Source of the DNA: Stappia sp. WLB 29
GTDB taxonomy: Bacteria; Pseudomonadota; Alphaproteobacteria; Rhizobiales; Stappiaceae
NCBI RefSeq assembly: GCF_023507705.1
Contig: NZ_JALBGD010000001.1
Location: 372,001 to 436,000 of the forward strand
Length of the DNA: 64,000 nt
Reading direction: 5' to 3'
Both the position numbers and the translations under genes were made by a program. Positions 1 to 64,000 of the stretch are shown here, one piece after another; the first letter of the stretch is position 1, and the number at the start of each line of letters is the position of its first letter. Under the pieces are notes generated by a model that saw nothing but the letters and a program-made list of their open reading frames with translations, ran no database searches and had not been told where the DNA came from.

Positions 1-405
1 GCGGATCGACTTGAGCACGGTGGCGATGCGGTCGATGCCGCCCATCCGGCCATAGGCGCGCGATAGGGAATCGAAGTCGACCGAGGTCAGCGCATATGCC
101 TCCGGAGAGCCCGGCTGGAGATTGTAGAGCTTGAGGAAGTCCTCGCCGGTCACATGCGGCGGCAGACCCCTCACTTCGCCGACGCCGAGGTTGGTCGACG
201 GCTCGCGGAAGTAGACCGGCATCAGCTGGGCATGGATATCCGTCAGATGCACGAGGGTGACATTGCCGAGCGGCCGGAACGACAGAAGATCGTCCTGGGT
301 CAGGCTTTGCTGGGCGGCCAGCCGCGCCCACTGGCCGAAGCCGGAACCGCTGGTCAGGGCACCGGCGGCCACCGCCGCCATCAGGAACTCACGTCGCGAA
401 ATCAT
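1..405 (-). CDS. soxB: SoxB thiosulfohydrolase, N-terminal part (cut by window edge)
   Basis: Periplasmic dimanganese hydrolase that releases sulfate from thiosulfate bound to the SoxY carrier. Only the first 135 codons are inside the window. The start ATG gives MISRREFLMAAVAAGAL, a twin-arginine (SRREFL) export signal as expected for SoxB. The start of the metallophosphoesterase fold is visible as VHLTDIHAQL, with Asp56 and His58 the expected first metal ligands. It lies 146 nt behind soxA on the same strand, completing an X-Y-Z-A-B order. The C-terminal 5'-nucleotidase domain and any soxCD genes are outside the window, so it cannot be told whether the complete Sox pathway with sulfane dehydrogenase is present. 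Confidence 0.93.
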   Translation of the reverse strand, partial: MISRREFLMAAVAAGALTSGSGFGQWARLAAQQSLTQDDLLSFRPLGNVTLVHLTDIHAQLMPVYFREPSTNLGVGEVRGLPPHVTGEDFLKLYNLQPGSPEAYALTSVDFDSLSRAYGRMGGIDRIATVLKSIR

Positions 406-551
406 GCTCGCTCATCCACTTCCGGGTCGCCCGCCGCCTGGATTTGTTCGCACAGGCATAGCGGAGCCGTTGCGCCGCAACGGGCGCGAACGGAACATTC
501 TGTTGTCAAACGGGTCGGGGCGGCCCGCGCCACCCCGGATCGGGGGCGCGC

Positions 552-1406
552 CTAGTTGCGCACCGCCGGGGTCTCGACCGAAAGGCCCGTACCGCGCCAG
601 GCAAGATAGGTCTCCAGTGCGACGAATTCGTCGGAGCCGACGCCATAAGGCTCCGCCCGGACCTCCTGCATACAGCCCTTGAAGCGACGGTGCAGCGAGC
701 CGACCTTCTGCCATTTCAGGCGGTAGGTCGGGAAGCCGTTCGACTGGCCCTGGCTGAGATGATCGGCACGAATGTAGTTGCCGTAGTTGGTCTCGTGGCA
801 ACTCGCGCAAGCTAGGTCCAACTGACCGCTGCGTGCGTAATAGATTTCTTTTCCCTTGTCCCACCAGCTCTGCATGTTACCGGCCTTCAGGTCGAGCGCC
901 ACGGGCATGCCGCGGGACTGCAGGCCGACATAGGCGGTCATGCTCAGCATCTGGTCGGATTCCCATTTCCAGGCATCCGCGCCCATTCGTTCAGTCCGAC
1001 AGGCGTTGACATACTGCTCCATCGACATCGGCTTGCCGGCGGCCTCGTTCCACTTCGGCATGGAGGCGCGCACACCCTTCATGCTTTCCGAAGCATCGCC
1101 ATGACAGCTCTCGCAGGACTTGCCCGCGCTGCCCTCGACCGTAGACCAGAGCGCCTCGCCCTGCTCGACCATCAAAAACCCGGGATTGTTGAAGTCGTCG
1201 AGCTCCAGGTCCTGGGTTTCCTTGGTCCGGAACTCGAAGCCGGAAATGACCTCGCTCAGGGGATGCCCCTCGGGCGGCGCCACCCGCGTCACGATGATCG
1301 TACCGTCGATGCTCGGCATCTCGGTCTCGTCACCGTTCGCGGCGCCCGTCGCCAGGACCGCGATAGCGGCGGTGCCGACGATAAGTGTGCCCGCAAGTTT
1401 CTTCAT
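552..1406 (-). CDS. soxA: SoxA, dihaem c-type cytochrome subunit of SoxAX
   Basis: Catalytic subunit of the periplasmic SoxAX complex, which oxidatively couples thiosulfate to the SoxY cysteine. The protein is 284 aa with a Sec signal peptide (MKKLAGTLIVGTAAIAVLATGAANG). Two haem-binding motifs are present, C98-ESC101-H and C200-ASC203-H, so this is the dihaem type. Cys245 in the RRFKGCMQEVRAEPYG segment is the expected active-site cysteine and haem ligand. The start was placed at the ATG before the signal peptide; the open frame extends further upstream without homology. It follows soxZ by 86 nt and precedes soxB. Confidence 0.95.
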   Translation of the reverse strand: MKKLAGTLIVGTAAIAVLATGAANGDETEMPSIDGTIIVTRVAPPEGHPLSEVISGFEFRTKETQDLELDDFNNPGFLMVEQGEALWSTVEGSAGKSCESCHGDASESMKGVRASMPKWNEAAGKPMSMEQYVNACRTERMGADAWKWESDQMLSMTAYVGLQSRGMPVALDLKAGNMQSWWDKGKEIYYARSGQLDLACASCHETNYGNYIRADHLSQGQSNGFPTYRLKWQKVGSLHRRFKGCMQEVRAEPYGVGSDEFVALETYLAWRGTGLSVETPAVRN

Positions 1407-1492
1407 AAGCCTCCCCCTGTGATGCGGGCTGCCGACCCGCCTTATGCCGTTCGACTGTCCACCGGCGACCTCCATCGCCGGCAGGGGCCGCC

Positions 1493-1819
1493 TTACTCGA
1501 CGGTGATCTTGGATTCGCTGGAATAGACCGAGCCGTCGTCGTCCACCCAAGTGAACTTGAACGTGCCCGTCTCCGGCACCCTGGCGCTGAATTCCAGGTA
1601 GGGATTGGCCGAAATCGCCGGCTCGAGATCGCAGGAGAAGACAGGCTTCCCGTTGAACTCGCAGGTGAACTTGTTGATGATCGACCGGGGAATGACATTC
1701 CCCTGGTCGTCCTTGCGCTGGCCGGACTCCATCTTGTGGGAAATGAGGGTCTTGATCTGAATGACCTCGTCCTTGGACGCTGTCTTCGGCACCTTGACGC
1801 GGGGCTTGGAAGTGGACAT
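1493..1819 (-). CDS. soxZ: SoxZ, sulfur carrier scaffold
   Basis: SoxZ forms the SoxYZ heterodimer that carries sulfur intermediates on the SoxY cysteine. The 108-aa product has the normal family length and no signal peptide, as expected, because SoxZ is exported together with Tat-targeted SoxY. It is a compact immunoglobulin-like beta protein (KPRVKVPKTASKDEVIQIKT at the N-terminus and the conserved NKFTCEFNG segment). It sits between soxY and soxA in the usual Y-Z-A order, 52 nt from soxY. Confidence 0.95.
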   Translation of the reverse strand: MSTSKPRVKVPKTASKDEVIQIKTLISHKMESGQRKDDQGNVIPRSIINKFTCEFNGKPVFSCDLEPAISANPYLEFSARVPETGTFKFTWVDDDGSVYSSESKITVE

Positions 1820-1871
1820 CTCACGCTCCTGATGGCGATGAATGTTGAAGAATGGGCGCGGGCCGGAGGGC

Positions 1872-2324
1872 TTAGCCGCCGCAGCCGCCGATCGTCACCT
1901 TGACGGTCTTACGGTCCATGAAGACCTTGCCCGTCGACGTCTTGGCCAGCGCGATCACGTCCTGCGTCTTGGCAAGGCGCATCCGGGTGGTAGCATCCGC
2001 GGAACCCGACATGGACGAGAAGTGGAACGTCGCCACGCCCGGCTGCGGGTTGCCTGCAGCGAGCAGCATCACGGCGGTCACGTGGTCGGCTTCGGTCATC
2101 GGGCTGTCGACAGAAACGCCGATCGGCACGGTGTTGCCGTTCTCGGCGATCTCCGGCGCTGACAGCGAAACGGTGCCTGTCTCAACCGAGGCGCCGCCGG
2201 CAAAGGCATCGATGGCCGCCTGCATCTTGGCGTCTTCCGCCGCTGCAAGGCGCGGCAGGCCCGTCATTCCGAGAATGGCGGCTCCAGCACCAAAGGCCAG
2301 CGCCTGGCGTCGTGTCATGTTCAT
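1872..2324 (-). CDS. soxY: SoxY, thiosulfate carrier protein
   Basis: Covalent carrier of the Sox pathway: intermediates are bound to the cysteine of a swinging C-terminal arm. The 150-aa protein ends in exactly GGCGG, the diagnostic carrier motif. Its N-terminus (MNMTRRQALAFGAGAAILGM) is a twin-arginine signal, consistent with folded export together with SoxZ. The first of two in-frame ATGs two codons apart was taken as the start. It lies 56 nt downstream of soxX in the same unit. Confidence 0.96.
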   Translation of the reverse strand: MNMTRRQALAFGAGAAILGMTGLPRLAAAEDAKMQAAIDAFAGGASVETGTVSLSAPEIAENGNTVPIGVSVDSPMTEADHVTAVMLLAAGNPQPGVATFHFSSMSGSADATTRMRLAKTQDVIALAKTSTGKVFMDRKTVKVTIGGCGG

Positions 2325-2380
2325 CTTGAGTTCCTCGCGAAAGATCGACTGGTCGCAGCAGCCCGTCCGGCGTCCGCGGC

Positions 2381-2836
2381 TCAATCCTTGAGCGTCATCA
2401 GATAGGCGACCACATCCTCGACCTGCTGTGCGGTCATGATGGTCTTGCCGGCGAATTTCGGCGCCACCCGGTGAAAACCTTCGTTGCGGTAGAAGGCCGG
2501 CATAACGGTGCCCTCGTAGACCATCTTGGGATTGACGATGATCATACGCAGGGTCGCTTCGTCCCAGCGATCGGCAACGCCGTCGAGCGGCGGGCCGACT
2601 TCGCCATGGAACTGCTGATCGGACAGCTCCGTCGCCGTGTGGCAGGCGACGCAGTTGCCCAGCCGGCGATCGATCACGGCTTGGCGACCGGCAGCGGCGT
2701 CGCCGGGAACGCCTGTCAGCGATTTCGGAATGGTTCCGTCGACAACTTCGTAGGACACGATGTCTTCGGCAGCAGCCGTTGCAACGCCTGCAAGCAGGAC
2801 GCACGCGGCCGTCATACCCCTACGAAAGAGGTTCAT
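2381..2836 (-). CDS. soxX: SoxX, monohaem cytochrome c subunit of SoxAX
   Basis: Electron-accepting cytochrome partner of SoxA. The 151-aa precursor has a Sec signal peptide (about residues 1-23, ending ATAAAED) and one haem motif, C62-VAC65-H66. Met112 in the VMPAFYRNEGF segment is a likely distal haem ligand. The start was set at the ATG before the signal peptide; an upstream in-frame start would add 14 non-conserved residues. It is the first gene of soxXYZAB, with its own control region of 190 nt separating it from soxV. Confidence 0.94.
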   Translation of the reverse strand: MNLFRRGMTAACVLLAGVATAAAEDIVSYEVVDGTIPKSLTGVPGDAAAGRQAVIDRRLGNCVACHTATELSDQQFHGEVGPPLDGVADRWDEATLRMIIVNPKMVYEGTVMPAFYRNEGFHRVAPKFAGKTIMTAQQVEDVVAYLMTLKD

Positions 2837-2966
2837 AGGCTGTTTTCCTTCCCTCTGACCGGCTTGCGCCAGCGTCAAGCCGGCGTTCCCGGCCTTGTCT
2901 TCTTGGCGGCCGATTCAATCGACCTGTCGAAACCGTAGCACCATCGGGAAGGGCAATCAATTCACA

Positions 2967-2984
2967 TATTCATTTATGAGAATA
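2967..2984. promoter_or_regulatory. Probable SoxR operator upstream of soxX
   Basis: A perfect inverted repeat, TATTC-N8-GAATA, lies 131 bp before the soxX start in the gap between soxV and soxX. It matches the ATTC-N8-GAAT pattern known for the persulfide-responsive ArsR-family repressors SqrR and BigR. The gene for such a repressor lies about 1.5 kb away. Assignment to SoxR is an inference from motif and position. Confidence 0.65.
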
Positions 2985-3026
2985 CGTTGATGCGGCCGCA
3001 TTCTCCCCCAGGATGCGGGATCGAGC

Positions 3027-3767
3027 TTAACCTATGACGGCGAGAGCGGGAAACGTTTCGAGCAGCCAGAAGGAGAGCCGCGCCATCTGCCCGGTCATGA
3101 AGGCGACGCCGGTGATGATCAGGAACACGCCCATCACCCGCTCCACCGTCACCATGTGCTTGCGGAAGCGGCGCATGAACCGCATGAACGATCCGGCGAA
3201 AAGGCCCGCAATCAGGAACGGCACGCCGATCCCCAGCGCGTAGGAACCGAGCAGGACAGCCCCCTGCACCACCGATTCCTCGGTGCCGGCAACGAACAGG
3301 ATCGCCGCCAGGATCGGCCCCACGCACGGCGTCCAGCCGAAGGCGAAGGCAAGACCGATCACATAGGCGCCCAAAAGGCCCGCCGGCTTGCGCTCCACAT
3401 GCACCCGCGCCTCCCGGTACAGCAGGCCGATGCGGAACACGCCGAGGAAATGCAGGCCCATGACGATGATCGCCGCGCCCGCGATATAGCCGAGCACCTG
3501 AATATGCTGCGTGACGAACTGGCCGATGAAGGATGCGCTGGCACCCAGCGCCACGAACACGGTCGAGAAGCCGAGTACGAAGGCCAGAGAGGCGAAGAAC
3601 ACCTTGCGCGGATCGGCCCTTTCCTCCTCGCCTTCCCCCGTCAGTTGATCGAGGGAAACGCCGGCGAGAAAGCCGAGATAGGGCGGGACCAGCGGCAGGA
3701 CGCAAGGCGACACGAAGGAAAGGAGGCCCGCGAAAAACGCGCCGATGACTGTGACGTCCTGAAACAT
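3027..3767 (-). CDS. soxV: SoxV, CcdA-family thiol transporter
   Basis: Polytopic inner-membrane protein that passes reducing equivalents from cytoplasmic thioredoxin to periplasmic Sox proteins, keeping the SoxY cysteine reduced. The 246-aa sequence has the CcdA/DsbD-like hydrophobic pattern with about six membrane segments and the two redox cysteines, Cys22 in SFVSPCVLPLVPPYL and Cys148 in GWTPCVGP. It is divergent from soxS. The thioredoxin gene soxW, which follows soxV in several Sox loci, is absent: 190 nt of non-coding DNA leads straight to soxX. Confidence 0.92.
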   Translation of the reverse strand: MFQDVTVIGAFFAGLLSFVSPCVLPLVPPYLGFLAGVSLDQLTGEGEEERADPRKVFFASLAFVLGFSTVFVALGASASFIGQFVTQHIQVLGYIAGAAIIVMGLHFLGVFRIGLLYREARVHVERKPAGLLGAYVIGLAFAFGWTPCVGPILAAILFVAGTEESVVQGAVLLGSYALGIGVPFLIAGLFAGSFMRFMRRFRKHMVTVERVMGVFLIITGVAFMTGQMARLSFWLLETFPALAVIG

Positions 3768-3883
3768 GAGCCTACCTGCTTGCTGCCTGGGACCGGGCGG
3801 GACGCCGAGGTGAGCGGCGGTCCGATATCGCCAGGCATAACGGATACACGCTACACGGCAATGTGACCCCTTGCCTCAACTCG

Positions 3884-3901
3884 TATTCCTCTTTTCGCAT
3901 A
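3884..3901. promoter_or_regulatory. Probable SoxR operator in the soxV-soxS divergent region
   Basis: TATTC-N8-GCATA, an imperfect copy (9 of 10 arm positions) of the inverted repeat upstream of soxX. It lies in the 208-bp region between the divergent soxV and soxS starts, so a repressor bound here could control both directions. Paired operators at these two positions are known for SoxR-controlled sox loci in related Alphaproteobacteria. The match is by eye. Confidence 0.5.
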
Positions 3902-3975
3902 TGATCCACTTGTTTTGGTATAGGCTGGCGGGATAGACGTGTCCCCTCACCTTTTGGCGAGCAGGAAGAAAGATC

Positions 3976-4377
3976 ATGCGTTGGCCGGTCCCGACTCTGC
4001 CCCTGATGCTCGTGACGGCCCTCGCCGTTTTTGCCGCCCCGCAGGCGCGCGCAGCCGAACTCGTCATGTTCGAGCAGAAGGGCTGCGAATGGTGCATGCG
4101 CTGGCATGCGGAGATAGGGCCGATCTATCCCAAGACCGAGGAAGGCCGGCAGGCGCCACTTCGTCGCGTCGACATCCACGAGCCGATGCCCGATGATCTG
4201 GCATGGATGAAGGGCGAACGGTTCACGCCGAGCTTTGCGCTGATCGAGGATGGTCGTGAGATCGGCCGCATTCGCGGGTATCCCGGTGAAGACTTCTTCT
4301 GGGGCCTCCTGGGGCAGATGATCGAGAAGCTGACCCCTTCTGCCGAAGACGCGGACGATCGCCCTGCGGCCGGTTGA
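3976..4377 (+). CDS. soxS: SoxS, periplasmic thioredoxin
   Basis: Thiol-disulfide protein that reduces, and so reactivates, SoxYZ, fed with electrons by SoxV. The 133-aa precursor has a signal peptide (MRWPVPTLPLMLVTALAVFA, probable cleavage after the ARA near residue 26) and a redox motif C37-EWC40 right after a beta strand (AELVMFEQKG), as in the thioredoxin fold. FTPSFALIEDG carries the thioredoxin cis-proline (TPS). It heads the plus-strand soxS-soxR-soxT set. Confidence 0.9.
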   Translation: MRWPVPTLPLMLVTALAVFAAPQARAAELVMFEQKGCEWCMRWHAEIGPIYPKTEEGRQAPLRRVDIHEPMPDDLAWMKGERFTPSFALIEDGREIGRIRGYPGEDFFWGLLGQMIEKLTPSAEDADDRPAAG

Positions 4378-4479
4378 TCCGGGGCCATATGCGGATTGGC
4401 CGTCAAACCTGTATACTGAGAAACACCAAGTTCCGGCTCGCCCCGTTGCGCGAGCGGACCGACGACAAGGGATACGCAT

Positions 4480-4812
4480 TTGGCACTGCCGGGAATCAAG
4501 GAACTCAAGTGTTCGGACGACCTCGACAGGATCGTGGACCGCGCGAAGACCGCGAGTGACTTCCTGAAGGCCATTGCTCATGAGAGCCGCTTGCTCATCC
4601 TGTGCATCCTGGCGGAAGGGGAAAAGTCCGTCACGGAACTGGAGGCCCTGCTCTCGCTGCGCCAGCCGACCGTTTCCCAGCAGCTCGCACGCCTGCGAAT
4701 GGACAAGCTCGTCACGACGCGGCGCGAGGGAAAGACAGTCTACTACCGTCTGGCGAGCGACGACGCCCGCCAGATCATCGAGGCGGTCTACACCGTTTTC
4801 TGCCGGGATTGA
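4480..4812 (+). CDS. soxR: SoxR, ArsR-family persulfide-responsive repressor
   Basis: Small winged-helix regulator of the ArsR family; SoxR/SqrR/BigR proteins repress sulfur-oxidation genes until two cysteines form a polysulfide bridge. The 110-aa protein has the helix-turn-helix (TELEALLSLRQPTVSQQLAR) and wing (TTRREGKTVYYRL). Its three cysteines fall at positions 11, 42 and 108; the last two coincide with the sensing pair of BigR (42/108) and, shifted by one, of SqrR (41/107). The start is a TTG giving ALPGIKELKCSDDLDR; no ATG is suitably placed. It lies 102 nt behind soxS and 87 nt ahead of soxT. Likely targets are the two ATTC-N8-GAAT-like sites nearby. Confidence 0.9.
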   Translation: MALPGIKELKCSDDLDRIVDRAKTASDFLKAIAHESRLLILCILAEGEKSVTELEALLSLRQPTVSQQLARLRMDKLVTTRREGKTVYYRLASDDARQIIEAVYTVFCRD

Positions 4813-4899
4813 TCCGGCCTGAATGCCCTCCGGCGGACGACGGACCACCGGCGGAGACGATCGATAGATCCGGTCGTACGCGAGGGGGAGGCGCGGCCG

Positions 4900-5988
4900 A
4901 TGGAGATGCAGACATCCTTGGTGGTGGCGCTGTGCGGCTTTGCCGGCGGCGTTGTGCTGGGCCTCGCCGCGCGTGTCGGCCGGTTCTGCACCATGGGCGC
5001 GCTGGAGGACGCGTTTCTCGGCGGCGACATGAGGCGGCTGCGCAGCTGGGCGCTGGCGATTGCCGTTGCGATCGCGCTGACCCAGATCGCGACTGCTCTC
5101 GGCTATATCGATCCCGTGCGCTCGATCTACCTTCCCTCCACCCTCCCTTGGCTCGGCGCGATTGCCGGCGGGTTGATGTTCGGCATCGGCATGGCGCTTG
5201 TCGGCACCTGCGGGTTCGGCACGCTCGCCCGTATCGGCGGCGGCGACCTGCGCTCCGTCGTGACCTTTCTCGTCATGGCCGTCTCCGCCTACATGGCCAT
5301 GCGCGGGATCACCGGCGTCCTGCGCCAGGTCCTGATCGATCCCTTCACGCTGTCGTTTGCCTCGCTCGGCGGCACGGCGCTCGATGACATTCTCGACAAG
5401 GCACTCGGCATCGAGACCGGCGCGGCGCTGGGGCTCACCCTCGCCTGCATGCTGGGCGCCTGGACGTTGCGCGACGGCGCCTTCCGGTCCGAAACACGCC
5501 TCGTTGTCAGCGGCATCGCCGTCGGCCTTGCGATCACCGGCGGATGGCTTGCCACCGGCCTGCTCGGCAACAATCCGTTCGAGCCGCAAAAACTCGAATC
5601 CTTCACCTTCGTGCGCCCGCTCGGCGACGCGCTGGTCTATGTCATGACCTTTAGCGGCGCAACGCTGACCTTCGGCATCGGCTCGGTCTTCGGCGTGATC
5701 TTCGGGGCGGTTGCCGGCGCCTTGTTCAAGCGCGAGTTCCGCTGGGAGGCCTGCGACGACGTCCGGGAGCTTCGCCGCCACATGGTCGGCGCCTTCCTGA
5801 TGGGAACCGGCGGCATCCTTGCCTTCGGCTGCACCATCGGTCAGGGCATCACCGCGGCCTCGGTCCTGGCCGTGTCCGCGCCGCTGGTGATGCTGTCCAT
5901 CGCCGTCGGCGCACGCCTGGGCCTCGCCTGGCTGATCGAGGGCAGCATCATGGGCCTCTTCGGCCAGCGCGGCTCTCACGGCGCCTGA
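4900..5988 (+). CDS. soxT: SoxT-like YeeE/YedE family sulfur-compound transporter
   Basis: Integral membrane protein of 362 aa with about nine to ten hydrophobic segments, of the YeeE/YedE family whose characterised member takes up thiosulfate. Conserved cysteines lie in family-type motifs: Cys30 in GRFCTMGAL, GTCGFGTLARIGGGD, and GCTIGQGITAASVLA near the C-terminus. In sox loci a member of this family, SoxT, follows soxR. Its suggested roles are import of a sulfur compound or relay of the inducer signal to SoxR; the sequence alone does not decide between them. Confidence 0.87.
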   Translation: MEMQTSLVVALCGFAGGVVLGLAARVGRFCTMGALEDAFLGGDMRRLRSWALAIAVAIALTQIATALGYIDPVRSIYLPSTLPWLGAIAGGLMFGIGMALVGTCGFGTLARIGGGDLRSVVTFLVMAVSAYMAMRGITGVLRQVLIDPFTLSFASLGGTALDDILDKALGIETGAALGLTLACMLGAWTLRDGAFRSETRLVVSGIAVGLAITGGWLATGLLGNNPFEPQKLESFTFVRPLGDALVYVMTFSGATLTFGIGSVFGVIFGAVAGALFKREFRWEACDDVRELRRHMVGAFLMGTGGILAFGCTIGQGITAASVLAVSAPLVMLSIAVGARLGLAWLIEGSIMGLFGQRGSHGA

Positions 5989-6011
5989 CACCGGAACGGC
6001 AAAGGCGGCGC

Positions 6012-6036
6012 GGAGGCGCGGCGGCGCCTCCTTCTT
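6012..6036 (+). terminator. Terminator-like hairpin between convergent soxT and usp
   Basis: An 8-bp GC stem (GGAGGCGC / GCGCCTCC) with a GGCG loop is followed by TTCTT. It lies 23 nt after the soxT stop and just before the end of the convergent stress-protein gene. The T-run is short, so termination efficiency is uncertain. Confidence 0.5.
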
Positions 6037-6069
6037 GCCCGTACCCTCGCCGTTTGCGCTGCCGGCGCC

Positions 6070-6507
6070 TCAGCGCTCGCGCACGACGAGCACCGACACC
6101 CGCGCGTGACGGACCACCCGGGCCGCGTTCGGACCCAAAAGATAGTCTTTCAGCTCCGGCCGGTGCGAACCGATGACGATGAGATCGGCACCGACCTTGT
6201 CGGCCGCCACGAGGATCTCCTCGTAGATGTTGCCGTGGCCGATCACCGCCTGCACCCGCGTCCCCTTGGGCACATGCATATCGATGAAGCCGTGCAGCGC
6301 GTCGCGCGTCTTCTGGATCGCCGACTTCTCATAGTCGTCCGGGAAGAACGAACCGACGATGCTGCGGCCGAAATCCGGCACAGCGGTGAAGACATGCAGC
6401 GTGTCGTCCGCCCCCACCGTCTCCATGGCGGCAGTGATCACCTTGGCCGAGGTCGGCACATCGCCGAGATCGATACAGGCAAGAATATGCTTGAACATCG
6501 AACTCAT
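6070..6507 (-). CDS. Universal stress protein (UspA family) coupled to a TRAP transporter
   Basis: A single-domain Usp fold of 145 aa: N-terminal strand FKHILACIDLGD and a C-terminal nucleotide-binding segment (DLIVIGSHRPELKDYLLGPN) that resembles the ATP-binding G-x2-G-x9-G pattern only loosely. Its ATG overlaps the stop of the upstream permease by four bases (ATGA), so the two are translationally coupled. UspA proteins encoded with TRAP transporters, such as TeaD of Halomonas, are known to modulate transport, and the same role is inferred here. Confidence 0.88.
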   Translation of the reverse strand: MSSMFKHILACIDLGDVPTSAKVITAAMETVGADDTLHVFTAVPDFGRSIVGSFFPDDYEKSAIQKTRDALHGFIDMHVPKGTRVQAVIGHGNIYEEILVAADKVGADLIVIGSHRPELKDYLLGPNAARVVRHARVSVLVVRER

Positions 6508-9341
6508 GCGGTCGCCTCCTTGCCGGCCTTCAGCCGCTTCTCTTCCACCTGCTGCCGCTTGCGGCCCCGCTGGAGCATGTAGACCAGGCCGAGCAGCAGC
6601 AGTGCCGGAATGTAGAACAGTTCGCGCGGCGGCTGGGCGGTGGGCACATCCAGCGTCTGGAAGACCTGATCGAAGTCGAAACCGGCCTGCTGAGCGGGCG
6701 AATCGTAGGCGGTACCGTCGACGATCAGCTTTCCGTCCTGCTCGAACACCATCAGGCCGAAGGCTTCAAGTCGCTCTTCGCCCGTCGCCTCGCTGCCGAC
6801 CGGGATCATCATCGTCAGCGTGATGGGATCGCCGACATCGTTGATGCCCGCGACGGTCGTGCGCAGCTCCGCGCCCGGCGTTGCCCGCTCCAGCGTCTCG
6901 ACCAGGCTGGTCGGCTCGACCTGATCATAGGGCGCGACGGTGAGGTCCATCCAGAAACCGGGACGGAACAACGTGAACGCAACCAGGATCAGCGCCGTCG
7001 ATTCCCACAGCCGCGAGCGGACGATGAAGTAGCCCTGCGCCCCGGCCGTGAAGACCAGGATCGCCGCCGTCGCGACGATGAAGACCACGACGCCCTCCAG
7101 CGGCGTCACGTCGATCAGCAGGATGTCGGTGTTGAAGATGAAGAGGAACGGCAGCAAGGCGGTGCGCAGCGAATAGAAGAACGCCACGAAGCCGGTGCGG
7201 ATGGGATCGCCGCCCGACACGGCCGCTGCCGCAAATGAAGCCAGTCCCACCGGCGGCGTCACGTCCGCCATGATGCCGAAGTAGAAGACGAACAGGTGAA
7301 CCGCCACGAGCGGAACGATCAACCCGTTCTGCTGTCCCAGCGCAACGATCACCGGCGCCAGCAGCGACGAGACGACGATGTAGTTCGCCGTCGTCGGCAG
7401 GCCCATGCCGAGGATCAGGCTGAGGATCGCGGTGAAGATCAGGATCAGCAGGATCTGGCCCTGGCTCAGGAACTCGACCAGCGCCGCCAGCACCGCGCCG
7501 ACGCCCGTCTGCGACACCGCACCGACGATGATGCCGGCCGCCGCAGTGGCAATACCGATGCCGATCATGTTGCGGGCGCCGGCGATCATGCCGTCGATCA
7601 GCTCCGACCAGCCGCGCGCCACCGTTCCTTCCGTCGGCTCCTTGCGGAAATAGGCGAAGAGAGGGCGCTGGGTCAGCAGGATGAAGATCATCAGCATCGC
7701 CGCCCAGAACGCCGAGAGCGACGGCGACAGACGCTCCACCATCAGGCACCAGATCAGCACGAAGACGGGCAGCAGGAAGTGCAAGCCAGACTTGACCGTC
7801 GGCCCCGGATCCGGCAGCCGCACCACAGGCACGTTCGGGTCGTCCATCTCCAGGTCGGGAAACTGTGCGCAATACCGCACCAGGCCGATATAGACCGCCA
7901 GGAGAAGCACCGCGACCGCCCACTGCGTCCAGTCGCCGGTAACGCGCGACAACACATCCATGAAGAAGAACAGGCCGAAGGCTGCGATGGAGGAGACGCC
8001 GATCACCAGCGCCCCGGTCGACAGGACGCGCATGCGCGTATCCTCGCCGGCGCGCGAGCGCAGCAGCGCCAGCACGCAGGCGATGAGCCCTAGGACAATC
8101 AAGACCGCGAACAAACGGTTGCCGGAACTGCCGAGCGCCTCGAAAACCGCAAACAGGTAGTAGATGCCGCCGGCGATCGCCAGCATCACCGAGATCGTCA
8201 CGCCAAAGGAAATCAGCGCCCATTTCAGCGGCTTGGGCTCGCTCGCCCGCGGCAGGCCTTCCATTCCCTTCCGCATCGCTTCCAGATGCACGATGTAGAC
8301 GAGGGCGATGTAGGAGATGATCGCCGGGATGAAGGCGTGCTTGACCACCTCGAAATACGAGATGCCGATATATTCGACCATCAGGAAGGCGGCGGCGCCC
8401 ATCACCGGCGGCATGATCTGCCCGTTGACCGACGAGGCAACCTCGACGGCGCCGGCCTTTTCGCGCGAGAAGCCGACGCGGCGCATCATGGGGATGGTGA
8501 AGGTGCCGGTCGTGACCACATTGGCGATGGACGAACCGGAAATGAGGCCGGTCATGCCGGAGGCGACGACGGCCGCCTTGGCCGGCCCGCCGCTGAAATG
8601 GCCCATCAGCGAGAAGGCCACCTTGATGAAGTAGTTGCCCGCCCCCGCCTTGTCGAGCAAGGCGCCGAACAGCACGAACAGGAAGACGAGATCTGTCGAG
8701 ACGCCGAGCGCGATGCCGAACACGCCCTCCGTCGACAGCCACTGGTGGAAGGCGACGGCGTTGAAGCTCGCGCCCTTCCAGGCCAGCAGGCCGGGCGCGT
8801 AGGGCCCGAGGAACGTGTAGCCGAGGAAGATGATCGCGACGATCATCAGCGGGGGGCCGAGCGCCCGGCGCGTCGCCTCTAGCAGGAACAGGATGCCGAG
8901 CACGGCGACGACGACGTCGGTGCCGTTCGGGTTGTTCGGACGGTCGGCAAGCCGCGAGCCCATGAGGCTCTTGATCAGCGCGGTGTCGAAGACGAAGAGA
9001 TAGAGCGCGCAGGCGGTCGCTCCGATGGCCAGCGCCCAGTCCGCGATCGGCACGGAGCGCCGCGGAGAACTGCGAAAGGCAGGAAACACGAGATAGGCGA
9101 GGAACAGCGCGAAGGCGAGATGGATCGGCCGCGCCTCGCGGCTCGAGAACACGCCGATGCCGAGGCTGTAGGGCAGCGGCGAGGCGATCCAGATCTGGAA
9201 CAGCGACCAGGCCAGCGCGACGCCGGCGATCAGCATGGCCACCTGTCGGTTGGTCGGATTGCGGCCGCCTGTATCGGTCGAGGCGACCAGATCCTCAAGC
9301 TCGGACGCGCTTAGCTGTCCCTTGTTCGTGCCTTCGCTCAT
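6504..9341 (-). CDS. TAXI-type TRAP transporter, fused small and large permease subunits
   Basis: Secondary, ion-driven permease of a tripartite (TRAP) importer. At 945 aa it is a DctQ-DctM fusion. A soluble start (SEGTNKGQLSASELEDLV) and early membrane helices (VAMLIAGVALAWSLFQIW) are followed by the DctM-like region with GLISGSSIANVVTTGTF and GMGLPTTANYIVVSSLLAP. It is longer than simple fused TAXI permeases. The extra C-terminal part from about residue 760 contains a soluble segment (GFWMDLTVAPYDQVEPTSL onward, with SPAQQAGFDFDQVFQTL) and a final helix, resembling the DUF3394 tail of this family. The ATG before SEGTNKG was chosen. The substrate cannot be read from sequence; TAXI systems often carry organic acids or amino acids. 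Confidence 0.9.
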   Translation of the reverse strand: MSEGTNKGQLSASELEDLVASTDTGGRNPTNRQVAMLIAGVALAWSLFQIWIASPLPYSLGIGVFSSREARPIHLAFALFLAYLVFPAFRSSPRRSVPIADWALAIGATACALYLFVFDTALIKSLMGSRLADRPNNPNGTDVVVAVLGILFLLEATRRALGPPLMIVAIIFLGYTFLGPYAPGLLAWKGASFNAVAFHQWLSTEGVFGIALGVSTDLVFLFVLFGALLDKAGAGNYFIKVAFSLMGHFSGGPAKAAVVASGMTGLISGSSIANVVTTGTFTIPMMRRVGFSREKAGAVEVASSVNGQIMPPVMGAAAFLMVEYIGISYFEVVKHAFIPAIISYIALVYIVHLEAMRKGMEGLPRASEPKPLKWALISFGVTISVMLAIAGGIYYLFAVFEALGSSGNRLFAVLIVLGLIACVLALLRSRAGEDTRMRVLSTGALVIGVSSIAAFGLFFFMDVLSRVTGDWTQWAVAVLLLAVYIGLVRYCAQFPDLEMDDPNVPVVRLPDPGPTVKSGLHFLLPVFVLIWCLMVERLSPSLSAFWAAMLMIFILLTQRPLFAYFRKEPTEGTVARGWSELIDGMIAGARNMIGIGIATAAAGIIVGAVSQTGVGAVLAALVEFLSQGQILLILIFTAILSLILGMGLPTTANYIVVSSLLAPVIVALGQQNGLIVPLVAVHLFVFYFGIMADVTPPVGLASFAAAAVSGGDPIRTGFVAFFYSLRTALLPFLFIFNTDILLIDVTPLEGVVVFIVATAAILVFTAGAQGYFIVRSRLWESTALILVAFTLFRPGFWMDLTVAPYDQVEPTSLVETLERATPGAELRTTVAGINDVGDPITLTMMIPVGSEATGEERLEAFGLMVFEQDGKLIVDGTAYDSPAQQAGFDFDQVFQTLDVPTAQPPRELFYIPALLLLGLVYMLQRGRKRQQVEEKRLKAGKEATA

Positions 9342-9413
9342 GAGCCCCCCACAGGTTCCACCCAAGCCATGTCGCGTCCGCCGGACGGGCCTGACCACGA
9401 TCTGAAAGAGAAT

Positions 9414-9442
9414 GGGCCGGCGCGAAGGATTCGCGCCGGCCC
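9414..9442 (-). terminator. Intercistronic hairpin between TAXI binding protein and permease genes
   Basis: A perfect 13-bp inverted repeat, GGGCCGGCGCGAA / TTCGCGCCGGCCC with a 3-nt loop, begins 10 nt after the binding-protein stop. On the transcribed strand it is followed by ATTCTCTTTC rather than a clean T-run. It therefore looks like a partial terminator or an mRNA-stabilising hairpin, giving more binding protein than permease. Confidence 0.6.
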
Positions 9443-9452
9443 CGGAGCTGGA

Positions 9453-10421
9453 TTACATCCAGCCGCGCTCCTTGTAGTAGCGCTCTGCCCCCTCGTGCAG
9501 CGGCGCCGAGAGGTTGTTCTTGATCATGTCCTCTTCCTTCAGGTTCTCGAAGGCGGGATGCATCTGCTTGAAGCGGTCGAAGTTCTCGAACACCGCCTTG
9601 GTCACCGCGTAGATGACGTCCGGCGAGGTCTTGGTCGATGAAACGAAGGTGGCGCCCACGCCGAAGGTCGTGGTGTCCTCGTCGGTGCCCGCATACATGC
9701 CGGCCGGGATGGTCGCCATGGAATAGAACGGGTTGTCGTCGACCAGCTTGCGGATGACGTCATTGTCGACATTGATCAGGCGCGACTCGCACGACGTGGT
9801 CGCCTCCTTGATGGTTCCCGCCGGGTGGCCGACGGTGAAGACGATGGCGTCGATCTTGTTGTCGCACAGGGCGGCAGACTGCTCGGCCGACTTCAGCTCC
9901 GCGGCAAGCGAGAAGTCCGATGCGCTCCAGCCCATCTTGTCCATCACCACCTCGAAGGTAGCACGGGCACCGGAGCCCGGATCGCCCATGTTGACGCGCT
10001 TGCCCTTGAGGTCGTCGAAGGTCTTGATGCCGGAATCGGCGCGCGCCACCACGGTGAACGGCTCCGGATGCACGGAGAAGACCGCACGCAGTTCTTCGAA
10101 CTTGCCGTCCGGGAACGTGTCGGGAGCGGTGCCGTTGTAGGCATGGTACTGCCAGTCCGACTGGGCGACGCCCATGTCGAGGTCGCCGGCGCGGATGCCG
10201 TTGATGTTGGACACCGAGCCGCCGGTCGTGTGCGTGCACTTGATGTCGTGCTCGGCCGAGCCGCGGTTGACGAGACGGCAGATCGCGCCGCCGACCTGGT
10301 AGTAGACGCCAGTCTGGCCGCCGGTGCCAATGGTGACGAAGGTCTCGGCCTGGGCCGTGCCGGACAGCGCCATGGCGCCGGCGACCATCGTCCCAAGGGT
10401 CAATGATTTGAAGAGTTTCAT
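9453..10421 (-). CDS. TAXI family TRAP transporter substrate-binding protein
   Basis: Periplasmic receptor of the TRAP importer. The 322-aa precursor has a signal peptide (MKLFKSLTLGTMVAGAMAL, cleavage near AQA/ETF). The mature start TFVTIGTGGQTGVYYQVGGA is diagnostic of the TAXI (TRAP-associated extracytoplasmic immunogenic) type, as is the later GKRVNMGDPGSGARATFEVV segment. A good ribosome site (GGGAGG, 7 nt before the ATG) supports the start and excludes upstream in-frame extension. It is the first gene of a unit continuing into permease and stress protein. Confidence 0.93.
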   Translation of the reverse strand: MKLFKSLTLGTMVAGAMALSGTAQAETFVTIGTGGQTGVYYQVGGAICRLVNRGSAEHDIKCTHTTGGSVSNINGIRAGDLDMGVAQSDWQYHAYNGTAPDTFPDGKFEELRAVFSVHPEPFTVVARADSGIKTFDDLKGKRVNMGDPGSGARATFEVVMDKMGWSASDFSLAAELKSAEQSAALCDNKIDAIVFTVGHPAGTIKEATTSCESRLINVDNDVIRKLVDDNPFYSMATIPAGMYAGTDEDTTTFGVGATFVSSTKTSPDVIYAVTKAVFENFDRFKQMHPAFENLKEEDMIKNNLSAPLHEGAERYYKERGWM

Positions 10422-10766
10422 GCAGTGCCTCCCGTGATAGGCAGCGGTTTCGTGCGACACGCAAGGGCGGACCGTCAGGACGGGCCTCCCGGTTGGAAGC
10501 GCTTCAGGAAGATCGCAGACCCCGTCCCCGGGGCCGTCATTCGCGCGCAAGGCCCGATCCGGTCAGGGATCGCGCCGCCTGCCGGCAGTCTCTAAAGCTG
10601 CCTTCGCACGAACAACTGCCTCCCCTCCTTGCTTCTGGCGCGTGAGCTGGACAGGACTGCCACAGCCTTCCCGCGAAAATGCGGAAAGTCAGGTTAGACC
10701 GAAACGCGACGATCTTCCAACCCCCTGTAGAGGTTCTGGAAAAATTGGAGAAAGGACCTTGGGAGG

Positions 10767-10787
10767 ATTGCAGGACAATCTTGCAAT
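10767..10787. promoter_or_regulatory. Inverted repeat in the control region of the TRAP genes
   Basis: ATTGCA-N9-TGCAAT, a perfect 21-bp dyad with six-base arms. It lies within the 426-nt gap between the TAXI gene start and the small gene upstream. Its size and symmetry suit a dimeric regulator, and the TRAP unit is the nearest downstream target, about 350 nt away. No adjacent regulator gene is visible. Apart from this dyad I see no coding or structural signal in that gap. Confidence 0.3.
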
Positions 10788-10847
10788 ATCGGACAGACGA
10801 TCGGAGCGGCCGCGCATCGACGGCTGTCGCTCTTGTGTGCCAGAGCT

Positions 10848-11138
10848 TCAGTCGCCGCTCTTGCCGCCGTGAATGACTTCGAGGAAATTGCGGCGCAGCT
10901 GAGCCTCGTCCTGCCCTTCGCGCAAGCCCTGGCGCCACTGATCTATGACGAGGCGCAAGGCCAGCGTTTCGCGCGTATGCGGCAGGTGGCTGAGATAATC
11001 GGTGAAATAGTCGTCGAGTGCCTGACGGTCGAGCGCACCTTGTGCGATCAGCCCATGGATGAGAGCCATGGTCGCAGCGATGTGCCCCCGCAGGAACTCA
11101 TACTCTGCCGTGCTGTTGCCGCCGGAGGTGTCAGACAT
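10848..11138 (-). CDS. Small helical protein of unknown function
   Basis: A 96-aa acidic, probably all-helical soluble protein (MSDTSGGNSTAEYEFLRGHI, later TRETLALRLVIDQWRQGLRE). No signal peptide, membrane segment or recognised motif is seen. Third-position GC is high, as in neighbouring genes, which supports coding. The start was taken at the ATG giving MSDTSGG; an upstream in-frame start would add 20 residues of low-complexity sequence. I do not recognise the family. It stands alone between the TRAP unit and tRNA-Lys. Confidence 0.65.
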   Translation of the reverse strand: MSDTSGGNSTAEYEFLRGHIAATMALIHGLIAQGALDRQALDDYFTDYLSHLPHTRETLALRLVIDQWRQGLREGQDEAQLRRNFLEVIHGGKSGD

Positions 11139-11505
11139 CGTCTCGTGCGTCCGTCCCGTCGTTGTAGTGGTCACTCGCCTCTGCCGACAGTTGTACACAG
11201 CATAGGGCGGATGGTCGATAGACGATGCGCGCCCCTTGCGGACAGAGCCGGCGCCGGGGCATCGCTCCCGTCATTCCCAAACGTAACTCTACATCATGAA
11301 GGAAGGGTTTTCCAACCGGACCGATGAGCAAATGATCAACAAGCCAGTCCCTGCGCAAAATATCACCGACGGCCGTAAACACCGTCGGAACAAACGCAGC
11401 GGAACGGAAGGAATATGAGCAGCTTCGGTGGGGCGCTTGCAGCGCGCGGCCACCCACCTCACCTCGCCCGATATCTCTCCAATGCCACGGATATCGGGGA
11501 GGTTT
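11139..11505. other. Gene-free stretch before tRNA-Lys
   Basis: About 370 nt with lower GC than its surroundings. It holds a 7-bp inverted repeat (CCGACGG / CCGTCGG, 11366-11388) and a 41-codon plus-strand frame (11296-11418) that lacks a ribosome site and the local codon bias. I see no convincing gene in it. Confidence 0.5.
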
Positions 11506-11581
11506 TGGTGAGCCCGCAGGGGCTCGAACCCTGGACCTACTGATTAAAAGTCAGTTGCTCTACCAACTGAGCTACAGGCTC
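11506..11581 (-). tRNA. tRNA-Lys (anticodon TTT)
   Basis: A 76-nt tRNA read on the minus strand. The acceptor stem GAGCCTG pairs with CGGGCTC; the D-arm is AGCTCAGTTGGTAGAGC, the anticodon arm CTGACTTTTAATCAG with TTT at the centre, and the T-arm contains GGGTTCGAGCCC. The discriminator base is A and the 3' CCA is encoded. It decodes AAA and AAG lysine codons. Confidence 0.97.
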
Positions 11582-11592
11582 ACACGCGCGTT

Positions 11593-11621
11593 CCTGTAAC
11601 AATGTGCGCCCGACGTGACAA
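11593..11621 (-). promoter_or_regulatory. Possible promoter of tRNA-Lys
   Basis: On the minus strand TTGTCA is followed after 17 bp by TACAGG, which would start transcription just ahead of the tRNA. The -10 element is weak, so the call rests mainly on the -35 box and position. Confidence 0.4.
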
Positions 11622-11631
11622 GAGGCGAATT

Positions 11632-11657
11632 GGCGAGGGTGGATAACCGCCCTCGCC
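11632..11657 (-). terminator. Hairpin after the RND pump gene
   Basis: An 8-bp stem GGCGAGGG / CCCTCGCC with a 10-nt loop begins 8 nt after the efflux-pump stop. The T-run is poor (AATTCG), so it is only terminator-like. Confidence 0.4.
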
Positions 11658-11664
11658 GCACCGC

Positions 11665-14600
11665 TTACGCCGGCTTGGTTTCGCCCCTTGCGACATCGGC
11701 TCCGGCGTAGATTCCCTTGAGGCGTTCGCGCAGGATCTGCATGACCACGTAAAGCACCGGGATCAGCACCACGCCGAGCGTTGTGGCGAACAGCATCCCG
11801 CCGAACACCGCGAATCCGATGGCCTTCTGGCTGGCCGCGCCCGCACCGCTCGCGGTGACCAGCGGAACCACACCGAGCAGGAAGGCCAGCGCCGTCATCA
11901 TCACGGCGCGGAAGCGCAGATGCGCCGCCTCGCGGGCCGCGGCAATGATCGACTTGCCCTTCTCCCGCTCCTCCATGGCGAACTCGACGATCAGGATGGC
12001 GTTCTTAGCACCAAGACCGACGAGCATGATCATGCCGATCTGGGTGTAGAGGTTGACGTCGCTCCCCGTGGCCGCCACCGCGGCAAAGGCGCCGAGCAGC
12101 GCCACCGTCACCGACATCAGGATCGCCAGCGGCATCGACCAGCTTTCGTACTGGGCGACCAGGAAGAGATAAGCGAAAAGGATCGACAGCATCAGCACGA
12201 TGACAACCACCGCGCCCGCGCCCTGCTGCTGCAGCGCGGAGCCGGTCCACTCGTAGGCGTAGCCGGACGGAAGCGCCTCGGCAGCCCCCCGCTCCATTTC
12301 GGTAATGGTGTCGCCGGTGGACATTCCCGCTTTCGGCTCCGCATTGACCGAGGCGGAGCGGAACATGTTGTAGCGATTGAGGATCTGCGGGCCGAGCACG
12401 TTCTCGACGCTGACGATGGACCGCAACGGAACCATGTCTCCCGCCTCGTTGCGCACATGCAGCTGCGCGATGTCGTCGGCACGGTCGCGCATGGCACCCT
12501 CGGCCTGAATCATCACGCGATAAACGCGCCCGAACAGGTTGAAATCGTTGACGTAGTACCCGCCGAGATAGGATTGCAGCGTCTGGAAGACATCCGCAAT
12601 CCGGATGCCGAGCAGCTTCGCCCGCTCCCGGTCGAGATCGACGAAGAGCTGCGGCACGTTCGCCCGGAAGGTCGAATAAGCCTGTGCGATCGAAGGCTGC
12701 TGATTCGCCGTATAGACGAGCGAGCCGACCGCCGAGGCGAGATCCTGCGGCGTGCCGCCGCCCGTCTGCTGCACCTTCATCTCGACGCCGGCGGTGGTGC
12801 CGAGGCCGGGAATCGGGGGAGCGTTGAAGGCGATGATGTTGGCGCCGGGGATTGTCGAGAACGTCGCCCAGAGCTTGGCGAGGATACCGTTGGCGCTCAA
12901 CTCCGGCGTCTCGCGCTCGCCCCAGGGCTTCAGCTTGACGATGACCATGCCCGAGTTCGGCGACAGGCCCGAATTGAGGATCGAGAAGCCGTTGACCATA
13001 ATGATGTGCTGGATGCCGTCGATGCCTTCCAGCATCTCCTCCATCCGGTCGGTGATCTCGGTGGTGCGCGGCAGCGCCGCGCCGTCGGGCAGCTGCACGT
13101 CCACCATCAGGTAGCCCTGGTCCTCCAGCGGCAGGAAGCCCTGCGGCAGGCGGCCGCTCATCACCACGATCAGCGCGACGGCGGCACCGACGCCGAGAAG
13201 GCCCAGGAACGAACGGGGCAGCAGGCGCGATACGATCCCGACATAGCCGTCGCGAGCCCGTCCGATGCCCTTCTCGAACACCGCCAGCAGGCCGCGCGGC
13301 GGGCCCGAGCGGGCCTTCAGCACCAGCCCGCACAGGGCCGGCGACAGGGTCAGCGCATTGATCGAGGAAATCACCACCGAGACCGAGATCGTCACGGCGA
13401 ACTGCGAGTAGAGCCGGCCGGTGATCCCCGGCATGAAGATCGTCGGCACGAACACCGCAAGCAGCACCAAGGTGGTGGCGATCACCGGCGTGGTGATCTG
13501 CGCCATCGCCTTCTCGGTCGCTTCCTTGGCCGACAGACCCTCCTCGGCGATGATGCGCTCGACATTCTCCACCACGATGATGGCATCGTCCACGACGATG
13601 CCGATGGCCAGCACCAGCGCAAAGAGGCTGATCGTGTTGAGCGACATGCCCGCCAGCAGCAGGACGGCGAACGTGCCGATCAGCGACACGGGGATGGCGA
13701 TGGTCGGAATGATCGTCGCTCGCCAGTTGCCGAGAAACACGAAGACGACCGCCACCACCAGCGCGAAGGTCATCATCAAGGTCATGACCACGTCGTCGAG
13801 CGAACGTTCGACGAACTCGGTCGTGTCGAAGGGAATGTCGTAGGCGATGTCGTCGGGGAACGCGCGGGACAGTTCCTCCAGCCGCGTCCTCACCCCTTCG
13901 GCGACGGCAAGCGCATTCGCACCCGGCGCCTGGTAGATCGCCAGCACGGTGGCCGGCTTGCCGTCGTAGCGCCCGCTTGCGGCGTAGAACTGCGACCCGA
14001 GCTCGACCCGCGCCACATCGCCGATGCGCACCAGCGCTCCGTCCTCGCCCGTGCGCAGCACGATGTTGCGGAACTCCTCGACCGTAGACAGGCGCCCCTG
14101 CGCCCGCACGGTGTACTGGAACTGCTGCCCCTCGGGCGCCGGAGGCGCGCCGATCTGGCCGGCCGCGACCTGCAGGTTCTGGTCCTGGATCGCCGCGATG
14201 AAGTCGGACGGCGTCATCGACAGGGCCGCCAGCCGGTTCGGGTCGAGCCAGATCCGCATGCCGTAGGCGAAGTCGGTGAGCACGTCGGCCTTGCCGACGC
14301 CCTTCACGCGGGCGAGCGAATCCTTGAGGTTGATCGAGGCGTAATTGGCGAGAAACAGCTCGTCATAGGTGCGGTTGGGCGAGAACAGCGTGACGACCAG
14401 CAGCATGTTGGTGCTGGCCTTCTGCACGGTCACGCCGCTGCGGGTGACGTCGGCCGGCAGCACGCTCGTCGCCTGCGACACGCGGTTCTGCACATTGACG
14501 GCCGCAATGTCCGGATCGGTGCCGACATCGAAGACGATGTTCAGCGAGTAGCTGCCGTTGTCGGAGCTGTTCGACGACATGTAGAGCATGTTGTCGACAC

Positions 14601-14814
14601 CGTTCACCTCGGCTTCGATGGGCGCCGCGACGGTCTCTTCCAGCACCTGCGCGCTGGCGCCGGTATAGCTGGCGGAGACGTTGACGACCGGCGGGGTGAT
14701 GTTGGGGAACTGCTCGACCGGCAGCGACATGTATCCCAGCGCGCCGGCGATGGTAATGACGATGGAGATGACCAGCGCGAATTTCGGCCGGTTGATGAAG
14801 ATCCGCGAGAACAT
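11665..14814 (-). CDS. RND multidrug efflux pump, HAE-1 (AcrB/MexB/BepE) family
   Basis: Inner-membrane, proton-driven exporter of 1049 aa, the normal length for AcrB-type pumps. The N-terminus [20 protein letters not shown] is typical. The proton relay is intact: a paired Asp in [17 protein letters not shown] (AcrB Asp407/408) and the Lys in [15 protein letters not shown] (AcrB Lys940), marking a drug pump rather than a metal pump. It lies 5 nt behind the membrane-fusion protein gene. No outer-membrane channel gene or local regulator is present, so a TolC-type channel must come from elsewhere. Confidence 0.95.
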
Positions 14815-14819
14815 CGGCG

Positions 14820-15965
14820 CTACTCCGCCGAGCCGGCGGCGAGCGCGGCGTTGACCGGCACGCCCGGCCGCACCTTCTGCAGGCCGAGCGTGATCACGCG
14901 CTCACCCTCCTGCAGACCTTTCGTCACGGCGAAATCCGTGTCGACCTGCTGGCCGAGCTCGACATAGCGCTGCTCGACGGTCTCGTTGCTGCCCACCACC
15001 AGCACGAAGGGGCCGCGCTGGTCGCGCTGCACCGCCGACTGCGGAATGACGATCTCCTTCATCGACACCGGCGCTTCCACGACGACCTCGACAAAGGTGC
15101 CGGCGACCAGAAGCAGGTCGGGATTGCTGAAGCGCCCGCGGACCGCGATCGTTCCCGTCTTCGAATCGACCACGTTGTCGATGAAGACGATCTCGCCGTC
15201 CTGCGCGTAGCGCTGGCCGTTCGGCAGGATCACGTGGATGCCCGGCAACGCGGCCTTGTCGCCGACCGCCTCCGCCGGATTGGCGCCGCGCACCGCATCC
15301 AGATAGTCCTTCTCGCTGATCGCGAAACTCACATACATCGGATCGGTGCGTACCAGCCGCGCGATCGGGCCGCTCGACGGGCCGACCACATCGCCGACGC
15401 TGAAATTGCTCCTGCCGATCTTGCCGGCAAACGGCGCCGTGATGTCGGTGTAGCTCAGGTTGAGCTCGGCCTGGGTGATCGCGGCATTGGCGGCCGCGAC
15501 CGAGGCATCGGCCTGCTCCTTGGCCGCAAGCGTCGCCTGGTACTTGGCCTGGGAGACGTGCCCCTTGTCGAGCAAGTCCTTGTCGCGCTCCAGGTCGGAG
15601 GCCTTCAGCGCCGCATCGGCAGCCGCACGCGCCGCCTCAGCCTTGGCGGAGGCCAGAGCCGCCTCGTAAGGCGCGCGCTCGATGGTGAACAGCAGCTGGC
15701 CGCTCTGCACGGTCGCACCATCATCGACATTCTTGGAATTGAGGAACCCGGAAACCCGGGCGATCAGGTTGACGTCGTCGACCGCCTGCACACGCCCGAC
15801 GAAGCGGGCGGACTGGCGCACCTCCTTGGAGACGGCTGCTGCGACGGTGACGGAAGGGGGCGGCGCTTCCGGCGTCGAGCTGTCCTGCGACGGGTTGCAG
15901 GCGGCCAGCGCCACCGCAAGGCCCGGAACGAGGCTCACGCGCAGGAACGAACGCAGCTGGCCCAT
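14820..15965 (-). CDS. RND efflux periplasmic adaptor (membrane fusion) lipoprotein
   Basis: Adaptor that joins the RND pump to an outer-membrane channel. The 381-aa protein has a lipoprotein signal ([15 protein letters not shown], acylated Cys in the AAC lipobox), a biotinyl/lipoyl-like half motif ([20 protein letters not shown]), a coiled-coil hairpin rich in Ala, Lys and Glu (about residues 95-165) and the second lipoyl half ([19 protein letters not shown]). It is the promoter-proximal gene of the two-gene efflux operon. Confidence 0.94.
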
Positions 15966-16089
15966 AATCGTAACCTCCCCCCGAGCGCCCGGATACCGGA
16001 CGCCGGTCTATTAGACGAAAGAGAAGCGGTTATGACACCGCCCCTCGCACAGCCGTTTTCTGTAGCTTTCGGAAGGGTACGCAGGCAAC

Positions 16090-16956
16090 TCAGTCAAAGA
16101 CAAGCGCCAATCCGAAGTGGTCCCCGGCCGGCAGAACCAGACCTTCGGGCGCCTCCACGGCATCGAGCGATGCCTCCCGCAGCGTCCGCGCCAGACGGGC
16201 GCGGTCGCGGGCTCGCAGGCCGAGTGCGGCGATCGCCGAGCCGCCGGGACCGATCTCCGGTGCGTCGATGCCGTACAGCGAGGCAAAGGCTGCCGGCGGC
16301 ATCAGATGCAGCCGGCCGCGCGGCGTCTCGATGGTGATCCCGAGGCTGGTCGCGCGCATTTCCCGCCGGCCGGTGAAGGCGGCGTAGAAGATGTGCTGCT
16401 CGGCCGGCTCGTCGCAGACGATCACCACCGACTCGAGCGCGGTCACGCCGTTGGGGTGGGTCTGGTACTCGGCCGACCAGAAGTTCTCCGGATAGCGGTT
16501 CAGGCAGGTGAAGAAGCCGTGCTCGGGATCGCTGTCGTTGCGCACGAAGGTCAGGTCGAAGCCGACCTTGCGGATGCTCCCGTCGGGCAGCTTTGCCTCA
16601 CGGCCGAAGGAGAACGGCGCGTAGACATGCAGGCCGGCCTCTTCGAACTCGCGGCGATCGGCCGCCGGATCGCGGCTTTCCATCACCAGCATCGACACGC
16701 CCTCGCGCGTCTTCAGGAAATCGCGGTTGAACGCACCGAAGGAGAACGTGTCGCCCGCCGCTTCCGGGATCAGCGTCTCGTCGCCGATCCCCACGATCTC
16801 GATGAAGAACCCATCGAGCTGGACGAGATGGTTTTCCGTGCCCCAGGGATGGCGGGCGCGCGGCGTGAGGCGAAAGTCCAGCTTTTCCATGAAACGGGCG
16901 GCCGCGCCGAGATCGCGCACCGCCCAGACCACGTGATCGAAACCGCGTGCGGTCAT
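16090..16956 (-). CDS. VOC/glyoxalase-like superfamily protein with two repeats
   Basis: A 288-aa protein beginning MTARGFDHVVWAVRDLGAAA, the typical start of a vicinal-oxygen-chelate domain, with a second related module from about residue 160 (ALESVVIVCDEPAEQHIFY and ETPRGRLHLMPP). The arrangement resembles the Glyoxalase_3-like family of uncharacterised bacterial proteins. Candidate metal ligands are His8 and the Glu in FFIEIVGIG. Reaction and substrate are unknown. It sits between pyrG and the RND operon and may be monocistronic. Confidence 0.75.
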   Translation of the reverse strand: MTARGFDHVVWAVRDLGAAARFMEKLDFRLTPRARHPWGTENHLVQLDGFFIEIVGIGDETLIPEAAGDTFSFGAFNRDFLKTREGVSMLVMESRDPAADRREFEEAGLHVYAPFSFGREAKLPDGSIRKVGFDLTFVRNDSDPEHGFFTCLNRYPENFWSAEYQTHPNGVTALESVVIVCDEPAEQHIFYAAFTGRREMRATSLGITIETPRGRLHLMPPAAFASLYGIDAPEIGPGGSAIAALGLRARDRARLARTLREASLDAVEAPEGLVLPAGDHFGLALVFD

Positions 16957-17019
16957 AGTTCTCTCCCCTGCCCCTTTGCCTCTGGCCTGTCCCGAGCGGA
17001 ACGGCCGGCCCGGTCCCGA

Positions 17020-18768
<1,749 letters not shown>

Positions 18769-19137
18769 TTACTGCGCCGCCGGAACCTGCGGTCCGGAGG
18801 GCGTCTCGGGCGGACGCAACTGGTCGAGGATGCCGTTGCCAGAACCCGACGTTCCCTCGCCGGCCGGCGCGCTCTGCGTACCGGGCACCGCATCCAGGAT
18901 CGAGGCCGGACGGTCGCCGTTCTTGGCCAGCAGCGCAAGACCCAGCGAGGTCGCGAAGAAGACCGCAGCCAGAATCGCCGTTGCGCGGGTCAGCACGTTG
19001 CCGCTGCCGCGGCTGGACATCATCCCGCCGCCGCCGCCGCCGATGCCCAGGGCACCACCCTCGGAACGCTGCAGGAGAACCACCAGGACGAGCGCAAGCA
19101 CGACCATGAGATGAATAACGATGACAACGGTTTCCAT
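18769..19137 (-). CDS. secG: SecG, preprotein translocase subunit
   Basis: Small subunit of the SecYEG translocon. The 122-aa protein has two membrane helices (VVIVIHLMVVLALVLVVLL and ATAILAAVFFATSLGLALL) joined by the typical LLQRSEGGALGIGGGGGGMM loop. It carries a long polar, Pro/Ser-rich C-terminal tail common in Alphaproteobacteria. The start is the ATG giving METVVIVIH; a TTG two codons upstream is possible. It precedes pyrG and follows tpiA, as in many Hyphomicrobiales. Confidence 0.93.
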   Translation of the reverse strand: METVVIVIHLMVVLALVLVVLLQRSEGGALGIGGGGGGMMSSRGSGNVLTRATAILAAVFFATSLGLALLAKNGDRPASILDAVPGTQSAPAGEGTSGSGNGILDQLRPPETPSGPQVPAAQ

Positions 19138-19270
19138 CGACAACCAGTCTTTCGTGTTCGGATTGCAGCGGGTTCTACACCAATGCCGTCACGGTTTCCA
19201 CCCTTGATCGGCCCCGACTGCACTCATGGCAGCCCCCTGCCGGCCGCATGGCAAAAGGTTTGCCGGCGGA

Positions 19271-20029
19271 TCAGCCGGCGGCCTTTGCGATCGCAAGGAA
19301 ATCCGAGGCCTTCAGGCTGGCGCCGCCGACAAGCGCGCCGTCGACATTGTCGACCGACAGCAGCTCGCCGGCATTGGCCGGCTTCACCGAGCCGCCGTAA
19401 AGCAGCCGGATCGACGCGGCCGAAGGCCCGAACCGTCCCTGCAGTTCCTTGCGCATATAGGCATGCATCTCGGCCACGTCATCCACCGTCGGCGTCAGGC
19501 CGGTGCCGATGGCCCAGACCGGCTCGTAGGCAACGACCAGCCGGGCGCCGTCCGCCCCCTCCGGCACCGAGCCGGCAAGCTGTGCGCCGACCACCTCGAG
19601 GGCCTTGCCGGCCTTGCGCTCGGCTTCCGTCTCGCCGACGCAGACGATGGCGACGAGACCCGCCCGCCACGCGGCCTCCGCCTTGGCCCGCACCAGCGCG
19701 TCGCTCTCGCCGTGATCGGCCCGGCGCTCGGAATGGCCGACGATGACCCAGCGCGCACCGGAATCGGCCAGCATCTCGGCCGAGATGTCGCCCGTGTGGG
19801 CGCCGCTCGCCGCCGGGTGGCAGTCCTGGCCGCCGATGCTGAGACCGCTGTCGCCGGCCGCAGCCGCCGCCGCCGCGACCAGCGTCGCGGGCGGGCAGAT
19901 CGCAAGATCGACCGAAGCCGCCAGACCGCCGGCGGCCGCCTCCGCCATCGAGCGCAGCTCGCCGAGCGACGTCGCCAGCCCGTTCATCTTCCAGTTTCCG
20001 GCGATCAGCGGCGTGTTCTTCTGGGTCAT
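19271..20029 (-). CDS. tpiA: Triosephosphate isomerase
   Basis: Glycolytic and gluconeogenic isomerase of dihydroxyacetone phosphate and glyceraldehyde 3-phosphate. The 252-aa TIM barrel shows all catalytic landmarks: GNWKMNG (Asn/Lys), the electrophilic His in VIVGHSERR, the base Glu in [13 protein letters not shown], and the phosphate loop [13 protein letters not shown]. The start [13 protein letters not shown] was preferred to an in-frame codon 18 residues upstream. It is divergent from ppiD across 258 nt. Confidence 0.97.
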
Positions 20030-20287
20030 TTCGGCATCCTCGGCTGGCGTTCGGTCGGCGATGGGCGTGCCGGACGGGCACATTCAACGCCGGTGCTACC
20101 AGAATTTCCGCCTCGTTCAAGACGGTACGGCGCGAGCCGTTGCCCGAGCCTTTGCCCAAGCCATTGCCTGTACCTTGCCCCTGCCGGCCCGCATCTCTAT
20201 GATCCGGCCGCTCTCGCTCGGATCTTACCCAAGGTCCGGGCCGTATCCTGTTGCCCCGGTAACGCCCCAGTAACGACGGAATCTGCA

Positions 20288-22177
20288 ATGCTCGACACTC
20301 TGCGCAGCGGCGCAAAGTCATGGATTTCCAAACTCCTGATCGCTCTTCTCGTCATCAGCTTTGCGATCTGGGGCATTTCGGGTGATCTTCTCAATGTCGG
20401 CGGCGACCAGGTCGCGACCGTGGGCGACCGCAAGATCTCGATCGTCGAGTTCGACAATGCCTATCGGCGCGAGCTCGACACGATCGGCCGCAACATCGGA
20501 CGGCCGTTGTCGACCGTCGAGGGCGCCTCGCTCGGCATTCCCGCACAGGTGCTCGGCCGCCTGATCGCCGAAGCCGCGCTGAACGAGACCGCGGACGAGT
20601 ACAATCTCGGCATTTCCGACCAGGAACTGGTGCGCCTCATCCAGGAGGCCCCGGCCTTCCAGGCGCCGGGCGGCGGCTTCGACCGCGCCCTGCTGTCGCG
20701 CGTGCTGCAGGCCAACGGCCTGACCGAGGACGCCTTCGTCGCCGAGCGCCGGCTGCTGGAGGAGCGCCGCCAGATCGCCGATGCGATCAGCGGCGGTCTT
20801 GCGACGCCTGCGGCGATGCTGGAGGCGTTCCACCAGCATGCAAACGAGGAGCGCAGCGTCGACTACGTGGAATTCGGCGTCGACCAGGCGGGCGAGATTC
20901 CCGCCCCGACGGACAGCGAGCTTTCGACCTATTTCGAGGCCAACCAGGACACGTTCCGCGCACCCGAGTACCGCAAGGTCGCGCTGCTGCCGCTGACGCC
21001 CGAGCGCCTGGCGCGCCCGGACGAGGTCAGCGAGGACGACGTGCGCCAGGAATACGAGGCCTCCGGCGACCGTTTCGGCGAGCCGGAGCGCCGCCGCATC
21101 CTGCAGATCCCGCTGGGCGATGCGGCCGCGGTCGAAGCGGCCCGCACCGCCCTTTCCGAAGGCAAGACCTTCGACGACATTCTCGCCGAGCGCGGCCTGA
21201 CGGAAGCGCAGGTGGAACTCGGCACCATGGCCCGCACGGACCTGCTCGACCCGGCCATCGCCGAGGCCGCCTTCGCGCTTGGCGAAGGCGAGACCTCCGG
21301 CATCGTCGAGGGCCGCCTGACCTCCGTCCTGCTCAAGGTCGCCGAGATCACAGAGGCGCACCAGTCGCCGCTGGAGGAGGTCGCTCCCGAGCTGCGCAAG
21401 GAGATCGCCCTGCGCCTTGCGACGCGCGAGGTGCTGGACCTGCATGACGAGATCGAGGACGCGCGCGCCGGCGGCGCGACGCTGCAGGAGGTCGCCGAGC
21501 GATTCTCCCTGACCCTCGACACGCCGGCCGCCTTCGACAGCGCCGGCAAGGACGAGGTCGGCAACGCGGTCCAGCTGCCGGATGCCGACGACCTGATCTC
21601 CGACGTGTTCGAGAGCGATGTCGGCATCGAGGCCGACATGCTGCAGCTCGGCCGCGACGGGTTCCTGTGGTTCGAGGTGCAGGAAGTCGTGCCGGCCCGC
21701 GACCGCACGCTGGACGAGGTACGCCAGCAGGTCGTCGACGCCTGGACCGCGCAGCAGCGCACCGAGCGTCTCGACGATCTGGCAGAATCCATCGTCGAAG
21801 AGGTCCGCGGCGGCAAGTCGCTGCAGGACGTCGCCACCGAGCGCGGCCTCAACGTTGCCTCCGCGACCGGCATCAAGCGCAGCGGCGCCAACGGCCCCCT
21901 GCCCGCCTCCGCCATTCCCGATGTCTTCTCGGGTCCCGTCGGCACGCTCGGCAGCGCCGCACGCGAGGATGGACGCCGCCTCGTCTTCCGCGTGACCGGC
22001 GCCAATGCCCCGGCCTTCTTCCGCGAGGCCGGCGAGATCGCCGCGCTCGACCAGCGGCTGGCCGAGGCGCTGCAGAACTCGGTCATCGGCCAGTATGTCG
22101 GCGAGCGCGAGGCGCGTCTCGGTGTCAGTGTCAACCAGGCCAACATCAACCGGGTGCTCGGCCAGGGCGGCAGCTGA
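20288..22177 (+). CDS. ppiD: PpiD-like periplasmic folding chaperone / prolyl isomerase
   Basis: Membrane-anchored periplasmic chaperone that assists proteins leaving the Sec translocon. The 629-aa protein has a short cytoplasmic start ([20 protein letters not shown]), one transmembrane helix (about residues 14-32), a SurA-like N-domain ([19 protein letters not shown] onward), a degenerate parvulin domain in the middle ([18 protein letters not shown]) and a helical C-domain. The parvulin region looks divergent, so isomerase activity is uncertain. The start ATG follows a short non-coding leader and is divergent from tpiA. trpD begins 34 nt downstream. Confidence 0.9.
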
Positions 22178-22211
22178 TGCCGCCCCGGGTCCCTTTCGGG
22201 AGGACGTCGAT

Positions 22212-23240
22212 TTGAGCAACCTCAAGACCCTGATCGCCAAGGCCGCCGACGGGCACGCCCTGTCGCGCGCCGAGGCCCAGTCCGCCTTCGACATCATCAT
22301 GTCGGGTGCGGCGACCCCGGCACAGATCGGCGGCTTCCTGATGGCGCTGCGGGTGCGCGGCGAGACCGTCGACGAGATCGCCGGCGCCGTCGCGACGATG
22401 CGCTCCAAGATGGTCCCGGTCTCCGCCCCGGCCGATGCGGTCGACGTGGTGGGCACCGGGGGCGATGCCTCGGGCAGCTACAACATCTCCACCTGCTCGG
22501 CCTTCGTGGTCGCCGGTTGCGGCGTTCCTGTCGCCAAGCACGGCAACCGCTCGCTGTCGTCGAAATCGGGCGCCGCCGACGTGCTGGCCGCGCTCGGCGT
22601 CGACATCGACATCGGCCCGGCGCAGATTTCCCGCTGCATCCGCGAGGCGGGCCTCGGCTTCATGTTCGCGCCGAACCACCATTCGGCGATGAAGCATGTC
22701 GGCCCGGCACGCACCGAGCTCGGCACCCGCACGATCTTCAACCTGCTCGGCCCGCTGTCCAATCCGGCCGGCGTCAAGCGCCAGATGGTCGGCGTCTTCG
22801 CCCCGCAATGGGTGGAGCCGATCGCCCGGGTGCTGGCCGCCCTCGGCTCCGAATCCGCCTGGGTCGTGCACGGCTCCGACGGCCTCGACGAGATCACCAC
22901 GACCGGCCCGACCCGCGTCGCCGCTCTGGAGAACGGCGAGGTCCGCCTGTTCGAGATCTCGCCGCAGGATGTCGGCCTTTCGGTCCACCAGCCTGCCGAC
23001 CTGAAGGGAGGCGAGGCGCCGGAAAACGCCGTCGCCCTCAAGGCCGTGCTGGAAGGCGAGAAGTCCGCCTATCGCGACACGGTCCTGATGAATGCCGGCG
23101 CGACGCTGGTGGTCGCCGGCCGCGCGCCGACCCTTGCCGAGGGCGTCGCGATGGCCGCGAACGCCATCGACAGCGGCAATGCGCTGGCCCGGCTGTCGCG
23201 CCTCGTCGAGGTGTCGAACGAGGTGCGTGGCGATGGCTGA
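22212..23240 (+). CDS. trpD: Anthranilate phosphoribosyltransferase
   Basis: Second step of tryptophan synthesis, joining anthranilate to PRPP. The 342-aa protein has the PRPP-binding [18 protein letters not shown], the [21 protein letters not shown] loop and the anthranilate-binding [20 protein letters not shown]. The start is a TTG (giving [13 protein letters not shown]) with a GGGAGG ribosome site eight bases upstream; an ATG in another frame nearby is not usable. It overlaps trpC by eight bases, so the two are coupled. Confidence 0.96.
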
Positions 23241-24042
23241 CATCCTGGAAAAGATCGGCGCCTACAAGCGCCAGGAGATCGCCGCTGCCAAGGCCGCCGT
23301 GCCGCAGGCCGAGATCGAGCGGCGCGCCGCCGAGGCCGACGCTCCGCGCGGTTTCCTGAACGCGCTGCGCGCCCACAAGGACGCCGGCGAGTTCGGCCTG
23401 ATCGCCGAGATCAAGAAGGCAAGCCCCTCCAAGGGCCTGATCCGCGCCGACTTCGACCCGCCGGCGCTGGCCCGCGCCTATGAGGCGGGCGGTGCCGCCT
23501 GCCTCTCCGTGCTGACCGACACCCCGTCCTTCCAGGGCGCGCCGGAGTTTCTGGTCGCGGCCCGCGCCGCCACGTCGCTGCCGGCTCTGCGCAAGGATTT
23601 CCTCTACGATACCTATCAGGTGTTCGAGGCCCGCGCCTGGGGCGCCGACTGCATCCTGATCATCATGGCCGCCGTCGACGATGCGCTGGCCGCCGACCTG
23701 GAAGCCACCGCCTTCGGCCTCGGCATGGACGTGCTGGTCGAGGTGCACGATGCGGACGAGCTGGAGCGCGCGCTGCGCCTCGCCTCGCCGATGATCGGCA
23801 TCAACAACCGCAACCTGAAGACCTTCGAGACGCGGTTGGAAACCAGCGAGGACCTGGCCGGGATGATCCCGGACGACCGCCTCGTCGTCGGCGAATCGGG
23901 CCTCTTCACCCCGCAGGACCTTGCGCGGATGGAGCGCTGCGGCATCTCCACCTTCCTGATCGGCGAGAGCCTGATGCGCCAGGACGACGTGACGGGTGCG
24001 ACGCGCGCGCTGCTGGCGCGTCCCGGCCTTGCGGCGGAGTAG
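23233..24042 (+). CDS. trpC: Indole-3-glycerol phosphate synthase
   Basis: TIM-barrel enzyme of tryptophan synthesis that closes the indole ring. The 269-aa product shows [16 protein letters not shown] (catalytic Lys), [21 protein letters not shown] (second Lys, Asp), [11 protein letters not shown] and VGESGLF, all family signatures. Translation probably depends on trpD because the start lies inside the trpD end. It is not fused to trpF, unlike the enterobacterial enzyme. Confidence 0.97.
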
Positions 24043-24045
24043 GAC

Positions 24046-24567
24046 ATGGCCGGCGACCCTTCTGGCGACGTGTCTGCGCGCCTGACCCATCTGGACGAGA
24101 GCGGCGCGGCCAACATGGTCGACGTCTCGACCAAGGAGGTCACCTCCCGCGAGGCGCGGGCCGAAGGCCATGTGCGCATGAAGCCGGAAACGCTGGCGCT
24201 GATCCTGTCCGGTTCGGCCAAGAAGGGCGATGTCATCGCCACCGCCCGCATTGCCGGGATCATGGCCGCCAAGCGCACCCACGAGCTGGTGCCGCTCTGC
24301 CATCCGCTGCTGCTGTCCAAGGTCGCCGTCGACATCGTGCCGGACGAGGCGCTTCCCGGCCTGCGCGTCACCGCGATGGCCCGCGTTTCGGGCCAGACCG
24401 GCGTCGAGATGGAGGCGCTAACCGCCTGTTCGGTCACGTGTCTCACGATCTACGACATGGCCAAGGCCGTCGACCGCGGCATGACCATCGGCGGCATCCG
24501 CGTTCTCGCCAAGTCCGGCGGCAAGTCCGGCGACTGGACCGCGGCAAGCGAAACGCAACCTGGCTGA
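24046..24567 (+). CDS. moaC: Cyclic pyranopterin monophosphate synthase MoaC
   Basis: Forms cyclic pyranopterin monophosphate in molybdenum-cofactor synthesis. The 173-aa protein contains [20 protein letters not shown], the active-site segment [19 protein letters not shown] and [20 protein letters not shown], all conserved. It begins 3 nt after trpC and precedes moeA by 17 nt. The trpDC-moaC-moeA-lexA order is common in Hyphomicrobiales. Confidence 0.97.
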
Positions 24568-24584
24568 CATGAGGCACGGCTGAC

Positions 24585-25799
24585 ATGGCGCTGATCTCGG
24601 TCGACGAAGCCCTGTCGCGACTTCTCGCAGGCGTCGTGCCGCTCGGGTCCGAGACCGCCTCCCTCGCCATGGCCAACGGCCGCATCCTTGCCGCCGACCT
24701 TGCCGCGACCCGCACCCAGCCGCCCTTCGCTGCCTCCGCCATGGACGGCTATGCGGTGCGCGCGGCCGACATCGCCGCGGTTCCCGCAACGCTGAAGCTG
24801 ATCGGCGAAGCTCCTGCGGGCCGCGCCTTCACCGGTGCCATCAAGGCGGGCGAGACCGTGCGGATCTTCACCGGTGCGCCGCTTCCCGAAGGCAGCGACA
24901 CGATCCTGATCCAGGAGAACACGACTCGCGACGGCGAGCGCGTCACCGCGCTGGAAAGCGCGCCGTCGGGCAAGTTCGTGCGCCCCGCCGGGCTCGATTT
25001 CAAGGCCGGCGAGACGCTGCTCGCCGCCGGAACGCGGCTCGACTATCGCCGCCTGGCCCTCGCCGCCGCCATGAACCACCCCGTGCTGGAGCTGCGCCGC
25101 CGGCCGAAGGTGGCGATCCTGGCGACGGGCGACGAACTGGTCGAGCCGGGCGAGCAGCCGGGGCCGGACCAGATCATCGCCTCCAACCATGCGGGCATCG
25201 CCGCCCTGGTCGAGGATTGCGGCGGCGAGCCATTGCAGCTCGGCATCGCCTCCGACCGGCGCGAGCATATCGCCGAGAAGATCGCCGAGGCGCGCGCGGC
25301 CCGAGCCGACATTCTCGTGACGCTCGGCGGGGCCTCCGTCGGCGATCACGACCTGGTGCAGGAAGTGCTTGCCGCCTCCGGCATGGAACTCGGCTTCTGG
25401 CGCATCGCCATGCGGCCGGGCAAGCCGCTGATGGCCGGGCGGCTCGAGAACATGCGCGTGCTCGGCCTGCCGGGCAACCCGGTCTCCAGCCTCGTCTGCG
25501 GCGTTCTCTTCCTGCGCCCGCTGATCGACGCCCTGCTCGGCCGCCCGCCGCGCCGGCGCGACGCCGAACTGCTGCCGCTGGCCGCCGATATCGGCGGCAA
25601 CGACCAGCGCGAGGACTATCTGAGGGCCCGCATCCTGCGCCAGGACGACGGCACGGAGCGCGTCGCCCCGTTCGAGCGGCAGGACTCCTCCATGCTGGCA
25701 ACGCTCACCCGCGCCGATGCGCTGGTGGTGCGCCCGCCGCACGCCGCCCCCCTGCCCGCCGGCACGCCGGTGCCGGTGCTGCGCCTGCCCCAGGGCTGA
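24585..25799 (+). CDS. moeA: Molybdopterin molybdenumtransferase MoeA
   Basis: Inserts molybdate into adenylylated molybdopterin, completing the basic cofactor. The 404-aa protein shows the N-terminal SAMDGYAVRAADI, GAPLPEGSDTILIQE, the central-domain ATGDELVEPGEQPGPDQI and VTLGGASVGDHDLV, and the C-terminal GLPGNPVSSLVCGVLF. It is the last gene of the trpD-trpC-moaC-moeA run; lexA follows after a 175-nt control region. Confidence 0.97.
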   Translation: MALISVDEALSRLLAGVVPLGSETASLAMANGRILAADLAATRTQPPFAASAMDGYAVRAADIAAVPATLKLIGEAPAGRAFTGAIKAGETVRIFTGAPLPEGSDTILIQENTTRDGERVTALESAPSGKFVRPAGLDFKAGETLLAAGTRLDYRRLALAAAMNHPVLELRRRPKVAILATGDELVEPGEQPGPDQIIASNHAGIAALVEDCGGEPLQLGIASDRREHIAEKIAEARAARADILVTLGGASVGDHDLVQEVLAASGMELGFWRIAMRPGKPLMAGRLENMRVLGLPGNPVSSLVCGVLFLRPLIDALLGRPPRRRDAELLPLAADIGGNDQREDYLRARILRQDDGTERVAPFERQDSSMLATLTRADALVVRPPHAAPLPAGTPVPVLRLPQG

Positions 25800-25849
25800 G
25801 CAGCCCCCGGTCTCGCCGCTTCCCGTTTCGTTCCTCCATGGGCATTGTG

Positions 25850-25864
25850 GAACAAGGCAGGAAC
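25850..25864. promoter_or_regulatory. LexA box 1 of the lexA promoter
   Basis: GAAC-N7-GAAC, the exact reverse complement of the alphaproteobacterial LexA site GTTC-N7-GTTC. It fills the spacer of a likely promoter (TTGTGG at 25845-25850, 17 bp, TAGACT at 25868-25873), where LexA binding would block RNA polymerase. Confidence 0.85.
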
Positions 25865-25875
25865 GGTTAGACTAT

Positions 25876-25890
25876 GTTCATGATTTGTAC
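25876..25890. promoter_or_regulatory. LexA box 2 of the lexA promoter
   Basis: GTTC-N7-GTAC, seven of eight consensus positions, just downstream of the putative -10 element and 11 bp after box 1. With box 1 it makes a tandem operator for autoregulation of lexA. Confidence 0.75.
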
Positions 25891-25974
25891 ATAGCCTGAG
25901 TCGCAGGCGGCGATCGGCAGCAGCCGGCCGGCATCGGCCCGGCATTGCGAGCCAGAGCGGGGGGACCCAAGCGC

Positions 25975-26691
25975 ATGTTGACGCGCAAGCAGCACGAATT
26001 GCTCCTGTTCATCCACGAGAGGCTGAAGGAAACCGGCGTTCCTCCCTCGTTCGACGAGATGAAGGACGCGCTCGACCTGCGGTCCAAATCGGGCATCCAC
26101 CGGCTGATCACCGCGCTGGAGGAGCGCGGCTTCATTCGTCGCCTGCCCAATCGTGCCCGCGCGTTGGAGATCGTCAAGCTGCCGGAATCCGTCGCGCCGG
26201 GCCTTGCCTCGCAGCGCGGCCAGGGCTTCTCGCCCTCCGTCATCGAAGGTTCCCGGGGCAAGACGCCGCCGGTGGAACGGGTCCCCGCCCCGCCGCCCGC
26301 GGCCAACGACAGCGTCGAGATCCCCGTCATGGGCCGCATCGCCGCCGGCGTGCCGATCGAGGCGATCCAGTCCCACAGCCACACCATCGCCATGCCGGCC
26401 GACCTGCTCGGAAACGGCGATCATTACGCGCTGGAAGTGCGCGGCGATTCCATGATCGAGGCAGGCATTCTCGACGGCGACACCGTGGTGATCCGACGCT
26501 CCGACAGCGCCGACAGCGGCGACATCGTCGTCGCCCTGATCGACGACGAGGAAGCGACGCTGAAGCGCCTGCGCAAGAAGGGCGCCTCCGTTGCACTGGA
26601 GGCCGCCAATCCGGCCTACGAGACCCGCATCTTCGGCCCTGGCCGCGTGCGCATCCAGGGCAAGCTCGTGTCGCTGTTCCGCCGCTACTGA
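25975..26691 (+). CDS. lexA: LexA, SOS response repressor
   Basis: Repressor of DNA-damage genes that cleaves itself when RecA is activated. The 238-aa protein has the N-terminal winged helix ([20 protein letters not shown]; recognition region [20 protein letters not shown]) and a C-terminal S24 protease-like domain. Cleavage site Ala124-Gly125 lies in [11 protein letters not shown], the nucleophile Ser159 in [11 protein letters not shown] and Lys197 in EEATLKRL. The start MLTRKQ is the conserved N-terminus; an ATG ten codons upstream is rejected. Two LexA boxes precede it, so it is autoregulated. Confidence 0.98.
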
Positions 26692-26727
26692 GGGCGCGCG
26701 CCGGATGTGTGACCCGGCGCTGAACGG

Positions 26728-29127
26728 TTATTTCGGCGTCCAGGGACGGCGAGCCCCGTAGCTCGGGCGCACCGCGACGGCGAGAGCGTTGCCTGTGCTC
26801 GACGACACCGGTGGCACTGGGGCCGATGACGCCGGCCCCGATAGCTTCGGCGCGAGGCCGGATGCGCTGAAATAGAGCGCGACGGCACCGTCGCGGGCGA
26901 GCCTTGCGCCGTCGAACACCTGCCGTGCCCGGCAATCGGGCGGGGCGATCAATGCCGAGACGATGATGTCGACCTTGCGGCAATCCTCCTCGAAGGCAGC
27001 GCTGTCGCGCACCAGCGAGACCAGCAGCGCCGGTGGGTCCTGCTCTGCCGCAACGGAACGAGGCCTCGTGTCCGGCGGTCCGTTTGCCGGGGTCGTCTCA
27101 CCGGGGACAGGTCCGGGCGGGCCGTGCGCGCGCACCAGGCAAGCCAGCTTGTCGCAGCGCATATCGCCGGCACCGATCCGCCGGTCGCGATGGTGCCGCA
27201 CGCCGATGCCGTCCGCCCGCAGCCACACCTCCGGCAGAAAGCCGCTCGGGCGCGAGGAAACGCGCAACGCGCCCTCGGCGTCGCGAACGGCGATGGTGGT
27301 GCCGGTTGCCGAGATCAGCATGTCCGGCTGCCGGTGCTGGGCATAGAGCAGCACGGAGGCGGCGAGCGGCACCAGGGCCGCCGGGCGATATCCCCGCGGC
27401 GCGAGGCAGGCAACGAGTCCGGCCGCGACCATCGCCAGCGTGCCGGCAAGCGAGGGCGCGCCGATCACCCCGTCGTCCGGCGTCAGGCCGCTGACCCAGG
27501 TCGCCATCGCCACGACGAGATCGATGCCAGCGCCCATCGCGGCCAGCGGCAGGGCCTCCAGCCCGAAGGGCAGCAGGGCCAGAGCGAGCACGGCGAAGGG
27601 CATGACGACAAGCGTCACCACCGGCATCGCCAGCAGGTTGCCGAGCGTGCCGAGCGGCGAGATGCGGTGGAAGTGATAGGCGCCGATCGCCCCCGTCGCG
27701 AGGCCCGCGATCAGCGAGGTCAGCAGCAATCCCCAGAACCAGCCGGCAGCGCCCGAGGTCGCGGCCTGCAGCAATCTCCCAGCGAGCGGAGCCGTCGGCG
27801 CCTGCCGCTCGCGCGCGGCGCGCCGGCGGGTGATCTCCTCATAGGCCGCGATCAGCGCGATCACCGCGGCGAAGGACATCTGGAACCCGGGATCGAGCAG
27901 CGCTTCCGGCAGGACGGCGAGAATGAGGAAGACGGCAATCGCGACATTGCGCAGCGTCAGGGCGCGCCGCGCGAAGATGCGCCCGCAAAACACCAGCACG
28001 ATCATCACGAAGGCCCGCTGCGTCGCAATGGAGCCGCCGGAAATGCCCAGATAGAAAACGGCGGCGGACATGGCCGCGACGGCTGCCCACGCATCGATCC
28101 GCCGCTCCTGCACGAGATACGGGGAGAGCGCCAGCAGCGCCCGCACGACGAAGAAGACGGAGCCGGCGAACAGAGCCATGTGCAGGCCGGAAATCGCCAG
28201 GATATGGGCAAGGCCGGCGGTCCTCAGCGCCTCGGTCACCGGCTCGGGGATCAGCGAGCGGTCGCCGGTGATCAGCGCGATGGCGAGCGCGGCCGCCGTC
28301 GTCTCGCCGAGCGCGGCGATGATCCGCGCGGCAATCGCCTGGCGCAGGTGGACGACCCCGGCCTTCAGCCGCAGGGAGAGCGGCGCCCGCCCCAGATCGA
28401 TGAGGCTCGGCGTGCCGAAAGCGAAGCCGGTCGCGCCGATCCCGTCGAAGAAGGCGCGAAAGGCAAAATCGTAGCCGCCGGGCATCACGGCAGCCGAGGG
28501 CGGCATCAGCCTGGCGCGCAGCCGCAAGGCTTCACCGACGGCGATCCTGTCGCCTTCGGGATCGCCGCGCAGCGACACCCGAACGCGGTACGGCGTCGCC
28601 TCTGCCGCAAGCCGCTCTATCCCCGCAACGCGCAGCAGCAGCCGCGTGCCGCGGTCGGTGCGCTCGGCCTCTTCCACGAAGCCGGTCAGCGTCACGCTGC
28701 GCGCCCGGTCGATCACCGGCGCGGACACGAGCGCGGTGCGCAGGGCGCCGGCAAAAAGCCCGGAGAGCACCAGCGCCAGAACCAGCAGCACGAGACCGTG
28801 CGCACCGCGCCGCGCGCTCGCGAACCAGCCGGCCCAGGCCAGCGCGGCGGCGAGCGCGACAACGGGGACAAGCGGCTCGGCCGGCAGGCGGAAATAGGCG
28901 GCGATGCCGAAGGTGAAGGCGAGCGCGGCGAAGGCAAGCCCGCGCCCCTGCGCCAGGCTCTCGGCGACTGCGGCCGCAAATCTTGCCCCCGGCCCCTCCG
29001 TCTCGTGCCATCTTGTGCGGGCTCGCCGACGACGGGCAAGCAGGTCCGCAAGCGGCAACGGAGGCAGCGCAAGCCAGCGGCGCTCGGCCCGACGGCCTTG
29101 CACCGTGTCAGGTAGCGTGTCAGGCAC
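26728..29127 (-). CDS. comEC: ComEC/Rec2-type DNA-uptake channel protein
   Basis: Polytopic membrane protein of the ComEC family, the inner-membrane DNA channel in competent bacteria. It is about 799 aa with an N-terminal DUF4131-like part, the competence domain (ALITGDRSLIPEPVTEALRT and LAHILAISGLHMALFAGSVF) and a short C-terminal domain. That last part lacks the HxHxDH metal motif of the metallo-beta-lactamase domain found in Bacillus ComEC, so nuclease activity is unlikely. The start is uncertain: GTG codons at 29127 and 29103 are candidates and no ATG fits. It is convergent with lexA and divergent from gltX. No other competence genes are in view. Confidence 0.87.
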   Translation of the reverse strand: MPDTLPDTVQGRRAERRWLALPPLPLADLLARRRRARTRWHETEGPGARFAAAVAESLAQGRGLAFAALAFTFGIAAYFRLPAEPLVPVVALAAALAWAGWFASARRGAHGLVLLVLALVLSGLFAGALRTALVSAPVIDRARSVTLTGFVEEAERTDRGTRLLLRVAGIERLAAEATPYRVRVSLRGDPEGDRIAVGEALRLRARLMPPSAAVMPGGYDFAFRAFFDGIGATGFAFGTPSLIDLGRAPLSLRLKAGVVHLRQAIAARIIAALGETTAAALAIALITGDRSLIPEPVTEALRTAGLAHILAISGLHMALFAGSVFFVVRALLALSPYLVQERRIDAWAAVAAMSAAVFYLGISGGSIATQRAFVMIVLVFCGRIFARRALTLRNVAIAVFLILAVLPEALLDPGFQMSFAAVIALIAAYEEITRRRAARERQAPTAPLAGRLLQAATSGAAGWFWGLLLTSLIAGLATGAIGAYHFHRISPLGTLGNLLAMPVVTLVVMPFAVLALALLPFGLEALPLAAMGAGIDLVVAMATWVSGLTPDDGVIGAPSLAGTLAMVAAGLVACLAPRGYRPAALVPLAASVLLYAQHRQPDMLISATGTTIAVRDAEGALRVSSRPSGFLPEVWLRADGIGVRHHRDRRIGAGDMRCDKLACLVRAHGPPGPVPGETTPANGPPDTRPRSVAAEQDPPALLVSLVRDSAAFEEDCRKVDIIVSALIAPPDCRARQVFDGARLARDGAVALYFSASGLAPKLSGPASSAPVPPVSSSTGNALAVAVRPSYGARRPWTPK

Positions 29128-29385
29128 CGTGCCTGGTAGCGCCTGCCTGTCGTCGTCCTCGCCCGTCCGGGACACCCCAGCCGCCCCTCCCCTGGCTGCT
29201 GCGTGCCACCGAACGCTCAAGCATTGGTGGCGCGCCGCCGCTGTGCTACACGGTCGCCGACCGTGCCAGGACCGGAGCGTTGCATTGCAACCGGGTTCGC
29301 GCAAGACGCGAAACGGCACCGGACAGTCCCGAAGGCTCGCCGGACGCACCGTACCGGCACCGCCACCGATCACGAGGCCTTTTGA

Positions 29386-30816
29386 ATGAGCTCTCCCGTC
29401 GTCACGCGCTTTGCGCCCTCCCCGACCGGTTACCTGCATATCGGCGGCGCCCGCACGGCGCTGTTCAACTGGCTCTATGCCCGCCGCTTCGGCGGCAAGA
29501 TGCTGCTGCGGATCGAGGATACCGACCGTGAGCGCAGCACCGATGCGGCGATCTCCGCGATCCTCGACGGGCTGACCTGGCTCGGCCTCGACTGGGAGGG
29601 CGAGGCGATCTCGCAGTTCGCCCGCGCCGCCCGCCACCGCGAGGCGGCCGAGAGCCTGATCGAGAAGGGCATGGCCTATCGCTGCTACGCGACGCCGGAG
29701 GAGCTGACCGCGATGCGCGAGGAGCAGCGCGCCAAGGGCCTGCCGCCGCGCTATGACGGGCGCTGGCGCGACCGCGATCCCTCCGAGGCCCCGGCCGGCG
29801 TCAAGCCGGCGATCCGGCTCAAGGCACCGGTCGACGGCGAGACGGTGATCGAGGACAAGGTGCAGGGCCGCGTCGTCTTCCCGAACAAGGACCTCGACGA
29901 CCTGGTGCTGCTGCGCTCCGACGGCACGCCGACCTACATGCTCGCCGTCGTCGTCGACGACCACGACATGGGCGTCACCCACATCATCCGCGGCGACGAC
30001 CACCTGACCAATGCCGCCCGCCAGACGCTGATCTACCGGGCGCTCGGCTGGGACGTGCCGGTGATGGCGCATATCCCGCTGATCCACGGGCCGGACGGCG
30101 CCAAGCTGTCGAAGCGCCACGGCGCGCTCGGCGTCGAGGCCTATCGCGCCATGGGCTACCTGCCGGCCGCCATGCGCAACTATCTGGCGCGCCTCGGCTG
30201 GAGCCACGGCGACGACGAGATCTTCTCGACGCAGGAGATGACCGGCTGGTTCGACCTCGACGCCATCGGCAAGTCGCCCTCACGCTTCGACTTCAAGAAG
30301 CTGGAGAATCTCAACGGCCACTACATGCGCGCCGCCGGCACGGACGAACTGCTGGCCGACTTCACCAGCTTCCTGCCGCATGCGGAGAACGCCGAGGGCC
30401 TGCGCACCTGGCTGCAGGACCCGGCGCATGTCGAGATGTTCCGCGCCGCCCTGCCGGGGCTGAAGGAGCGTGCCAAGACCCTGGTCGAGCTCGCCGACAG
30501 CGCCGAGTATCTGTGGGTGCAGCGCCCGCTCGCCATGGACGAGAAGGCGGAAAAGCTGCTGGAGGCGGACGATGCGCGCAAGGTGCTCGCCGACCTGCAC
30601 GCGCGCCTGTCCGCGCTCGAGACCTGGAGCGCGGAGACGACCGAAGAGGCCGTGCGCACCTATGCCGAAGAGACCGATCTCAAGCTCGGCAAGGCGGCGC
30701 AGCCGCTGCGCGCGGCGCTGACCGGCCGCGGCACCTCGCCCGGCATCTTCGATGTGCTGGCCGTGCTCGGCCGCGAGGAATCGCTCGCCCGCATCGCCGA
30801 CCAGGCCGCCGGCTGA
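29386..30816 (+). CDS. gltX: Glutamate-tRNA ligase
   Basis: Class I aminoacyl-tRNA synthetase of 476 aa. The ATP-site HIGH motif is HIGG in [20 protein letters not shown], and the KMSKS-like motif is KLSKR in [22 protein letters not shown] binds the 3' end region. Lengths and motifs fit either discriminating GluRS or a paralogue with relaxed tRNA choice; Alphaproteobacteria often have two copies and this window cannot tell which this is. Divergent from comEC. Confidence 0.96.
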
Positions 30817-30852
30817 CCCGATACGGCGCGGCACCTGCGCCGGCAACGACCA

Positions 30853-30879
30853 GGCGGCGGCCCGATCCCGGCCGCCGCC
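30853..30879 (+). terminator. GC-rich hairpin after gltX
   Basis: A perfect 10-bp stem GGCGGCGGCC / GGCCGCCGCC with a 7-nt loop, 36 nt after the gltX stop. There is no T-run, so it may act in 3' processing rather than intrinsic termination. Confidence 0.35.
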
Positions 30880-31066
30880 CGCGGTTCACATGAATCCCCC
30901 GTCACCCTGTGACGAAAGCGTTAGGGAGGCGCGCTTGCGGGGAGCGGACAAATGGGATACGCAACATTCGACCTTTCCTCCCGCCGTGTGTCCGGCACGC
31001 CCCAGCCTCTCCTGGAGGCCGGTCCGGACGATCCTGCGGCGCGCTTCATATAAGGGGGTAGCCTGA

Positions 31067-32359
31067 ATGAGCGACAACACTGCCAAGCTGACGATGGGTG
31101 ACAAGTCCTGGGACTTGAAGGTGCGTCCGGGCTCCATCGGACCCGACGTCGTCGATATCGCCTCGCTTTACGCGCAGACCGGCTGTTTCACCTACGACCC
31201 GGGCTTCACCTCGACGGCCTCGTGCGAATCCGCCATCACCTATATCGACGGCGACGAGGGCACGCTGCTGTATCGCGGCTATCCGATCGAGCAGTTGGCC
31301 GAGCACGGTGATTTCCTGGAGAGCTGCTACCTGCTGCTCTACGGCGAGCTGCCGACCAAGGCCCAGAAGGACGACTTCGTGCATCGCGTGACCTATCACA
31401 CGATGATCCACGAGCAGATGAGCCGCTTCTTCACCGGCTTCCGCCGCGATGCCCACCCCATGGCGATCATGGTCGGCACCGTCGGCGCGCTCTCGGCCTT
31501 CTACCACGACTCGACCGACATCTCGGACCCGCACCAGCGCATGGTGGCGAGCCTGCGCATGATCGCGAAGATGCCGACGATTGCGGCGATGGCTTACAAG
31601 TATCATGTCGGCCAGCCCTTCGTGTATCCGCGCAACGACCTCGACTACGCCTCGAACTTCCTGCACATGTGCTTCGCGGTGCCTTGCGAGGAATACAAGG
31701 TCAACCCCGTTCTCGCCCGCGCCATGGACCGGATCTTCATCCTCCATGCCGACCACGAGCAGAATGCCTCGACCTCGACCGTGCGTCTCGCCGGTTCCTC
31801 GGGCGCCAACCCCTTCGCCTGCATCGCGGCCGGCATCGCCTGCCTGTGGGGCCCGGCGCATGGCGGCGCCAACGAGGCGGCGCTCAACATGCTGTCGGAG
31901 ATCGGCTCGGTCGACCGCATCCCGGAATACATCGCCCGCGCCAAGGACAAGAACGATCCGTTCCGCCTGATGGGCTTCGGCCACCGGGTCTACAAGAACT
32001 ACGACCCGCGCGCCCGCATCATGCAGAAGACCACGCATGAAGTGCTGGCCGAGCTCGGGATCCGGGACGATCCGCTTCTCGACGTCGCCATGGAGCTGGA
32101 GAAGATCGCTCTCAACGACGAATATTTCATCGAGAAGAAGCTCTATCCGAACATCGACTTCTACTCCGGCATCACGCTGCGTGCGCTCGGCTTCCCGACC
32201 ACCATGTTCACCGTGCTGTTCGCCCTGGCGCGGACCGTCGGCTGGATCGCCCAGTGGAAGGAGATGGTCGAGGATCCGTCCCAGAAGATCGGCCGCCCGC
32301 GCCAGCTCTACACGGGCGCGGCACAGCGCGACTACCTGCCGGTCTCCCAGCGTCGCTGA
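31067..32359 (+). CDS. gltA: Citrate synthase (type II)
   Basis: First committed enzyme of the TCA cycle, condensing acetyl-CoA and oxaloacetate. The 430-aa length and N-terminal beta domain ([19 protein letters not shown]) mark the hexameric, NADH-sensitive Gram-negative type. Catalytic residues lie in [31 protein letters not shown] and [15 protein letters not shown]. It starts behind AAGGGGG and ends before a strong intrinsic terminator, so it is probably monocistronic. Confidence 0.98.
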
Positions 32360-32385
32360 GCGGATCGACACAGCCAAGCTTGAAA

Positions 32386-32408
32386 GGCCGCCTCCGGGCG
32401 GCCTTTTT
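32386..32408 (+). terminator. Intrinsic terminator of gltA
   Basis: A 7-bp GC stem GGCCGCC / GGCGGCC with a TCCG loop, preceded by AAA and followed by TTTTT. It lies 26 nt after the gltA stop and is the clearest intrinsic terminator in the central part of the window. Confidence 0.9.
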
Positions 32409-32570
32409 GCTTTGGGGACGACGTGCGCGGGGGCGGCCGAAGCGGAGCAGCACGGCGGTCGTGGCATGGTTCCGGAGCGCGCCTCATAGGCCCTCGGCTC
32501 TCCAATCCCGGCGCGGCGTTGACCCGCCGTCCGGGAGCACGCAAGGAGAGGTTCGGGTGTTCTCGCCGCC

Positions 32571-32715
32571 GCTCTGGGAACGAATGGGCCCGGGTCGCGC
32601 TTCGCTTGGCCGGGGTGACGGCCGAGAGGATGTGAGGTCGTTCCACTTTCTCAGGCTGTCATCCCGGCCGCAGGCGAAGCCGGAGAGCCGGGAACCATTG
32701 GCACCCTCGGCAGGT
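32571..32715. repeat. Dispersed intergenic repeat, copy A
   Basis: About 145 bp that aligns with copy C1 between dnaE and lolD. Shared blocks include GGGAACGAATGGGCCC, CGCTTGGCCGGGGTGACGGC, GGATGTGAGGTC, CCCGGCCGCAGGCGAAGCCG and CATTGGCACC. It occupies the roughly 530-nt gap between the gltA terminator and lpxB. The remainder of that gap (to 32935) shows no gene; its last 100 nt are AT-richer. Confidence 0.75.
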
Positions 32716-32935
32716 GTTTGGCGGAATGCCTCTCACCGCGTCAACGCCGGTGCGGCAAGCGGGGATAGAAAACGCCGCTCCCGTCGCGACAGCGGGGACA
32801 AGTGGCCGGAGACGGGCCCACGCGATTTGCGCAACTGTCTCAATATTTCTCCAACTCATTGAAATGTATGAAATATTTTTGAGACGGATTTTGCAAAATT
32901 TCAGCGCAAATTTGCGAATCCCGTCTCAATTCGCC

Positions 32936-34156
32936 TCAAACGCCGCTTTCCGCGCCCGACCCTGCCGACGCACGGCGAACCTCTTCCAGAACGATGCGCG
33001 CGGCGGCGCCTGCCTGGCTCTCGTCCCCCTCCAACCGCATCACCGTGTCGAGCCGGGCGAAGGCGTCGACCTGCCGGCGGCGGGCCGGGCCGTCGACCAG
33101 CAGCGGGGCGACCGCATCGGCGAGCGCGCGCGGGCTGGCATCGTCGTCCAGGAACTCCGGCACGACATTCTCGCCGAGGATGATGTTGGGCAGCACCATG
33201 GAGCTGACGCGGGCGACCGGCACGATGCGGTGAATGTCCTTGAGCCGGCGGAAGAACCAGTCGAGCTTGTAGGCGACGACCATCGGCACGCCGGAGATCG
33301 CCAGCTCCAGCGAGACGGTGCCGGAGGCGGCGAGCGCGGCATGGGCCCGGCGGAAGGTGGCGAGCTTTGCCGCCTCGCCCGTCACCAGCTGCGGAGGGTG
33401 CGGCCAATCGGCAAGCTGCTCCTCGATCATCGGCCTTAAGCGCGGCACCGCCGGCAGCACCACCTCGAGGCCCGGATGCGCCTGCCGCAGGATGTCGACC
33501 GCGCCGCGGAAGTCCTGCAGCAGGCGGGTCACCTCGCTGCGCCGGCTGCCCGGCAGCATCAGCAGCACCGGCGCGCCCTCCTCCAGCGCGCGCCGTTCGC
33601 CGGCGGCGGGACGGAAGTCACCGATCCGCTCGATCAGGGAATGGCCGACATAGCTGGTCGGCGGGCCGCCGAGCTTTTCGTGCACGCCGGGCTCGAAGGG
33701 CAGGATCGCGAGCAACCGGTCGACATAGGCCGCCATGCGACGCGCCCGCCCCGGCCGCCACGCCCAGACCGACGGCGAGACATAATCGACGATGGGAATC
33801 GAGGGCGCGCGCTTGCGCACCCGCTTGGCAACGTTGTGGGTGAAATCGGGACTGTCGACGATGACCAGAACGTCGGGCGCCCTGGCGACCACATCGTCGA
33901 CGGTCCGGTAGACCCGGCGGACGATGGAGGGAAGCCGCGCCAGCACGGCGCTAAGCCCCATGACGGCAATGTCCTCGATGGGAAAGAGGCTGGTCAAGCC
34001 CTGCGCTTCCATGCGCTCGCCGCCGACGCCGAAAAACTCGACCGGCCGGCCGGCCTGCGCGGCAATGGCCGCCATCATCGGCGCGGCCAGTTGGTCGCCG
34101 GACTCCTCGCCGGCGACCACATAAACCCGCAGCGGGCGAACGGCGACTTCGGTCAT
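32936..34156 (-). CDS. lpxB: Lipid-A-disaccharide synthase
   Basis: Glycosyltransferase that joins UDP-2,3-diacylglucosamine and lipid X in lipid A synthesis at the inner membrane. The 406-aa protein shows VYVVAGEESGDQLAAPMMAA, IVDSPDFTHNVAKRVRKRAP, YVSPSVWAWRPGRARRMA, LLMLPGSRRSEVTRLL and ALAASGTVSLELAI, all typical. Its ATG overlaps the lpxI stop (ATGA). It is the last gene of the long rpsB-to-lpxB block. Confidence 0.97.
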   Translation of the reverse strand: MTEVAVRPLRVYVVAGEESGDQLAAPMMAAIAAQAGRPVEFFGVGGERMEAQGLTSLFPIEDIAVMGLSAVLARLPSIVRRVYRTVDDVVARAPDVLVIVDSPDFTHNVAKRVRKRAPSIPIVDYVSPSVWAWRPGRARRMAAYVDRLLAILPFEPGVHEKLGGPPTSYVGHSLIERIGDFRPAAGERRALEEGAPVLLMLPGSRRSEVTRLLQDFRGAVDILRQAHPGLEVVLPAVPRLRPMIEEQLADWPHPPQLVTGEAAKLATFRRAHAALAASGTVSLELAISGVPMVVAYKLDWFFRRLKDIHRIVPVARVSSMVLPNIILGENVVPEFLDDDASPRALADAVAPLLVDGPARRRQVDAFARLDTVMRLEGDESQAGAAARIVLEEVRRASAGSGAESGV

Positions 34157-35049
34157 CGCCCGCCCTCCGCCTGCGCCGGGGCCGGCGCGGAAATACCGTA
34201 GAGAAACACCCCCGACCGCGCGGCGAGCGCCACGGTCTCGGCCCGCTCGGCGATCAGCACCCGGCCGGCCTCGATGGCGATGCCGGAGAGCCCGGCATCC
34301 CGCACCCGCTGCACGGTGCCCGGCCCGATGGTCGGCAGGTCGACGCGCAGGTCCTGGCCCGGCTTGGCGCATTTCACCAGCACCCCGCCCTTGCCGCGCA
34401 CCCGGCCGCGCTCGCGCAGCTCGCGGCAGCGCTCCAGCATGGAATCGGTGCCCTCCGCCCCCTCCACCGCAATGATGCGGCCGTGGAAGCAAACGGCGGC
34501 CTGGCCGATGTCGAGACGGCCGAGCTCGGCGACGGTGGCCGCGCCCAGCTCCATGTCGGCGAGCAGCTCGCCCTTCGGCGGCGTGCCGGCCATGCAGCCG
34601 GGCTGCGCCAGCAGCTGCGGGGCGACCTCGTGAGCCCCGACGACGCGGAAGCCCTCGCCCTCGAAAAAGCGGATGACCTTCTTGAGAAGGGAATCGTCGC
34701 CGCCGGCGAGCGAGGCGATGATCTTCGGCAGCCGGCGCATGGTGCCGAGATCGCTGACGATCTCGCGCAGCTCCGGCCGGCGGGTGATGCTGCCGATCAT
34801 CACCAGATCGCGCACCTTTTCCCGCTCCAGATGGCTGGCGAGCTTGCCGATCTGGCCCCAGCCGAGATGGACGGGAGAGAAGGCCTCGACCGACGGGTCG
34901 GCCTCGCCCTTGATGGCGATGGCGACGACCCGGCGGCCGCGGTCGCTGGCCGCGCGCAGCACCTCTGCCGGCAGCTTGCCGCCGCCGCAGATGACGGCGA
35001 CGGCGCCCTCGCCGTCGATGCTGGCAACTGTGTCGGATGCGTCGTGCAT
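34153..35049 (-). CDS. lpxI: LpxI, UDP-2,3-diacylglucosamine pyrophosphatase (DUF1009)
   Basis: Hydrolyses UDP-2,3-diacylglucosamine to lipid X; in Alphaproteobacteria LpxI replaces the unrelated LpxH. The 298-aa protein begins its fold at VAVICGGGKLPAEVLRAA and has the C-terminal catalytic-domain segment CAKPGQDLRVDLPTIGPGTV. Two starts are possible: the ATG used here, or a GTG at 35085 that overlaps the lpxA stop as GTGA and would add 12 residues. The ATG gives a length closer to the family. The order lpxA-lpxI-lpxB matches its pathway role. Confidence 0.93.
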   Translation of the reverse strand: MHDASDTVASIDGEGAVAVICGGGKLPAEVLRAASDRGRRVVAIAIKGEADPSVEAFSPVHLGWGQIGKLASHLEREKVRDLVMIGSITRRPELREIVSDLGTMRRLPKIIASLAGGDDSLLKKVIRFFEGEGFRVVGAHEVAPQLLAQPGCMAGTPPKGELLADMELGAATVAELGRLDIGQAAVCFHGRIIAVEGAEGTDSMLERCRELRERGRVRGKGGVLVKCAKPGQDLRVDLPTIGPGTVQRVRDAGLSGIAIEAGRVLIAERAETVALAARSGVFLYGISAPAPAQAEGGR

Positions 35050-35081
35050 GGCCCCGTCCTCTGCCGGTGCCGACGGGCGGA

Positions 35082-35888
35082 TCACCCGTCCTGGGCCGGC
35101 GTGCAGAAGCGGCGGTCGGTCTCGACCAGGATGAAATCCGTCACACGGCGCACGAGGGCCGCGCCCTCATAGGCGGCCGCGACCTTCTCCGCGCGCTGGC
35201 GCAGCGTGCCCTCGGAGCTCTCGAACAGGTCCTTATAGGCGTTGCGCAGGGCGTGGATGTCCTCGCGCGAGAACCCGTGCCGCTTGAGCCCGACGAGGTT
35301 CAGCCCCATCAGGCGGGCGCGGTTGCCCATCACCATGCCGAAGGGAATGAGGTCGTTCTCGAGGCCGGCAAGACCGCCGACAAACGCGTGGTCGCCGATC
35401 CGGGTGAACTGGATCGCCGCCGCGCCGCCGCCGAAAATAACGTTGTTGCCGACCGTGACATGGCCGGCGATCATCACGTTGTTCGACAGGATGACGCCGT
35501 CGCCGAGACGGGAATCGTGGCCGACATGCGAGTTGGCGAGGAAGGCGCAGCGATTGCCGATCACCGTCTCCAGGCCGCCGCCCTCCGTCCCCGGATTGAG
35601 CGTGACGCCCTCGCGGATGATACAATCGGTGCCGATGGTGAGCGTTGCGTCCTCGCCGCGATACTTGAGATCCTGCGCCTGATGTCCGACGGAGGCGAAA
35701 GGAAAGATCTGCGTCCGCGCCCCGACGCTCGTCCGCCCGGCCACGACCACATGCGACTTCAGCACGACGCCGTCGCCCAGCACGGCCCGCGGCCCGACAT
35801 GGCAGAACGGTCCGATGGACACGCCCTCGCCCAGCCTGGCGCCGTCCTCGACGACCGCGGAAGGGTGGATTGCGGAGTGAGCTGCCAT
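35082..35888 (-). CDS. lpxA: UDP-N-acetylglucosamine acyltransferase
   Basis: First step of lipid A synthesis, moving a 3-hydroxyacyl chain from ACP to UDP-GlcNAc. The 268-aa protein is a left-handed beta helix of hexapeptide repeats (AIHPSAVVEDGARLGEGVSI onward) with catalytic His in ANSHVGHDSRLGDG and a helical C-terminus. The start MAAHSAIHPSA was preferred over an upstream in-frame codon. It lies 10 nt behind fabZ. Confidence 0.97.
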   Translation of the reverse strand: MAAHSAIHPSAVVEDGARLGEGVSIGPFCHVGPRAVLGDGVVLKSHVVVAGRTSVGARTQIFPFASVGHQAQDLKYRGEDATLTIGTDCIIREGVTLNPGTEGGGLETVIGNRCAFLANSHVGHDSRLGDGVILSNNVMIAGHVTVGNNVIFGGGAAAIQFTRIGDHAFVGGLAGLENDLIPFGMVMGNRARLMGLNLVGLKRHGFSREDIHALRNAYKDLFESSEGTLRQRAEKVAAAYEGAALVRRVTDFILVETDRRFCTPAQDG

Positions 35889-35898
35889 CACGCGCGCC

Positions 35899-36363
<465 letters not shown>

Positions 36364-36405
36364 TCTTCTGTCCCCAGGCAACCAAAACCAGTCCGGTTCG
36401 AAATC

Positions 36406-37464
36406 TCAGTCCTTGTCCCGCGCGGAACCGGCTCCGCGCTCGGCAAGCTTCGCCAGCGTCATGATCTCGCGGAACCACACCTTCACCGGCTTGGCCGGAA
36501 CGCCGCCATAGCGCGCGCCGGGCGGCACGTCCGCCTCGACCACGCTGACGGCGGCGATCTGCGCGCCCATGCCGATGGTGACATGGCCGCGCACGCCGGT
36601 CTGCCCGCCGAGCGCGACATAGTCCTCCAGCGTCGCGCTGCCGGAAATGCCGACCTGCGAGACGATCACGCAATGCCGTCCGATCACCACGTTGTGGCCG
36701 ATCTGGACCTGGTTGTCGATCTTGGTGCCCTCGCCGATGATCGTGTCGCGGTTGGCGCCGCGGTCGACCGTGGTGTTGGCACCGATCTCCACATCGTTCT
36801 GGATGATCACGCGGCCGATCTGCGGCACCTTGAGGTGCCCGCCCGGCCCCATGGCGAAGCCGAAGCCGTCCTGCCCCGTGCACACGCCCGGATGCAGGAT
36901 CACCCGGTCGCCGACCAGCGTGTGCTGCAGCACCGCATTGGCGCCGACCGTGCAGTCGCGCCCGATGCGCACGCCCGCGCCGATCACCGCATTGGCCTGG
37001 ATGCGCGTGCCGCTGCCGATCTCCGCTTCCGGCCCGACGACCGCACCGGCCTCGACGACGACACCGGCCTCGAGCCGGGCCGAGGCGTCGACGCGCGCAT
37101 GCGGCGAGATGCCGGACGCCGTGCCGTCGAGCGCGACGGGGCGCATGGAGGCGGGATAGAGGCGGGCGAGCAGCTGGGCCCAGGCCTTGTAGGGCTGGTC
37201 GGCAACCAGGGGAACGACGCCCTCGGGCACCTTGTCCGCATGCTTGCGGGCAACGATGCAGGCGGTCGCCGAGGTGGAGGCCAGCACCGGCAGGTATTTG
37301 GGATTGTCGAAGAAGACGATATCGCCGGCCGAGGCATCCTCGAGCGGCGCGACGCCGGACACCTGCACCTCCCCACCGCCGCGCGGCAGGTCTCCCGTCA
37401 CCCACTCGGCCACGGTCGCAAGGGCCACGGGCTCGAACGGGTCAAAGAAACAGGGGTCGCTCAT
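36406..37464 (-). CDS. lpxD: UDP-3-O-acylglucosamine N-acyltransferase
   Basis: Third lipid A step, N-acylating UDP-3-O-acylglucosamine. The 352-aa protein has an N-terminal uridine-binding domain ([40 protein letters not shown]) and a hexapeptide beta helix with catalytic His in [11 protein letters not shown]. The [17 protein letters not shown] and [12 protein letters not shown] turns are characteristic. It is 70 nt behind bamA, with a hairpin in between. Confidence 0.97.
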
Positions 37465-37482
37465 CGTCTTCCCATAATGAAT

Positions 37483-37507
37483 CCGGCCGCCGAATGTCGG
37501 CGGCCGG
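37483..37507 (-). terminator. Intercistronic hairpin bamA-lpxD
   Basis: An 11-bp inverted repeat, CCGGCCGCCGA / TCGGCGGCCGG with a 3-nt loop, lies 28 nt after the bamA stop. It is followed by ATTCATT on the minus strand, not a T-run. It may attenuate or stabilise the mRNA between bamA and the lpx genes. Confidence 0.45.
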
Positions 37508-37534
37508 TCTTGAAATCGTGAACTGTCCGCCGGA

Positions 37535-39895
37535 TCAGAAGCGCGTGCCGCCACCGATACGGAAGAACTGGGTCCGGTCGCCGGTTTCCTTGACGATCGG
37601 CCAGGCGAAGTCGGCGCGGATCGGACCGAAGGGCGACGCCCACTTGACGCCGAAGCCGGCCGACATGCGCGGCGCGAAGCCGTTCGACTGGACGGTCGCA
37701 GGCGTTGCCGGGCCGCAACCGGCGACGACGCAGTCGGTGATCGCGCTGTCCGCATCCCACAGGGCACCGAAGTCGGTGAAGACCGCGCCGGACAGGCCGA
37801 GCTCGCGCGGCAGGCCGAAGATCGGGAACTCGGCTTCCGCATTGGCATGGACGTACCAGCGGCCGCCCAGAGAATCGCCGGTGCGGGAGTCGCGCGGGCC
37901 GATGCCCTGCATCTCGAAGCCGCGCAGCCAGGTGTCGCTGTGCTGGAACTGCTCCGAGGAGCGAAGATCCTGGCCGAGACCGTTGAGGTAGCCGCCGCCC
38001 GTGCGCAGGATGCCGATGACGCCCCACTCCGGCAGCAGTTCCTTGTAGGCGCGGGCATCGATGGTGGTCGACAGGTAGCGGCTGTCGCCGCCGACGCCGG
38101 CGAATTCCTGACTGAACGCCACATAGAAGCCGTCGCGCGGGTCGCGCTTGCTGTCGCGGGTATCGTAGACCAGCGAGTAGCCGATGGACGAGGTCAGATT
38201 GCGGCCCAGCGAGGATTGCAGACCGCCCGACAGATCCTGCGGCCGGTTCCAGGTCAGGTCCTGGTCGAAGATCCGGTAGATCAGGTTCAGGCGCAGCTCG
38301 TCGTCGCGCAGCGGCAGACCGAAGGCGATGGAACCGCCGGTCGTCTTGCTGTCGTAGCTGCGGTAGTCGTTCGCCTCGAAATTGCGGCGATAGACGTCGA
38401 GCGACAGCGAGACGCGGCGACCGAGGAAATACGGCTCGGTGAACGCGAACTCGTAGACCTGGTTGGAGGCGCCGGCGCCGACCTTGGCGCGGACGAACTG
38501 GCCGCGGCCGAGGAAGTTGCGCTCCTGCAGCGTGATATCGCCGATGACGCCGTCGGAGGTCGAGTAACCGACGCCGAAGCCGATCTCGCCGGTCGCCTGC
38601 TCCTCGACGTCCACATTGACCACGATGCGGTCCGGCGAGCTGCCGCGCGAGGTGGTGATGCGGACGTCCTTGAAGAACTGCAGGTCCTTCAGCCGTCGCT
38701 CGGCCTTGTCGAGCAGCACGCGGTTGAAGGCATCGCCCTCGGCGATGTCGAACTCGCGGCGGATGACGTATTCGCGGGTACGGTCGTTGCCGCGGATGTT
38801 GATCCGCTCGACATAGACGCGCGGACCTTCCTCGACGAAATAGGTCAGAGAGATCGTGCGGTTCTCGTAGTCGCGGGTGGCGCGCGGACGGATCTGCGCG
38901 AAGGCATAGCCCTGGCGCGAGACGTCGAGCGTCATGTCCTCGAGGGTCTTCTCGACCTCGAGCGAGGAATAGGTGTCGCCGGCGCTGGTGCGGATCTTGC
39001 GGCGCAGCTCCTCCGGATCGACATCGGTCAGCGTGGTCTGCAGGTCGATGTCGCCATAGGTGTACTGCTCGCCCTCCTCCACCGTGAAGGTGACGTAGAA
39101 GACGTTCTCCTCGCGGTCGAGGTCGGCAACCGCCGAGACGATGCGGAAGTCCGCATAACCGTGACGGTAGTAGAACTGGCGCAGCAGCTCCTGATCCGCG
39201 TCGAGACGGTCGGGATCGAAGGAATCGGTGGTGCGCAGGAAGCTCAGCAGGCCGCTCTCGCGGGTGCGGATCACATCGGCCAGACGGCCGTCGCTGAACT
39301 TGGTATTGCCGATGAAGGTGATGCGCTCGATGCCGGTGCGGTCGCCCTCGTTGATCTCGAAGACGAGGTCGACGCGGTTGTTCGAACGGCTGATGATCTT
39401 GGGCTCGACGGTCGCGCGATAGCGACCGGAGCGCCGATAGGCCTCGAGCACGTTCTGGACGTCGGACTGCACCTTGGCGCGGGTCAGCATCGACCGCTCC
39501 TCGGTCCGCACCACGCCGGTCAGCGTCTTGTCGTCGAGACGGCGATTGCCCTCGAACGAGATGCGGTTGACCATCGGGTTCTCGGTCACGGTCACCACCA
39601 GGGACCCGCCCTGCTGGTTGATCGCCACGTCCTCGAACAGGCCGGTCGCGTAAAGGGTCTTCAGCGACTCGTCGATCTCCGCCGGCCCGAAGGCCCGGCC
39701 GGGCCGGATCGTCAGGTAGCTCTCGACGGTCGAGGCCTCGATACGGGTGTTGCCGCGGACGACGATCCGGCTGACCACCGCCGCAGACGCCTCGTCGGCA
39801 CCCAAGCCGGCAAAGCTCCACGGCATGATCGGCGCGACACCGCTCATCACGGCCGCAACCAGGATCGTTCTCGTCAGGTTCTGCACACGCTGCAT
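37535..39895 (-). CDS. bamA: BamA, outer-membrane protein assembly factor
   Basis: Omp85-family core of the BAM complex, which folds beta-barrel proteins into the outer membrane. The 786-aa precursor has a signal peptide ([19 protein letters not shown] onward), POTRA domains beginning [20 protein letters not shown], and a C-terminal 16-strand barrel with the VRGF-type motif in [14 protein letters not shown]. It ends in FRIGGGTRF, the terminal Phe being the barrel signal. Placement between rseP and lpxD links envelope quality control with outer-membrane assembly. Confidence 0.96.
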
Positions 39896-40086
39896 AAGGA
39901 CGCTTCGCCTTCGCTTTTCTGCCAAGCCCTTGATACGTCGCCCCGGGCAACGGACACGGCAGTCGAGATTCTCTATATCCGTCAGTCGTTTTACAGGCTT
40001 TTGGATCGGACGCAACCGCCCAGGCTCCGCAAAACCCGTTTCCCGTCGGATCGTTGCACCTTCGACACGCTTCTTACCCTGTCCCG

Positions 40087-41223
40087 CTACAGGGATGTCA
40101 GGTGAAGCACGTCATTCCAAGTCGCGAACACCATCAGAAACAGCACGATGGCGATCCCGATGCGGAAACCGTATTCCTGCGCCCGCTCGCTGAGCGGCTT
40201 ACCCCGCAAGGCCTCCGCGGCGTAGAACATCAGGTGTCCGCCGTCGAGCATGGGAATGGGCAGCAGGTTCAAAAGGCCGATGCTGACCGACAGCACGGCC
40301 GTCAGGTTGAGCAGTGCGCCGAAACCGAGCGTCGCGACCTGCCCGGAAATCTGCGCCACGCGGATCGGCCCGCCGAGCTGGTCGGCGGATTCGCGGCCCG
40401 TGACGATGCCGGCAAGGTAGCCGGCGGTGCGCGTGACCACGAACCAGGTCTCGCGGCTGCCCTCCACGACGGCCTCGACAGGGCCGAAGCGACGGACCAC
40501 CACGTCTTCCTCGCTGGCGCTGCGGCTGACGCCGAGCAGGCCGACCGACTGGACATTGCCGAAGCGGTCGGTGATCTCGCGCCGCTGCGGCGTCACCTCG
40601 ATGGTGAGCTGCTGGCCGCCACGATCCACCAGCATGGCGAGCGGCAGGTCGGCGCTGACGCTGACGATGCGCTGCATGTCGGAGAAGGTCTCGATCCGCT
40701 GCCCGTCGATGGCCAGCACCAGGTCGCCCTCCATCAGGCCGGCGGCCTGGGCAGCGCTGTCGGGCTGGACCGCGTCGACGCGCGGCGAGATCTCCGGCCG
40801 GCCGAACAGGCCGAACAGCAGCGCGAAGATGACGATGGCGAGAATGAAATTGGCGATGGGGCCGGCGGCGACGATGGCCGCGCGGCGCGAGACCGGCTTG
40901 GTCTGGAAGGCGCCGGCGCGCTCCTCCTCGCTCATGCGGGCAAGCGCCTCTTGGTCGGGTACGCTCGCCTCGTTCTCGTCGCCGGCGAATTTGACGTAGC
41001 CGCCGAGCGGAATGACCGAGAGCTTCCAGCGCGTGCCGTGGCGGTCGTTGCGGCCGAACAGTTCCGGCCCGAAGCCGACCGAAAAGGCCTGCACCCGCAC
41101 CCCGCACCAGCGCGCCACCAGGAAGTGGCCGAGCTCGTGGAAGAACACGACCACGGTGAGCACGAACAGGAACGGCAGGGCGTAGCCTGCGAAAGACCCG
41201 AACAGCGATCCGATCAGTTCCAT
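40087..41223 (-). CDS. rseP: RseP-type site-2 zinc metalloprotease
   Basis: Intramembrane protease that cuts anti-sigma factors and signal-peptide remnants. The 378-aa protein has the zinc motif HELGH in VVVFFHELGHFLVARWCG, one PDZ domain (about residues 120-200) with GLMEGDLVLAIDGQRIETFS, and the third ligand in NLLPIPMLDGGHLMFYAAE. One PDZ region is visible whereas E. coli RseP has two. Between dxr and bamA, as usual. Confidence 0.95.
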   Translation of the reverse strand: MELIGSLFGSFAGYALPFLFVLTVVVFFHELGHFLVARWCGVRVQAFSVGFGPELFGRNDRHGTRWKLSVIPLGGYVKFAGDENEASVPDQEALARMSEEERAGAFQTKPVSRRAAIVAAGPIANFILAIVIFALLFGLFGRPEISPRVDAVQPDSAAQAAGLMEGDLVLAIDGQRIETFSDMQRIVSVSADLPLAMLVDRGGQQLTIEVTPQRREITDRFGNVQSVGLLGVSRSASEEDVVVRRFGPVEAVVEGSRETWFVVTRTAGYLAGIVTGRESADQLGGPIRVAQISGQVATLGFGALLNLTAVLSVSIGLLNLLPIPMLDGGHLMFYAAEALRGKPLSERAQEYGFRIGIAIVLFLMVFATWNDVLHLTSL

Positions 41224-41283
41224 GTCATCTCCTTGCCGGACCGGCAGTTTCGTCCTTGCATATTAACAACCCGTTCGCGGGCC

Positions 41284-42504
41284 TCAGCCCGCCCGTGCCG
41301 CAATCGATTCCCGCGCCGCGGCCCGGGCGACGGCATCGATGCGCAGCACGTCGTCGACGCAGCCCGGCTCGACGAGGTCGCCGGACGCGGCCATGCGCTC
41401 CAGCACCCTCTCCGCCGTGGCGGCGATCCCGAGAAACCCGATCCCGCGATCCAGAAAGGCCCTGACGGCGATTTCGTCTGCAGCATTGAGAGCGGCCGTC
41501 GCGGCGGTGCCCGCGATCATCGCCTCGCGGGCGATGCGCAGGGCCGGGAACCGCGCCGGGTCCGGTGCCTCGAAGCTGAGCGTTGCCAATGCGGCGAGAT
41601 CAAGGCGCTGTGCCGGCGTCGCCATCCGGCGCGGCCAGGCGAGACAGTGCGCGATGGGCGTGCGCATGTCCGGCGCGCCGAGCTGGGCGAGCAGCGAGCC
41701 GTCGCGATACTGCACCATGCCGTGCACGACGGATTGCGGATGGACCAGGACATCGAGCTGGTCCGGTCCCAGCGGAAACAGGTGGAAGGCCTCGATGATC
41801 TCGAAGCCCTTGTTCATCATCGTCGCGCTGTCGATGGAAATGCGCGCGCCCATGCTCCAGTTGGGATGGCGCAGCGCCGCCTCGGGCGACACATGGCGCA
41901 TCTCCTCCAGCGACAGGGTGCGGAACGGCCCGCCGGACGCGGTCAGCGTCAGCTTCTCCACCTGGTCGAGATTGCCGCGCTCCAGCACCTGGAACACGGC
42001 ATTGTGCTCGGAATCGACCGGCAGGATGGTGGCGGAGGCCCTGCGCGCGGCCGCCATGAACAGATCGCCCGCGCAGACGAGGCATTCCTTGTTGGCAAGG
42101 CCGATGGTGGTGCCGCGCGCCGCCGCCGCGATGGTCGGCGCAAGGCCGGCCGCCCCGACGATGGCCGCAATCACCATGTCGGCAGGGCGCATGGCGGCCT
42201 CGCACACCGCCTGCGGCCCGGCCGCTGCGGTGATGCCGGTGCCGGCAAGCGCGTCCTTCAGCCGCTGGTAGGCGGCAGGGTCCGCGACCACCGCATGCTC
42301 GGCACCGACCTCGATAGCGGCGCGCGCCAGCTCTTCTGCGCGGTCGTTGGCGGTGAGCGCCACCACCTGGAACCGCTCGCGGTTGCGGGCAACGAGATCG
42401 AGGGTGGAGCTGCCGATGGAGCCGGTCGCGCCGAGCACGGTCAGGCGCTGCGGCTCCGCGGCCGCGCCCACACCTGCCCCCTGCCCGCTCATGGCGGTCT
42501 CCAT
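41284..42504 (-). CDS. dxr: 1-deoxy-D-xylulose 5-phosphate reductoisomerase
   Basis: Second enzyme of the MEP isoprenoid pathway, giving precursors for undecaprenyl phosphate made by the nearby uppS. The protein is about 406 aa. It shows RLTVLGATGSIGSSTLDLV (NADPH binding), GLANKECLVCAGDLFMAAAR, LPVDSEHNAVFQVLERGN and SMGARISIDSATMMNKGFE. ATGs at 42504 and 42492 are both possible and a TTG at 42525 opens the frame; 42504 has a reasonable GGTGGAAG upstream. Confidence 0.95.
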   Translation of the reverse strand: METAMSGQGAGVGAAAEPQRLTVLGATGSIGSSTLDLVARNRERFQVVALTANDRAEELARAAIEVGAEHAVVADPAAYQRLKDALAGTGITAAAGPQAVCEAAMRPADMVIAAIVGAAGLAPTIAAAARGTTIGLANKECLVCAGDLFMAAARRASATILPVDSEHNAVFQVLERGNLDQVEKLTLTASGGPFRTLSLEEMRHVSPEAALRHPNWSMGARISIDSATMMNKGFEIIEAFHLFPLGPDQLDVLVHPQSVVHGMVQYRDGSLLAQLGAPDMRTPIAHCLAWPRRMATPAQRLDLAALATLSFEAPDPARFPALRIAREAMIAGTAATAALNAADEIAVRAFLDRGIGFLGIAATAERVLERMAASGDLVEPGCVDDVLRIDAVARAAARESIAARAG

Positions 42505-42549
42505 GCTGCCGACTTCCACCTTCAAGATCTCAATGTCCCTGCCAAGAAT

Positions 42550-43413
42550 TCAGTATCCCTGCAGGGCGATCACCGCGCCGACCGGATCCACCAGCGAGCC
42601 GGCAAGGACGGCCGCCACCAGGTAGCCGAGCACGCCGGCGCCCGTCAGGCCGTCGACCCGGTCCATGACACCGCCATGACCGGGAATGATATGGCCGGAA
42701 TCCTTGACGCCGAAATGGCGCTTCAGGGCCGATTCCAGCAGGTCGCCGGCCTGCGAGAAGACCGACAGGATGCCGGCCGACACGATCCACAGCGACAGCG
42801 GCACGCGCCCGACAAGCGCGCCCATCGCGGCGCCGACGAGAAGGGCTGCAGCCAGCCCGCCGAGCGCACCGCTCCAGGTCTTCTTCGGCGAAACGCGCGG
42901 CCACAGCTTCGGTCCGCCGATCCGCCGGCCGGCGAAATAGGCCAGGATATCGGTTGCCCAAACGACGGCGAACAGGAAGAGGATCATCACGAAGCCTTCC
43001 GCACCGTGCCGGAAGGCGATCAGCGCGACGCCGGTCAGGCCGGCATAAAGCACCCCGGTGCCCATCCAGCCGACGGACGCTGCGCCCGAGACCTGCCCCC
43101 ACACCCATAGCAGTGCGGCGAAGGCGAAGGCCAGCCCCAGCGCCAGCGGCACGAGGCCGAGCGCCGCGGCAACCAGCATCAGGGCAATGCCTGCGGCAGA
43201 TACCAGAACCGCGAGACGCTGGCGGCCGGCGCGAACGATCACCGTCCATTCCTGCAGGAGGATAGCGGAGCAGAGCGCCGCACCGGCGGCGAAGAACCAG
43301 CCGCCGAGCCAGGTGACGGCCAGAACCGCAGGAGCCAGCAGCAGGGCAGAGACCACCCGCAGCTTCAGCTCGCTCGCCCTGGGCCTGCCTCCCCCCGCGG
43401 CCCCGCCGGTCAT
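42550..43413 (-). CDS. cdsA: Phosphatidate cytidylyltransferase CdsA
   Basis: Makes CDP-diacylglycerol, the precursor of all phospholipids. The 287-aa membrane protein has multiple hydrophobic helices and the C-terminal signature DSGHIIPGHGGVMDRVDGLT with the metal-binding acidic residues. Its ATG overlaps the uppS stop by four bases (ATGA), indicating coupling. Confidence 0.96.
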   Translation of the reverse strand: MTGGAAGGGRPRASELKLRVVSALLLAPAVLAVTWLGGWFFAAGAALCSAILLQEWTVIVRAGRQRLAVLVSAAGIALMLVAAALGLVPLALGLAFAFAALLWVWGQVSGAASVGWMGTGVLYAGLTGVALIAFRHGAEGFVMILFLFAVVWATDILAYFAGRRIGGPKLWPRVSPKKTWSGALGGLAAALLVGAAMGALVGRVPLSLWIVSAGILSVFSQAGDLLESALKRHFGVKDSGHIIPGHGGVMDRVDGLTGAGVLGYLVAAVLAGSLVDPVGAVIALQGY

Positions 43414-44180
43414 CTGGCGACTTTCGCCGAAAGGCCTCCGAACCTGCGGTCGCGGGCCGAATAGGCCTCGATGGCGCGGTCGAAGGCCGCCTCGTCGAAG
43501 TCCGGCCAATGCAGGTCGGGGAAATAGAACTCGCTATAGGCGGACTGCCACAGCAGGAAGTTGGAGAGCCGCTGCTCGCCGCTGGTGCGGATGACGAGAT
43601 CGGGATCCGGCAGGCTGGCGGTATCGAGCCGCGCAGCAATGGCGGCCTCGTCGACCGCGGCGGGCGCGATGCGGCCCGCAGCAACATCCTCGGCCAGGGC
43701 GCGCATGGCACGCACCATCTCGTTGCGGGCGCCGTAGTTGAAGGCGACGACGAGGGTCATGCCGGTATTGTCGCGGGTAAGGTTCTCGCCCTCCTCGATC
43801 AGCGACAGGATCGACGGTTCGAGGCCGCTGCGCTCGCCGATCATCCGCACCCGCACGTTCTGCCGGTGGATCTCGGCAAGGTCGCGCCGCACGAAGCGCT
43901 CCAGCAGCGCCATCAGGAAGCCGACCTCGGCGGCCGGCCGGCTCCAGTTCTCGGAGGAGAAGGAGAAGATCGTCAGCACCTCGACGCCGCGCCGGGCGGC
44001 GTGCTTGACGGTGCGCCGCAGGGCCGTGACGCCGGCCCGGTGGCCTTCGGTGCGCGGCAGTCCGCGAGAGACCGCCCAGCGGCCGTTGCCGTCCATGATG
44101 ACGGCGACGTGCCGCGGCACGGCGATCCGCTCCCCGGCTTCGGCCGGGGCGGACACGTCAAGGCCAGCCGTCACCGTCAT
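43410..44180 (-). CDS. uppS: Undecaprenyl pyrophosphate synthase (cis-prenyltransferase)
   Basis: Builds the C55 lipid carrier for peptidoglycan and other surface polymers. The 256-aa protein has VAVIMDGNGRWAVSRGLPRT (catalytic Asp), GVEVLTIFSFSSENWSRPAA and the C-terminal DLVIRTSGEQRLSNFLLWQS, all family signatures. An upstream in-frame extension is shadow sequence over frr. It is 41 nt behind frr. Confidence 0.97.
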   Translation of the reverse strand: MTVTAGLDVSAPAEAGERIAVPRHVAVIMDGNGRWAVSRGLPRTEGHRAGVTALRRTVKHAARRGVEVLTIFSFSSENWSRPAAEVGFLMALLERFVRRDLAEIHRQNVRVRMIGERSGLEPSILSLIEEGENLTRDNTGMTLVVAFNYGARNEMVRAMRALAEDVAAGRIAPAAVDEAAIAARLDTASLPDPDLVIRTSGEQRLSNFLLWQSAYSEFYFPDLHWPDFDEAAFDRAIEAYSARDRRFGGLSAKVAR

Positions 44181-44221
44181 CTCGTGCTCCCCGCCGCTTG
44201 GATCGGACCGCGATCCTGGGG

Positions 44222-44785
44222 TCAGATCTGGGAGATTTCTTGTTCCTTCTTCGCCAGCATGGAATCGATTTCCGCGATCATGTCGTCGGTCATCTTCTGG
44301 ACCTTGTCGGCGTGGACGCGGCTGTCGTCCTCGCTGATCGCCCCGTCCTTCTCCAGCTTCTTCAGCGTGTCCATGCCGTCGCGGCGCACATGGCGCACGG
44401 CGACCTTGGACTGCTCGGCATACTTGTGCGCGATCTTGATGAGATCCTTGCGGCGCTCCTCGTTGAGCTCTGGGATCGGCAGGCGCAGCGTGGTGCCGTC
44501 GACGACCGGATTGAGGCCGAGGTTGGATTCGCGGATGGCGCGCTCCACAGCGCCGACCATCGACTTGTCCCACACCTGCACGGAGATCATGCGCGGCTCG
44601 GGCACGCTCACCGTCGCCACCTGGTTGATCGGCATCTCGGATCCGTAGGCGTTCACCGTGATCGGATCCATCATGTTGGCGGAGGCGCGGCCGGTGCGAA
44701 GGCCGGCGAGATCCGTCTTCAGCACGCCGAGCGCGCCGTTCATCCGGCGCTCGAGGTCGCCAAAATCGATACCCTGGTCCGCCAT
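44222..44785 (-). CDS. frr: Ribosome recycling factor
   Basis: Splits post-termination ribosomes together with EF-G. The 187-aa protein has the normal length with a helical-bundle domain ([34 protein letters not shown]) and the [20 protein letters not shown] segment. It lies between pyrH and uppS, the usual order. Confidence 0.98.
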
Positions 44786-44922
44786 CTTGTCCTCTCTTAT
44801 TGCAGCATCTCCCGTGAAATCCGGGAGGCTCGAAACCCTTGGCGTCTTATTTCCATGACGGCGGCCGCAAAGGCAAGGCCCTGCAAGCGCTTTTGCAAGG
44901 GATGCCTCGCCGCCCGGCCCTG

Positions 44923-45642
44923 CTAGTCGGAGATCACCGTATAGCGGCCGGTACCGTTCATCACGTCGACCAGGGCGCCGGGGGTGCGAATCGAAAAGAC
45001 GATGACGGGAATGGCATTGTCGCGCGCCAGTGCGATGGCGGTGGCGTCCATCACCTTGAGGTCGCGCCCCAGCACCTCGCCGGGGGTGAGCGTGTCGTAG
45101 CGCTCGGCGTCCGGCACCTTCTTCGGGTCGTCGGAATAGACGCCGTCGACGCTGGTGCCCTTCAGGAACGCATCGCAGCGCATCTCGGCCGCACGCAGGG
45201 CCGCGCCGCTGTCGGTGGTGAAGAACGGGTTGCCCGTGCCGCCGGCGAAGACGATGACGTCGCCGTCTTCCATGTAGCGCTCGGCGCCGCGCTGGGTGAA
45301 GGTCTCGCAGATCGAGGGCACCGGCACGGCGGACAGGACGCGGGCCGGAACGCCGAGGCGCCGCAGGGCATCGGCCAGCGTCAGCGAGTTCATGACCGTG
45401 GCCAGCATGCCCATGTGGTCGCCGGTGACGCGATTGCCGCCCTTGGCGGCGATGGCCACGCCGCGGAAGATGTTGCCGCCGCCGACGACGACGCCGACCT
45501 GGGCGCCGAGCGAGACCGCCTCGGCAATTTCCTTGGCCACCCGGCCGACCGTCTCAGGGTCGATGCCGAAGTCCTGCGAGCCCATCAGCGCCTCGCCGGA
45601 GAGCTTGACCAGCACGCGCCGCCAGCGGAGTTTTCCCGTCAT
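44923..45642 (-). CDS. pyrH: Uridylate kinase
   Basis: Phosphorylates UMP to UDP and is allosterically controlled. The 239-aa amino-acid-kinase-family protein has [46 protein letters not shown] and [18 protein letters not shown]. The start [17 protein letters not shown] is the one giving normal length; upstream in-frame codons are rejected. Confidence 0.98.
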
Positions 45643-45729
45643 TGTTCTTCTCGTCGTGATCAGGGCCAGTGTGTCTTGAGCAGACACGAAAACGCAAGCC
45701 GATCCGTCGGACGGGCTTGCGCGCATAGA

Positions 45730-45760
45730 AGAAGGGCGCCGGAATGACCGGCGCCCTTCT
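45730..45760 (-). terminator. Strong hairpin after tsf
   Basis: A perfect 13-bp stem AGAAGGGCGCCGG / CCGGCGCCCTTCT with a 5-nt loop, 4 nt after the tsf stop. The tail is TTCTATG, not a long T-run. It probably causes partial termination so that rpsB-tsf is expressed above pyrH-frr. Confidence 0.65.
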
Positions 45761-45764
45761 GGAC

Positions 45765-46688
45765 TTAGTTGCCGACGGCCGCCGCGACTTCCGCGGCGAA
45801 ATCGGTCTCTTCTTTCTCGATGCCTTCGCCGAGCGCATAGCGCACGAAGCCGACCAGCTTCACCGGCTTGCCCAGCTCCTTGCCGCAGGCCTCGACGGCC
45901 TGCTCGACGGTCTTGTCCGGATCGATCACGAAGGCCTGCTTCACGAGGGTGACTTCCTCGTAGAACTTGCGCAGACGGCCCTCGACCATCTTCTCGATGA
46001 TGTTCTCCGGCTTGCCCGATTCGCGTGCCTGCTCGGCGAAGATCTGGCGCTCGCGCTCCACGACCTCCGGATCGAGGTCCTCGACGCTCAGCGACAGCGG
46101 GTTGGTCGCGGCAACGTGCATGGCGACCTTGCGGCCGAAGGCTGCGAGCTCGCCGGCATCGCCCTCGGACTCCAGCGCCACCAGCACGCCGATCTTGCCG
46201 AGATTGTCGGCGATCGCGCTGTGGACATAGGTCGCGACGACGCCCGACGACACCGACAGGACGGCGGCGCGGCGCAGCGACATGTTCTCGCCGATGGTCG
46301 CGATGGCGTCCTTGATCGAATCGGAGACGGACTTGGACGAGCCCGGGAAGGTCGCGTTGCCGAGAGCCTCGACATCGCCGCCGACCGACAGGGCCGCCTT
46401 GGCGGTGCCGGAGACCAGCGCCTGAAACGCATCGTTGCGGGCGACGAAGTCGGTCTCGGAGTTCAGCTCGACGACGGCGGCCTTGGTGCCCTCGGCGGCG
46501 ACGCCGACCAGACCCTCGGCGGCCACGCGGCCGGCCTTCTTGGCGGCCTTGGCCAGACCCTTGGTCCGCAGCCAGTCGATGGCCGCTTCCATGTCGCCGT
46601 TGTTCTCGGTGAGGGCTGCCTTGCAGTCCATCATGCCCGCGCCGGTCTTCTCGCGGAGCTCCTTCACCATCGCAGCGGTAATGGTCAT
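45765..46688 (-). CDS. tsf: Elongation factor Ts
   Basis: Guanine-nucleotide exchange factor for EF-Tu. The 307-aa protein has the N-terminal UBA-like domain [40 protein letters not shown] and the core segment [20 protein letters not shown] with the TDFVARN signature. It follows rpsB in the universal rpsB-tsf order. Confidence 0.98.
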
Positions 46689-46813
46689 AGATTGCCTCGT
46701 TGACGGGTTGTCACCCCGGCAGCTGTAGCCGAGGCCATGCTTAAGAATGATGACAGGCGCCGCCGGAAAGGCGGCAGCCGGCGGAAGATGTCCTCCGGCC
46801 CGGGTCTATCCCG

Positions 46814-47608
46814 TCAGGCCTGGGCTTCTGCAGCCGCTTCCGCGGGAGCCGCCTCGGCAGCTTCCAGCGCCGGCTCCACCGGAGCCTCCTCGGCGGCACC
46901 GACGTCGATGCCCATGCCGCCCTGGGCGCGGGAGATGCCGTCGATGGCAGCGCGCGCGATCAGGTCGCAGTAGAGGGTGATGGCGCGGCCGGCGTCGTCA
47001 TTGCCCGGAACCGGGAAGTCGATGCCGTCCGGATCGCAGTTGCTGTCGACGATCGCGGCGACCGGGATGCCGAGACGCTTGGCTTCCTGGATGGCGATGG
47101 CCTCGCGGTTGGTGTCGATCACGAAGATCAGGTCCGGCAGGCCGCCCATGTCCTTGATGCCGCCCAGGTTCCGCTCGAGCTTCTCGCGCTCGCGGTCCAT
47201 GAACAGCCGCTCCTTCTTGGTGAGGCCGCTCGGGTTGCCGAGGGTCTCTTCCAGCTTGCGCAGGCGCTGGATCGACTGGGAGATGGTCTTCCAGTTGGTC
47301 AGCATGCCGCCGAGCCAGCGGGCGTTGACATGGTACTGGGCCGAACGGCGGGCCGCGTCGGCAACCGACTCCTGAGCCTGGCGCTTGGTACCGACCAGCA
47401 GCACGCGGCCGCCGGCGGCAACCGTGTCGGACACGGTCTTGAGCGCCTGGTGCAGCAGCGGCACGGTCTGGGCGAGATCCAGGATGTGGATGTTGTTGCG
47501 CACGCCGAAGATGTAGTTCCCCATCTTGGGGTTCCAGCGGTGCTTCTGGTGGCCGAAGTGGACACCGGCTTCCAGCAGCTGGCGCATCGTGAAATCGGGC
47601 AGGGCCAT
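46814..47608 (-). CDS. rpsB: 30S ribosomal protein S2
   Basis: Small-subunit ribosomal protein of 264 aa: [60 protein letters not shown] and [20 protein letters not shown] are conserved. A C-terminal Ala/Glu-rich tail (about 35 residues) follows the core. The start MALPDFTM has AAGGAG ten bases upstream. Its 110-nt leader has a promoter and potential structure that suggest autoregulation. Confidence 0.98.
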
Positions 47609-47726
47609 AGCCTTGCAACTCCTTGATTTTCCGGTTGTACCTCCGCAGGGTGTGACAGCGCTCAAGCACCGACACCGGATGGACCCCGTCCGTGACGAAA
47701 ACCGACCCTGCGTGTGGAATGCGCGC

Positions 47727-47755
47727 GTTATACTGACCTGCGCGCCACAAGACAA
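47727..47755 (-). promoter_or_regulatory. Promoter of rpsB-tsf
   Basis: On the minus strand TTGTCT, a 17-bp spacer and TATAAC form a near-consensus housekeeping promoter. Transcription would start near 47720 and give a leader of about 110 nt. Within it CGCAGGGT (47705-47712) can pair with ACCCTGCG (47644-47651), a possible binding structure for S2. The stretch from here to dnaE is otherwise repeat DNA. Confidence 0.7.
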
Positions 47756-47869
47756 GCCCCGCCGGCCCGCCTTTTGCCTCGCCCGCCGCGAAAAAGATGC
47801 GAACGACGGGAGGGTGCGGTGCTGTTCCGGAGGCGCGTGAGTCGCGGTGGGGGGAGTTGTACGCCGCTG

Positions 47870-48060
47870 GGCGCAACGCCGAGGCCTGAGCCGAACCGTT
47901 CGGGGTTACTGGATCCCGTTCTTCGGCAAGCCTGAACCGGGACGACAGGCTGAAGGACGGGCGCGCGTCGTCGCGCATCTTCGCTGCCGCTCTGGCAGCC
48001 AATAGGCCTTGGTGCGCGCTGCGCTTGGCCGGGGTGACGGCCGAGGGGATGCGAGCGGGC
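47870..48060. repeat. Dispersed intergenic repeat, copy B
   Basis: About 190 bp between rpsB and dnaE. Its first part matches copy C2 (TGAGCCGAACCGTTCGGGGT, TACTGGATCCC, ACCGGGACGACAGGC, CGCTCTGGCAGCCAATAGGC). Its end matches copies A and C1 (GCGCTTGGCCGGGGTGACGG, GCCGAGGGGATG). The block TTCGGCAAGCCTGAA corresponds to TTCGGCTTCGCCGAA in copy C2. Confidence 0.75.
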
Positions 48061-48098
48061 GTGCCCCTTTCCCAGGACGTCGCCCCTGCCCGACCCGG

Positions 48099-51539
<3,441 letters not shown>

Positions 51540-51758
51540 CTGTACCCGCCGTTCCTGCCTGCCGAAAGTGCCGGGCGGCGCGCATGCGATCAGGGCTGTT
51601 GCGCGATCGGGAAAGGCGGCCGCCTGTCGTGGTCGAGCGGACAGTGTTTCCCGTCCGCCCGCCGATGTCGACCCGTCGCGTCCGCCGATCCCCAGATATG
51701 GGCATGCCATGCACCGCGCATTTCACACGGGCGGCCGGCGCGCCCCAGGCGTCAGGCG

Positions 51759-51875
51759 TCAGGCGGTCAACAGTTCGGCGATGGCGCTGCTCCACAGCAG
51801 CATGGTGGTGCCGAACAGGGTCAGTGCCGCCAGTGCGGCCAGGTCCTGAAAACTGTCGCGGAACTCATCGAACAT
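51759..51875 (-). CDS. Candidate SOS-induced 38-aa single-pass membrane protein
   Basis: A 38-codon gene: a charged, acidic start (MFDEFRDSFQD), one hydrophobic helix at about residues 12-32 (LAALAALTLFGTTMLLWSSA) and a short end (ELLTA). AAGGGAGG lies 6 nt before the ATG, an excellent ribosome site. Upstream are two perfect LexA boxes and a promoter (TTGCAC, 17 bp, CATACT). The size, membrane topology and LexA control recall Caulobacter SidA, an SOS-induced 29-aa division inhibitor, but sequence similarity is not claimed. Function is unknown; toxin-like or division-inhibitor roles are inferences. dnaE is the next gene on the strand. Confidence 0.7.
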   Translation of the reverse strand: MFDEFRDSFQDLAALAALTLFGTTMLLWSSAIAELLTA

Positions 51876-51894
51876 GGTAGCCTCCCTTACCCAG

Positions 51895-51909
51895 GAACTC
51901 TCGGTGAAC
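51895..51909. promoter_or_regulatory. LexA box, promoter-distal copy, upstream of the 38-codon gene
   Basis: GTTC-N7-GTTC on the minus strand, all eight consensus positions, 20 bp ahead of the 38-codon gene's ATG and downstream of the putative -10 element. Together with the next box it forms a tandem operator. Confidence 0.85.
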
Positions 51910-51922
51910 TCTCGATAATCCG

Positions 51923-51951
51923 AGTATGTTCATGTTTTGTTCTTTGTGCAA
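51923..51951 (-). promoter_or_regulatory. SOS promoter with LexA box in its spacer
   Basis: On the minus strand TTGCAC and CATACT are separated by 17 bp, and a perfect LexA site (GAAC-N7-GAAC read on the minus strand, 51928-51942) overlaps the spacer. The lexA promoter of this window has the same layout: one box in the spacer and one after the -10. The two sites share the stretch ATGTTCATG.TTTGT.C. Confidence 0.8.
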
Positions 51952-52054
51952 CCCCCTCACGCCGACGGCACGACTCATGGTTAGCACAGGGTTAAACCGG
52001 CCCTGGAGGACCGGGCGCCAACATCAACGTAGGGGAGCGGCAGAAAGCCTCTCT

Positions 52055-52200
52055 GCCACTCCGGGAACGAATGGGCCCCGGCGCACGCTGCGCTTGGCCG
52101 GGGTGACGGCCGAGGGGATGTGAGGTCTTTGCCAATCTCCTCAGCCGTCTTCCCGGCCGCAGGCGAAGCCGGAGAGCCGGAGCCATTGGCACCTTCAGCG
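52055..52200. repeat. Dispersed intergenic repeat, copy C1
   Basis: About 145 bp aligning end to end with copy A after gltA; the closing block CGCAGGCGAAGCCGGAGAGC is identical in both. With C2 it fills most of the 633-nt gap between the 38-codon gene and lolD. Confidence 0.75.
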
Positions 52201-52327
52201 GGCATGAGGCGGGAGCGCATCGCCACCTCCGCGGCTGTCATACCCGCGAAGGCAGGTAGCCCGTATCCGCCGGGGCGCGTGGGTTTTGCGAAGGCATCCG
52301 TTCGGTAAGAGAAGCTCGCGGCGACGT

Positions 52328-52475
52328 CGGGGTCTGAGCCGAACCGTTCGGGGTTACTGGATCCCAGTCTTCGGCTTCGCCGAAACCGGGACGACAGGCC
52401 GAGCGTGGGCGCGCATCGGCGTTTCCTCGCAACCGCTCTGGCAGCCAATAGGCCCGGGCTCTCGCGATGCTCGTC
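52328..52475. repeat. Dispersed intergenic repeat, copy C2
   Basis: About 150 bp matching copy B before dnaE: GGTCTGAGCCGAACCGTTCG, GGGGTTACTGGATCCCAG, ACCGGGACGACAGGC and CGCTCTGGCAGCCAATAGGC. It contains the small palindromes ACTGGATCCCAGT and TTCGGCTTCGCCGAA. Peptide-like open frames across it are repeat-derived and not genes. Confidence 0.75.
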
Positions 52476-52508
52476 CGGAGTGACCGCAGAGGGATCTGGG
52501 TGACGACG

Positions 52509-53231
52509 TCAGAGCTCGATGATCTGCTGGTCGCGCAAGGTGATGCGGCGGTCCATGCGGCCCGCCAGCTCCATGTTGTGGGTGGCGATCAGCGCGGCAA
52601 GGCCGGAGGCACGAACGAGCGCCACCAGCGCGTCGAAGACATAGCCGGAGGTACCGGGATCGAGATTGCCGGTCGGCTCGTCGGCCAGCAGGATGCGCGG
52701 CGCATTGGCGACGGCGCGGGCAATCGCCACGCGCTGCTGCTCGCCGCCCGACAGCTCCGACGGGCGATGGCTCGCCCGGTTGCCGAGACGCATGTAATCG
52801 AGCAGCTGGCTCGCCCGCTCCTCCGCCTCGCGCTTGTCGAGCCCGCGGATCAACTGCGGGATGACGAGGTTCTCCAGCGCCGTGAACTCGGGCAGCAGAT
52901 GGTGGAACTGGTAGACGAAGCCGAGCTCGGTGCGGCGCATGCGCGTGCGTTCGGCATCTTCCATGCTGCCGCAGGCCAGCCCGCCGACATAGACCTCGCC
53001 GCTGTCGGGCCGCTCCAGCAGGCCGGCGATATGCAGCAGGGTCGACTTGCCGGCGCCCGAAGGGGCGACCAGGGCGACGAGCTCGCCCGGATGCAGCGCG
53101 AGGTTGGCATCGACCAGGATGTCGAGCTTGCCCTCGCCCTCGCGAAAGCTGCGGTTGATGCCGGCAAGCACCAGCGGCAGGTCGCCGAGTGCGTCGGTCA
53201 GGGCCTGGTCCTGTTCGTGAGCCATGGTCAT
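52509..53231 (-). CDS. lolD: LolD, lipoprotein-releasing ABC transporter ATPase
   Basis: Cytoplasmic ATPase of the Lol system that extracts lipoproteins from the inner membrane. The 240-aa protein has Walker [10 protein letters not shown], the signature [14 protein letters not shown], Walker [13 protein letters not shown] and the switch His in ATHNMELA. Its ATG overlaps the lolC/E stop (ATGA), so the pair is coupled. The upstream MTM start was used because of that overlap. Confidence 0.96.
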
Positions 53232-54526
53232 TCGTATCTCAGCGCCTCGACCGGATCGAGCCTGGCGGCCCGCCAGGCGGGATAGAGGGTCGCCAGCAGC
53301 GACAGCACCATCGCCATCACCACGACGGTGAAGGTTTCGCCGGTGTCCATGTCGGCCGGCAGGCGGCTGAGGAAATAGAGTTCGGGCGAGAACAGCTCGG
53401 TGCTGGTCAGCCAGGAAATGCCCTGGCGGATGCTCTCGACATTGAGGCAGACGACGAAGCCGAGCACGAAGCCGGCCAGCGTGCCGACGATGCCGATGCT
53501 GGCGCCGGTGATCAGGAACACGCGCAGGATGGTGCCGCGCGTCGCGCCCATCGTGCGCAGGATGGCGATGTCGCGGCCCTTGTCCTTCACCAGCATGGTC
53601 ATGCCGGAAATGATGTTGAGCGCCGCCACCAGCACGATCAGGGTGAGGATCAGGAACATCACGTTCCGCTCCACCTCCAGAGCGGAGAAGAAGGTCATGT
53701 TGCGCGCGCGCCAGTCGCTGACGAAGGCGGGCCGCCCCGCCCCCTCCTCCACCGCGGTGCGCATCGGCCCGACGCTGTCGGGATCGTCCGTGAAGACCTC
53801 GATGCCGGTGACGATGCCTTCCTGGTTGAAGAAGAGCTGCGCCTCCTCCAGCGGCATGAAGGCGATGGTGCCGTCGTATTCCGACATGCCGATCTCGAAG
53901 ATCGCGCGCACCGGATAGCCCTTGACCCGCGGGGTGACGCCGAGCGCGGTAACATTGCCGCGCGGCACGACGAGGGTGACCGTGTCGCCGACGGTGACGC
54001 CGAGCTGGCGCGCCATGCGCGTGCCGATGGCAAGGCCGCCGGCCGTGTCGAAGCCTTCCAGCGTGCCGACACCGACCGTGCTGGCGACCAGCGGCAGCTT
54101 GACCATGTCGGCCTCGCGCACGCCGCGCACCAAGGCGCCGAAGGCGCCGGAGGGACCGGAAATCAGCGCCTGCCCCTCGACGAAGGGCAGCGTGAAGGTG
54201 ACGCCCTCGAGATTCTCGATCCGCGCGGCGACGGCATCATAGTCGTCCAGCTCGCTGCCGATGGGCTGCACCAGCAGGTGGCCGTTGATGCCGAGGATCT
54301 TGGACAGAAGTTCACCGCGGAAGCCGTTCATCACCGCCATGACGATGATCAGCGTCGCCACGCCCAGCATGATGCCGAGGAAGGAGAAGCCGGCGATGAC
54401 GGAGATGAACGCCTCGCGGCGCCGCGAGCGGAGATACCGCCCTGCCAGCATCCATTCGAACCGGGCGAAGGCCGGCGTGTCGACGGACTTCGCCGACCCG
54501 GCTCCAGGCTTTGCGGCTGCGTTCAT
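53228..54526 (-). CDS. LolC/LolE family lipoprotein-releasing permease
   Basis: Membrane subunit of the Lol transporter, 432 aa, with four transmembrane helices: one N-terminal ([20 protein letters not shown]) and three C-terminal ([20 protein letters not shown] and two more), separated by a periplasmic MacB-like domain. Only one permease gene is present, so it probably works as a homodimer, as LolF does in other lineages. The second of two close ATGs is taken because AGGGA abuts the first and leaves a normal spacing only for the second. Confidence 0.94.
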
Positions 54527-54633
54527 TCCCATTCCCTGTGCCAGTCGCGACCGGGCGGTCTTGCCCGGGCAGGTTCAGCCGGCGGCGGTGGCCCCCGCGC
54601 CCGGGATGCCGGCCCCGCGGGGCCGGCCCCTGG

Positions 54634-55962
54634 TCAGGACGCCAGCTCGCCGACGAGACGAGTGACAGCTTCCTGTGGCGAAACCGTGCTGCGCTCGCCG
54701 CTTGCCCGGTTCTTGATCTCGACCACGCCGTCCTTGAGGCCGCGCGGTCCGACGATAAGCTGCCACGGCAGGCCGATGAGGTCCATTGTCGCGAACTTCG
54801 CCCCCGCCCTCGTGTCGACGTCATCCACAAGCACCTCGATGCCGGCGGCGGTCAGCTGGCGCTCCAGGTCGGCACAGGCCGCGTCCGCCTCCGCATCGCC
54901 CGGCTTCATGTTGACGAGGCCGACATGGAACGGGGCGACCGAGGCCGGCCACTTGATTCCCGCTTCGTCGTGATGCGCCTCGATGATCGCGCCCAGAAGA
55001 CGCGACACGCCGACGCCGTAGGAGCCCATGTGCACCGGCACCTCGATGCCGTCCGGGCCGGCGACCTTCGCCCCCATCGGCTCGGAATACTTGGTGCCGA
55101 AATAGAAGATGTGGCCGACCTCGATGCCGCGCGCCGACATGCGCGCCTCCTCCGCGACCGCCTCGTAGGCGGCTGCATCGTGCATCTCGTCGGTCGCCGC
55201 GTAAGGAGTCGTCCAGGCGTCGATGACCGGGGTCAGGTCGGCGTCGAAGTCCGTGTCCGCGCCCGGGATCGGCAGCTCGAGGATCGCTTTGTCGCAGAAC
55301 ACCTCGCTCTCGCCGGTAGAGGCGAGGATGATGAACTCGTGGCTCATGTCGCCGCCGATGGGACCGGTGTCGGCGCGCATCGGGATCGCCTGCAGGCCCA
55401 TGCGGGCAAAGGTGCGCAGATAGGCGACGAACATGCGGTTGTAGGCATGGCGCGCCCCTTCCTTGTCCAGATCGAAGGAATAGGCGTCCTTCATCAGGAA
55501 CTCGCGGCCGCGCATGATGCCGAAGCGCGGGCGCACCTCGTCGCGGAACTTCCACTGGATGTGGTAGAGGTTGAGCGGCAGGTCCTTGTAGGAGCGCACC
55601 GAGGCCCGGAAGATGTCGGTGATCATCTCCTCGTTGGTCGGCCCGTACAGCATCTCGCGCTCGTGCCGGTCGGCGATGCGCAGCATCTCCTTGCCATAGG
55701 CGTCGTAGCGCCCGCTCTCGCGCCACAGGTCGGCCGGCTGGATCGTCGGCATCAGGAGTTCCTGCGCGCCGGCCCGGTTCTGCTCCTCGCGCACGATCTG
55801 CTCGATCTTGCGCAGCACCCGCAGGCCCATCGGCAGCCAGGCATAGATGCCGGCCGCCTCCTGACGGATCAGGCCCGCACGCAGCATCAGCCGATGCGAG
55901 ACGATTTCCGCCTCCTTCGGCGTTTCCTTGAGAATGGGGAGAAAGGTGCGGGACAGGCGCAT
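54634..55962 (-). CDS. proS: Proline-tRNA ligase, short type without editing insertion
   Basis: Class II synthetase of 442 aa. Motif 2 lies in [20 protein letters not shown] and motif 3 in [16 protein letters not shown], with a C-terminal anticodon domain ending VGELAS. Between motifs 2 and 3 it lacks the roughly 180-residue INS editing domain of the 572-aa E. coli enzyme; this short form is typical of Alphaproteobacteria. Clearance of mischarged Ala-tRNA(Pro) would then need a separate ProXp-ala protein, not seen in this window. The start [19 protein letters not shown] is conserved. Confidence 0.97.
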
Positions 55963-56172
55963 CGGCGTGCTTCTCGGACTTCGGTGGCTGGCAGGAACGG
56001 CGCGCGATTGCAACGCCTGAAGTTTGCGCAGTGAAAGCGCATGCGCCGGGAAAACACAAGTCCTGCCAGTGCCGAAGGTGGCGGGAAACCGCGAAAATCG
56101 CGCGACCCGTTCAGAGCCGCGCGAGTTCAACCCCCTGCCCGCAAAAAAATTGGGCTGCCCTTGCACAAAATG

Positions 56173-56201
56173 GTGACAAGGGGATAACGATGCGCTATGG
56201 T
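56173..56201 (+). promoter_or_regulatory. Promoter of a candidate small RNA
   Basis: GTGACA, a 17-bp spacer and TATGGT, reading rightwards away from proS. Predicted initiation is near 56208. No plus-strand protein gene lies between here and the terminator at 56371-56398. Confidence 0.55.
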
Positions 56202-56207
56202 CCGTTC

Positions 56208-56398
56208 TCATAACAAGGCAAGAAGCTGCAAGGCTTAATTTGCCGAAAAACAGACATCGCGGTCTGAGTCTTGGGAGGAAGAGCCTTCTGGCGCGTCGTA
56301 ACTGACTGCTGCCCGCCGAAACAGATCTTTTTTGCCTTTGGCGAACGAAGGTGCGATACGCGAAACCTAGAAAGCAAGGCCTTGTGCCTTGCTTTTTT
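56208..56398 (+). ncRNA. Candidate small RNA of about 190 nt
   Basis: A promoter and a strong intrinsic terminator bracket about 190 nt with no plausible protein gene, in the 600-nt gap between proS and a lipoprotein gene. The transcript could form local hairpins, for example GGCAA with TTGCC near the start and AGAC-N6-GTCT. It has an unpaired T-rich tract (ATCTTTTTTGCC) that could suit Hfq. It does not show the hallmarks of tmRNA, SRP RNA or RNase P RNA, and I cannot assign it to 6S RNA. The remainder of the gap before it (55963-56172) has no recognisable feature. Confidence 0.5.
56371..56398 (+). terminator. Intrinsic terminator of the candidate small RNA
   Basis: A 9-bp stem AAAGCAAGG / CCTTGCTTT with a 7-nt loop runs into TTTTTT on the plus strand. 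It is followed at 56431-56447 by a further small hairpin (CTTGCG-N5-CGCAAG). Confidence 0.85.
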
Positions 56399-56455
56399 CT
56401 TTTCCGGCCCCCGCGTCGACTCAAAACATGCTTGCGCAATACGCAAGACCCACAA

Positions 56456-56501
56456 GCAGGCAGCCGCTTTCGCCCAGTGAAAAACGAAAGCGGCTGCCTG
56501 C
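56456..56501. repeat. Perfect 17-bp inverted repeat
   Basis: GCAGGCAGCCGCTTTCG and its exact reverse complement flank a 12-nt loop. Neither side has a T-run. It sits between the sRNA terminator and the terminator of the convergent lipoprotein gene. It could be a REP-like element or a bidirectional transcription barrier. Confidence 0.7.
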
Positions 56502-56524
56502 AGATCTTGCAGAGGTCTTTTCCG

Positions 56525-56564
56525 AAAAATGCGCCCTCGCCCTTGCGGACAATCGCGAGGGCGC
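56525..56564 (-). terminator. Intrinsic terminator of the lipoprotein gene
   Basis: On the minus strand a 10-bp stem GCGCCCTCGC / GCGAGGGCGC is followed by ATTTTTCGG. It begins immediately after the stop codon of the lipoprotein gene. Confidence 0.8.
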
Positions 56565-57212
56565 TCAGCTGCGCTCGGCGAACCAGGCGTCCAGCGGCAT
56601 GATCACCGGCGGGACACCATTCGCCTCCGGCCAGGAATCGACCGCGAAGGCTGCGCCGCCCTCGGTCTCGCGCACCACCGCCGTCGCATGCGGATAGCGG
56701 CCGTCGAGGAAGAAGCCGCGCGCCACGGGACTGGCCACCCGATGATGGGCGAGATAGCCGGCGCGGGCGGCGACGCTGAGCACGCTGGTGGTGTTGGTCG
56801 CCTCGTCGATGCAGTCCATCTGTCCCGGCACGCCGGCATTGTGCAGATCGTAGCCGCCGACATCCTTGTCGGAGCCGACGACCGGACCGATGGTCTTTTC
56901 CGACCAGGCGACGGCCTCGGCAATCGCCGCGCGCTCGGCCGCCGGCGATTTGCGCCCCCTGGCGAGGATCGCCTTGAGGCGGCGCATATGGGCGGGCGAG
57001 AAGTCGAAGGGCGTCTTCAGCGCGCAGCCGAAGGCATGGCAGACATAGATGCGGGTGCCGGAGGGCGCGACGCCGCCGCGCGCCGAGTACCAGCCGCCGA
57101 TATTGCCGGAGGCCTGTCCGGCGCAGCCGGCCAGCAGCAGGCCACCGAGCGCAAGCAACGCCTTGCCGCGCGGCGCCATGCCCCGCCGTCCCGCATTCCC
57201 ATCCCGAATCAT
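56565..57212 (-). CDS. Lipoprotein with a possible cysteine-protease/transglutaminase-like triad
   Basis: A 215-aa protein with a lipoprotein signal: basic start, hydrophobic [12 protein letters not shown], acylated Cys30. I do not recognise a named family. In the mature part Cys134 ([20 protein letters not shown]), His175 (YPHATAVV) and Asp192 (AFAVDSW) occur in the order and secondary-structure setting of the Cys-His-Asp triad of transglutaminase-like peptidases: Cys at a helix start, His and Asp on strands. This is an inference without alignment. Starts at 57212 (MIRDGN) or 57179 (MAPRGK) are both possible. It is divergent from trmFO. Confidence 0.75.
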
Positions 57213-57351
57213 CGTGCTCCCCCGGCCCTTGTCCCCTCTGTTATCCTTCCTGCGTTTGCCTGATGGAAGGGGACGCGGTAAGTCAGCCTTGAAACGGACA
57301 CGCCCGGACGGCATCTGCCACTGGGAACGACAGCGCGGAGAGTGTAGCGAG

Positions 57352-58764
57352 ATGCAGCCAGTTCATGTCATCGGCGGTGGCCTTGCCGGTTCGGAGGCAG
57401 CCTGGCAGCTCGCCCGGCGCGGCGTGCCGGTGGTGCTGCACGAGATGCGCCCGGTGCGCGGCACCGATGCGCACAAGACGCAGGACCTTGCCGAGCTGGT
57501 CTGCTCCAACTCCTTCCGCTCCGACGATGCCGAGCAGAATGCCGTCGGGTTGCTGCATGCGGAGCTGCGCGACGCCGGCTCGCTGATCATGGCCAGCGCC
57601 GATGCGCACCAGGTGCCGGCCGGCGGGGCGCTCGCCGTCGACCGCGACGGCTTTGCCGCCGCCGTCACCGCAGCGCTCGAAGCGCATCCTTTGATCACCA
57701 TCCGGCGCGAGGAGATCGCCGGCCTGCCGCCCGCGGACTGGGACAGCGTCATCATCGCCACCGGGCCGCTGACCTCGCCCGCCCTGTCTCAGGCGATTCT
57801 GGAGGCGACCGGCGAGGATGCCCTCGCCTTCTTCGACGCCATCGCGCCGATCCTGCATTTCGACAGCGTCGACCTCGACACCTGCTGGTTCCAGTCGCGC
57901 TACGACAAGCCCGGCCCCGGCGGCTCGGGCAAGGACTACATCAACTGCCCGATGGACAAGGCGCAATACGAGGCCTTCATCGACGCCCTGATCGCCGCCC
58001 CCAAGGCGGAGTTCAAGGAGTGGGAGGAGAACACGCCCTATTTCGACGGCTGCCTGCCCATCGAGGTGATGGCCGAGCGCGGCCGCGAGACCCTGCGCCA
58101 CGGGCCGATGAAGCCGATGGGCCTGACCAACGCGCACAAGCCGGACCAGAAGCCCTATGCGGTGGTCCAGCTGCGCCAGGACAACGCTCTCGGCACGCTC
58201 TACAACATGGTCGGCTTCCAGACGAAGCTGAAGCACGGGGCGCAGCTCGAGGTGTTCCGGATGATCCCGGGGCTCGAGGACGCGGTCTTCGCGCGGCTCG
58301 GCGGCCTGCACCGCAACACGTTCCTCAACTCGCCGAAGCTGCTGGACGGCACGCTGCGGCTGAAGAGCCGCCCGGCGCTGCGCTTCGCCGGCCAGGTGAC
58401 GGGCTGCGAGGGCTATGTGGAATCGGCGAGCGTCGGCTGCATGGCGGGCCTCTTCGCAGCGGCCGAGCGGCTGGGCGAGGCCTGCCCGCCGCCGCCGGAG
58501 ACGACCGCGATGGGCGCCCTGCTCGGCCACATCACCGGCGGGCATATCCTGCGCGACGAGCCGGGCCCGCGCTCGTTCCAGCCCATGAACGTGAATTTCG
58601 GCCTGTTCCCGCCGATCGAGGCGCCGAAGACCGACGAGGACGGCCGCCGGCTGAAGGGCAAGGACAAGACCAGGGCGAAGAAGCTCGCGATGACCCGCCG
58701 CGCCCGCACGGACTTCGCCCGCTGGATCGCCGGCACCGTACCCGTGCGCGACGCCGCCGAATAG
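57352..58764 (+). CDS. trmFO: TrmFO, folate- and FAD-dependent tRNA (uracil-54-C5) methyltransferase
   Basis: Makes ribothymidine at tRNA position 54 using methylene-tetrahydrofolate. The 470-aa flavoprotein has the FAD-binding [40 protein letters not shown] with a conserved Cys, and [20 protein letters not shown] near the C-terminal FAD site. The start [10 protein letters not shown] follows GGAGAGTG. The enzyme is common in Firmicutes and Alphaproteobacteria, where it replaces SAM-dependent TrmA. Confidence 0.96.
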
Positions 58765-58828
58765 GCGAGAAGCGGCGCGCACAAACAGGGCATGCCGCGC
58801 GACGCCGCCGAATGCGGCAAGCCGCAGC

Positions 58829-59707
58829 TCACGCGGTGGAGCTGCGGCAGCGCTTGCGTGCGCGGCGCCAGGAGCGCCACAGGATCCAATGCTTGGCGAG
58901 CGGCGACAGGTCGACGACCGTGTTCAGCGGATCCTCGCCGCGCCGCTCGATCCGCGACAGCAGCGGTTCCGCCAGGCAGACCGGCAGAAAGGCGGGGATC
59001 GCCTCGCCCGGAACGTCGCCGATGCGCCGGCGCAGGGCATCGAGATGCCGGCGGGCGATGGCGACGAGATCCGAGATCACGCCCTTCAGCTCCGGCGTCG
59101 CCTCGCCTGCGAACACGCGCTCGCGGTCGACGCCATGCGCATCAAGCATGTCCCCGGGCAGGTAGAGCTGGCGGCGGCGCGCATGCCAGGGCAGAGCGCG
59201 CAATAGGCCGGTGATGGCATAGGCGACGCCGGCATGGCCGGCCGCCTCCGCCGTGCCCGGATCGCGCCCCTCGCAGAGGATCATCGCGGCCAGCTGAATC
59301 AGCACCGACGAGGTCTCCCCCGCATAACCCTCCAGATCGCCGAGCGTCGGCATCGGGTCGTCGTAGAGGTCGAAGACCCGCGCGTCGATCAGATTGACGA
59401 ACGGCGCGAGCGGCAGGGAATTGGCGGCAATCGTCTGGCGTATCGCGCCGGCAACCGGGTGCTGGTCGACATCGGCTCCTGGCGGCGCCTCCAGCGTGTC
59501 GCGCCACCACTGGAAGCGGATCTCGCCGGGCATGGGATCGGAGACGATCTCGCGCGCCCGCGCGATCTCCATGTTGAACGCATAGAGCGCGGCAAGCCCG
59601 TCCCGCGCCGCTCCACCGGTGTAGAGCAGCGACAGGTAACGGTCGAAGTCGAACTTGCGCACGAGGGAGAGGCAATGGCCGTCCCCCGTGCCATCCTTGG
59701 CCCACAT
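58829..59707 (-). CDS. Squalene/phytoene synthase-like protein, NDUFAF6 homologue
   Basis: A 292-aa all-helical protein of the squalene/phytoene synthase superfamily. The sequence FDRYLSLLYTGGAARDGLAALYAFNMEIARAREIV and later IRFQWWRDTLEA resembles NDUFAF6, a mitochondrial complex I assembly factor, more than true synthases. The Asp-rich DxxxD motifs of prenyl-condensing enzymes are not obvious. Position next to an NDUFAF3-like gene and secDF supports an assembly role over carotenoid or hopanoid synthesis. It has the same strand as the secDF genes, with an 82-nt gap from the NDUFAF3-like gene. Confidence 0.8.
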   Translation of the reverse strand: MWAKDGTGDGHCLSLVRKFDFDRYLSLLYTGGAARDGLAALYAFNMEIARAREIVSDPMPGEIRFQWWRDTLEAPPGADVDQHPVAGAIRQTIAANSLPLAPFVNLIDARVFDLYDDPMPTLGDLEGYAGETSSVLIQLAAMILCEGRDPGTAEAAGHAGVAYAITGLLRALPWHARRRQLYLPGDMLDAHGVDRERVFAGEATPELKGVISDLVAIARRHLDALRRRIGDVPGEAIPAFLPVCLAEPLLSRIERRGEDPLNTVVDLSPLAKHWILWRSWRRARKRCRSSTA

Positions 59708-59789
59708 TCAGGGACACCTAGCGCGCGAACGGGAAATGGGGAGCCCGGAACGGGCAGAAGAATGCGGGACGGCGGCCGGACGGGACCGG

Positions 59790-60188
59790 TCAGTCCACTG
59801 CCAGCAGGACCGCGGCGACCGCCCGGTCCTCGGAGAGAAGCACATTGTAGGTCCTGACTGCCGCGCCGGTGGACATCGGATCGGCCATGATGCCGGCTTC
59901 GCGCGCTGCGGAGCGCAGGTCCGCGGTCAGCGGCACGAGGTCCGCCCCGGTGCCGACCAGCAGCACCTCGATATCCGCGACCTCCTCGAAGACGCGCTCC
60001 AGCGCATCCCGGTCGAGCTGCTTCGGTGCCAGGTCCGCAAACCCGTAGATGCCGCTGGGAACGCACAGGATCGAGCCGCGATGCGACATGCCGGCAAAGC
60101 GGAAGCCGCCATTGCCGTAGGCCTCGATCGGCGCGCGGCCGGGAAAGTGCGCGTCGCGAATGACGATGCCCTGTCCGCGGCCGGCCAT
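59790..60188 (-). CDS. Mth938/DUF498 domain protein, NDUFAF3 homologue
   Basis: A 132-aa soluble protein of the Mth938-like (DUF498) family: MSHRGSILCVPSGIYGFADL and VEDIEVLLVGTG-like residues (EVADIEVLLVGTGADLVPL), then GIMADPMSTGAAVRTYNVLL and SEDRAVAAVLLAVD. The human member, NDUFAF3, assists early complex I assembly, and alphaproteobacterial homologues are known to lie beside secDF. Here it follows secF by 23 nt, so it is probably in the yajC-secD-secF operon. Confidence 0.87.
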   Translation of the reverse strand: MAGRGQGIVIRDAHFPGRAPIEAYGNGGFRFAGMSHRGSILCVPSGIYGFADLAPKQLDRDALERVFEEVADIEVLLVGTGADLVPLTADLRSAAREAGIMADPMSTGAAVRTYNVLLSEDRAVAAVLLAVD

Positions 60189-60211
60189 GTGCTGGTCTCC
60201 CTCGCCGGCGA

Positions 60212-61186
60212 TCAGGCGGAGGCGGCCGGGGAGCCGCCCGCCGACGCCTTGCCCTCGCCGCCGCCCGGCGTGTCCCCGTCCTCGCCGGCAATGCTCGACG
60301 GGCGCAGGTTCAGCAGGATCAGGAACGGCGCGGCCAGGAAGATCGACGAATAGGTGCCGATCACCACGCCGAAGATCATCGCCAGCGTGAAGGAGCGGAT
60401 CACCTCGCCGCCGAAGAAGTAGAGTGCGGCGAGCGCCAGCAGCGTGGTCAGCGAGGTCATCACCGTGCGCGACAGCATCTCGTTGATCGAGCGGTCGAGC
60501 AGGTCCGGCAACGGCTGCTTCTTGTATTTGCGCAGGTTCTCGCGCACGCGGTCATAGACGACCACGGTGTCGTTCAGCGAATAACCGATGATCGTCAGGA
60601 TCGCCGCGATGCTCGACAGCGAGAAGTCGAGCTGCAGCACCACGAACAAGCCTACCGTGACGACGATATCGTTGATCGTCGTCAGGATCGCGCCGACGGC
60701 GAAATGCCACTCGAAGCGGAACCAGATGTAGAACAGGATGACGAGCAGCGAGGCGACGACGGCGATCAGGCCGGCTTGGGCCAGCTCGCCGGACACGCGC
60801 GGGCCGACAACCTCGACGCGGCGGAACTCGACGCTCTCGGCGAAGCTCTCGCGCACCAGCGACACGACCGCCTGCTGTGCCATCTCGCCGCCTTCCGGCT
60901 GCTGCACGCGCACCAGAACCTCGTCCGGGCCGCCGAACTGCTGCACCTGGACATCGCCGAGATTGAGCGTGCCGAGCTGAGTGCGGATCGAGGCGATGTC
61001 GGCGGGCGACTCCATCGTCTTCATCTCGAAAACGGTGCCGCCGCGAAAGTCGATGCCGAAATTCAGGCCGACCGAGAAGAACAGCGCGATCGAGGCAAGG
61101 AACATGATCGCCGACAGCGGATAGGACACGGTCCTCATCCTCATGAAGGCGATGTGGGTGTTTTCCGGGACAATCTTCAAGAGCAT
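60212..61186 (-). CDS. secF: SecF, protein translocase subunit
   Basis: With SecD, a proton-driven membrane motor that pulls exported proteins through SecYEG. The 324-aa protein has six predicted helices, the FGIDFRGGTVFEM segment, the P1 domain and the helix with IIGYSLNDTVVVYDRVRENL carrying the conserved Asp. It lies 18 nt downstream of secD. A Ser/Ala/Gly-rich C-terminal tail follows the last helix. Confidence 0.96.
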   Translation of the reverse strand: MLLKIVPENTHIAFMRMRTVSYPLSAIMFLASIALFFSVGLNFGIDFRGGTVFEMKTMESPADIASIRTQLGTLNLGDVQVQQFGGPDEVLVRVQQPEGGEMAQQAVVSLVRESFAESVEFRRVEVVGPRVSGELAQAGLIAVVASLLVILFYIWFRFEWHFAVGAILTTINDIVVTVGLFVVLQLDFSLSSIAAILTIIGYSLNDTVVVYDRVRENLRKYKKQPLPDLLDRSINEMLSRTVMTSLTTLLALAALYFFGGEVIRSFTLAMIFGVVIGTYSSIFLAAPFLILLNLRPSSIAGEDGDTPGGGEGKASAGGSPAASA

Positions 61187-61204
61187 GGTCTTTTCTCCCG
61201 GCGC

Positions 61205-62815
<1,611 letters not shown>

Positions 62816-62892
62816 GACGTTGCCGCTTCTGGTGTTCCGGCGGGCCGCCTGCTGACGATCCGCCGGACTGGGAAAAGGTTAGACCGGAAAGG

Positions 62893-63228
62893 TCAGCCGT
62901 TGTCCTTGACGGGCTCGGACTTGGACCGGACTTCCGTGATCATGCTGCGCACGGCGCGCACCTTCAGCCCTTCGGCGAGTTCCAGCTGCACTTCGCCGTC
63001 GTCCACCACCTTGGAGACCTTACCGATCAGGCCGCCGGCGGTGACGACCGTGTCGCCGCGGCGCAGGTTCGCGACCATCTCCTGGTGCTGCTTCATGCGC
63101 TGGCGCTGCGGCCGGATGATCAGGAAATACATGATCACGAAGATCAGCACGAACGGCAGCAGCGACATCAGAAGGTCGGTCGAGCCACCGGCGCCGGCTC
63201 CCTGCGCATAGGCTGGCGAAATCAGCAT
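62893..63228 (-). CDS. yajC: YajC, Sec translocon accessory protein
   Basis: Small single-pass inner-membrane protein that associates with SecDF. The 111-aa protein has the helix SLLPFVLIFVIMYFLIIRPQ followed by QRQRMKQHQEMVANLRRGDT and the GGLIGKVSKVVDD domain. The start is decided by the ribosome site: AGGGAG directly abuts the ATG at 63234 but lies 6 nt before the ATG at 63228, so the latter is used. First gene of yajC-secD-secF. Confidence 0.95.
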   Translation of the reverse strand: MLISPAYAQGAGAGGSTDLLMSLLPFVLIFVIMYFLIIRPQRQRMKQHQEMVANLRRGDTVVTAGGLIGKVSKVVDDGEVQLELAEGLKVRAVRSMITEVRSKSEPVKDNG

Positions 63229-63483
63229 GTACATCTCCCTTAGCCGCCCGTGTATCGCGTTTTCGCGATCACTCCACGAGGCCGGCTCCTGAATGAAAGT
63301 CGCGCGGACTATACAAGTCGCGCCGGTCTTTGCAAGACGAACCGCGCGGTTCGCGGCCCGCATCCGCCGGCATTTTCCCGGCTTTGGCGCGGCCTTCGAC
63401 CGTGCTAGGAAATTCCCCCCGCACTTCTGCTACCGGTCATCTTGACCCGGCAGGCCCCATCACAAAAGACCCACGGCACAGAT

Positions 63484-64000
63484 ATGGATCCCGCACAGCA
63501 GTACAAGACCCAGGTCGACCAACTGGCCAGCCGCCTCGACACGCTGATCGAGCTGATTTCACGGGCGGTGCCGCCGGCGCGCCCCGCCCTCGACTTCGCC
63601 GCCGCCGACGCCTTCGTCTGGCAGGCCGACACGGGTTCGCTGGAGCCGGTTGCGAAGGTGAACCGGGTGGATATCGGCCTGCTGCAGGGCGTCGACCGGG
63701 CCCGCGACCAGCTGGTCGACAACACGATGCGCTTCGCCAGCGGCTTTGCCGCCAACAACGTCCTGCTGTGGGGCGCGCGCGGCATGGGCAAATCGTCGCT
63801 GGTCAAGGCGACCCATGCCCATGTCAATGCCGAACTGGCGCGCCGCGGCGTGGCCGAGCGGCTGAAACTGATCGAGATCCACCGCGAGGACATCGAGAGC
63901 CTGCCGGCCCTGATGAAGCTGGTGAAGACCGGCGGCCACCGCACCATCGTCTATTGCGACGATCTCAGCTTCGACAGCGGCGACGCCTCCTACAAGTCGC
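63484..64000 (+). CDS. DUF815-family AAA ATPase, N-terminal part (cut by window edge)
   Basis: The first 172 codons are inside the window. MDPAQQYKTQVDQLASRLDT begins a helical region; a P-loop GARGMGKSS follows at about residues 99-107 in NNVLLWGARGMGKSSLVKAT, and the Walker B strand IVYCDDLSF ends with paired Asp. This pattern and RFASGFAANNVLLWG identify the DUF815 (COG2607) ATPase family, whose function is not established. It is divergent from yajC across 255 nt, as often seen in Alphaproteobacteria. Confidence 0.9.
   Translation, partial: MDPAQQYKTQVDQLASRLDTLIELISRAVPPARPALDFAAADAFVWQADTGSLEPVAKVNRVDIGLLQGVDRARDQLVDNTMRFASGFAANNVLLWGARGMGKSSLVKATHAHVNAELARRGVAERLKLIEIHREDIESLPALMKLVKTGGHRTIVYCDDLSFDSGDASYKS

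Follow-up and report, generated by a model that had tools for sequence, protein, structure and literature searches.

A 38-codon gene between lolD and dnaE of Stappia sp. WLB 29 as a probable SidA-family inhibitor of cell division in the SOS response

Between lolD and dnaE of Stappia sp. WLB 29 lies an open reading frame of only 38 codons, preceded by a promoter-like sequence and two LexA-type boxes, which raises the question of whether it is a gene in its own right and, if so, what its product would do after DNA damage. The promoter, the two boxes, the Shine-Dalgarno-like sequence AAGGGAGG and the frame had been picked out in a reading made from the letters alone (the sequence-only reading), and all were confirmed in place on the minus strand of the window, by which we mean the whole 64,000-nucleotide stretch of DNA that was analysed (Table 1). 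The one correction concerns the spacing from the Shine-Dalgarno-like sequence to the start codon, which is 5 nt and not the 6 nt given in that reading.

Table 1. Features of the lolD-dnaE interval and its two flanking genes, in positions of the window
Feature	Position	Strand	Basis or remark
lolD	52509..53231	-	upstream neighbour, same strand
-35 hexamer TTGCAC	51946..51951	-	sequence
Box 1, GAACAAAACATGAAC, LexA-type	51928..51942	-	perfect GTTC-N7-GTTC match
-10 hexamer CATACT	51923..51928	-	sequence; 17-bp spacer from -35
Box 2, GTTCACCGAGAGTTC, LexA-type, opposite orientation	51895..51909	-	perfect match; downstream of -10, 18 bp from box 1
Shine-Dalgarno-like AAGGGAGG	51881..51888	-	sequence; 5 nt ahead of the peptide ATG
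Peptide gene, 38 codons, probable SidA family, product MFDEFRDSFQDLAALAALTLFGTTMLLWSSAIAELLTA	51759..51875	-	frame, conservation and predicted helix; ATG at 51875, stop codon ends at 51759
dnaE	48099..51539	-	downstream, same strand; 219 nt past the peptide stop

The 38-codon frame is a real gene under purifying selection. As a check, the sequence-only reading had proposed comparing the lolD-dnaE gap among relatives, and that comparison bears the frame out: its length is 38 codons in all 14 genomes of the genus (our own genome counted), and among nine genus representatives (36 pairs) the mean pN/pS is 0.45 in frame, compared with values of 1.04 and 1.99 when the reading frame is shifted. The pairwise difference among the same nine representatives is 0.31, 0.16 and 0.46 at codon positions 1, 2 and 3, respectively, and three sister genomes encode an identical peptide from DNA that differs by silent changes only. 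AlphaFold2 modelled the 38-aa product as one helix spanning residues 2-37 (mean pLDDT 93.6), consistent with a very short, single-helix hydrophobic peptide for which a membrane location is predicted. None of 14 members of the peptide family matched Pfam, one of the 14 matched NCBIfam weakly (YmiC, E 0.043), no PDB chain matched the family up to E 1, and a search of PHROGs returned three weak single matches.

Box 1 fills the spacer of the promoter and has one base in common with the -10 hexamer. A perfect GTTC-N7-GTTC box, searched for within 820 nt, is present in all 14 genomes of the genus and in 47 of the 59 relatives. Box 2 occurs in four of the 14 genus members. Judged by this distribution, box 1 is an old, conserved candidate operator and box 2 is apparently recent, and the pair of boxes, on which the sequence-only reading had placed weight, was dropped as a defining trait because so few members of the genus have the second. 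The promoter geometry around the box is also widespread. Among the 47 related genomes with a box, TTG stands at the exact -35 place in 39 and near it in 45, and CATnnT occurs at the end of the box (the -10 place) in 27; among 20 box-bearing genomes sampled from the class, TTG is exactly placed in two and nearby in 17, with CATnnT in six, the exact TTG spacings being few there because the spacing is mostly longer. In place of box 2, six other relatives carry an inverted perfect box at a distance of exactly 75 bp on the upstream side of the box that belongs to the peptide; it could be either a second operator or the operator of another gene.

A perfect GTTC-N7-GTTC match by itself is weak evidence. 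The genome contains 114 matches versus 80 for a reversed-pattern control, and the window contains seven versus 1.41 expected from shuffles. Other perfect boxes in the window lie at 2319, 13802, 26038 and 39867, the one at 26038 falling inside lexA, and, apart from those before the peptide gene, no perfect box in the window has a hydrophobic frame of 22-60 aa within 135 nt downstream. The LexA gene itself is in the window (DNA-binding domain at 25975-26163, plus strand), with a LexA-type box upstream at 25850-25864 through which lexA is probably autoregulated. We examined 20 box loci of this genome, picked among the matches listed and leaning to A/T-rich spacers, and found boxes preceding lexA, tag, dinF and a pair of ligase-associated exonuclease and helicase genes that are divergent, facing away from each other. 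By the look of its upstream sequence, the peptide gene fits the LexA regulon of its own genome. Boxes also lie beside genes for an HhH-GPD protein, a radical-SAM protein and a DUF5131 protein, which are candidate SOS genes.

How widely is the peptide distributed? A whole-genome profile search with the peptide gave a match, at E up to 5, in 196 of 289 genomes, but a search with so short a peptide returns mostly noise, and the census was therefore tied to the position upstream of dnaE. For relatives, regions upstream of dnaE came from 59 of 61 genomes, one of the other two (G042) giving no dnaE match and the other (G052) a partial one. For the class, we took 80 such regions, best matches first among the matches listed for 216 genomes with a dnaE match, and added four loci from the whole-genome peptide-profile search; the resulting sample of 84 is not random, some same-genus or contig-end cases were skipped, and three of the regions fall short of 1 kb. 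We found a hydrophobic frame of 22-60 aa behind a perfect box in 43 of the 59 relatives and in 18 of the 84 genomes from the class, counts in which the first frame listed is, for a few genomes, another, overlapping frame. The rate of this combination was 0.000 in 20 rounds of dinucleotide shuffling of the dnaE-upstream regions, and on their opposite strand it occurred in none of the relatives and none of the class genomes.

More specific than this count is a profile of the peptide family, which scored at least 8 bits in 49 of the 59 relatives and in 19 of the 84 genomes from the class; among 631 frames on the opposite strand, the highest score was 4.7 bits. The profile was built from 45 peptides, mostly from the same genomes that were searched, and 24 of the 68 positives were not part of it, some of these being nearly identical to peptides that were. 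The 49 positive relatives comprise every one of the 37 genomes that belong to the same family as the window and 12 of 22 from other families of the order, for which the name used in the sequence-only reading, Hyphomicrobiales, agrees with the relatives that are named. The sequence-only reading had taken the gene to be lineage-specific, and that view was rejected, as the peptide family recurs at the same locus across the order and also in further groups within the class. At 8 bits, 65 of the 84 class genomes have no family peptide upstream of dnaE, and the plasmid-borne dnaE genes of Rhodobacter sp. CZR27, Cereibacter sphaeroides and Methylobacterium bullatum have neither a perfect box nor a hydrophobic frame upstream.

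Box and peptide occur together. Across the 143 regions, 63 have both a perfect box and the peptide, five the peptide only, four the box only and 71 neither (Fisher p 4e-29, in a test that ignores relatedness); when one mismatch was allowed in A-rich boxes, the corresponding numbers were 67, one, seven and 68. Perfect boxes were found on the opposite strand in 10 of the 143 regions and relaxed boxes in 14, so that a lone box means little. Boxes that outlasted the frame would, according to the sequence-only reading, have marked the site as a mere dnaE leader; 63 of the 67 genomes with a perfect box have the family peptide at 8 bits or more, and of the other four, three fall near the threshold (7.1, 7.1 and 7.6 bits) and one (G045) is without a candidate, an outcome that favours a gene at this site. 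The only peptide lacking any box, in genome G032, has a frame cut to 23 aa, and its near relatives have the box and the full frame, an apparent case of joint decay of box and peptide. These results also bear on the idea that the frame arose by chance next to a LexA operator serving dnaE alone. Perfect boxes are indeed common in this genome, at 114 versus 80 in the control, but the coding selection, the fixed length of 38 codons, the shuffle rate of 0.000 and the association of box with peptide leave that idea a very slim chance of being right, and we dropped it.

All 15 named Caulobacteraceae genomes have a small hydrophobic frame in the same slot ahead of dnaE. As listed, it measures 29 aa in five of them, Caulobacter sp. 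Root1455 being one; in C. vibrioides OR37 the same length results from a start at an internal ATG, and there the frame is flanked by dnaE and by a divergent nucleoside hydrolase gene (PF01156, E 1e-78). The upstream box is perfect in nine of the 15 and has one mismatch in the remaining six. A further genome considered as a possible Caulobacter (G097) was rejected, its MipZ being just partly like Caulobacter MipZ. In the CC numbering, sidA is presumably CC1927. CC1926 is one of the dnaE copies of C. crescentus (PMC1839093), sidA is CCNA_02004 (PMC10769358) and CCNA_02005 is an inosine-uridine nucleoside hydrolase (PMC3667746); SidA is described as a 29-aa, LexA-controlled inner-membrane division inhibitor that acts on FtsW (PMC4211646). 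Because the length of 29 aa, the LexA box, the gene number and the adjoining nucleoside hydrolase all agree, we infer that the Caulobacter dnaE-upstream peptide is SidA, an identification made through these features and not through SidA's own sequence. In the literature accessible to us, we came across no account of SidA outside Caulobacter.

The slot before dnaE, the LexA-type box, a length of 29-40 aa and one hydrophobic helix are common to SidA and the peptides described here, and the sequence-only reading, which proposed a small membrane-peptide gene with a LexA-type operator and drew the parallel with SidA, agrees with length, helix, box and locus. To compare the peptides themselves, we used hand-picked alignments of 26 peptides from the order, nine of the 15 from Caulobacteraceae and ten from other groups, with near-duplicates and some weak members omitted. 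In hhalign, the order profile scored 19.3 against the Caulobacteraceae profile, the best of 300 column shuffles being 18.8, a direct similarity that is marginal. The ten peptides from other groups bridge the two sets, scoring 33.4 against Caulobacteraceae (shuffle maximum 16.8) and 40.5 against the order (shuffle maximum 18.5), matches that are favoured by the ten having been chosen by hand. When the order profile was applied to single peptides, six of the nine from Caulobacteraceae beat every one of the decoy frames (130 scored) and membrane segments (339 scored), the best of which reached 6.9, only one of the nine (14.2) beat all 1737 scored shuffled peptides (best 12.4), and the three remaining, at 5.1, -0.2 and -3.4, were not above the decoys. 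The motif [RK][DE]..A[LF].S is present in both the window peptide and the Caulobacter peptide, which are linked through intermediates.

The two peptides also differ. The window peptide has 38 aa versus the 29 of SidA, the C-terminal half of its helix is different, and its N-terminus, in contrast to that of the Caulobacter peptide, is acidic, so that a shared topology and a shared target are not assured. It is in this light that an SOS membrane peptide acting on something else, for example one that lowers membrane potential, has to be weighed. TisB and DinQ are peptides that lower membrane potential and offer parallels to an SOS membrane peptide. Single-helix SOS peptides exist in Escherichia coli (DinQ: PMC3567139), and the acidic N-terminus, unlike that of the Caulobacter peptide, would suit such an alternative; we nevertheless consider it improbable, given that the locus, the box and the motif are common to the window peptide and the Caulobacter peptide by way of the intermediates.

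Of 30 loci, seen in stretches of ~3.1 kb, 20 have lolD next to the peptide. dnaE is among the genes reported to be SOS-regulated in Caulobacter and was recovered in a comparative analysis of alphaproteobacteria (PMC3323433). The LexA site behind this published "LexA-regulated dnaE" is probably the same operator as the box before the peptide, and it is plausible that dnaE is on the same transcript as the peptide and comes under shared LexA control.

A translated counterpart may already have been recorded in a rhizobium. In S. meliloti Ak57, the gap between lolD and dnaE contains two overlapping perfect boxes, a Shine-Dalgarno sequence and a 28-aa frame, MADFVRDLAAFASMSLFIVSISVIALGL, at whose slot no gene is listed in a gene table known to be incomplete; in the corresponding slot, the same peptide is encoded by Sinorhizobium sp. 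K101, and a related one by Shinella sp. PSBB067. One S. meliloti record of 3.7 Mb (CP090106.1), which bears the label plasmid pSymB, carries dnaE, lolD-like and proS genes and is therefore probably a mislabelled chromosome. Ribo-seq of S. meliloti 2011 identified a translated sORF25 in the dnaE1 5'-UTR, placed among possible uORFs, in a paper whose main text contains none of the words SOS, LexA and SidA (PMC10117765). By its position, sORF25 is probably the 28-aa family frame of S. meliloti, the main text giving no sequence.

The published placing of sORF25 among possible uORFs (PMC10117765), the position of our frame 219 nt ahead of dnaE on the same strand and the listing of dnaE as LexA-regulated (PMC3323433) would all suit an upstream frame or leader whose translation or RNA tunes dnaE expression, with the peptide idle in trans. 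Conservation, however, extends beyond the mere presence of a frame to the amino-acid sequence and the hydrophobic helix; the distance from peptide to dnaE varies widely, from about 38 to 522 nt for the frames listed across the dnaE-upstream regions; a simple scan for promoters and terminators found no terminator-like site; and the Caulobacter slot holds the presumed SidA, which acts in trans. We therefore regard a leader function of this kind as unlikely. The same scan found no promoter, not even TTGCAC-17-CATACT, and so says little about a separate dnaE promoter.

Our analysis suggests that the peptide gene, perhaps co-transcribed with dnaE, probably encodes a SidA-family peptide that inhibits division as part of the SOS response of this bacterium. 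LexA bound to the box within the promoter spacer would block transcription, DNA damage would remove LexA and allow the 38-aa peptide to be made, and the peptide would then insert into the inner membrane as one helix. Like SidA, it might keep the FtsW/FtsI/FtsN complex inactive, such that no septum would form until repair is done, and its transcript may continue into dnaE. Inhibition of FtsW, FtsI and FtsN is the published mechanism of SidA (PMC4211646), and a recent modelling study placed SidA on FtsW with low confidence (PMC13396833); that division-inhibiting activity extends outside Caulobacter is suggested by analogy with SidA.

More tentatively, and with somewhat more doubt than confidence, we propose that SidA represents an old alphaproteobacterial SOS checkpoint, in which a sidA-dnaE unit under one LexA operator would couple division arrest to polymerase supply, that "LexA-regulated dnaE" and the small frame in the S. 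meliloti dnaE1 leader are this same unit, and that the unit supplies the SOS division inhibitor of rhizobia. If this is true, one conserved locus marks where to seek the DNA-damage division inhibitor of rhizobia and other alphaproteobacteria; three published observations (SidA, LexA control of dnaE and a translated sORF in the dnaE1 leader) would be united; and dozens of natural variants would be at hand to map how a helix of ~30 residues stops FtsW.

The locus invites comparison with several known systems. The published LexA-regulated dnaE likewise has a LexA site upstream of dnaE, and the accessible part of that paper names dnaE as the target and mentions no small gene (PMC3323433). sORF25 resembles the family peptide as a translated small frame before dnaE1, and differs in having been published as a possible uORF and not as an SOS gene. 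DidA differs in being 71 aa long and SOS-independent and YneA in having a LysM domain, and yet both, along with SosA and ChiZ, are damage-induced small membrane division inhibitors (PMC4211646, PMC13396833) to which, by description, the peptide upstream of dnaE can be likened.
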